Position numbers and translations under genes: made by a program
Notes under the pieces: generated by a model
What the model was told of the DNA's origin: nothing
Databases searched by the model: none
Seen by the model: the letters and a program-made list of their open reading frames with translations, nothing else
Shown here: positions 1 through 32,445 of the stretch, piece after piece
Position numbering within the stretch: the first letter of the stretch is position 1
How the letters are laid out: each line of letters opens with the position of its first letter
Source: a virus
Length of the DNA stretch: 32,445 bases
IMG/VR virus record: IMGVR_UViG_3300032092_000142
Location: 1 to 32,445 of that record
Direction: 5' to 3' (one strand)

Positions 1-2
1 AA

Positions 3-884
3 ACAGCGGAACTTCTCAATGACAGACCGGTTCCGTTTATTCAACACGCTGCAAATGGGAATAGCGCAATCATTTATTTTCATTCAAAGGACAATCCGTT
101 TGGCGGTTATGATCGTATTGCTCAGGATTTACAGGGCAGGGGCGAGGAAGAAATCCTAACGCGAGCCTACGGTGTTCCAACCAAGAGTGCGTCCACCCGC
201 TTCCCTATGTTCTCGCGTGAGGTTAATGTCATACCACATGACAAAATACCGCGTGATAACGTAACACGCTACATGGTCTTAGACCCGGCTGGGCGCAAGA
301 ACTGGTTCATGTGTTGGATAGCCGTAGATGAAAGCGAAACCTACTACGTCTATCGTGAGTGGCCTGATGTAAACGTGGGAGACTGGGCCAAGTGGCATGG
401 AGGTAAATGGATAGGAGGAGACGGCAGTAAAGGGCTTGGCTACGGCATTAAGAACTACGTTGACCTAATTATCAGGTCGGAGTCAGACGACAAGGAAGAG
501 ATACTAGATAGGCTCATTGACCCGCGCCTTGGCGCAGCTAAATATCAATCACAGAACGGGGCGAGTTCTATAATTGAAGACTTGGCGGACAACGGACTGA
601 CATTCAATCCCGCCCCCGGTTTGGACATTGAGGACGGCATCCAAGCCATCCAAAGCAAGATGGCATACAATCGTAAGGCCAAGATGGATAGCCTCAACCG
701 ACCACGCTTCTATGTTTCAGAAAATTGCCAGAACATCATCACTGCCCTTCAGGAATATACGGGAGACGGAGGAACAGATGAAGCATGGAAAGACCCGATA
801 GACGTTATCCGCTATGCGTGCATTGACGGCATACGCTGGATGGATAAGACAATACAACAACCAAAACGAAGGAGCGGATACTAA
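3..884 (+). CDS. terL: Terminase large subunit, C-terminal part (5' end outside window)
   Basis: The reading frame is open from base 3 with no start, so the gene is cut by the window edge; about 293 residues remain. What is left looks like the RNase H-fold nuclease half of a large terminase, the motor that cuts concatemeric DNA and packages it through the portal. The visible signature is the strand-Asp motif MVLDPAG followed by a hydrophobic strand and an aromatic YYVYREW strand, then LIDPRLGA, and near the end KDPIDVIRYAC, the usual place of the last metal-binding acid. The ATPase domain must lie upstream of the window. The stop codon overlaps the next start as TAATG. Its position just before a portal gene supports the call strongly. 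Confidence 0.9.
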   Translation, partial: TAELLNDRPVPFIQHAANGNSAIIYFHSKDNPFGGYDRIAQDLQGRGEEEILTRAYGVPTKSASTRFPMFSREVNVIPHDKIPRDNVTRYMVLDPAGRKNWFMCWIAVDESETYYVYREWPDVNVGDWAKWHGGKWIGGDGSKGLGYGIKNYVDLIIRSESDDKEEILDRLIDPRLGAAKYQSQNGASSIIEDLADNGLTFNPAPGLDIEDGIQAIQSKMAYNRKAKMDSLNRPRFYVSENCQNIITALQEYTGDGGTDEAWKDPIDVIRYACIDGIRWMDKTIQQPKRRSGY

Positions 885-1270
885 TGGCTAAAGTAAAAAT
901 CATCACGCTGGCCGACAGGCTGGGCAAGACAGTTAATGAGCTGCTTAAAATTAAAGCGGCCAAGCTAAAAGAGGGGTTGCACTACTCGGGCTACGGAAAG
1001 AACACCTACCTCACTGAAGAAGCCGTAGAGTTAATTGAGCTATCGCTTGAGGCTCCGCTTGCTGTTCCAAACAAAATTAGGGCAACGGTGTTGATGGAAG
1101 CCCGCAATCCACGATGGGTTTACGCAAAGCTAGAGGGGCATGAAGGCAAGGTGCCTGTTGCAATCCCTCGCAAACTCCGTGGTAAGCTGTTGGGCAAACG
1201 AATAAATGTTGACGCAATTACAGACTCATCCGGTGGAACTACCTATCGCCATGAAATGCTTGGAGATTGA
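884..1270 (+). CDS. Small protein with HTH-like N-terminus, next to terminase
   Basis: This is a 128-residue protein that starts inside the terminase stop (TAATG), so it is probably translationally coupled. Residues 5-55 have the look of a small helical DNA-binding domain (LADRLGKTVNELL, then KNTYLTEEAVELI), faintly like the N-terminal helical domain of IF-2. The second half is strand-rich and basic (RWVYAKLEGHEGKVPVAIPRKLRGK). I do not recognise the family. A role in packaging or DNA end recognition is conceivable from the position only. Confidence 0.75.
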   Translation: MAKVKIITLADRLGKTVNELLKIKAAKLKEGLHYSGYGKNTYLTEEAVELIELSLEAPLAVPNKIRATVLMEARNPRWVYAKLEGHEGKVPVAIPRKLRGKLLGKRINVDAITDSSGGTTYRHEMLGD

Positions 1271-1463
1271 TATTACATTGGACCGTAAGTGGCAGGATGA
1301 ACAGATTGATCGTCTGTTGGGTTTTGAAATTTTGCAACGAACACTTCACGCTGAATACCAACCAATTGAAGCTGCTGTCCTAGCGGACAAGGTGGCAATT
1401 GATAAGGGTGCAGCCTATCGCATCATTCGCGCTATTGGACAAAATCTAAATGGAAAACGATAA
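1251..1463 (+). CDS. Small hypothetical protein between terminase and portal
   Basis: From the ATG at 1251 this encodes 70 residues (MKCLEIDITLDRKW...); an in-frame upstream ATG at 1206 would add 15 residues but push the overlap with the previous gene to 65 nt, so 1251 is preferred (20 nt overlap). The end overlaps the portal start by 14 nt. The protein is mostly helical with the segment AAVLADKVAIDKGAAYRIIRAIG, which resembles a helix-turn-helix-like pair. No family was recognised. Confidence 0.65.
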   Translation: MKCLEIDITLDRKWQDEQIDRLLGFEILQRTLHAEYQPIEAAVLADKVAIDKGAAYRIIRAIGQNLNGKR

Positions 1464-3561
1464 TCAAGAAGCACTTATTTACGTTCAGGATAAGCCAAAT
1501 GTTATGGCTATCCGTAATGCGTATGAACGCACTACCACTGACCTCAATTTCTATTTTGACCAGTGTGCTGACGCCTATGACAATCGGCGCAACTTGTGGT
1601 CGGGCAAGTCCGAGGATTTACGCAAGGGTGGAAGCGATGCCTTCCCGTGGAAGGGTGCATCCGATCAGGAGGCTCATGTCATTAACGAGCGCATCAATCG
1701 TTATGTGGCAATGTTCATGTCTTCGCTTAACCGCGCTAACATTCGCGCCTATCCCGTTGAGTCTGGCGACATTGGCCGCGCCCGCGTTACGAGTGCTTTC
1801 CTAAAGTGGATGGTGGCTAGTTACATTCCTCAGTTCAAGCGGCAGATGGAGCTTGGGGCCAACTACCTTCTTGAGCGTGGCATTATGATTACCTATGTGG
1901 GCTGGCAAAAAGAAGATCGCATCTTCAAGCAGAAGCTCACACTAGATCAGCTCCAACAGGTTAGTCCTGATTTGGTTAAGGCCATCTTGGAGAAAAAATC
2001 TGACGACCAACTGGTTGAGCTTTTGAAAGGTCAATTCAATGGAATGACCGACAAGAAAGCCAAGCGTGCCCTAAACGATTTGCGTAAGACCGGCAACGCA
2101 GAGTTCCCCATCATTCGGCGCAGCGTAGATTGCCCAATGGTTCAGGCCATTGCTCCAGATGGAGATGTTTTATTTCCGTCTTACACCACCGACCCACAGA
2201 AAGTTCCCTATTGCTTCTGGCGTGTGTTGATGAGTGCCCAGCAGCTTAAAAATAAAATTGCAACAGAGGGTTGGGATGAGAGTTGGGTTGATTATGTAAT
2301 TGAGAATTGCGGCGAAGAAGGCGACCCAATCAACAACAATAACAACAACACCAATTTTACCTACAAATCCACGACGTATGACGCCAGTGAGTTGTTTGAA
2401 GTGATTTATTGCTACCAACGCTTAGTCGATGAGGACAACGCAGAGGGTATTTATTGCACCGTTTTCCATAGAAACGTAATTGGTAAGCAAAACGTAGAGG
2501 ATTATGCAAAGCATGAGCTTCTGAACGGCTACGAAGACTACCCGTTTGTCGTAACAAAGATTAGCGAGGACAACAAACGCCTCTACGATCTCCAAAGTTT
2601 TGCTGATTTGCTTAAAGGAATCCAGTGGCAAACAAAAGTTGAGCGCGATAGCCGCACAGACCGCAACTCGCTTGCTACTCTTCCGTGGATTGAGCATCCA
2701 ATGGGCTTCCCGCCTAGCGATATTCGTCCCGGTGGCCTCCTTCCTTATCGTCGCCAAGGTGAAATTCGTTACGGCCCAACGCCACAATACAATCCCGGCT
2801 CGGTGGAGATGGAAAACACCCTGCTTACGCAAGCCGACAAGCTAATTGGTTTGGATGTTGGCAATCCATTGTCCACAATTCAGCAGCAGTATTTCGTGGA
2901 TAAGTTCCTAACTCACGTTAAGGATGTTCTACGCCTGTCATACAAGTGCTATCAACGGTTTGGACCAGATCAAGTGTTCTTCCGCGTAACAGGCGTTTCC
3001 GACCCACAGAAGTTTAGCAAGGGCGACCCTAACGAAAACTTTGACATCATCATCAACTACGACGTTCTGCATAACGACCCAGACAACGTGGAGACACAGC
3101 TCGGTCAGTTTGTCCAATTGATGCAGCTTGATAGAAATGGCCGCATTGACGTTGATGCCTTGCTTGAAATTAGCGGCTCAGCCATCAATCCTGTCATTGC
3201 AGACGCTATTCTGCGGCCACGCGAGCAAGCTCAGGAGCAAGTGGTCAAACAGGTCACGGATGACTTGTCTAAGATTTACGCTGGCATTGAGGTGGGCGCA
3301 CGTCCTAATGGTGCTCAAATTGCTATGCAGGTTCTTCAGCAATACAGCCAGCAGCCTGACGTTATGCAGCGTTTACAGCAGGATAAGGCATTTGCGGCTC
3401 GCTTCCAGAAGTATGCCCAGCAATACCAGTTCCAAATGCAGCAAACTCAGAACGCTGAGATTGGTCGTATTGGCACAGCTCCCGCCGAAATGGGCGGAAT
3501 GCAAACACAAGGTATGCAGCAAGCTCCAGCGGGTATGGCCCCCGGCCCACAACAATACTAA
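1450..3561 (+). CDS. Portal protein
   Basis: This 703-residue protein is the likely dodecameric portal at the head vertex through which DNA is packaged and ejected. It has the hallmark FPWKGASD near residues 65-72, found at the start of many P22/T7-type portals, followed by the ERINRYVAMFMSSL helix and long alpha/beta wing and stem regions. The last ~100 residues are rich in Gln, Met and Ala (QQYSQQPDVMQRLQQDKAF, then GMQTQGMQQAPAG), as in portal barrel tails that extend into the capsid. Length matches the 600-750 residue podovirus class. It lies directly between terminase and scaffold/capsid genes, the canonical position. Confidence 0.92.
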   Translation: MENDNQEALIYVQDKPNVMAIRNAYERTTTDLNFYFDQCADAYDNRRNLWSGKSEDLRKGGSDAFPWKGASDQEAHVINERINRYVAMFMSSLNRANIRAYPVESGDIGRARVTSAFLKWMVASYIPQFKRQMELGANYLLERGIMITYVGWQKEDRIFKQKLTLDQLQQVSPDLVKAILEKKSDDQLVELLKGQFNGMTDKKAKRALNDLRKTGNAEFPIIRRSVDCPMVQAIAPDGDVLFPSYTTDPQKVPYCFWRVLMSAQQLKNKIATEGWDESWVDYVIENCGEEGDPINNNNNNTNFTYKSTTYDASELFEVIYCYQRLVDEDNAEGIYCTVFHRNVIGKQNVEDYAKHELLNGYEDYPFVVTKISEDNKRLYDLQSFADLLKGIQWQTKVERDSRTDRNSLATLPWIEHPMGFPPSDIRPGGLLPYRRQGEIRYGPTPQYNPGSVEMENTLLTQADKLIGLDVGNPLSTIQQQYFVDKFLTHVKDVLRLSYKCYQRFGPDQVFFRVTGVSDPQKFSKGDPNENFDIIINYDVLHNDPDNVETQLGQFVQLMQLDRNGRIDVDALLEISGSAINPVIADAILRPREQAQEQVVKQVTDDLSKIYAGIEVGARPNGAQIAMQVLQQYSQQPDVMQRLQQDKAFAARFQKYAQQYQFQMQQTQNAEIGRIGTAPAEMGGMQTQGMQQAPAGMAPGPQQY

Positions 3562-3564
3562 TTC

Positions 3565-3777
3565 ATGGACATTAAAAAACTAGAACATCTTTCGCACAAC
3601 GAAACCTTTGTTGATTTCCTTGAAGAAATTCACAACACACGCGAAGCCCTCATTCAACAGCTTCATGACGTAAGTGCTGATAGGATTCAGCAGATTAGCG
3701 GACGTATTCTCCAATGCGACGAAATCCTCGTAGCTGGTGGCTTCAACACCATCCAGCTGCGACGGATGGGGAGATAG
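3565..3777 (+). CDS. Small helical protein between portal and scaffold
   Basis: This is a 70-residue protein starting 3 nt after the portal stop. It is nearly all helical with charged heptad-like segments (FLEEIHNTREALIQQLHDV, then RIQQISGRILQCDEILVAGG). Small helical proteins of this size commonly follow the portal in podovirus head modules, but I cannot assign a function. Its stop is immediately followed by the CCA end of a tRNA gene on the other strand, with no spare bases. Confidence 0.7.
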   Translation: MDIKKLEHLSHNETFVDFLEEIHNTREALIQQLHDVSADRIQQISGRILQCDEILVAGGFNTIQLRRMGR

Positions 3778-3852
3778 TGGAGCCCCCGATAGGGATTGAA
3801 CCTACGACAGCCAGTTTACAAAACTGGTGCTCTACCACTGAGCTACAAGGGC
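3778..3852 (-). tRNA. tRNA-Thr (anticodon TGT), encoded antisense to the head operon
   Basis: On the minus strand the sequence folds as a full cloverleaf. The acceptor GCCCTTG (3852-3846) pairs with CGGGGGC with several G-T wobbles. The D-arm is AGCTCAGTGGTAGAGC. The anticodon stem CCAGT/ACTGG holds the loop TTTGTAA, giving anticodon TGT, which reads ACA threonine codons. The T-arm contains GGTTCAATCC. The discriminator is T, and CCA is encoded directly at 3780-3778. No intron or mismatch in the anticodon stem is seen. It sits opposite to the surrounding virion genes. Confidence 0.93.
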
Positions 3853-3882
3853 GTTTAATGTTTCTCTATGCCTAGCCGTAAA

Positions 3883-3905
3883 ATAGCAAACAAAAACCTT
3901 GCTAT
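3883..3905. repeat. 7-bp perfect inverted repeat upstream of scaffold gene
   Basis: ATAGCAA (3883-3889) and TTGCTAT (3899-3905) form a perfect inverted repeat with a 9-nt spacer. It overlaps a candidate extended -10 promoter and could be an operator or a weak hairpin; there is no T-run making it a terminator. Confidence 0.4.
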
Positions 3906-3908
3906 GAT
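3901..3908 (+). promoter_or_regulatory. Candidate extended -10 promoter for scaffold/capsid
   Basis: TTGCTATGAT contains the TGn extension and TATGAT, one mismatch from the TATAAT consensus. No convincing -35 lies 17 bp upstream, which is acceptable for extended -10 promoters. A start about 7 nt downstream would make a transcript beginning near 3915, ahead of the ATG at 3955 but after the alternative ATG at 3868. It lies where the antisense tRNA interrupts the operon. Confidence 0.35.
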
Positions 3909-3954
3909 GCTAGCACGCAATCGCTGTGGCGTAAAGTCAGCGGAAAACAATAAT

Positions 3955-5058
3955 ATGTCTAATGTCGCACCGTCCGCCGCTGGGGACGATAAACCAACAG
4001 TGAGTAATGATAAGTCTAACATCACGATGAACGAATATGCTGTTCGTCGTTTGGGTGAGCTTAAAGCCAAGCCTCCGGCTCCTGTAACACAGAAGCAAGA
4101 GATTGTCGAAGAGCCCACTATTAAGGCCGCGCCAGCGGAAGAGGGAGATACTGAATCGCCAGACCCACAGGAAGGTGGCGAAGCTCAGGATTCAACCAAC
4201 ACCAAAGGCAAGGATGTTCTTTCACAACTTGACCTAACGGAATTGTCAAATGATGACATTGCCGAGCTTGCTCAAAAGGGTAAATCTGGTCTGCTTAAAC
4301 GCATTGCGGAACTTACGGCCAAACGAAAAATGGCTGAGGAACGCATGGCGCAAATGGAGTCCTATATCCAACAGCAGAGCAATAAAACCGCCCTTGAGCC
4401 AAAGGTTGAGAACAACCCCTACGAACACATCAAAACTGCGGACGAACTCAGTAAACAATCTGAGCAAGTTAACGAAGTTATTGAGTGGGCTGAGGATGTT
4501 CTTGATAAAGCTGAGACTCTTGGATACGAGGATATTGCCGCCAGTGTGGATGGCAAAGACCTTACCAAAGCTGAGGTAAAAGATCATTTGCGTCGTGCGA
4601 GAAAAGCACGGGACAAATATCTTCCCGCCCAGCAAAAAGAGTTGAATGCCAAGGAACAGCGCAAGTCGCTACGTTCCGCCTTTCAGAACCAAGCTACAAG
4701 AGAGTTGGATTGGCTGTCTTCGCAAGAAGACAACGATGTTCGTCGCCAATACCAAGCAATGATGTCCGACCCACGCCTCAAAAACATTGAGGATGTAATG
4801 CCGGAAATTGCTCCTCAACTCCCATACCTGTTGGCGCACGCCGCTAACTCGCTGTATGGCCGAAAACTCATCAGTCTTGATAAGCCCGGTCACAAGGTCA
4901 ATCCGCCCGGTAGTCCCGATCTATATGCCGCACCTAATGAGCGGCCAGTAGTGAAGGGCGAAAAGGCCGTGAAAGACGCTAGAACGCGCCTTATGGACTC
5001 AGGAAGCATAGGCGACTATATTGCCTTCCGCACCCTTCAAAAAACTAAACGCAAGTAA
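3955..5058 (+). CDS. Putative capsid scaffolding protein
   Basis: From ATG 3955 this encodes 367 residues. The first 100 are disordered and rich in Pro, Glu, Ala and Lys; the middle is a long charged helix with coiled-coil character (RIAELTAKRKMAEERMAQME, then EQVNEVIEWAEDVLDKAETL); the C-terminus is basic (FRTLQKTKRK), like the coat-binding helix-turn-helix at the end of P22 scaffold. Position between portal and major capsid protein, high charge and lack of cysteine-rich or enzymatic motifs all fit a scaffold. An in-frame ATG at 3868 would add 29 basic residues; 3955 is chosen because an A-rich leader directly precedes it and the candidate promoter lies between the two ATGs. Confidence 0.8.
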   Translation: MSNVAPSAAGDDKPTVSNDKSNITMNEYAVRRLGELKAKPPAPVTQKQEIVEEPTIKAAPAEEGDTESPDPQEGGEAQDSTNTKGKDVLSQLDLTELSNDDIAELAQKGKSGLLKRIAELTAKRKMAEERMAQMESYIQQQSNKTALEPKVENNPYEHIKTADELSKQSEQVNEVIEWAEDVLDKAETLGYEDIAASVDGKDLTKAEVKDHLRRARKARDKYLPAQQKELNAKEQRKSLRSAFQNQATRELDWLSSQEDNDVRRQYQAMMSDPRLKNIEDVMPEIAPQLPYLLAHAANSLYGRKLISLDKPGHKVNPPGSPDLYAAPNERPVVKGEKAVKDARTRLMDSGSIGDYIAFRTLQKTKRK

Positions 5059-5070
5059 ACTTTTAATAAT

Positions 5071-6057
5071 ATGGCCTTTTCTAATACCTACGATACAACT
5101 AATACCGGTTCCGCTGTTTCTAACCGCGAAGACCTCACAGACGTTCTGACGATCCTCGCTCCCGAGGAGACACCAGTTCTTTCGTCCGCCTCTAAATCCA
5201 AAGCTACCGCTACCTACGTTGAGTGGACTGTCGATAGCCTTGCTGCCCCCACCACAACGGGCGTTGCAGAAGGTGCAGACGTTACCTCATTCACGGACAA
5301 ATTCTCTAACCGCGCTCGCCTTGGTAACTATATCCAAAAGTTCCGCCGCGACTACATGGTTAGCGACTTGCAGAACGCTGTTGACAGCGTTGGTCCAGCA
5401 AAGATTGCCCAAGCTGAGGCAAAATCGGTTCGCGAAATCAAGCGCGACATCGAGGCTACTCTCTGCTCTAACAACGACCGTTCGATTGAGGACGGCGCGG
5501 GCACGCCATACGGCCTTCGTGGTCTTGGCGACTGGATTGATAGCGCAGGTCCAGCAGACGTTCCAGCAGCCTATCGCACCCCAGCGGGTTCGATTCAGGG
5601 CTCCGGCACGACCTTCACGGAAACCGTTTTCAATAATCTCATCACCAGCATCTTCCGCGTTACTGGCATGAGCAACGGTTTGACGCTTGTTGCCGACACA
5701 TCGCTTCGTCGCGTTATCAGCGACTTTGCTCGCACCTCGGGTAGCTCGGACTACTCGGTTCGCAAAGTTAGCTATGATGGCGGCGAGGCGTCTATTAAGC
5801 TGTCGGTTGAACTCTACGAGTCCGACCACGGCATCGTGTCCATCGTCAACATGAATCCTGATTGCGCTCCAGATACGACCAACAAGGACACCGGCTACTT
5901 GGTTAATCCCGAGTATTACGGCATTGCTGAACTCATCCCAACTGGCTCGACCCGTCTCCCCAACCTTGGTGGTGGCGAACGCGGCTACGTTGACTGCGCC
6001 TTGACTCTCATCGTGAAACACCCCGGTGCTCACGGCAAGATCACTGCCCTCACATAA
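5071..6057 (+). CDS. Major capsid protein (SU10-like, DUF5309-type)
   Basis: This 328-residue protein is recognised as an HK97-fold major capsid protein of the SU10-like group from its N-terminal pattern LTDVLTILAPEETPVLSS, followed by a SKATATYVEW strand and the YIQKFRRDYMVSDLQNAVD region, in which residues lead into the long spine helix (AKIAQAEAKSVREIKRDIEA). Later come the A-domain-like segment NGLTLVADTSLRRVISDF and the C-terminal strand GYVDCALTLIVKHPGAHGKI. It forms the icosahedral or prolate shell. The start lies in an A/T-rich leader (TTTTAATAATATG) without Shine-Dalgarno, surprising for the most abundant phage protein. Confidence 0.9.
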   Translation: MAFSNTYDTTNTGSAVSNREDLTDVLTILAPEETPVLSSASKSKATATYVEWTVDSLAAPTTTGVAEGADVTSFTDKFSNRARLGNYIQKFRRDYMVSDLQNAVDSVGPAKIAQAEAKSVREIKRDIEATLCSNNDRSIEDGAGTPYGLRGLGDWIDSAGPADVPAAYRTPAGSIQGSGTTFTETVFNNLITSIFRVTGMSNGLTLVADTSLRRVISDFARTSGSSDYSVRKVSYDGGEASIKLSVELYESDHGIVSIVNMNPDCAPDTTNKDTGYLVNPEYYGIAELIPTGSTRLPNLGGGERGYVDCALTLIVKHPGAHGKITALT

Positions 6058-6078
6058 TCCAACGAAAGGAATACCAAT

Positions 6079-6543
6079 ATGCCTAAACTCACAGTAAATG
6101 AAAGCGCGTTCGGGATGACCGACGAGCTTGTTATCGACTTCACAGCCTTCTCGGTTGCCAATGCTGGCACTTTGGCTGACAACGCAACCAAGACATTCAC
6201 ATATGCCATTCCAGCCGGAACTATGGTTACGGATGTCTCGGCCTATCTGGTGACTGCGTTCGACGACAGTGGCGGCGGCGATGAGCTGAACGTCATTGTT
6301 GGCGACGGCTCGGACGATGATGGCTTTCTGACAACTGCGGCTCTGCACGTTGACCAGACTGAAATCACCTACGTTGCTGATACGGGTGCCTACATCGACA
6401 ATGAAAACGGCAAGGTTTATACCGTGGCCGACACCATTGATCTGAAGTTCACCCCCAACGTCTCGACTGGTACGGATTACTCGCTCAACGAGCTCACCGC
6501 TGGTCAGGTGAAGTTTAAGTTCCGCTTGGTCAGTCTCGCCTAA
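6079..6543 (+). CDS. Probable capsid decoration/stabilisation protein
   Basis: This 154-residue acidic, strand-rich protein lies directly downstream of the major capsid gene and ends before a terminator, so it is expected at high level with the capsid. It has the pattern FTYAIPAGTMVTDVSAYLVT, then an Asp/Gly-rich loop (DDSGGGDELNVIVGDGSDDD) and a closing strand VKFKFRLVSLA, consistent with a beta-sandwich. This is one of the few genes here with a good Shine-Dalgarno (AAAGGA, 9 nt before ATG). The decoration role is inferred from position and composition, not from a recognised motif. Confidence 0.65.
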   Translation: MPKLTVNESAFGMTDELVIDFTAFSVANAGTLADNATKTFTYAIPAGTMVTDVSAYLVTAFDDSGGGDELNVIVGDGSDDDGFLTTAALHVDQTEITYVADTGAYIDNENGKVYTVADTIDLKFTPNVSTGTDYSLNELTAGQVKFKFRLVSLA

Positions 6544-6567
6544 GCCAACTTTTTAGTTGTGTTAAAC

Positions 6568-6604
6568 TTGGCCACCTCTTAACTGGGGTGGCCAATTTCG
6601 TTTT
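6568..6604 (+). terminator. Rho-independent terminator after capsid genes
   Basis: TTGGCCACC (6568-6576) pairs perfectly with GGTGGCCAA (6587-6595), extended by two more pairs around a TTAACT loop, and is followed by ATTTCGTTTT. The T-run is interrupted, so read-through into the downstream tail genes is likely, giving capsid protein in excess over tail proteins. Confidence 0.75.
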
Positions 6605-6606
6605 GC

Positions 6607-6915
6607 ATGAATATCATCAATACACCAAAAACCTATTCCAAAGAAGAAATTGATAACGAGCTTATCAACATCGTGAAAGAGAGTCTTGTGGAAGAAAAGG
6701 CAACAGAGTTTGAGCGCACCAATGTAGCTCGCGCACAAGCCTCTGTGATGAAAAACCACAAGAGCATTCCCGGCCTAGGGAAGTGCATAGGCGTTATGCC
6801 GGGACGTGAGTATTTTCGGCTTGTGAAGAAATACGGATACGAGACGGTTCACAGCAAAGATTTCATGCGATTTTTCAACAAGAAGATGCCTGAACTTTCC
6901 CCTAATAGAGTTTAA
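6607..6915 (+). CDS. Small conserved-looking hypothetical protein in head-tail module
   Basis: This 102-residue basic helical protein begins just after the terminator. Its C-terminal half (IPGLGKCIGVMPGREYFRLV, ending FMRFFNKKMPELSPNRV) is compact and looks like a folded domain. It overlaps the next gene as TAATG. I do not recognise a function; its position before the adaptor suggests a head-completion or assembly role. Confidence 0.65.
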   Translation: MNIINTPKTYSKEEIDNELINIVKESLVEEKATEFERTNVARAQASVMKNHKSIPGLGKCIGVMPGREYFRLVKKYGYETVHSKDFMRFFNKKMPELSPNRV

Positions 6916-7778
6916 TGAAAAACAAGTCATATTCCGAGTTGCTAGCACTTGTCCAAGCTCTTTCGGGCGTGGATGCGTTCACTGTGCTTGAACAATCGAA
7001 AGTGTTGGCAATGGCCAATCGTCGCTTGTATGAGGCGTATGACTTTAGCCCAACATGGCCGCGTTACATCGTGGGCGCACAGGTGAGGCCAGCTACAAAT
7101 AATTTAATTTCCCGTGAATACGATCATGTTGCTGGAGTTAGAACATCATCGTCTGCTTCGCGTAACGGGACAACGGTTACAATCGTTTGCACGGCTTCTA
7201 TCAGTTTTGTTGCTGGTATGACTGTTGTTGTGTCAGGGCTCACTGGAACGGTTAGCCCCAATGGAACCCAGACAGTTGTAAGCATTGAAACAACCAACCT
7301 GAGTAACGACACATTTACTTACAGCCTTGCATCCGGAACAGGGGTTGAGACGTATAGCGGCACCGCCACCGTGTCACCTGCAGCCATTGACGACATCTCG
7401 GACTACAACCGTATCTGGAACGCCAATCCTTTTGGCTCAAATCCGTCCTACGAATACGACTTTTTTGTTGATAGCAATGGCGCGACAGTTATTAACAACG
7501 CGACAGGCAACCTTGGATTTTGGGTTGGCTACAAAAAGGAATGGCCCGGTCCATACACCACCGCCTCAGTTGATATTCCGCTAGAGTTCTTCCACTATGC
7601 AGCTCACGCTACCTATGCTGATTTCCTTCGTATGGACGGTCAGGTTGACAAGGCTATTGCCGAAGAACAAATTGCCATGAGCTACCTTATGCTAGAGTTG
7701 AGCAAGGCCCAGAATCAGCGCAATAACAACTTCTTGTTTCGCCGCATTTCTACCTACGTTTCAACACAATCACGCTAA
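6915..7778 (+). CDS. Head-tail adaptor-like protein with inserted beta module
   Basis: The 287-residue protein has an N-terminal helical part (SYSELLALVQALSGVD, then ANRRLYEAYDFSPTW) and a C-terminal helical bundle (FFHYAAHATYADFLRMDG, then EEQIAMSYLMLELSKAQNQR), typical of adaptor proteins (T7 gp11/P22 gp4 class) that dock to the portal bottom. Residues about 79-154 are an inserted Ser/Thr/Val-rich beta module (GTTVTIVCTA...GLTGTVSPNGTQTVVSIE...NDTFTYSL) that also appears twice in the nozzle-like protein at 12306-14486. The role is inferred from architecture and gene order. Confidence 0.65.
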   Translation: MKNKSYSELLALVQALSGVDAFTVLEQSKVLAMANRRLYEAYDFSPTWPRYIVGAQVRPATNNLISREYDHVAGVRTSSSASRNGTTVTIVCTASISFVAGMTVVVSGLTGTVSPNGTQTVVSIETTNLSNDTFTYSLASGTGVETYSGTATVSPAAIDDISDYNRIWNANPFGSNPSYEYDFFVDSNGATVINNATGNLGFWVGYKKEWPGPYTTASVDIPLEFFHYAAHATYADFLRMDGQVDKAIAEEQIAMSYLMLELSKAQNQRNNNFLFRRISTYVSTQSR

Positions 7779-8092
7779 TGAATAATTCCCTTGTTGTTAA
7801 TCTCTATCCGTCTCCAACTGGGGAAGCGGACGAACGACTTGCCGTAAGCACAGCGGCAGTTGCTCTTACGAATGTCTGGTCTTCGTCCAAGACGAAATAC
7901 ATCCTGATTGATATTCAGGGTGATGATGTTATGGTGACTTTTGACGGTAGCACACCTACCGCTACGAATGGTCATTTGTTTAAGAAACTGACGCCTCCGT
8001 TTTTCTGGAATAAGAGCACGGCTCTTGCGGCTAAGTTTATCCGCGCTGCTTCTACTGATGCTTCGGTTCACGCAACCCCATTTACTGTCTAA
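7778..8092 (+). CDS. Small beta-rich protein, paralogue 1 of tandem pair
   Basis: This 104-residue protein contains the segment VMVTFDGSTPTATNGHLFKK, matching VRLTIDGSTPTVSAGHIFKD in the next gene. This DGSTPT..GH block occurs in small phage structural proteins of the head-tail region. Its start overlaps the previous stop (TAATG). It is likely a head completion, stopper or decoration protein of beta-sandwich type; the exact role is unknown. Confidence 0.65.
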   Translation: MNNSLVVNLYPSPTGEADERLAVSTAAVALTNVWSSSKTKYILIDIQGDDVMVTFDGSTPTATNGHLFKKLTPPFFWNKSTALAAKFIRAASTDASVHATPFTV

Positions 8093-8094
8093 CC

Positions 8095-8415
8095 ATGTCA
8101 AACTCACGCATAGTTAATGGTCCAATGCAGGTGCTTCCGGTTAGCGGAACATCCATGCGAACGCTTTCGGTTGGTGGAACAGCTACCAACTTTATTGTCG
8201 CGGCCCTCAATTCAAACACGAGTCACATCTATTGGACGCTAGACGGAGCGGACGTTCGGCTTACTATTGATGGCTCTACTCCAACGGTTTCTGCTGGCCA
8301 CATTTTCAAGGATGGTAATAGCGGCATCTGGAGCGCGGGCTGGGCAAAGAACGCCAAAGTCATTGCAATTAGCGGCACGGGTGTGTTTACGATTAGCGAA
8401 CTCAACTACATTTAA
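8095..8415 (+). CDS. Small beta-rich protein, paralogue 2 of tandem pair
   Basis: This 106-residue protein is similar in length, order of motifs and DGSTPT..GH block to the preceding 104-residue protein, so the two probably arose by tandem duplication. Its C-terminal half has an additional Trp/Gly-rich strand (NSGIWSAGWAKNAKVIAISG). It starts 2 nt after the previous stop and ends 2 nt before the fibre gene, so it belongs to the same transcript. Confidence 0.65.
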   Translation: MSNSRIVNGPMQVLPVSGTSMRTLSVGGTATNFIVAALNSNTSHIYWTLDGADVRLTIDGSTPTVSAGHIFKDGNSGIWSAGWAKNAKVIAISGTGVFTISELNYI

Positions 8416-8417
8416 CC

Positions 8418-10256
8418 ATGGCCGGCATTTTTGACCAAATTATCAACTATTCCCCCCCGCTGATTGTTAGCGGCACGGTCAATTACAAAGGGACATGGAA
8501 TGCTTCGACAAACAATCCCACCCTAAACAACCCGCCTGCGGCTTCTACCAAAGGCGACTATTACGTTGTTAGCGCGGCTGGCACGCAGTTTAGCATTACG
8601 TTTGCAGTGGGCGACTGGATTATCAGCAACGGCACGGTTTGGGAAAAGGTGGATTTGACGGACGCTGTTTCCAGCGTCTTCGGGCGCACTGGCGCGGTGG
8701 TTGGTGTAAGCACCGACTATTCCGCTGTTGGCCTTACAAACACGGCTATTGGGGCAGCAAACCCCGCAGCAGGGTCGTTCACCACGCTTGGCAGCAGCAG
8801 CACGACGACGCTCAACGGTACGACTATTCCCGCAAGCTCGACGCTATTGGTGAGCGGCGGCGCATTGGGTACCCCTGCGTCTGGGACGGTGACAAACCTG
8901 ACGGGTACGGCGTCAATCAACACCAACGGAGCGCATAACGGCACGGTGGGAGCCACGACACCGAGCACGGGCGCGTTTACGACGCTTTCGACTAACTCAA
9001 GCAACGGCGTAACCACTCTTGAGTCTCCCGGCACCTCTTCGGTTGGCTTGCAGTTCCGAACCAACTCCAACAACCGATTCAAGATTGAGACGCCATCGGC
9101 GAGCGCGGACCTTGCCTTCTATTCAGCCGGAACAACTGAGGTCGCTCGGCTATCCTCCACCGGCCTCGCCGTGACCGGGGCGTTGTCGGCGACGGGGTCC
9201 CTCACAACTACGACAGGTAGCTTTTTTGGTGTGGCTGGGACCTTTGTTTTGGCGGCGGGCGCAGAAGGACTTGTTTTCGGCAGTTCAACGGCGGCAATTC
9301 TTCGCGCCCCTTCCGGCACATCGAGCCTGCGCGTCGGAAACACTGATATAGCCAGCGCCTCCTCCACCGGCCTCGCCGTGACGGGGGCGTTGTCGGCGAC
9401 GACAGGCACGTTTAGTGGAATCTTAAGCACCTCATCGGACTATCGTCTCGGCGGTTTTAGTTTTTTGAGAACGGCTATCAGCACCGGCAGCGGTTGGCTA
9501 GGAGGCTACAACATTACGTTTTCTTCTGGCGTTAAACACGACAGCACCGGAGCAATTGCTGGTATTAACTATGTAGATGACGGCACGGTAAAAGTTTACG
9601 GTGGGACAAGTCAAACGGCTGGAACTGTTGTAACTCCAGTCGCCACCTTCTCCTCTACCGGCCTTGCCGTGACGGGAGGAATAACGAGTACTGGCGTCAC
9701 TTTAGCCAACGGAGCCATTGGAACTTCCTATTCGTATAAAGGGCTTCACGCAACTGGGCCTCAGTTTTTTGGCTACGACAACGTAGTAGGAAACACTTAT
9801 GGTGGCGGCGTTCGCGGCTATTCGGTAGCAGGGCAAGGCGGTTATGTCGCGCTCGGCACAATTCAGAATAACACATGGGTTCCTGCGCTTACGATTGACC
9901 ATCTTAATGCCGCTACTTTTTCATCCGGCCTCGCCGTGACTGGCACGCAAAAGCTCGTCGAAACAGTAACCGTAAATTCCTCAACGCAGACAATTGTGAC
10001 CAATTCCACTGAGGGTGTTTCTGGATTGTGCTGGATTCGTAATGCGTCGGTGGGCGGGCAGGCACTTGTGTTGTGGGATATTTCTCACGGCCTCACAATT
10101 GTATCCCAGCTCGGTTCTATTTTTACGACCAGCTCGCCGTCCGCTACCCAGATTCAACTTTCAGTTGCAGGATCATCACCCTACTACGTTCAAGCAATCG
10201 CGGGCGCAACTCGCAACGGAAATTCCCTAAGCATCTCGGCAATCAACAATCAATAA
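8418..10256 (+). CDS. Tail fibre protein 1
   Basis: The 612-residue protein is rich in Gly, Ser, Thr and Ala with few charged residues, typical of trimeric fibre shafts. The N-terminal ~90 residues hold a small carbohydrate-binding-like or capping domain (YKGTWNASTNNPTL, then KGDYYVVSAAGTQFS and VGDWIISNGTVWEKVD), followed by the widespread fibre motif SSVFGRTGAVVG. The shaft repeats NPAAGSFTTLGSS, TPSTGAFTTLS and four versions of STGLAVTGALSAT. No C-terminal chaperone peptidase (SGNH/Intramolecular chaperone) is visible. It probably binds the host receptor. Confidence 0.85.
   Translation: MAGIFDQIINYSPPLIVSGTVNYKGTWNASTNNPTLNNPPAASTKGDYYVVSAAGTQFSITFAVGDWIISNGTVWEKVDLTDAVSSVFGRTGAVVGVSTDYSAVGLTNTAIGAANPAAGSFTTLGSSSTTTLNGTTIPASSTLLVSGGALGTPASGTVTNLTGTASINTNGAHNGTVGATTPSTGAFTTLSTNSSNGVTTLESPGTSSVGLQFRTNSNNRFKIETPSASADLAFYSAGTTEVARLSSTGLAVTGALSATGSLTTTTGSFFGVAGTFVLAAGAEGLVFGSSTAAILRAPSGTSSLRVGNTDIASASSTGLAVTGALSATTGTFSGILSTSSDYRLGGFSFLRTAISTGSGWLGGYNITFSSGVKHDSTGAIAGINYVDDGTVKVYGGTSQTAGTVVTPVATFSSTGLAVTGGITSTGVTLANGAIGTSYSYKGLHATGPQFFGYDNVVGNTYGGGVRGYSVAGQGGYVALGTIQNNTWVPALTIDHLNAATFSSGLAVTGTQKLVETVTVNSSTQTIVTNSTEGVSGLCWIRNASVGGQALVLWDISHGLTIVSQLGSIFTTSSPSATQIQLSVAGSSPYYVQAIAGATRNGNSLSISAINNQ
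9153..9948 (+). repeat. Near-identical DNA repeats within fibre 1 gene
   Basis: A 42-bp segment at 9153-9194 recurs at 9360-9401 with one mismatch; shorter diverged copies lie at 9651-9680 and 9922-9948. All encode versions of STGLAVTGALSAT. Such identity is higher than protein conservation needs and makes in-frame recombination possible. Confidence 0.8.
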
Positions 10257-10257
10257 T

Positions 10258-10398
10258 ATGACCACTAACGAAGCACTCCAAAACCTATACGCAGCCAGCC
10301 GCCAAGCGCCATTAAAGGCCGACGATCACGATCTCATCCGCAAGTGCGCGGAGCAGATTGCCGAGGCTTTAAAGCCAAAGGAAACGAAGGTCGAATGA
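10258..10398 (+). CDS. Small helical protein (46 aa) after fibre 1
   Basis: The ATG at 10258 sits 1 nt after the fibre stop (TAATATG) and opens a 46-residue frame, MTTNEALQNLYAASRQAPLK and then ADDHDLIRKCAEQIAEAL, ending with ATGA overlap to the next gene. It is amphipathic helical, with clean coupling on both sides, which argues it is real. Function unknown; possibly a fibre assembly factor or a peptide of the lysis/tail cluster. Confidence 0.65.
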   Translation: MTTNEALQNLYAASRQAPLKADDHDLIRKCAEQIAEALKPKETKVE

Positions 10399-10925
10399 GC
10401 GGGACGGCAGACGTTAATTGGCGCTCCTACGTTGGGCCGAATGACAACGGGCTGACGGTGAACGCGGCTGAGTGGCAGGCACCGCTTGACCCCGAAAACT
10501 ACGACGATCTTGTAAAGGGCTCCAACGTGTCGAACCTCTGCGTGTCGGGTCTCACTATTCCAGCCTCGCGGGAGGACTCGATAGATTTCGTGCGCGGCAA
10601 AGATTATGTCGTGCAGCATTGCATCGTTCAAGGGTCGATTACCGCCAAAGGCTCTATTGACGGGATTTCACTCTACGGATGCTCTATCAGTGGCACCATT
10701 GAGCTGGGGCAATATGACAACTATTGGACCAAAGGCCGCGCTCCCACGCGCAACGTGTCTATTATTGACTGCACCTCGCCGGATGGCTTGCCTATTAAAG
10801 TGAAGCTCTGGGATGCGGAGATGCCGTTTATTGAAAGCACTAACGTAAAGGTGACGAAGATTCCAAAGTGGGTCTGGTTGCCATACTTCTTGTTCCGTCG
10901 TCTTACCAACCCTAAAGCCGCCTAA
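10395..10925 (+). CDS. Predicted beta-helix protein
   Basis: From ATG 10395 (ATGA overlap) this gives 176 residues; an upstream in-frame ATG at 10344 would overlap the previous gene by 55 nt and is rejected. The centre shows short strand repeats typical of a right-handed beta-helix: VSNLCVSGLTIPA, YVVQHCIVQGSITAKG, GISLYGCSISGTIELG, NVSIIDCTSPDGLPIKV, with stacked Cys/Ile/Val positions. The C-terminus is an aromatic and basic segment (WVWLPYFLFRRL) that may touch membrane. It could be a tail-associated spike or a lysis-cassette protein; it lies directly upstream of the holin-like gene. Confidence 0.65.
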   Translation: MSGTADVNWRSYVGPNDNGLTVNAAEWQAPLDPENYDDLVKGSNVSNLCVSGLTIPASREDSIDFVRGKDYVVQHCIVQGSITAKGSIDGISLYGCSISGTIELGQYDNYWTKGRAPTRNVSIIDCTSPDGLPIKVKLWDAEMPFIESTNVKVTKIPKWVWLPYFLFRRLTNPKAA

Positions 10926-10927
10926 CG

Positions 10928-11326
10928 ATGCTCGATCTTCTCACCAACGCACTCGGCGGCGGCGCACTCGGAGTTATCTTACGCATTGGCAATGGGTTCT
11001 TTGACAACTACAAAGCTAGTCAAGAGCACAAACGCGAGCTAGAGAAGGCCAAAGCTATGGCTGAAATTGCGGCTGATAAGGCTCAATGGGAAGCGTTTAC
11101 TGCCAGCCAGAATGCGGCAATTGCACCTGTAAACACCGCACCTTGGGCGGCGAATGTTCTCACCCTCTTTCGTCCAGCCATCACCATCCTTCTTCTTATT
11201 CTTGTCACGATTATCTTCTTTAATGTTCCAGATTTTGAACAAGCCGACATGGTGGACGAAGCCCAATTTGCGGCTTTTAATTGTGTAGGCTGGTGGTTTG
11301 GCGACAGAATGACCCGTAAGCGATGA
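10928..11326 (+). CDS. Holin-like membrane protein (GTA holin 3TM-like)
   Basis: This 132-residue protein has an N-terminal glycine-rich hydrophobic helix (LLTNALGGGALGVILRIGNG), a charged helix (residues ~30-60), a strong membrane helix (FRPAITILLLILVTIIFF) and a C-terminal GWWFGDRMTRKR. This order, including the WWFGDR ending, resembles the three-TM holin family seen in gene transfer agents and many phages. It would form pores in the inner membrane for lysis timing. No endolysin was seen next to it, which is unusual. Confidence 0.6.
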   Translation: MLDLLTNALGGGALGVILRIGNGFFDNYKASQEHKRELEKAKAMAEIAADKAQWEAFTASQNAAIAPVNTAPWAANVLTLFRPAITILLLILVTIIFFNVPDFEQADMVDEAQFAAFNCVGWWFGDRMTRKR

Positions 11327-11487
11327 ACTCCTACGAGAAAGACATCATTGTGGCCTCTACCCCAGCGGCAGCATCATTGGGCCTAAGCCAAATTAACCAT
11401 CTTATTGGTATTATTGGCGGTCTGGTGGGATTGGCCTACCTAATTTGGAAATGGCACAAGGAATACAAGAAGAATGAACCCTCGTAA
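11323..11487 (+). CDS. Small single-TM membrane protein (54 aa), possible second lysis factor
   Basis: The ATG at 11323 overlaps the previous stop as ATGA. The 54-residue product has a short polar N-terminus, one hydrophobic segment (LIGIIGGLVGLAYLIWKW) and a basic C-terminus (HKEYKKNEPS), the layout of a class II/pinholin-type or antiholin-like peptide. Its coupling to the holin-like gene supports a lysis role, but no motif proves it. Confidence 0.6.
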   Translation: MNSYEKDIIVASTPAAASLGLSQINHLIGIIGGLVGLAYLIWKWHKEYKKNEPS

Positions 11488-11716
11488 GCTACCCTGTAAC
11501 AGCCCTAGACGCGACATTAGCGGCGGAAAGAAGTCCGTAGTCCGCGCTTGTGCTAATGGGAAGTCTAAAGTGATACGCTTTGGGGACGCCAATATGTCCA
11601 TTAAGAAAAGCGTTCCATCCCGTAAAGCCTCCTACTGCGCCCGTTCTGGTGGCATCAAGGGCACATCTAACAAACTATCGGCCAACTACTGGAGCCGAAA
11701 AGCATGGTCGTGCTAA
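11474..11716 (+). CDS. Small very basic protein, FGDANM family
   Basis: This 80-residue Lys/Arg/Ser-rich protein overlaps the previous gene by 14 nt. Its core, KVIRFGDANMSIKKSVPSRK followed by SYCARSGG and ANYWSRKAW, is the pattern of a small basic family I recall from other phages (FGD.NM.I.K..P.R..S..AR...YW...W). Function is unknown; the charge suggests nucleic-acid contact or a capsid core component. It heads a run of four basic genes. Confidence 0.65.
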   Translation: MNPRKLPCNSPRRDISGGKKSVVRACANGKSKVIRFGDANMSIKKSVPSRKASYCARSGGIKGTSNKLSANYWSRKAWSC

Positions 11717-11725
11717 TATCTTTTT

Positions 11726-11848
11726 ATGAAAAACGAAAACTACAAGTCACGCAAGCAGATGATTAAGCACGAAAAGAAAGAGAACAAAAAGAAGGATTAC
11801 GAGGGTTTTGGCAAAGCAGCCTACGGCAAACGCAAGTCCTGTTCGTGA
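11726..11848 (+). CDS. Tiny lysine-rich protein (40 aa)
   Basis: The ATG at 11726 opens a 40-residue frame, MKNENYKSRKQMIKHEKKEN then KKKDYEGFGKAAYGKRKSCS, with about a third Lys/Arg. It ends in a GTGA overlap with the next gene, supporting translation. It has an aromatic Gly-rich C-terminal end that resembles that of its neighbours. Function unknown, likely nucleic-acid binding by charge. Confidence 0.5.
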   Translation: MKNENYKSRKQMIKHEKKENKKKDYEGFGKAAYGKRKSCS

Positions 11849-12024
11849 AGTCTACAGTAAATAGTGCAGGGGTTTACACCAAGCCAACCCTTCGGAAGCG
11901 CATCTTTGAATCTGTTAAGGCTGGAAGCAAGGGTGGTAGGCCGGGGCAGTGGTCGGCCCGTAAGGCTCAGCTAATGGCTGTCCGCTACAAGAAACAGGGC
12001 GGCGGCTACAAGACGGCCAAATGA
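11845..12024 (+). CDS. Small basic protein with GSKGGRPGQWSARKAQL motif
   Basis: Starting at GTG 11845 (GTGA overlap) this gives 59 residues: a YTKPTLRKRIFESVKAG helix, then the block GSKGGRPGQWSARKAQLMAV and a RYKKQGGGYKT end. I recall this GSKGG.PGQWSARKAQ block as a conserved small family in phages and some bacteria and giant viruses, without a known activity. It ends with an ATGA overlap to the next gene. GTG start is chosen because no ATG occurs before the conserved block. Confidence 0.65.
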   Translation: MKSTVNSAGVYTKPTLRKRIFESVKAGSKGGRPGQWSARKAQLMAVRYKKQGGGYKTAK

Positions 12025-12254
12025 AACCCCAACAGCGTAGCCTAGTCAATTGGACTAGCCAGAAATGGCGCACGGCTTCGGGCAAACCCAGTCTGAAAAC
12101 TGGAGAACGCTACCTACCCTCAGCAGCTTTTAAGGGGTTGAGCCGATCTGAAATTGCGGCCACCAATGCGGCCAAACGTAAAGGAATGAAGGCTGGTAAG
12201 CAGTTTGTAAAACAGCCTAAGTCCATTGCGCGTAAGACCGCCGCCTACCGCTAA
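12021..12254 (+). CDS. Small basic protein with NWTSQKWRTASGKPS motif
   Basis: This 77-residue protein starts at an ATGA overlap. It carries LVNWTSQKWRTASGKPSLKT, then GERYLPSAAFKGLSRSEIAA and a Lys-rich end (KGMKAGKQFVKQPKSIARKT). The pattern matches another small phage family with the WRT.SGKPS and GERYLP blocks; activity unknown. With three neighbours it forms a cassette of basic proteins suited to DNA or RNA contact. Confidence 0.65.
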   Translation: MKPQQRSLVNWTSQKWRTASGKPSLKTGERYLPSAAFKGLSRSEIAATNAAKRKGMKAGKQFVKQPKSIARKTAAYR

Positions 12255-12293
12255 TCACATTCTCGCCAAAAGAAAACAACCCGAGCGGTAGGG

Positions 12294-12299
12294 TATGAT
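12294..12299 (+). promoter_or_regulatory. Possible -10 element before nozzle gene
   Basis: TATGAT lies 6 nt before the ATG at 12306 in the only non-coding gap (51 bp) of this part of the operon. No -35 is visible and the start would be nearly leaderless. Weak support. Confidence 0.2.
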
Positions 12300-12305
12300 A
12301 AAGCA

Positions 12306-14486
12306 ATGGCTCGTTATAACACTTTTGGCGAAAAAGACAGTCAGTTTAATGATGAGGTGGACATTGGATTCTCACGGATCAATGCCCGGTTGCGCCCCGA
12401 TCAATTAAAATCTGGCGAGCTTGCTGTGTCCATCAATGGACGCATGGACATTGACGGTGCTTGGCAACCCCGAAAAGGGTCTAATGCTTTTGGTCCCCAA
12501 CTTGGTAATAGCGGCGAAGCGTTAATTGTTCCGTTTTACGTCTGGACCAATCGCACTATTTCTAGCGCAACTCGCAGCACAACGACGGTTACAATTACCA
12601 CCTCCGTTGCTCATGGATTTACCACAAGCACACAAGTGGGTATTTCTGGGCTTACGGGAACGGTTAACCCCAACGGCAATCGCACGATTACTGTAACAAG
12701 CTCAACGACATTTACATTCACCATTACGGGTGCTACGGGTAGCGAAACCTATTCGATTGGTGGAAGCAACTTTGCCGGGGCTCCTCTTCTGAGCAGCAAC
12801 ATTAACAATGCCTACGGCTCTTGCTTGTTCTCCGACCCATCGGATGACAACGACGAGTATTTCATCCTTGCCCTCAATTCTAAAGCCATTGCGGTTAATT
12901 GCTCAACAGCGGTTCCAACCGACATTGCCTATCCGTCTGGTATCACCATAACAGATGACGTTGAGATGATTCAGGCGTTTAACAAGGTGTTCATCTTCAG
13001 AGATGGACTTACAGCCCTATCTTGGAATGGTGTTATTACGGGTAGCCCAGCCTTTGTTAAGGTGGCAAACGGCACCTATGCCAACACAACGTATTACAAT
13101 GCCAATAACAACACAAGCATTGCAGATGGTGTTGTGACTGTAAGTGAGACGGCTCACGGTCTTTCCGTTGGAAGACGGATTTTTGTGGTGGATAATGGCA
13201 CAACCAATTTAGTGGAAAACGGAGTTGGTTACACCATTGCGTCTGTGCCTAACGCCAATACATTCACCTTCTTTGCCCAAGTTGTAGATCACGCAAGTCA
13301 CAAAGTAATTTATTCTGTGGCTCAATCACAAGGGCTTGGATTTGTTCATATGCCCGCGCCCCCGTGGGGAGTCTATCATCAGCGGCGTATCATTGCTCCC
13401 TACTACTACACCTCTACGGGAACATCTGGCAGTGAGGTTATTACTAGCCGCAACGTAAGGGATGAGTTGATATTCTCGGACATTTTTGATTCAGACACCT
13501 ATGACCACATCCAAAATCAATTCAAGGTTACGGCTGGCATTGCAGACTACCTCCAGTATGTCCACCCGTTCACCGACGACAATGCTATGGTTCTCAATCG
13601 CAATAGCATTCATCTTCTTAGCGGACTTTCGGGTAGCCTGAATGACATTACGCTCAAAGAAATTACACGCGAAGCTGGGCTTGTTGCCCGTCGTTCCGTT
13701 GTAACAATTGCCAATCAAATCTTCTTCCTTTCAGACAACGGTGTTTACGCAACAGCCTTCGGCGACCTCTATAATCTTCGCGGAGCAGGACTGCCCTTGT
13801 CTGACCCAATTGACCCCATCATTCGCCAAATCAACAAGGAGTATGCCGATAAGTCGGTAGCCATCTACCACAACAATCGCTACTACATTGCCGTCCCGTT
13901 AAACGCATCTATCTACAACAACGCCATATTGGTTTACAACTTACTCAATCAAGGTTGGGAAAGCATTGATTTGATTGAACAAGAAGGTTGGGACGTAGCC
14001 AACTTCATTACCTCTAGTGCTGGTGGCGTTAATAGACTCTTTTCCATTAACCGATTTGGCGGCATCAATGAGGTGGAGTCTCGCGTTGATGACGTAGATA
14101 ACATCTACACGTTTCCCGGCCTCCCATCCAAATTCTTCCACGTTGAATCAGAAGCGTTAACCCGTGAGTTTACATTCCAAAGCCCAGAACGCAAGAAGTT
14201 CAACAGCTTTGAAATTCATACGGAATCTAGTGAAACCAACAACTCTGATGCACTAATTGGAGGTGTGTCTGAAAATTTGGATAGTGAATTTGAGCTTGGC
14301 ACCGTATCTGGCATTCTTGGTGAAGTTCTATCCGTTGGTGAAGACGCATCCCTGCGTGGTAGAATTGGCAACATTCGGGCTTACGGAATGCAACTTAGAT
14401 ATACTCCAACTGCTGGACGACCCAAGTTGCGCTTAGTAAAGCTCACAGCATCACTTACCTTCAGAGCGTTAACACAAGCCTCATAA
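12306..14486 (+). CDS. Tail nozzle/beta-propeller-like protein
   Basis: This 726-residue, strand-rich protein has the features of the podovirus nozzle or P22 gp10/T7 gp12 class: an N-terminal INARLRPDQLKSGELAVSIN segment, then repeated blades such as NNAYGSCLFSDPSDDNDEYF, VFIFRDGLTALSWNG, and a later set including VTIANQIFFLSDNGVYAT and YHNNRYYIAVPLN. Two inserted Ser/Thr beta modules lie at residues ~84-153 (VTITTSVAHGFTT...GLTGTVNPNGNRTITV) and ~268-331 (VVTVSETAHGLSVGRRIFVV...PNANTFTFF). It would form the distal channel below the adaptor. Role inferred from architecture, size and gene order. Confidence 0.7.
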   Translation: MARYNTFGEKDSQFNDEVDIGFSRINARLRPDQLKSGELAVSINGRMDIDGAWQPRKGSNAFGPQLGNSGEALIVPFYVWTNRTISSATRSTTTVTITTSVAHGFTTSTQVGISGLTGTVNPNGNRTITVTSSTTFTFTITGATGSETYSIGGSNFAGAPLLSSNINNAYGSCLFSDPSDDNDEYFILALNSKAIAVNCSTAVPTDIAYPSGITITDDVEMIQAFNKVFIFRDGLTALSWNGVITGSPAFVKVANGTYANTTYYNANNNTSIADGVVTVSETAHGLSVGRRIFVVDNGTTNLVENGVGYTIASVPNANTFTFFAQVVDHASHKVIYSVAQSQGLGFVHMPAPPWGVYHQRRIIAPYYYTSTGTSGSEVITSRNVRDELIFSDIFDSDTYDHIQNQFKVTAGIADYLQYVHPFTDDNAMVLNRNSIHLLSGLSGSLNDITLKEITREAGLVARRSVVTIANQIFFLSDNGVYATAFGDLYNLRGAGLPLSDPIDPIIRQINKEYADKSVAIYHNNRYYIAVPLNASIYNNAILVYNLLNQGWESIDLIEQEGWDVANFITSSAGGVNRLFSINRFGGINEVESRVDDVDNIYTFPGLPSKFFHVESEALTREFTFQSPERKKFNSFEIHTESSETNNSDALIGGVSENLDSEFELGTVSGILGEVLSVGEDASLRGRIGNIRAYGMQLRYTPTAGRPKLRLVKLTASLTFRALTQAS

Positions 14487-14487
14487 C

Positions 14488-16044
14488 ATGGCAATTCTAT
14501 CCAAAGGAGCAACGATTGTTGCTGACACGCAAGTTAGTGCAACCAACCTCAATAACTTGGTGGATGCAGCTACGTTTGTATCGGGTGCGGTTGACGGCAC
14601 TACCACCCAGCTTTCGGGTGGAGCAATCATTGTTAAAGACGCTGGCATTACCCCAGCCAAATTAAGCACGGGTGGTCCAAGCTGGACGAGTGGTGGAAAC
14701 CTTGCTGTAACGGGCTCAACTTCAGTTGGGACAACCTCTAGTAGCGGCCAGTTAACTATCGGTCAAGTTACGAATGCGGTGGTTGATAACGCTATTATTT
14801 TGAGGACTGGTTCAACAAAAACCGCATGGTTGATCGGTGCTCAATACCTTTCGGATAATAGCTTTGAGGTTATTCCGTCAACGGCAGTTGGTGGCACCAC
14901 ATTCACTAATCCAGTTTTTCGCGTTAACACTTCAGGTGTAACAGTAACCGGAACCATCACGGGAACCTTGACGGGTAACGCTTCAACGGCTACGGCTTTT
15001 GCAACTGCGCGAACCATCTCAATTACTGGTGATCTTGCCTACACCTCGCCAAGTTTTGATGGCACAGGTAACGTAACGGCGGCAGGCACACTTGCAACCG
15101 TAGCAACGGCTGGCACAACGGGTAGCTCAACTGCAATTCCTGTTGTTACAATTAACGCTAAGGGACTTACAACTTCTATCACCACTGCGGCTGTTGTTGC
15201 TCCAGCTGGAACACTAAGCGGTTCGACGTTGGCTTCAGGCGTAACCGCCTCAAGTTTAACGAGTGTTGGCACGCTTTCAGGGCTTACGGTTTCTGCTCCA
15301 ATTTCTGGCAGTGTAACGGGCAACGCGGCAACGACAACGGCATTGCAGACGGCTCGCACCATTAACGGGGTGAGCTTTAATGGAACGGCAGACATTACCG
15401 TTACAGCAGCAGCAGGCACATTAAGTGGCGCAACTTTGGCTTCAGGCGTAACAGCTTCAAGCCTGACAAGCGTTGGCACACTTGGTAGCCTCACCGTCAC
15501 CAACCCTATTGTGGGCTCAGTTACAGGGTCTAGCGGTAGCACAACGGGCAATGCTGCTACGGCCACCAAGATAGCAAGTATTACCAATTCTGACATTGTT
15601 CAACTGACGGCAAGCCAGACGTTAACAAACAAGACGTTAACCTCGCCAACCATCACTGGAACGGGTGCTATTGCCGGAAACTTTACAGGTCCAATTACAG
15701 GTAATATCATTGCCAGCATTGCCAACATTACGCTGCTTGATTTGGTTCCTGATTTTGGCTACCCAACAAGCGGAACCATCACCCTCAATCTTGCGGCTGC
15801 AAGCAACGCCAAAATCGAACTTGCTGGTAATAGCACTTTTGCGCTTTCTGGCATTGATAGCGGCCAAATAAACATTATTGCCCTAAAGAACAATACAGGT
15901 GGAAGCATTAATACTACTTGGCCAGCTTGGACTTCTGCCGGTGGTAGTTTCCCTGCCTCCCTAACATCTGGGCAAGCAATGGTTGTTTCCCTCTATTCCT
16001 ACGGTTCCACCACAGGTAGCGTTTACGCAGTTTCTTCCCTCTAA
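14488..16044 (+). CDS. Tail fibre protein 2
   Basis: This 518-residue Gly/Ser/Thr/Ala protein begins MAILSKGATIVADTQVSATN, a typical short fibre N-terminus, and has the widespread fibre block TARTINGVSFNGTADITV as well as duplicated GTLSG(S/A)TLASGVTASSLTS units. It ends in a compact domain (NSTFALSGIDSGQINIIALK, then WPAWTSAGGSFPASLTSGQA) like the globular C-terminal heads of fibres. It starts 1 nt after the nozzle stop, supporting a tail location. Receptor binding is inferred. Confidence 0.8.
   Translation: MAILSKGATIVADTQVSATNLNNLVDAATFVSGAVDGTTTQLSGGAIIVKDAGITPAKLSTGGPSWTSGGNLAVTGSTSVGTTSSSGQLTIGQVTNAVVDNAIILRTGSTKTAWLIGAQYLSDNSFEVIPSTAVGGTTFTNPVFRVNTSGVTVTGTITGTLTGNASTATAFATARTISITGDLAYTSPSFDGTGNVTAAGTLATVATAGTTGSSTAIPVVTINAKGLTTSITTAAVVAPAGTLSGSTLASGVTASSLTSVGTLSGLTVSAPISGSVTGNAATTTALQTARTINGVSFNGTADITVTAAAGTLSGATLASGVTASSLTSVGTLGSLTVTNPIVGSVTGSSGSTTGNAATATKIASITNSDIVQLTASQTLTNKTLTSPTITGTGAIAGNFTGPITGNIIASIANITLLDLVPDFGYPTSGTITLNLAAASNAKIELAGNSTFALSGIDSGQINIIALKNNTGGSINTTWPAWTSAGGSFPASLTSGQAMVVSLYSYGSTTGSVYAVSSL
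15208..15560 (+). repeat. Duplicated 69-codon unit in fibre 2 gene
   Basis: Two units start at 15208 and 15415 (207 bp apart). Both begin GTLSG(S/A)TLASGVTASSLTSVGTL, and the first continues through the NAATTTALQTARTINGV block; the second is partly diverged. Confidence 0.7.
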
Positions 16045-16048
16045 TTTT

Positions 16049-19000
16049 ATGCCTTACGACCCACAGACAGGCGAGTATATCCCCGATATGGGGCCAAGTT
16101 CGTCCAATGTTCCAAAATCCAATTCTTTTGGTTTTGACCCCGGCCAATCTACTCGTGACTATCTTGCAGGCGTAGCTAATCCAGAGACGCTTTCAGCCCT
16201 CCTTGGAGCCGAAGCTGCGGCACGTCCTCAGTTGGGTGCTCAGGGACTTAGAGACCTTAGCCAATTTCAGTCAGGTGCACCACAATTTAATGTTCAGGCG
16301 TTTCTTGCCGCTCGGCCCGATATCCTCAATAATTTCAACAATGCTAAGGATGACTATTCCAGAATGTATGGAGGTCTTGAGCAATACGCTAAGGCTGCTG
16401 CTGACGCCGAAGGGCTTACACCTCAGTTTACAACTACCCAAGGTGGTAGCCTCGATCTTCTAAAACAAGCTGCTGGTGTTACGAGTGGCATAGAGACGGC
16501 GGCAAATACCGCCCTACGAACAGCGGGAGCGGCAGATGTTGCTGCTTTGGCTCCTCAACTTGCAGCCACCTACAATCAACTAAACCCAGAGATTCAAGCG
16601 AGCTTACAACGCGCTGAAGGTTTGAGTCGAGTTCCTGATGCCTATGCCCCAATGCGGACGGCGGCTTTTAATGCTCAACAATTTAATGATCTTCAGTTCA
16701 ATCCAGCCCAAGCCTCCCTGTTGGGTAGTGCTCCGCAAGTAGATTTAGGTGGATACAACGCCGCACAAGTTGGGGCTCAGAGTTACAATCCCACACAGGC
16801 TTCTGCACAAGGTTATAACGCGGCCCTAGCGCAGTCTCAGGGCTACAATGCCCAACAAGCCTCGGCTCAAGGCTACAACGCTGCTCTAGCCCAATCCCAA
16901 GGCTACAATGCCGCATTAGCTCAATCCGAAGGCTACAACGCCGCTTTAGCTCAATCTCAAGGCTATAACGCTCAACAAGCACAGTCTCAGGGTTACAATG
17001 CTGCTCTAGCCCAATCACAGGGCTATAACGCTCAACAAGCACAGTCGCAAGGCTACAATGCCGCTCTAGCTCAATCGCAAGGTTATGACGCTGCACAGGC
17101 CCAATCACGCGGCTACGATGCTGCTCTAGCTCAATCACGAGGCTATGACGCTGCTCTAGCTCAATCACGCGGTTACGATGCTGCACAGGCTCAATCGCAA
17201 GGCTATCAATCTCAAGGCTACACCCCACAAGGCTATCAAGCTGCTCAAGCTGGTGCTGGTATGCAGACGGAGGCTGAGCGTTTGGCCCGTGGCAAACTCG
17301 GTGAATCGCTTTACGCTCAAGCCTTACAGGCTGGGCCAAGTGCAGCCGCTCAATTGCTTGGTAGTCGTGCGGCAGAATTTGCCGCTAGCACAGGTCAGCT
17401 TTCCCCTGAAGAACTGAGAAACATTCAGCAAGGCACCCGCGAAGCCTATGCTGCGCGTGGTATTGAGATGAGTAATCCAGCCATTGCTGCTGAGGCTGCT
17501 GCACGATCCGGAGCAATGCGTCAACGTCAGGCTGAAGACCTAGCTCAAGCTGCTGCTCTCAATCAGGCTTATACCCAAGACCTTTCCGCCAATCGTCAAT
17601 TTGGCACAGGTCTCTATGGTCAGGAAATTGGATTGCAGCAATCCAACCAACAGGCCGCGCTTCAGGCTGCTCTTGCCAACCAACAGATAGGTCAAAACTT
17701 GTCCTTGGCCAACCTTCAAGCCGTTAACCAAGCTGGTCAATTTACCGCTGGTTTGGGTGCTGAGGCTGCTCAGTTTGGGGCTAATGCAGCCAATCAATCC
17801 GGTCAGTTTGCGGCTACTGCTGCAAATCAGGCTGCGTTACAGAATGCTCAGTTAGCTTCTCAGGCTGGTCAGTTTGGAGCTAGTGCATTTAATCAAGCTG
17901 CAATCCAGAACGCTCAAAACATTTCTCAAGCAAATCAGTTTGAAGCAGCTTCCGCTAATCAAGCGGCCATACAGAACGCTCAGAATCTCTCTCAGGCTAA
18001 CCAATTTGGAGCCGGTGCCTTTAATCAGGCTGCAATAGAAAACGCTCAACTAGCTTCTCAAGCTGGTCAATTTAGAGCGTCTGCATCTAATCAGGCCGCA
18101 TTGCAGAATGCCCAAAACATCTCTCAAGCTAACCAATTTGGAGCTAGTGCGTTTAATCAGGCTGCAATTCAAAACGCTTTGCTTGGCTCTCAGGCTGGCC
18201 AGTTTGGTGCATCTTCAGCCAATCAAGCTGCATTGCAGAATGCTCAGAACATTTCTCAGGCCAACCAGTTTGGAGCTGGTGCGTTTAATCAGGCTCAGTT
18301 GCAAAACGCCTTGCTCGGCTCTCAAGCCAACCAGTTTGGTGCATCATCCGCAAATCAAGCTGCTTTACAAAACGCTCAAAACATTTCTCTGGCCAACCAG
18401 TTTGGGGCATCATCCGCCAACCAAGCTGCAATTCAGAACGCTCAGAACATCTCCCAAGCCAACCAATTCGGGGCATTATCCGCAAACCAAGCAGCTATAC
18501 AAAATGCTCAGAACATCTCCCAAGCCAATCAGTTTGGAGCTGGCGCACTAAACCAAGCTGCTTTGCAAAATGCGCTACTTGGCTCGCAGGCCGGGCAATT
18601 TGGCGCATCTGCCTTCAATCAGGCTCAATTACAGAACGCTCAGAACATCACTGGAGCCAATCAATTTGGTGCTGGGGCTCAAAATCAAGTATCCCTTGCC
18701 AATCAAGCGGCGTTTAATCAGGCAGGTCAATTCGGGGCTGGAGCCCAGAACCAAGCCAATCTTGCCAACCAAGCTGCGCTTAATCAAGCAGGTATGTTCC
18801 GAGCTGAGGCTGGCAATCAAAGCCAGCTTACAAATGCTCAGCTGCAAGCTCAGTATGCAATGGCCAATCAGGGCGCGGCCAATCAGTTCTCTCTTGCCAA
18901 TCAAGCTGCGGGCATGGACGTTAATGCTCAGAACCGTTTGTTTGCCGCCAATCAGCAACAGCAGAACATCTCCAACCTTGGTCTAATTGGACAGGCTGAC

Positions 19001-19771
19001 TCGGCCACCGCTGAAGCTAACAGGGCTTATGCCCTCAACTTGGCCCAAGGCTATCGTGGCGCGGCGTATGACCCAACGGCTATGCTGCTAGGTCAACAGA
19101 GCAATGCCGGTCAAACCGCTGCTCAACAGCAAGGATATGCTCTGGACTTGGCTAAGACGTTTAACACCCCCACAACTTACAATCCAGACACGGGTATTAA
19201 CTTGGCGTTGGCCAATCAGGCTAACATCACCAACCGGGACATTGCCCAGCAGTCCGCTGCTGCTCAATTGGCGGCTGCTAAGGCTGGTGCCTCTGCTACA
19301 AAGACTTCTGGTGTTGCGGGCGGTGTTGGCAGCATTATTGGCGGTGTGCTTTCAGGTAAAATTTTCTTGAAATGTATTCCAGAGGGCGAACTTATTGACA
19401 CACCAGAAGGTCAAGTGGCCATTGAGGACATCCGTTCTGGTGATAGCGTCATTGGCTTCTCTGGTGAACCCGTTAAGGTGCTCATTAAACATGAGTATGC
19501 CGAAAACCCAGAAGCCGAACGCTTCCATCGTTTCTACCTTGATAATGGCAAGGACTTCTCTGTATGCGATATGCACCGCATTGAAGGCGAACGCTCGATG
19601 GACTACAATGTGGGGAACAGCTTTAAGGGCGGCGAAGTTGTTGAAGCCATCGCTGTCTATGGCGGCGTCAGCCGTTCCTATGACTTGTTGACGGAAGACA
19701 TAGGCTATCGTATGTCTGGCGTAGCTGTTAACAGCATGATTGAAGAACTTGCCGCCTTCTCATCCACCTAA
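16049..19771 (+). CDS. Giant repeat-rich internal/ejection protein with C-terminal Hint domain
   Basis: The start at ATG 16049, 4 nt after the fibre stop, gives 1240 residues; a longer in-frame start at 15983 would overlap the fibre gene by 62 nt. The order is: N-terminal region (1-234); 15 decapeptide repeats of GYNAALAQSQ type (235-384); a Gln/Ala-rich helical stretch; 15 repeats of 22 residues of NQAALQNAQNISQANQFGA type (593-922); an AAQ-rich helix; a Gly-rich hydrophobic segment (GVAGGVGSIIGGVLSGK, ~1088-1104); and a Hint domain from C1109 to N1228 with a 12-residue tail. The architecture and place before two more giant proteins fit a virion-internal ejection protein. Hint domains cleave or splice their host chain, so self-processing is likely. 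Confidence 0.75.
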   Translation: MPYDPQTGEYIPDMGPSSSNVPKSNSFGFDPGQSTRDYLAGVANPETLSALLGAEAAARPQLGAQGLRDLSQFQSGAPQFNVQAFLAARPDILNNFNNAKDDYSRMYGGLEQYAKAAADAEGLTPQFTTTQGGSLDLLKQAAGVTSGIETAANTALRTAGAADVAALAPQLAATYNQLNPEIQASLQRAEGLSRVPDAYAPMRTAAFNAQQFNDLQFNPAQASLLGSAPQVDLGGYNAAQVGAQSYNPTQASAQGYNAALAQSQGYNAQQASAQGYNAALAQSQGYNAALAQSEGYNAALAQSQGYNAQQAQSQGYNAALAQSQGYNAQQAQSQGYNAALAQSQGYDAAQAQSRGYDAALAQSRGYDAALAQSRGYDAAQAQSQGYQSQGYTPQGYQAAQAGAGMQTEAERLARGKLGESLYAQALQAGPSAAAQLLGSRAAEFAASTGQLSPEELRNIQQGTREAYAARGIEMSNPAIAAEAAARSGAMRQRQAEDLAQAAALNQAYTQDLSANRQFGTGLYGQEIGLQQSNQQAALQAALANQQIGQNLSLANLQAVNQAGQFTAGLGAEAAQFGANAANQSGQFAATAANQAALQNAQLASQAGQFGASAFNQAAIQNAQNISQANQFEAASANQAAIQNAQNLSQANQFGAGAFNQAAIENAQLASQAGQFRASASNQAALQNAQNISQANQFGASAFNQAAIQNALLGSQAGQFGASSANQAALQNAQNISQANQFGAGAFNQAQLQNALLGSQANQFGASSANQAALQNAQNISLANQFGASSANQAAIQNAQNISQANQFGALSANQAAIQNAQNISQANQFGAGALNQAALQNALLGSQAGQFGASAFNQAQLQNAQNITGANQFGAGAQNQVSLANQAAFNQAGQFGAGAQNQANLANQAALNQAGMFRAEAGNQSQLTNAQLQAQYAMANQGAANQFSLANQAAGMDVNAQNRLFAANQQQQNISNLGLIGQADSATAEANRAYALNLAQGYRGAAYDPTAMLLGQQSNAGQTAAQQQGYALDLAKTFNTPTTYNPDTGINLALANQANITNRDIAQQSAAAQLAAAKAGASATKTSGVAGGVGSIIGGVLSGKIFLKCIPEGELIDTPEGQVAIEDIRSGDSVIGFSGEPVKVLIKHEYAENPEAERFHRFYLDNGKDFSVCDMHRIEGERSMDYNVGNSFKGGEVVEAIAVYGGVSRSYDLLTEDIGYRMSGVAVNSMIEELAAFSST
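16751..17200 (+). repeat. 15 tandem 30-bp (10-residue) repeats
   Basis: Exactly 15 units of 30 bp run without a single indel. The protein consensus is GY(N/D)AALAQSQ, with Gly-Tyr at every unit start except the second, which has Ser-Tyr. Late units change Asn to Asp and Gln to Arg, giving a gradient along the array. Confidence 0.95.
17825..18814 (+). repeat. 15 tandem 66-bp (22-residue) repeats
   Basis: Fifteen units of 66 bp, no indels, consensus NQAA(L/I)QNAQNISQANQFGASAF. The two 11-residue halves both place small or apolar residues at matching positions, so the array reads as hendecads in a long helix. DNA copies differ at many third positions, so selection acts on the protein length and pattern. 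Confidence 0.95.
19373..19732 (+). other. Hint (hedgehog/intein-type) domain region
   Basis: Residues 1109-1228 of the giant protein. Block A: C1109 then IPEGELIDTPEGQVAIEDI and RSGDSVIGFSGEPVKVL. Block B: VCDMHRIEGE with H1176. C-terminal blocks: SYDLLTEDIGYRMSGVAVNS, ending in N1228-S1229. This matches the Hint fold order (nucleophile Cys at position 1, His for the N-S acyl shift, terminal Asn). The residue before the Asn is Val rather than the usual His. At 120 residues there is no room for a homing endonuclease. Confidence 0.85.
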
Positions 19772-19786
19772 ACTTTCTTAAACACA

Positions 19787-21385
19787 ATGATTGGAAGCTC
19801 CGTAAATCCCGCCCTAGGTCGCATTGACTACTCCCCTATCACACAGGGGGCGCAATCTGCTGCACAAAGCATTCAAGCTGGTGGTCAAGCCTATGGAAAT
19901 ATGTTTGCCAATCTTGGCCAACAAATCGGTAGTGGCATCCAGCAATATCAGAAGAATAAAGAGGAGCGCGATTTTTTTGTTACAACCGTAACAAACAGAA
20001 TTGGACAAGTCAAAAAAGCCTATGATGAGTTTAAGTTAAATCCTAATCTTTATGGCAAGGAATTTCCGGTTAAAGAAGATTTTTTTAAGAATCTTCCAAT
20101 TGGAGATATTCCCAATATGCCGATAGGTAAGCTCAAGTCTCTTGCTAATGAATATGACGGAATCCTGCAAGACACGCGTGGTGCCTTAGCTAAGGCTAAT
20201 GCTATTCGTCAAGCCGAAAGAGATATAAAATCTATTGCTGAAAACAAATTCTTTACAGATGCTTATTCCGCCGCGCAAAATCTGACGGTTCCAATGGGGG
20301 TTAGCACAACCCTTAAGACAAGCTATCAAACCCCCACGCTGCAAGAGGGTCTTACCAATCTTTCTCGCCTTAACTATGGTAAAGCAGTAAAAGAGGGCGG
20401 TGTTATTTCTGGCGGTAAGTTTAATAGGCCCAATTTCAACTCAGTTCCAGAAAGCATTAAGGATTTTATTAACGTTAACGCTAAGACGGGTGCCGCTGAA
20501 CTCCTGACGGAAAAGATTGCTAATTTCAATAGAACCGCAGATCAAGCCATTAAGGTGAGGGACAATTATGGAACCATCCTTGAGCGAGGAACACGCCCAG
20601 ACTTTAAGGTTGAGTCATTTGCCGGTGGTGTAGGCGGTGGATTTCGCAGAACACCAATTGAAAAGCCACTTACGGAAGAGGAAAAGATTGCAACTAATGA
20701 TCTTTACAGATCGTCGCAAGCGCAAGTTGCTAGGATTCAAGAAACCAGAAGGGCCATTGATGAAGCGCGCAAGTTCGTTGAAAGAGACGCCAAGGGTGCA
20801 ACTCCCGCTGAAATCAAGACCTATATCTCTAAAGACCCCAATCTCACTCCGTTGCAATTTGCATCGTTTGAGTTTGTTACAAAGCCTGAGTTTCGCAATG
20901 CTACGGCTCAAGAAAAAACAGATAAGGTTCTCAATGAATACATTAAACAAGGCGGTGAAATATCTCCTGATTTCTTGGCTAAAGTTAAGACTGCATTTAA
21001 AACTGATATTGAAAAGACTGATTTAGGTGGTGGCAAGGTAGCCATTACTTATGGCAACAGTCTTACAGTTGTTGATACTAATAGAAAAAATGAACGTGTT
21101 CCGCTTGGGGAAATCAAAAAATTTGAGCAAGATAACTATCAAGCCCTTCTAAACAAAGCAGTTACTACCTATCCTTCTTGGGATAAGGTTCCAGATGACA
21201 TTAAAGCACTTCTAGCTAGTTTAACAGATGTGTATGGCGGAAATGATAATTTGGGCATGAAAATGTCTGCGACCGTTGCCTTCAATAATCGACGCGAAGT
21301 TCTTCGCGGCACACCATCTCCAGCAGCTCAAAACCCAATGCTGTCTCCTCCGAGCGGATTTACTCTTACTCAAACCCGGCGATAA
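19787..21385 (+). CDS. Putative internal virion/ejection protein 2
   Basis: The 532-residue protein starts 15 nt after the previous gene. The N-terminus (NPALGRIDYSPITQGAQSAA, then GNMFANLGQQIGSGIQQYQK) is an amphipathic Gly/Ala/Gln helix, as in several phage internal proteins that insert in membranes. The rest is mixed helical and basic-acidic with no enzymatic motif visible. Together with its two large neighbours it forms a trio like the T7 gp14-15-16 or P22 gp7-16-20 ejection sets. That comparison is by size, order and composition only. Confidence 0.6.
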   Translation: MIGSSVNPALGRIDYSPITQGAQSAAQSIQAGGQAYGNMFANLGQQIGSGIQQYQKNKEERDFFVTTVTNRIGQVKKAYDEFKLNPNLYGKEFPVKEDFFKNLPIGDIPNMPIGKLKSLANEYDGILQDTRGALAKANAIRQAERDIKSIAENKFFTDAYSAAQNLTVPMGVSTTLKTSYQTPTLQEGLTNLSRLNYGKAVKEGGVISGGKFNRPNFNSVPESIKDFINVNAKTGAAELLTEKIANFNRTADQAIKVRDNYGTILERGTRPDFKVESFAGGVGGGFRRTPIEKPLTEEEKIATNDLYRSSQAQVARIQETRRAIDEARKFVERDAKGATPAEIKTYISKDPNLTPLQFASFEFVTKPEFRNATAQEKTDKVLNEYIKQGGEISPDFLAKVKTAFKTDIEKTDLGGGKVAITYGNSLTVVDTNRKNERVPLGEIKKFEQDNYQALLNKAVTTYPSWDKVPDDIKALLASLTDVYGGNDNLGMKMSATVAFNNRREVLRGTPSPAAQNPMLSPPSGFTLTQTRR

Positions 21386-21388
21386 TTT

Positions 21389-24300
21389 ATGCAAATCACA
21401 GCTCCTTCTGGTCGGGTCTATCAATGGAACAAGCCCACTGAGCCAACCAAGGAAGATTACGATGCTTTGCAACGCTATGATGATTCATTAAGCAATGCAA
21501 AGCCTAAACAATCTGGCCTTGGTCAAACTGCTGCCGACATAGGCATTGAGGTAGGGCTTGGTATTGGTGGTCAAGTAGCCGGGGCTGCTCTTGCTCCGCT
21601 TACTGGCGGCGCGTCCATTCCTGTCCTTGGTGGTATAGGCGCGGGCATTGGTAATACACTTGTTCAAAAGGGCCAAATTCAGCGTGGTGAACGTCCCGAC
21701 TTTTCATTTGGAGAACTAGCTTCTGCCATTGGGCTTGGTGCAATTCCCGGTGGAAAGGCTGCTCAAGCTGGAGGGAGTGTTCTTAAAAACATGGGTGTGC
21801 GTGCGGCTCAAGGTGCTGGTCTGGCTGGAGCTGGAGAGATTGCAAGGGTGGCTATTGACCAAGGGCGACTTCCTACGGCTGAAGAGTTCACTACGGCTCT
21901 TGCTGGAGGTTCTATTACGGGTGGTGCGCTAGGTGGCCTAGAACAGTCGATTACGACCCGTTTAAAGACCAATCCCCTGTTTCGTGAGCAACGGATAGGG
22001 TCGGAGATAATTGATGCCTTAAAACGCATTGACGGTGAAAAGAACGCCATTTCAGAAGAAGGCCGAGTTCTCATCTCTGAATTGGATAAGAAACTTAGGG
22101 GCATTAAAGACCCCGCAGTTCGCGCTGATTTAGATTTTAAAGTAAACCAAGTGCTTGGTGGCAAAATCAATCAAACCAACATCCCAGAAGATTTTGCCGC
22201 AATAACTACTGCTTTGCGTAAAACTACCGACGATGCAACTGGTCGTTTAAAAGACCTAGGAATTATTGAAAAGGACGAAGCCCTTTACAGCACGCTGACC
22301 GATAATGAAGGAAGTTATCTTCGACGCGCTTATAAAATACTTGCCGTTCCGGGATGGAGGCCAAGCAAAGAGTCATTCAACAAGTGGGTTACGCAGAATG
22401 TTGAGAATGATATGAGCAATTGGACTGGTTTGAAAACAAAAAAGCTCCTTAGCATTAAGGATGCAAATGACCAAATTGCTGCTGAACGGGCTAAGCTCAC
22501 TCAAAAATACACTAATAAGGCCAATGAATTATTGGACAGAGATAATGCCACCGCTTATTTAACGCAGGGGAGGGTATCAACAAATACCGGCATATTTAGA
22601 AAACGTAAGAACATTGACCAAGCCACTCGTGAATTGCTTGGTGAAATTCAAGACCCTGTATTTGTTGCCAGCGATACTCTTGGACGCATGACGGGAACTG
22701 AAGCTACCTATAAGGGGCTCAGTGAAGTAAGGCGCATCGGTTTAGATTCTGGTATTTTTCGCCAAAACAAATCCATTGAAGGCGATGTAATGATTGCACC
22801 CAAAGGAGATAAGTTCAATCCACTAAGCGGATTGTGGACAAGTCCAGAGTTTAGAGATGAGTTTAATAAATATAACGCAAATGATCTTGGTCCGATTATG
22901 AGCAAGATGAGTGGTCTTGCAATTGTATCCAGCGCAGCTAAAATTCCAAAGACTCTTTTTTCATTAAAAGGCTGGGCGTCTAACGCATGGGGCGGACCGC
23001 TAGATGTAATTGCACAAGGTCATGGTTTGGAGTTATTGAAAAAAGATAATTACAACCAAGCATTAAAAAATGCTGGTTATCAAATTGGGTTTATTAAATC
23101 AGATGGCTCTGTATCCGCAAAGGAGGCTCAGGAATTCTACAAGGGAATGTTGAGATATAACTTGATAGAACCCAATGTTCAATTCTCGGATTTTCTAAAC
23201 ACTTTTGAGATTGCTGAGGGTCAGTTTAAAAATCCGCTACTTGTTAAAACTGCAAGCAAGGCAAAGTCTGGGCTTGGCACCATAGGTAAATTTTACTCTA
23301 TGCCAGCAACATCTAGCAAAGTTTTTAATTTGGCTGGAGAGTTACAGGATATGCGTGCGGCATTTCCAAACGAGTCTCCCGATGTGATATTTAGAAAAGC
23401 CGCTGAACGCACACGCATGACAACGGAAGGATATTCCAATCTTCCAAAAGCTATCCGCGATTTTTCTTCCGTTGGATTTTTAGACCCATTTGTCGCTTAC
23501 ACTGCCGACCGTTTCCGCGTTGTTTACAATACTTACAAGTTAGCATTGGAGGATATGAATAGCGGTAATAATGTTTTGCGTAAGGCTGGGGCTAAACGCA
23601 TGGCCGCAATGACGACAACACTAGCGGCTGCTGGAGCCTTGGGATTAAATACCGATATATCAAAAGAAGAGGAGGCTGCCGTAAGAAATAGACTGCCTGA
23701 ATGGGATAAGGATTCTTTTATTAAGATTAACAAGGCAGACGACGGCTCATACACCTACACCAATCTTAACTACAATATTCCCCATACGATTGTAATGGAG
23801 GCCGCGTTTGCTGCTCTCAACCAAGAAAACCCGCAGGATGCGATGAAGAAATTCATCTCTGTTGCAAGCAAGCAAGCGTTTGGCCAGAACCTTTTGCTCG
23901 CTCCGCTAACTGAAGTTTACACGGGTAAGACCGGCAGGGGGGTGCCAATTAGCAGTGAGAACGACCCAGACTACAAACAGTTTATCGACAAGTCTGCTTA
24001 CTTTATTAACGAAGCATTTACACCACTTGTCATTAAGGAAATAAACAAGGGTTATAACGCATTGAAAGCCGAGCAGTCCAGTATTAAACCCTCTAGTCCC
24101 AATGCCCCAAAGATTGAAGACATTCTGTTGTCCAATCTTGCTGGTATCCGTATTCAACGTGTCAATCCAAGGGAGCAGATGAAGTTTCAAGCTGCTGGAT
24201 TCTCCCGCGATTTGGTCAACGATCAAATTGCTTTCTCTTCCGAGAAGCGTAGAGCCCTTGATGAAGGAGAGACGGCTAAAGCATTTGATAGGTTCTCTGG

Positions 24301-24802
24301 TCGCTACAAATCTACCTACGACAAGGTTGCAGGCGTTGTTAACGATGCTCGCGTTCTTGGCCTTACAGACGACGAGATTGCTAAGACGCTCAAAGATGGA
24401 AGGGTGCCCACCGCCATTGCTCTTGGTGCAATTAACGGAACCTACGTTGCGCCTGAGCCTGACAACGAGAACTCACCCAAGATGCTTTACGAAAAGATTC
24501 AGGCATTACCAAGGGGCGATCAGGAGCGGGCGTTGCGTCAGCTCATTTCACAGAAGCCTGACATTGGTAAAAGTCTAGTGTCTCGATTTAGACAGGACGC
24601 TAGAAACGAAGCATTGAACATTGGTGAGGTGGACAAACTGCTCTTGGCTCAGTCCGCCGAGGACGGGGAGCGAGCCATGTTCATCAATCGTAAGCTGGCA
24701 ACAATTCAGGAAGACTACAAGAAACAAATCTACCTGAATGACTTGCGTAAAAAGAAAATCCTAACCCCACAGGTTGAGGTTCAGATGATTGCTTACAGGT
24801 AG
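21389..24802 (+). CDS. Putative large internal virion/ejection protein 3
   Basis: This is a 1137-residue protein that starts 3 nt after its upstream neighbour. It opens with a short ITAPSGRVYQWNKPTEPTKE segment, a motif seen at the N-terminus of some phage internal proteins. A glycine/alanine-rich hydrophobic stretch follows (residues ~50-170; VGLGIGGQVAGAALAPLTGG, then VLGGIGAGIGNTL), able to insert in membrane. The remaining ~950 residues are helical, including an AKIPKTLFSLKGWASNAWGG segment. No lysozyme, transglycosylase or protease signature was found by eye. It is the last gene of the late operon. Confidence 0.6.
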   Translation: MQITAPSGRVYQWNKPTEPTKEDYDALQRYDDSLSNAKPKQSGLGQTAADIGIEVGLGIGGQVAGAALAPLTGGASIPVLGGIGAGIGNTLVQKGQIQRGERPDFSFGELASAIGLGAIPGGKAAQAGGSVLKNMGVRAAQGAGLAGAGEIARVAIDQGRLPTAEEFTTALAGGSITGGALGGLEQSITTRLKTNPLFREQRIGSEIIDALKRIDGEKNAISEEGRVLISELDKKLRGIKDPAVRADLDFKVNQVLGGKINQTNIPEDFAAITTALRKTTDDATGRLKDLGIIEKDEALYSTLTDNEGSYLRRAYKILAVPGWRPSKESFNKWVTQNVENDMSNWTGLKTKKLLSIKDANDQIAAERAKLTQKYTNKANELLDRDNATAYLTQGRVSTNTGIFRKRKNIDQATRELLGEIQDPVFVASDTLGRMTGTEATYKGLSEVRRIGLDSGIFRQNKSIEGDVMIAPKGDKFNPLSGLWTSPEFRDEFNKYNANDLGPIMSKMSGLAIVSSAAKIPKTLFSLKGWASNAWGGPLDVIAQGHGLELLKKDNYNQALKNAGYQIGFIKSDGSVSAKEAQEFYKGMLRYNLIEPNVQFSDFLNTFEIAEGQFKNPLLVKTASKAKSGLGTIGKFYSMPATSSKVFNLAGELQDMRAAFPNESPDVIFRKAAERTRMTTEGYSNLPKAIRDFSSVGFLDPFVAYTADRFRVVYNTYKLALEDMNSGNNVLRKAGAKRMAAMTTTLAAAGALGLNTDISKEEEAAVRNRLPEWDKDSFIKINKADDGSYTYTNLNYNIPHTIVMEAAFAALNQENPQDAMKKFISVASKQAFGQNLLLAPLTEVYTGKTGRGVPISSENDPDYKQFIDKSAYFINEAFTPLVIKEINKGYNALKAEQSSIKPSSPNAPKIEDILLSNLAGIRIQRVNPREQMKFQAAGFSRDLVNDQIAFSSEKRRALDEGETAKAFDRFSGRYKSTYDKVAGVVNDARVLGLTDDEIAKTLKDGRVPTAIALGAINGTYVAPEPDNENSPKMLYEKIQALPRGDQERALRQLISQKPDIGKSLVSRFRQDARNEALNIGEVDKLLLAQSAEDGERAMFINRKLATIQEDYKKQIYLNDLRKKKILTPQVEVQMIAYR

Positions 24803-24803
24803 G

Positions 24804-25043
24804 CTACTCTACCGGCTCCATCACGCTAATCCCGTTCCCGCTCAGGTAGAATTGGAGGCCGCAATTGGCTCCTCCCACCACTTCACAATGGGCGGTAAGT
24901 TCTTTGTCCACGCTTAGCATCCTGAACTTGTAGTGTTTAGGTAGCTCCATGAGCCTCTTGTCGTCTAGCTGAACTAGCACTCCTACCTCTAGTGGCAGGT
25001 TCTTAAACCAATAGAGCGGGTCGTTGGGGGATAGGTTTTTCAT
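24804..25043 (-). CDS. Small hypothetical protein, last gene of minus operon
   Basis: This 79-residue protein (LEVGVLVQLDDKRLMELPKH, then CEVVGGANCGLQFYLSGNG) looks like a small strand-rich domain with two Cys. The ATG at 25043 has an A/T-rich leader. Its stop lies 1 nt from the stop of the last late gene, so the two operons collide tail to tail. No family recognised. Confidence 0.6.
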   Translation of the reverse strand: MKNLSPNDPLYWFKNLPLEVGVLVQLDDKRLMELPKHYKFRMLSVDKELTAHCEVVGGANCGLQFYLSGNGISVMEPVE

Positions 25044-25052
25044 AAATTGTAA

Positions 25053-25103
25053 GGGAGGCTCAAACTCCCATCTTCAGTATGGCCCCCACCTCGTCAGGTG
25101 GGC
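25053..25103. other. Two hairpins in the gap between minus-strand genes
   Basis: GGGAG (25053-25057) pairs with CTCCC (25065-25069), and CCCACCT (25085-25091) pairs with AGGTGGG (25096-25102) round a 4-nt loop. Neither is followed by a T-run on either strand, so they are not classical terminators. One lies just ahead of the 25043 start and could regulate it, or slow polymerases from the converging operons. Confidence 0.45.
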
Positions 25104-25130
25104 AGCACTGAAATGTTATTCTTTACACCA

Positions 25131-25364
25131 TTACAAAGGTTTTTTGGCGTGACGGTAATAAGTGCCTCTTTTCCCGTCAGCAATGACTCCTGCTCTTTTC
25201 TCAAGCGCACCCAAAGAAAGCCAAGCCTCAATTCGTGAGCGGGCTGTTCTTCTGGGGCATTTGTAGTTGTCCATGAAGTCTTGCATGGAAAACCATCCGT
25301 CCTTACGGGAAACGGTTTCCTCCGCCATTAGCTTGTCCATCTCAGTCCAAGGGTTGTTTTTCAT
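25131..25364 (-). CDS. Small winged-helix-like DNA-binding protein
   Basis: The 77-residue product shows WFSMQDFMDNYKCPRRTARS, then RIEAWLSLGALEKRAGVI and GKRGTYYR. The FSMQDF...CPRRTARSRIEAWLSLGAL pattern reads as a helix-turn-helix with a following beta wing. It begins in a TAATG overlap with the phosphoesterase stop. A regulatory role is likely; target unknown. Confidence 0.6.
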   Translation of the reverse strand: MKNNPWTEMDKLMAEETVSRKDGWFSMQDFMDNYKCPRRTARSRIEAWLSLGALEKRAGVIADGKRGTYYRHAKKPL

Positions 25365-26095
25365 TAGTAGGTTTTTATGTTTGTGGGAGCGCGAAATTTG
25401 CCGTTGATGCCGCGCACCTGAAATATGGAGTAGCTTCCGTCGTCTTCTACCCAGCCATACACCCAGCCATGACTCCAGCGGAGTTTGCCCGTCTTACGGT
25501 TGGCGTAGCCGGGGTTAAGATCGCACAAACAGCCTATGCAGCGGGCTTCCTGTGGCTTTAAGCCGGGGGTTTGATAGGACTCTATGCTATGGCAGTGGCC
25601 GAAAACTACGTTCCCGTAAATGCGGGAGTGAGAGGCGCAGGCTGACATTCCCGTGTGGAAGCCGTGAACTACGTTCAAATGACCAATAGAAACAACCCCT
25701 AGACGGCTATCGTAGGGGATTAGAGAGGCTTTGTTCCTCTTTGCCACTGCTTGTATGTCCTTCACCATTCTTTGCCCCAAATCGGCTTTAACGGCATCTG
25801 TGGACTCAGCCAAGTCCCATGCCCTTACGTCGTGGTTGCCTAACATTAGGGTGTTGTCCTTGCCTCCCTTGAAAAAAGAGTCGGCAAATTTTGCCCCTAC
25901 GTCAAAGTCGTCCCTCATGCTGACAGCCCTGTCTTCCTCTGAGGCTCCCTGACGGATGGCTCCAAAGTCCCATAGGTCGCCTGCAATGATGCGTATCTCA
26001 GGGTTGAAGTCTTTGGTGAAGGCTAGGGCGGCGGCGGTAGCTTGAGGGTCTGCATGGTTGCCGTGAATGTCTGCGACGATGACAAATTTCTTCAT
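25364..26095 (-). CDS. Metallophosphoesterase (calcineurin-like)
   Basis: From ATG 26095 (1 nt after the upstream stop) the protein has 243 residues. All dimetal motifs of the family are present in order: D9-x-H11 (ADIHGNH), GD at 39-40 (AGDLWDF), GNHD at 86-89, H144 (VVHGFHTG) and GHCH at 166-169. It would hydrolyse phosphomonoesters, phosphodiesters or nucleotides; the substrate cannot be told from sequence. The family includes nucleases and nucleotide hydrolases, and its position in a nuclease-rich operon favours a nucleic-acid or nucleotide substrate. A longer in-frame start upstream at 26125 overlaps the preceding gene and is less likely. Confidence 0.9.
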   Translation of the reverse strand: MKKFVIVADIHGNHADPQATAAALAFTKDFNPEIRIIAGDLWDFGAIRQGASEEDRAVSMRDDFDVGAKFADSFFKGGKDNTLMLGNHDVRAWDLAESTDAVKADLGQRMVKDIQAVAKRNKASLIPYDSRLGVVSIGHLNVVHGFHTGMSACASHSRIYGNVVFGHCHSIESYQTPGLKPQEARCIGCLCDLNPGYANRKTGKLRWSHGWVYGWVEDDGSYSIFQVRGINGKFRAPTNIKTY

Positions 26096-26096
26096 G

Positions 26097-26456
26097 TTAT
26101 TTGAGTTTAGCAGCTTTGCGGACAAGCCTTTCCTCTGATGTCTTGGTCGAATGACAGGCTACACAAAGGGCTTGGTAGCCTTCCTTCTCCACAAACAAGC
26201 GTTCAATGAAGCTGTCCCAGCTCACCCAGCCTTTGAGCGGGTCAACCACGGGATGGATGTGGTCAATCTTTATGTCCTTATTCCCTACGCTTTTTGAGCA
26301 TAGGGAACAGGTGTAGGTGTTTCTGGCGGTGCGGGCTTCCTTCTTGGAGGTAAACTTAGGAGCCCAACGAGACGAAGCCCTACGCAACGCCGATGTAATG
26401 AAGCTTTTCTTGCGAGCCGCAGTCCATTGACCATTGCAGTAGGGCTTGTCGTTCAT
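26097..26456 (-). CDS. HNH endonuclease (1 of 2)
   Basis: The 119-residue protein has a zinc-type HNH core: C50-x2-C53, KIDHIHPVVD with D65-H66, and CVACHSTK (C98, C101, H102). The N-terminus is basic (RKKSFITSALRRASSRWAPK) and probably grips DNA. It starts with an ATGA overlap with the preceding minus gene, so it belongs to the operon. It could be a recombination or host-DNA nuclease, or a free-standing homing endonuclease; no intron is seen nearby. Confidence 0.85.
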   Translation of the reverse strand: MNDKPYCNGQWTAARKKSFITSALRRASSRWAPKFTSKKEARTARNTYTCSLCSKSVGNKDIKIDHIHPVVDPLKGWVSWDSFIERLFVEKEGYQALCVACHSTKTSEERLVRKAAKLK

Positions 26457-26800
26457 TTCTTGATTTTCTCGCTTTTCTTACCGTCGAGTTCTACCTCAAT
26501 TTGCTCATATCTAATCATCAGCAAATCATACATAACTTCTATATGTTCAACACGCTTGTTGGCAAAAGCCACTTGCTCTTTGCTTTTGGCAAGCTCGGCT
26601 TCCAGTTCTTTAACCTTGTCGGTCATTTCCATCAATTCGGCTTCAAGCATTTGAGCCACCCATGCTAAAACAAACTTTCTGGTGCCAGTTGCGGGCCATT
26701 TGCCATTAAGCGTTAGTTCAATGACTGAAGCATCCATGCGTGGTGTTGGATACTTTTCTAGCGGTTTTGGGAGCGTTGGTTTGAATTCTTCGGGTTTCAT
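26453..26800 (-). CDS. Coiled-coil hypothetical protein
   Basis: From ATG 26800 this gives 115 residues. The N-terminus is Pro/Lys-rich (KPEEFKPTLPKPLEKYPTPR); from residue ~45 on it is a long charged coiled coil (EAELMEMTDKVKELEAELAK, then EQVAFANKRVEHIE). It could be an oligomeric early protein or regulator. Its start is preferred to an upstream in-frame GTG at 26824 because it follows the previous stop by 4 nt. Confidence 0.6.
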   Translation of the reverse strand: MKPEEFKPTLPKPLEKYPTPRMDASVIELTLNGKWPATGTRKFVLAWVAQMLEAELMEMTDKVKELEAELAKSKEQVAFANKRVEHIEVMYDLLMIRYEQIEVELDGKKSEKIKK

Positions 26801-26804
26801 AATG

Positions 26805-26990
26805 TTATATTGTTTCCAGTGCAAAAATTAAAGCTAAGGCTTTGCTGTTAGCGTCGGTGAATCCACCTATTCCGTTGTTCCATTCCCAACACCAAAGCTC
26901 CCCAAACTGCCACATCTTAATTCTATACCCCATAGTGGAAAGAAGGGAGGCTTTGGCACTCAGTATGGCGTGGGTGCGGGGTTGGTTCAT
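26805..26990 (-). CDS. Small hypothetical protein (61 aa)
   Basis: Starting in an ATGA overlap at 26990, the product (MNQPRTHAILSAKASLLSTM, then GYRIKMWQFGELWCWEWNNG) is unusually rich in Trp, with four in a short stretch. Function unknown. A longer start at 27014 is possible but would overlap the preceding gene more. Confidence 0.55.
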   Translation of the reverse strand: MNQPRTHAILSAKASLLSTMGYRIKMWQFGELWCWEWNNGIGGFTDANSKALALIFALETI

Positions 26991-27214
26991 GGTTGGTCTA
27001 AAACCTCTCTCCACGTCTCAACGTCGCACGGATGGCCTGCGTCGCCACGGCTTATTGCCGTTCTAATTTCTTCCTTTACTTGAGCCTTACTATGAGGGGC
27101 AAGGTTGGCCCACTGCTTGATGAGATGGTTAGCTACAATCCCCGGTGCTGTGCTCCTCCTTCCCAATGCGTAGCGAAAAGCAAAGACAAGAATGGTTTCT
27201 TCGGTTGGGTTCAT
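26987..27214 (-). CDS. Small hypothetical protein (75 aa)
   Basis: Begins and ends with ATGA overlaps. The product has EETILVFAFRYALGRRSTAP followed by GIVANHLIKQWANLAPHSKA, predicted helical with a DAGHPCDVETWREVL end. I recall similar RYALGRRSTAP segments in small phage early proteins, but no activity is known to me. Confidence 0.6.
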   Translation of the reverse strand: MNPTEETILVFAFRYALGRRSTAPGIVANHLIKQWANLAPHSKAQVKEEIRTAISRGDAGHPCDVETWREVLDQP

Positions 27215-27468
27215 TTGTTAAAACTCGCTATTACTGCGTTGCCTAGGAACATCACTGCTGCGTTTATGTGTTTGCATCTGGTTCGTTGAGGGTTGCCGTA
27301 TTCCACCACTGTCTGAGTTTTGTCCCATTCCTTCTGGCATCTGGCCATAAAGTCGGCGCAATTGCAGGCTCCGTTGGGACAATTCTCGTCTAGATCAATG
27401 GTGTATTTTACGTCCCCGTCGGCGGATTCGCATCCTATTTGCGAGCGTCCGATCAATTCACACTTCAT
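27211..27468 (-). CDS. Small SWIM zinc-finger-like protein
   Basis: From ATG 27468 this gives 85 residues. C35-N-C37 and C65-K-H67 form the CxC...CxH pattern of SWIM zinc fingers, with an additional Cys at 30 and 44. SWIM domains bind DNA or proteins and occur in recombination and transposition factors. A TTG start at 27513 would add 15 residues but overlaps the upstream small gene more, so the ATG is preferred. Fits a recombination or nuclease-partner role beside RecB-like and HNH genes. Confidence 0.6.
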   Translation of the reverse strand: MKCELIGRSQIGCESADGDVKYTIDLDENCPNGACNCADFMARCQKEWDKTQTVVEYGNPQRTRCKHINAAVMFLGNAVIASFNK

Positions 27469-27637
27469 GGCCGGTGTCTGGAATGTAATGTTCCAGCTCG
27501 TGAATGCGGGCAATGTTGAGTAGGGCGAGAGAGCCCTTCTCCAGCCTTACTAGGGCATTGTAAAGATCAGTGGGGTTCTCCGAGTGGATGCAGTCCCCGA
27601 GCATATGGTTGAGTAGTTGGTCGATTTTCTGTTTCAT
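27458..27637 (-). CDS. Small helical protein (59 aa)
   Basis: This frame runs from ATG 27637 to a TGA at 27460-27458: MKQKIDQLLNHMLGDCIHSE, then NPTDLYNALVRLEKGSLALL and NIARIHELEHYIPDTGHEV. Both ends are coupled: an ATGA overlap with the HNH gene upstream, and an 11-nt overlap with the SWIM gene start downstream. It fills what would otherwise be a gap. Function unknown; a helical bundle is likely. Confidence 0.6.
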   Translation of the reverse strand: MKQKIDQLLNHMLGDCIHSENPTDLYNALVRLEKGSLALLNIARIHELEHYIPDTGHEV

Positions 27638-27951
27638 AATAGATAGCCTTGCTCCCTAGCCCAGCTAGGGTGATAGTGGATGTTGATGTGGCAGGAACGA
27701 CAGGTTTGCAGCCATGTCGTTGTTTCGTTGGTCTTAGAGCCCCGGCCTTCTTTGTGGTGGATGTCCGTAGCTGGTTGGTTACAAATGGCGCAGAAGGGCG
27801 ATTCCTTCAGAAATATGCGCCTTAATTTGGTGTATTCCCTATTCCTTGCCGATTGCTTGGAGCTTATCCTTCTGAGCCCCAAGCTCTTCTTTTTCTTCGG
27901 CAAGAAGTAGTTTACGCTACTCGCGGGTCGTAGTTGTTCTGTCGCCGCCAT
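27634..27951 (-). CDS. HNH endonuclease-like protein (2 of 2)
   Basis: The start at ATG 27951 gives 105 residues and overlaps the upstream gene by 40 nt. It holds C54-x2-C57 (FCAICNQPA), H65-H66 (DIHHKEGR), C84-x2-C87-H88 and H92 (TCRSCHINIHYH), a compact zinc HNH core. The N-terminus is basic (NYFLPKKKKSLGLRR). It differs from the HNH at 26097-26456 in motif spacing, so the pair is not a recent duplication. A recombination nuclease role is plausible. Confidence 0.8.
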   Translation of the reverse strand: MAATEQLRPASSVNYFLPKKKKSLGLRRISSKQSARNREYTKLRRIFLKESPFCAICNQPATDIHHKEGRGSKTNETTTWLQTCRSCHINIHYHPSWAREQGYLL

Positions 27952-28721
27952 AGTCGTGTAAGGCACAGGAAGTCTTTGTAGGACTCCATGAGCTGTTCGC
28001 GGTCATACTTCACTACGTCAATGCGTCCCGGTTCTGTGGTCGAGATATAGACATTGATGCAGATAGCATCGGTGAAGAAGCTGTCACAAAAATGTGCCAT
28101 CCAGTATGCCGCGAGTTGCATGGGGTGCGTCTCACTAGGGAAGATGGGTTCTTCCGGCTTAGTCCGCTTGCTCTTCCAGTCGAGGATACCCTTACCAATG
28201 TGAGACTCAAACACTACGTCGGTGGTGCCAGCGTAGCCCTCCCTGTCATTGACCAACACAACCTCGGCCTTCTTAACCTTGATGCCCATGCTTTCTAGCT
28301 TGGCAAAGGCTGGTTCCACTAGCTCAGACAGCATACAGCTACGCTCCTCAGACAGAGCCACCTCATGATCGAAGTAGTCTTTTCCCTTCAGCTTGCCCTC
28401 AATGGCCGCGTGAATGGTGGTGCCAAGATCGGCTGCGCCCATGCCATCCTCCTTGGATTTCTCCAGCATATTACGAACGTAGTCGCCTATTTCCTCGCCG
28501 GGGTGTGGAGGCATCTGGAAGCAGGTTTCGGCTACCTTGCTCATCTTCCAGCGTTCTAGGCCGGGGCTTGCCAACATCTTCGTGTAGGATGTAACTGAGG
28601 GCAAGAGCTTCTGCTCCCGTGCGTCCCTTAAGGTGGTGGGACGGGTGGGGTTCTTGGCCCCTTTCTTTGTGGCCTGCGTGTGGCAGGCTTTACCGTCGAG
28701 TGTGTAATAATGTTCGCTCAT
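27912..28721 (-). CDS. RecB/Cas4-type PD-(D/E)XK exonuclease
   Basis: This 269-residue protein carries the RecB-nuclease signature in order: LPSVTSYTKM, GTTIHAAIEG with H104, EVVLVNDREGYAGTTDVV with D168, ILDWKSK with D181 and K183, and the QLAAYW motif at 202-207. These form the metal site and DNA contact of single-strand exonucleases such as lambda-type or RecB nucleases. It likely resects DNA ends for phage recombination with the nearby SSB-like protein. It starts in an ATGA overlap and is a central gene of the operon. Confidence 0.85.
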   Translation of the reverse strand: MSEHYYTLDGKACHTQATKKGAKNPTRPTTLRDAREQKLLPSVTSYTKMLASPGLERWKMSKVAETCFQMPPHPGEEIGDYVRNMLEKSKEDGMGAADLGTTIHAAIEGKLKGKDYFDHEVALSEERSCMLSELVEPAFAKLESMGIKVKKAEVVLVNDREGYAGTTDVVFESHIGKGILDWKSKRTKPEEPIFPSETHPMQLAAYWMAHFCDSFFTDAICINVYISTTEPGRIDVVKYDREQLMESYKDFLCLTRLWRRQNNYDPRVA

Positions 28722-28894
28722 GGTGTTTTGTTTTTATTTAGTTCCGCTGAGATTTCTTTGCTGAGAGCCGCAAGTTTTTGCAGTTGCTCGTGGAGCACAT
28801 CGACTCCCATTTCCTTTTTGTAAAGACCCGCAAACTCACAGGCTCCTAAGAGTCTGCCTAGAGAGTGGACCATTAAATAGTCAGTGTTGTTCAT
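28718..28894 (-). CDS. Small helical hypothetical protein (58 aa)
   Basis: ATG 28894 opens a 58-residue frame, MNNTDYLMVHSLGRLLGACE then FAGLYKKEMGVDVLHEQLQK, ending in ATGA overlap with the RecB-like start. It is short and amphipathic, with an A/T-rich leader. Coupling on the downstream side supports that it is translated. Function unknown. Confidence 0.6.
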   Translation of the reverse strand: MNNTDYLMVHSLGRLLGACEFAGLYKKEMGVDVLHEQLQKLAALSKEISAELNKNKTP

Positions 28895-28974
28895 TTTTTA
28901 TAAATGACCGCGTATTTTCGCACGCCCACGGTCGGGCTCGGAGGGTTCTGGTTTACGTCGATACCGGCGACAAA
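28895..28974. other. 80-bp intergenic gap in early operon
   Basis: This gap separates the small gene at 28718-28894 from the SSB-like gene. No promoter, terminator or convincing ORF was seen; the part near 28894 is A/T-rich, the rest G/C-rich. Confidence 0.5.
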
Positions 28975-29544
28975 TTAATAAGGCTCTTCTTCGGAGGGTT
29001 CGTTGTTGGGTTCTGGGGCGAGGTTGCCAGCTTGGAGCTTCTGGGCAATGCGGATGAGCATAGAGGCGCGTTGCCAGATACTATCTTCGCTTACATCCCC
29101 GGTCTTAGTGCAAATGTCCACCGCCTTGTTAATCGCCATACCCACGGTGACTCCCTCAATGCGGCTGCTTTGGGTGTATGGTGTGGGCATTCCCGTGACT
29201 GATGGGGCGGGTTGAGTTGGGACTGGCGCAGTCCATTGGGTTACCACACCCACTTGACTTATGATTGACTTATCGCCCACGGTCACTTGAGGTTTCCCTT
29301 GGAAGTCATCCCCGCGCTTGATGCCCATACCTGTAAACTTCATCACCTTGCCTTCAAACGGGGCCAAGTCACGGGAGAACGAAGTGGCAGAGACTTCCAC
29401 GCCGCCCTCGGTAAGAGTGGCTTTATAAAAAGTCTTGCCCGTTTTCGTGTTAATGGACTTACATTCGCTCACGCTGGCTTGGAACGAGCCAGAGAAGTAA
29501 CTTCCCGGCTGTGTGTTTACGAGGTCTTGTAGTGTATTATTCAT
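28975..29544 (-). CDS. Single-stranded DNA-binding-like protein (OB-fold)
   Basis: The 189-residue protein has an N-terminal strand-rich domain of about 85 residues (YFSGSFQASVSECKSINTKT, then FYKATLTEGGVEVSATSF and KVMKFTGMGIKRGDDF), consistent with an OB-fold, followed by a Pro/Gln-rich linker and an acidic tail (EPNNEPSEEEPY). This OB core plus acidic C-terminus is the general plan of phage ssDNA-binding proteins; the tail does not match the bacterial DDDIPF type. Neighbours (helicase, RecB-like nuclease) support the role. It overlaps the upstream gene's stop by 8 nt. Confidence 0.65.
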   Translation of the reverse strand: MNNTLQDLVNTQPGSYFSGSFQASVSECKSINTKTGKTFYKATLTEGGVEVSATSFSRDLAPFEGKVMKFTGMGIKRGDDFQGKPQVTVGDKSIISQVGVVTQWTAPVPTQPAPSVTGMPTPYTQSSRIEGVTVGMAINKAVDICTKTGDVSEDSIWQRASMLIRIAQKLQAGNLAPEPNNEPSEEEPY

Positions 29545-29809
29545 TGTTTTTTAGGTTCTTGAGTTCTTCGCAAATCCTGCGAAAAGAGTTCTTCTGTTGC
29601 TGGCTTATGAGGCCGAGTTCGGCGCACATTGCTTCGTAGGGGCAACCTTGGAGGCCGCGCCGATAGTCATACATTTCATCCCCGTCAATGATGTGGCCCA
29701 CTTCAGGGCAATCCACAATCATAAAGTCTCCATCAATAAAGCAGAAGTCCGTGGGGAGCACGGTCTCGCCGATTCCTAGCAGTCTTGTATTGTTTAGGTC
29801 GATTTGCAT
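29537..29809 (-). CDS. Small acidic hypothetical protein (90 aa)
   Basis: The ATG at 29809 is used because the longer in-frame start (GTG 29836) would overlap the upstream gene. The protein begins with an LPTDFCFIDGDFMIVDCPEV strand region and ends in a basic helix (QKNSFRRICEELKNLKN). It has several Cys residues but no recognisable zinc spacing. No family recognised. It lies between the clamp-motif protein and SSB-like gene. Confidence 0.6.
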   Translation of the reverse strand: MQIDLNNTRLLGIGETVLPTDFCFIDGDFMIVDCPEVGHIIDGDEMYDYRRGLQGCPYEAMCAELGLISQQQKNSFRRICEELKNLKNNE

Positions 29810-29814
29810 TTTGT

Positions 29815-29991
29815 TTATGTTTCGTGGAATATCCACGTTGTATTTTTATCCACCCTGAGCACTGAGAAAGGACGATTGATCGACTCATGTCGAATTATTT
29901 CTGGCTTTTTTTCTTCAACTTTCGCAAGTGGCTTTTCCGTCGCCTTTTCTATGCTTATTTCGTCGCCGAAAAGATCAATTTGTTTCTTCAT
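29815..29991 (-). CDS. Small protein with sliding-clamp-binding motif QIDLF
   Basis: From ATG 29991 the product is 58 residues: MKKQIDLFGDEISIEKATEK, then PLAKVEEKKPEIIRHESINR. Residues 4-8, QIDLF, fit the bacterial beta-clamp (DnaN)-binding pentapeptide QL(S/D)LF, with Ile replacing Leu at position 2, at an accessible N-terminus. The rest is charged and probably flexible. It starts 17 nt inside the end of the helicase gene, so both are co-translated. Clamp recruitment or clamp inhibition during phage replication is inferred; no test is possible from sequence alone. Confidence 0.6.
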   Translation of the reverse strand: MKKQIDLFGDEISIEKATEKPLAKVEEKKPEIIRHESINRPFSVLRVDKNTTWIFHET

Positions 29992-31234
29992 AAAACCAAG
30001 TGTGAGGCGCAAAATACTTGATGCGGCTGTAAGCCAATGGACCGTCGCGTAGTTTCAATTGCAGCAGCTCATAGTCGTAGGTTGATTGACCCAATTCTTG
30101 CAGGCTACCTGAGTGGCTCTTGCTTGGCCGGTGGAGTGCAATAACTCGATGCGCGTCTTCCTCAATGGACCCTGCATCACGGAAGTCGGAGCGAGTTGGG
30201 GCTCGATCTTCTCTTTCGTTGCTACGGTTGAGTTGGGCGGCGACCATGAGCACGCATCCAAGGGTTTTGCGGAGCGGTATCATAGCCTTCGACAACTGAC
30301 CCATCCGTTCGTATGCTGAGCCATCTGTGCCCCTGATGAGTCCAAGGTAGTCAATGACGACTAGCTGGGGTTTCCAAGAGGCCGCGAGTAGGCGGCAACG
30401 CGATTCAATTTGGCCAACAGTCATATCCTTATCGAACACTCTCAGGTGTTGCTCCCCCAATCGCTTCAAAGCTTTGAAGTATTCCTGCTGCCGGTCGGTC
30501 ATCTCCTGATTGATTTGGCGCAAGTTAATCTTGGCCCGCTGTCCTGCGATTTGTTTAACGACAGCCCCGGCTGAGGTTTCAAGGGTGAAGTAGGCCACTC
30601 TTAGCCCCCGGTTGAGGTTGTGCGAAGCAATCTGAGACATGAACGAGGACTTACCTATCGAAGTCCGCGCTCCGACAACCACATATTCATGCGCTTCCAT
30701 CGGGCTGGAGAGGTTATCGAAGCTGGGTAGGCCGGTGGTTACAAGGTCGCGGTTGTCTCTGGTGCCCGCAATTTCCTGTTCGGCCCAAATTTTAACCTCA
30801 GTGATCAGTTGGGTGAGGCTCGGAGCCTCCGATTCTGTGGGTTTTAAGTGGTTTTGGAGCCCCTCCACGAGTGTTGACACCTCTTCGGGCTTGCCGCCCC
30901 TAGAAATGCACGCAATGGCATCCTGAAGGGCTGGTTTAAGGGCGGCTACCTGACCCTCCCATATCAGACTTTTAAGGGCTTTGCGTCCCGTGACGGAGCT
31001 TTGGCAGGCTTTTTCCGCCGCAAATAGCTCATCCACAGGGCACTTATCGCCCAAAGCTAGGTAAACTGAGTTACAGTCGGTGAGTTGGGCCTTAGAGCGC
31101 AGCCCCACAAGGGTCTGCCAGAGGGTGCGGTGAGCTTGGCTGAACGCCGCGTTGCTGAGTCCCTGTGCTATGCCGTCGTCTATTAGTTCGGGGCAAGCGA
31201 GGCACGCCCCTATGAAGATGGATTCTTTGTTCAT
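29975..31234 (-). CDS. DnaB-like replicative helicase
   Basis: This 419-residue protein has a reduced N-terminal domain (residues 1-130) and a RecA-fold helicase domain. Walker A is GARTSIGKSS at 188-197, Walker B LVVIDYLGLI at 291-300, preceded by the FTLET segment (catalytic-Glu block, 216-220). The sensor QLNR lies at 334-337 and an AGSIEEDAHRVIALHR segment (354-369) matches the DnaB H4/arginine-finger region. It unwinds phage DNA at the fork. It starts in an ATGA overlap with the HTH gene upstream. Confidence 0.9.
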   Translation of the reverse strand: MNKESIFIGACLACPELIDDGIAQGLSNAAFSQAHRTLWQTLVGLRSKAQLTDCNSVYLALGDKCPVDELFAAEKACQSSVTGRKALKSLIWEGQVAALKPALQDAIACISRGGKPEEVSTLVEGLQNHLKPTESEAPSLTQLITEVKIWAEQEIAGTRDNRDLVTTGLPSFDNLSSPMEAHEYVVVGARTSIGKSSFMSQIASHNLNRGLRVAYFTLETSAGAVVKQIAGQRAKINLRQINQEMTDRQQEYFKALKRLGEQHLRVFDKDMTVGQIESRCRLLAASWKPQLVVIDYLGLIRGTDGSAYERMGQLSKAMIPLRKTLGCVLMVAAQLNRSNEREDRAPTRSDFRDAGSIEEDAHRVIALHRPSKSHSGSLQELGQSTYDYELLQLKLRDGPLAYSRIKYFAPHTWFYEETN

Positions 31235-31530
31235 TTTTTCTTTTTGTAACTAACATTTTCTAACGTGAGGTTGTGGTTGTTTTTATTAGCTTTCACCAGT
31301 CGATCAACGGAGGGCAGGCTTAGGCTGTGTATCTTACATAAATCCCTGCGGTTCATGCCTTCCCGCCAGTCCTGCATCACAGCCAATGCTTTTTCTGCAT
31401 CTATCGGTGGTCTGAATTTGTATTCACGGCTTTCGCCTTGAGGTATAGGATTGTCGGCAAACCTTTGGTAATACTTAGCCATAAGGTTTCGGACCGAGGT
31501 CATTGTTTCTGATATGTTTATTTGATTCAT
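31231..31530 (-). CDS. HTH-containing small protein, first gene after leader
   Basis: This 99-residue basic protein shows an HTH-like pair near residues 55-83 (DWREGMNRRDLCKIHSLSLP, then SVDRLVKANK), in which LSLPSVDRLVK would be the recognition helix. It is the first gene after a ~460-bp non-coding leader and overlaps the helicase gene as ATGA. It could be a replication initiator or loader accessory, or the early-operon regulator. Confidence 0.6.
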   Translation of the reverse strand: MNQINISETMTSVRNLMAKYYQRFADNPIPQGESREYKFRPPIDAEKALAVMQDWREGMNRRDLCKIHSLSLPSVDRLVKANKNNHNLTLENVSYKKKK

Positions 31531-31581
31531 TGTTATTTTTAGACAAGGTTGACGCCGCTACATGAGTCGCGGCTAGAAGTA

Positions 31582-31718
31582 AGCTGCCAAATATCCAACA
31601 GAGAAGATTCCATAGGCCGTTAGGCCAATGTCTGGTAGTCCCGTTTGCATTACCCCAAAAGAATCAGGGTTTCGGTATGCGCTTAGCTGCCAAATGATCC
31701 TCCAGAGGGAGTTCCATA
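31582..31718. repeat. Imperfect ~34-bp direct repeat in early leader
   Basis: Copies at 31582-31614 and 31685-31718 match at 27 of 34 positions, sharing AGCTGCCAAAT, ATCC, CAGAG and TTCCATA. Spacing is about 103 bp. Read on the minus strand both begin near TATGGAA. A repeated operator or duplicated promoter element is possible. Confidence 0.7.
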
Positions 31719-31854
31719 CCGCCCTCCCTCGAATCTTCAAAGTTGGGGAACGGATTTTCGCGCTGTCCTAGCAAAGCTGAGTGTGTCGCCGCTTCAGGCG
31801 TCTGGAGCAATTTGGCTTATACGCCCCCAGAACGGTGCGTCTTGCTTTCTGGGC

Positions 31855-31891
31855 AACAAAAAGCCCCAAGGTGGAACTAGCACCAAGGGGC
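31855..31891 (-). terminator. Strong rho-independent terminator
   Basis: On the minus strand, GCCCC-TT-GGTG, a 7-nt loop, then CACC-TT-GGGGC is followed by TTTTTGTT. The stem is symmetrical with a TT/TT internal loop. It faces away from the promoter at 31971 and so closes a ~110-nt transcript, or attenuates the early operon. Confidence 0.85.
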
Positions 31892-31964
31892 ATCCTCATG
31901 AATTTCCGGTTTTTAGAAAACGGAAAATGGAAATTGTCCTTAAGCTCTAGTTCAGCTACCTAGC
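31855..31964 (-). ncRNA. Candidate ~110-nt small RNA or attenuated leader
   Basis: The unit runs from a predicted start near 31964 to the terminator T-run at 31855. Inside, AATTTCC (31901-31907) can pair with GGAAATT (31929-31935), and TTTCCG (31903-31908) with CGGAAA (31921-31926), giving two competing hairpins before the terminator. No ribosome binding site is seen. Confidence 0.5.
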
Positions 31965-31970
31965 GAGTGG

Positions 31971-31979
31971 ATTATACCA
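31971..31979 (-). promoter_or_regulatory. Extended -10 promoter driving early leader/operon
   Basis: On the minus strand TGGTATAAT is a perfect TGn plus TATAAT box. A TTGACA exists upstream but only 12 bp away, too close to act as a standard -35; extended -10 promoters do not need one. It lies just past the 3' end of the Ala-rich gene and points toward the helicase operon. Confidence 0.65.
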
Positions 31980-31990
31980 TAGGATCAGTG

Positions 31991-32416
31991 TCAAGTGGTT
32001 TGCTTGGTGAAAGGGTTTTTGACCATAGCGCGAAATTGGGTAGCCTGAGCCTTATCCGCAGCATCGTCCCACGCAGAATACCACGCAGCATTGGCAGCAG
32101 CATCCCACGCAGAGTACCACGCAGCAGCCCGCGCGGCATACCCCGCAGCATCCCACACAGCATCCCGCGCAGCAGCCCGCGCAGCAGCCAATTGTTTTTG
32201 GCTCGCTTGGCCATTTGCAAATCGCTCAGCCACGTCAAGCGCGACAAATGATTGTGGGTTAGTTATTAAGTCCCCCGTTTTTCCGCCATCGAAGGGCGTG
32301 TTTCGAGCACACCAGACCGCGAACAGCCTTAGCGTTCGGTCGTCTGGTCTTCCGGTTTTGTAAGTTATCCACAAAAGCCAATTGGCTGTTGGGCAATTGT
32401 CCCAAACATCGCTCAT
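31991..32416 (-). CDS. Ala/Trp/Tyr/Arg-rich repeat protein
   Basis: This 141-residue protein starts with MSDVWDNCPTANWLLWITYK, then a folded part to about residue 60. Residues ~75-128 repeat AAARDAVWDAAGYAARAAAW-like units, ending in WYSAWDAAANAAWYSAWDDA. Similar proteins (N-terminal WLLW segment, then Ala-Trp/Tyr repeats) are familiar in bacterial and phage genomes, but no activity is known to me. It overlaps the end of a further upstream gene as ATGA, and its own stop lies at the promoter region. Confidence 0.75.
   Translation of the reverse strand: MSDVWDNCPTANWLLWITYKTGRPDDRTLRLFAVWCARNTPFDGGKTGDLITNPQSFVALDVAERFANGQASQKQLAAARAAARDAVWDAAGYAARAAAWYSAWDAAANAAWYSAWDDAADKAQATQFRAMVKNPFTKQTT
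32365..32373 (+). promoter_or_regulatory. DnaA-box-like 9-mer
   Basis: TTATCCACA is an exact match to the E. coli DnaA box. It sits inside the Ala-rich protein gene, and one such match is not far from chance in 32 kb, so it is weak evidence for an origin. Confidence 0.25.
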
Positions 32417-32445
32417 GGCTCGATATTTGAGGGCGAATTGGAGTC
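32413..32445 (-). CDS. Possible end of an upstream minus-strand gene (partial)
   Basis: A frame open from the right edge ends NSPSNIEP and a TGA that overlaps the next start as ATGA. The same coupling is used throughout this operon, so a real gene probably continues beyond the window. Confidence 0.45.
   Translation of the reverse strand, partial: DSNSPSNIEP

What the first reader, a model, noticed from the sequence alone, without database searches (positions are those of the whole stretch)
19373..19771. Hint autoprocessing domain at the end of a giant phage ejection-type protein
The sequence shows the ordered Hint blocks: Cys1 (residue 1109) with IPEGELIDTPEGQVAIEDI, a GDSVIGF strand, CDMH with H1176, YDLLTEDIGYRMSGVAVNS and a terminal Asn-Ser with only 12 residues after it. 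Hint domains self-cleave or splice (intein, BIL and hedgehog families). In this phage it follows directly on a Gly-rich hydrophobic segment. Inference: self-cleavage frees or matures the ejection protein, perhaps unmasking the membrane-active segment at assembly or ejection. The replacement of the penultimate His by Val makes C-terminal Asn cyclisation less certain, so N-terminal cleavage is the likelier activity.
Basis: partly seen in the sequence, partly recalled or inferred. Interest (0 to 1): 0.85.

Follow-up and report, generated by a model that had tools for sequence, protein, structure and literature searches.

The report
Self-removing Hint cap on phage protein
The last 132 residues of a large phage structural protein form an intein/hedgehog-type (Hint) fold that very probably cuts itself off; relatives either lack it, ending where the cut would fall, or carry a different self-cutting domain there, so it looks like a removable end-cap placed after a greasy, possibly membrane-active stretch.

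Summary
Confirmed: window 19373-19768 encodes a complete Hint fold (AlphaFold2 about 96 pLDDT over the core; Z 16.7 to inteins and hedgehog) as the C-terminal 132 residues of a 1240-aa phage protein. Cys1 and the block-B His are invariant in every relative found. The domain is under strong purifying selection (dN/dS about 0.06).

One reading needs correcting. 'Asn-Ser' is not a terminal Asn followed by a +1 Ser. In structure and sequence, Asn sits at the penultimate-His position and Ser at the terminal-Asn position. Asn cyclisation and splicing are therefore unlikely; N-terminal cleavage remains, as in hedgehog or B-type BIL domains.

New evidence. In three unrelated protein backbones, Hint-bearing and Hint-free alleles coexist, and the Hint-free ones end near the Cys1 position. 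In one backbone the Hint is swapped for a Peptidase_S74 (self-cleaving) domain in a 77%-identical protein. A Lys at -5 (17 of 18 distinct upstream stretches; -6 in the other) accompanies the Hint and is missing from the Hint-free tails. Two Verrucomicrobia MAGs carry the same domain on short lipoproteins.

Best reading: a single-turnover, self-removing C-terminal cap on a probable ejection-core protein. The fold is shown; cleavage and the ejection role are inferred.

The parts
16049..19771 (+). 1240-aa phage protein (decapeptide and ~22-aa repeats, hydrophobic tail, C-terminal Hint); only two Cys in the chain, C1109 and C1173, both in the Hint
19271..19372 (+). Gly/Ala hydrophobic segment before Cys1 (most hydrophobic 15-mer of the protein: VGSIIGGVLSGKIFL)
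   Evidence: sequence
19358..19360 (+). Lys codon at position -5 from Cys1 (K1104); Lys at -5 in 17 of 18 distinct Hint-bearing upstream stretches, absent in Hint-free tails
19373..19768 (+). Hint domain, residues 1109-1240
19373..19375 (+). Cys1 (C1109), predicted N-S acyl shift nucleophile; invariant
19565..19576 (+). Block B C-D-M-H (C1173..H1176), equivalent of intein T-x-x-H; His invariant, Cys replaced by Ser once (L110)
19679..19696 (+). Block F Y-D-L-L-T-E (Asp1212 invariant); no His at the position of the intein F-block His
19730..19735 (+). Asn1228-Ser1229: Asn at the intein penultimate-His position, Ser at the terminal-Asn position
19787..21385 (+). Second gene of the block (532 aa), conserved downstream partner
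21389..24802 (+). Third, giant gene of the block (1137 aa), distant match to virion structural proteins

Best explanation
The domain is a single-turnover, N-terminally cleaving Hint module used as a removable C-terminal cap. Cys1 attacks the preceding peptide bond (N-S acyl shift), helped by the block-B His, and the thioester is resolved by water or a small nucleophile. This frees the 132-residue cap and leaves the phage protein ending in its Gly/Ala hydrophobic stretch, which is how its Hint-free homologues are made from the start. The C-terminal half of intein chemistry is lost (His-Asn replaced by Asn-Ser, F-block His absent), so no splicing and no Asn-driven C-terminal cleavage. The probable purpose is to keep a membrane-prone tail of an ejection-core protein soluble or assembly-competent until the cap comes off. 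Shown: fold, conserved N-terminal catalytic residues, missing C-terminal residues, optional module at a fixed place, swap with Peptidase_S74. Inferred: that it cleaves, when, and the ejection role.
For: Hint fold with Cys1 at intein residue 1 and the end of the alignment at the intein terminal residue. Cys1 and block-B His invariant in every relative. dN/dS about 0.056. Hint-free alleles of the same protein end near the Cys1 position: window lineage, L112/L129 versus L130, L080 group versus L141. Hint replaced by Peptidase_S74 in L135, 77% identical to L083 to within about 20 residues of the junction and with the same next gene. Preceding hydrophobic segment is usually the most hydrophobic of the protein. 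Hint protein is followed by a mid-size and then a giant protein in several phage types, as T7 genes 14-15-16. B-type BIL domains, which lack the C-terminal motif, cleave at the N-terminus (PMC7765530).
Against: No cleavage data. The block-B Thr is Cys/Ser here. The residue before Cys1 is not conserved (K, L, A, R, Y, G and others). The residues after Asn-Ser (M-I-x-E) are conserved, so the end of the domain has a role not explained by N-cleavage alone. No sequence similarity to T7 gp14/15/16. The window lineage's Hint-free alleles carry a PAPS_reduct gene at the junction, so that site is a cassette swap rather than a plain loss.
Confidence: 0.66

Rival explanations
1. Acyl-transfer Hint, hedgehog-like: the thioester made at Cys1 is passed to a specific nucleophile, so the mature protein gains a modified C-terminus. 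The conserved Lys at -5 could itself be the acceptor (a small C-terminal lactam) or link to a neighbouring subunit.
For: Lys at -5 in 17 of 18 distinct upstream stretches on unrelated backbones, -6 in the other, against about 3% Lys elsewhere; absent from Hint-free tails. Hedgehog, a top structural match, uses only the N-S shift.
Against: AlphaFold2 places Lys -5 in a low-confidence stretch; Lys could simply be needed for docking or for charge next to the greasy segment. One member has it at -6.
Confidence: 0.14
2. Non-cleaving Hint: the domain keeps the fold but works as a structural or trimerisation/chaperone cap that stays on the virion protein.
For: Fold is robust, Ser/Asn replace the C-terminal catalytic pair, and a conserved tail follows Asn-Ser.
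Against: Cys1, the first residue of the domain and right after a variable stretch, is invariant, as is the block-B His; a purely structural role gives no clear reason for this. Replacement by Peptidase_S74 argues for removal.
Confidence: 0.15
3. Degenerate mini-intein, a genetic parasite lodged at the gene end with no benefit for the phage.
For: Hint domains spread as inteins in phages; the module is present or absent among close relatives.
Against: dN/dS about 0.056; no C-extein domain, no terminal Asn, no endonuclease; same position in several unrelated backbones; Lys -5 co-conserved.
Confidence: 0.05

Closest known systems
B-type bacterial intein-like (BIL) domains
   Same: Hint fold, Cys1, block-B His, intein motifs except the C-terminal one; lie in variable regions of non-conserved proteins; N-terminal cleavage reported for the type (PMC7765530)
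   Different: Always C-terminal here, with few residues after the domain; C/S instead of T in block B; invariant N-S-M ending; Lys at -5; hosts are phage structural proteins and two lipoprotein-like ORFs
Hedgehog Hog domain (1at0)
   Same: Among the best structural matches (Z 16.6-17.3); C-terminal; N-S acyl shift only, no terminal Asn
   Different: No room for a sterol-recognition region; residue -1 is not a fixed Gly; acceptor unknown; 14% identity
Class 1 and 3 inteins (MsmDnaB-1 6bs8, MchDnaB-1 6rix, Mtu RecA)
   Same: Same fold; N-terminal blocks A and B
   Different: No terminal Asn, no penultimate His, no F-block His, no functional C-extein
Peptidase_S74 intramolecular chaperone (endosialidase type)
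   Same: Occupies the same C-terminal position in homologous phage proteins (L133, L135); known as a self-cleaving C-terminal module (from general knowledge)
   Different: Unrelated fold and Ser-based chemistry; an analogue, not a homologue
T7 internal virion proteins gp14-gp15-gp16
   Same: Gene order: first protein, then mid-size, then giant, closely spaced
   Different: No detectable sequence similarity; T7 gp14 has no Hint

Membership tests
Hint superfamily | Hint fold | tested here: met
   AF2 core pLDDT ~96; VIA Z 16.7-17.3, rmsd 1.7-1.9 over 116-120 residues
Hint superfamily | Block A Cys/Ser1 and block B His | tested here: met
   Cys1 and His68 present in all family members collected
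Pfam Hint_2 (PF13403) | Score at or above the curated gathering threshold | tested here: not met
   24.8 bits against 28.4, N-half only
Intein (class 1) | Terminal Asn (Gln/Asp) with assisting His | tested here: not met
   Ser at the terminal position, Asn at the penultimate one, in every member
Intein (class 1) | C-extein to be ligated | tested here: not met
   Only 11 residues follow Asn-Ser in the window
B-type BIL | Intein motifs kept except the C-terminal motif | tested here: met
   Blocks A, B and F recognisable, C-terminal His-Asn replaced; definition from PMC7765530
B-type BIL | Clusters with known B-type BILs by sequence | not tested
B-type BIL | N-terminal self-cleavage | not testable with these tools
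   Needs protein chemistry
Hedgehog Hog domain | Sterol-recognition region after the Hint | tested here: not met
   The chain ends 11 residues after Asn-Ser in the window, so there is no room for that region; sterol transfer itself untested
Podophage ejection proteins (T7 gp14-16 type) | Sequence homology | tested here: inconclusive
   hhalign probability 1% or less for all pairs; such proteins diverge fast
Podophage ejection proteins (T7 gp14-16 type) | Three-gene order of rising size among the late genes | tested here: inconclusive
   A block of three closely spaced late genes ending in a giant one is present, but in the window the first gene (1240 aa) is the largest, unlike T7 gp14 (196 aa)

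The most novel reading that the evidence does not exclude
A family of Hint domains that uses a dedicated substrate lysine five residues before Cys1 as the acceptor of the thioester, giving ejection-core proteins a lactam or inter-subunit isopeptide C-terminus while the Hint cap is shed; that is, self-catalysed C-terminal transamidation of a virion protein.
Probability: 0.08. Interest if true: 0.92.

Novelty: new variant of a known kind. Interest (0 to 1): 0.66.

Why it matters
Phage Hint domains in the papers found here are inteins in enzymes such as terminases. This one appears to be a domesticated self-removing end-cap on structural proteins that are candidates for delivery into the host envelope, in a slot that relatives fill either with nothing or with a Peptidase_S74 domain. 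If cleavage is confirmed, it gives a timed, protease-free way to keep a membrane-active phage protein inactive until needed, an example of two unrelated self-processing chemistries solving the same problem, and a minimal N-cleaving Hint for protein engineering. The lysine at -5 makes a specific hypothesis about the reaction's acceptor directly testable.

Tried and rejected
(1) Isolated phage and plasmid records: no family member found; weak hits are inteins of terminases, helicases and portal proteins, and the apparently full-length portal match (L121) proved to continue into intein/endonuclease sequence. (2) Homology of the host protein and its two neighbours to T7 gp14/15/16 by hhalign: nothing. 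(3) 388 genomes of the Verrucomicrobia phylum: apart from G001 only weak partial hits, so the bacterial form is rare. (4) Intein with Asn-Ser splice junction: rejected on the structural register. (5) A folded contact for Lys -5: the second AlphaFold2 model gives no confident structure there. (6) IMG/VR pattern hits L057, L062, L064, L065, L116, L118, L119 are chance matches or other Hint/intein proteins. (7) Error of mine: the first AlphaFold2 job folded L100, not the window, because of the row order; the second job folded the window.

Full report
WHAT IS THERE. The window belongs to a 32,445-base virus record of IMG/VR. The gene at 16049-19771 encodes 1240 aa with decapeptide-like and ~22-residue repeats, a Gly/Ala hydrophobic stretch, and a C-terminal domain at 1109-1240. 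The chain contains only two cysteines, C1109 and C1173, both in the Hint; five Hint-free homologues contain none.

IT IS A HINT FOLD. Sequence evidence on the single domain is modest: Hint_2 E=3e-5, below the gathering score. A profile of 20 relatives reaches an engineered intein at 1.2e-4 and the C. thermocellum BIL domain at 3e-3. Structure evidence is strong. A relative (L100) was predicted with ~96 pLDDT over residues 1-120 and the window's own domain similarly. Foldseek and VIA-align return inteins, BIL and hedgehog domains at the top, Z 17.3 and 16.7, rmsd 1.7-1.9.

REGISTER OF THE C-TERMINUS. For many inteins the aligned range runs from Cys1 to the last intein residue (MchDnaB-1 145, Mtu RecA 440, gp41-1 125, GyrA 198, Npu DnaE 137, PI-SceI 454; that these are the terminal Asn residues is partly from general knowledge), paired with model residue 46 (Cys1) to 166, which is Ser121 of the domain (same). 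Only first and last aligned residues are reported, so this is an inference from many consistent rows, but the spacing agrees: inteins have Gly then Asn at +5, and here Gly then Ser at +5 (G-V-A-V-N-S). A few rows (for example the BIL2 entries) end one or more residues later. So Asn1228 occupies the penultimate-His site and Ser1229 the terminal-Asn site, in every family member. The F-block His is also missing (by eye, from the alignment). Steps that need Asn cyclisation should not work; the N-S acyl shift residues (Cys1, block-B His) are invariant.

FAMILY. IMG/VR holds 17 close relatives (92-100%), about a dozen diverged ones at roughly 48-58% identity and a few more distant, and there are two bacterial MAG loci (Verrucomicrobia, L100/L101) where the Hint follows a lipobox-like signal and a short hydrophobic stretch. 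No isolated phage or plasmid record had it. By blastp the host backbones fall into eight groups with no detected similarity between groups. dN/dS within the close group is about 0.056.

NATURAL EXPERIMENTS. (a) In the window's own lineage, otherwise syntenic phages end the same protein without a Hint (...ALVAF*...IVAL*), within a few residues of the Cys1 position, and carry at the junction a 267-aa PAPS_reduct gene, in one case plus a SET-domain gene. None of 11 Hint-bearing records of this lineage that were searched has PAPS_reduct and none of ten Hint-free records has the Hint (many are fragments). (b) In a second backbone, L129 reads ...GYGAIFAKAFLY|CIPEG and its 51%-identical relative L130 reads ...GYGLMAGSLMV* with the same next gene. 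(c) In a third backbone, members end in Hint (L080, L083), in nothing (L141), or in Peptidase_S74 (L133 just above the Pfam cut-off, L135 just below). L083 and L135 are 77% identical over ~450 residues and share the next gene. A Hint and an S74 domain are thus interchangeable at this position. S74 domains are known as self-cleaving chaperones (general knowledge; not tested here), which argues that what matters is a removable end.

LYS -5. Among 18 distinct upstream stretches from eight unrelated backbones, Lys is at -5 in 17 and at -6 in the other, against ~3% elsewhere in those stretches. Hint-free tails lack it at the matching place. It therefore goes with the Hint. The set is not phylogenetically independent (eight backbones, so roughly 7 of 8). 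It may be a docking residue, a charge break in the hydrophobic stretch, or the acceptor of the thioester; nothing here decides.

CONTEXT. In further Hint-phage contigs examined (L080, L086, L099, L117), the Hint-bearing protein is followed by one or two mid-size proteins and then a giant one (1359-1609 aa), and in L110 by a mid-size one before the contig ends (window lineage). This is the order of T7 genes 14, 15, 16, whose products are ejected to form the envelope channel, gp14 going to the outer membrane (PMC8954989). Sizes differ: the window's first protein is 1240 aa, T7 gp14 is 196 aa. Profile comparison finds no sequence similarity. The ejection role is therefore an inference from gene order and the hydrophobic tail.

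MECHANISM AND CONFIDENCE. Hint fold: ~0.97. N-terminal self-cleavage: ~0.7. Removal of a cap that masks a membrane-active tail of an ejection protein: ~0.5. B-type BIL domains are the nearest described type by motif pattern (PMC7765530), but no clustering with reference BILs was done, so membership is not claimed.

LIMITS. No biochemical or proteomic data; all these phages are metagenomic contigs; the ends of alignment ranges, not coordinates, give the register; the paper library is partial, and searches there found Hint domains in phages only as inteins. UniProt-based names in BFVD show that Hint proteins of uncultured phages are already annotated as such.

Noticed in passing
L027 10484-11287; L031, L047, L050, L053 at the same junction: Hint-free relatives carry a PAPS reductase-family gene (PF01507 E=4.5e-9) starting on the stop codon of the structural gene; an alternative cassette at the site the Hint occupies. 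Its role in a late operon is unexplained.
   Followed up: partly
L053 10968-11360: A small SET-domain gene (PF00856 E=6e-10) sits beside the PAPS_reduct gene in one relative.
   Followed up: no
L100 5830-6435 and L101 5758-6414: Verrucomicrobia MAG lipoprotein-like ORFs: lipobox, short hydrophobic stretch, Lys -5 and the same Hint; self-cleavage would release a very short lipopeptide.
   Followed up: partly
window 16250-18900 and L019-L053: The repeat-bearing protein varies from 636 to 1240 aa among relatives with conserved ends, by changes in number of decapeptide and ~22-aa repeats.
   Followed up: no
window 8418-10256: A 612-aa tail-type gene is conserved only in its first ~130-190 residues among relatives, suggesting a variable host-recognition part.
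   Followed up: no
window 19373 and 19565: The only two cysteines of the 1240-aa chain are Cys1 and the block-B Cys; a disulfide between them could act as a redox lock on cleavage (hypothesis; one relative has Ser instead).
   Followed up: no
L129 2751-4145: Hint member with an insertion in block F (LLTESIGHPVTTTGYRIN).
   Followed up: no
window 21389-24802: Giant last late gene is distantly related to a protein of Pseudoalteromonas phage vB_Pun_Y3 annotated as ADP-ribosyltransferase and to a Cellulophaga phage phi13:2 virion structural protein.
   Followed up: partly
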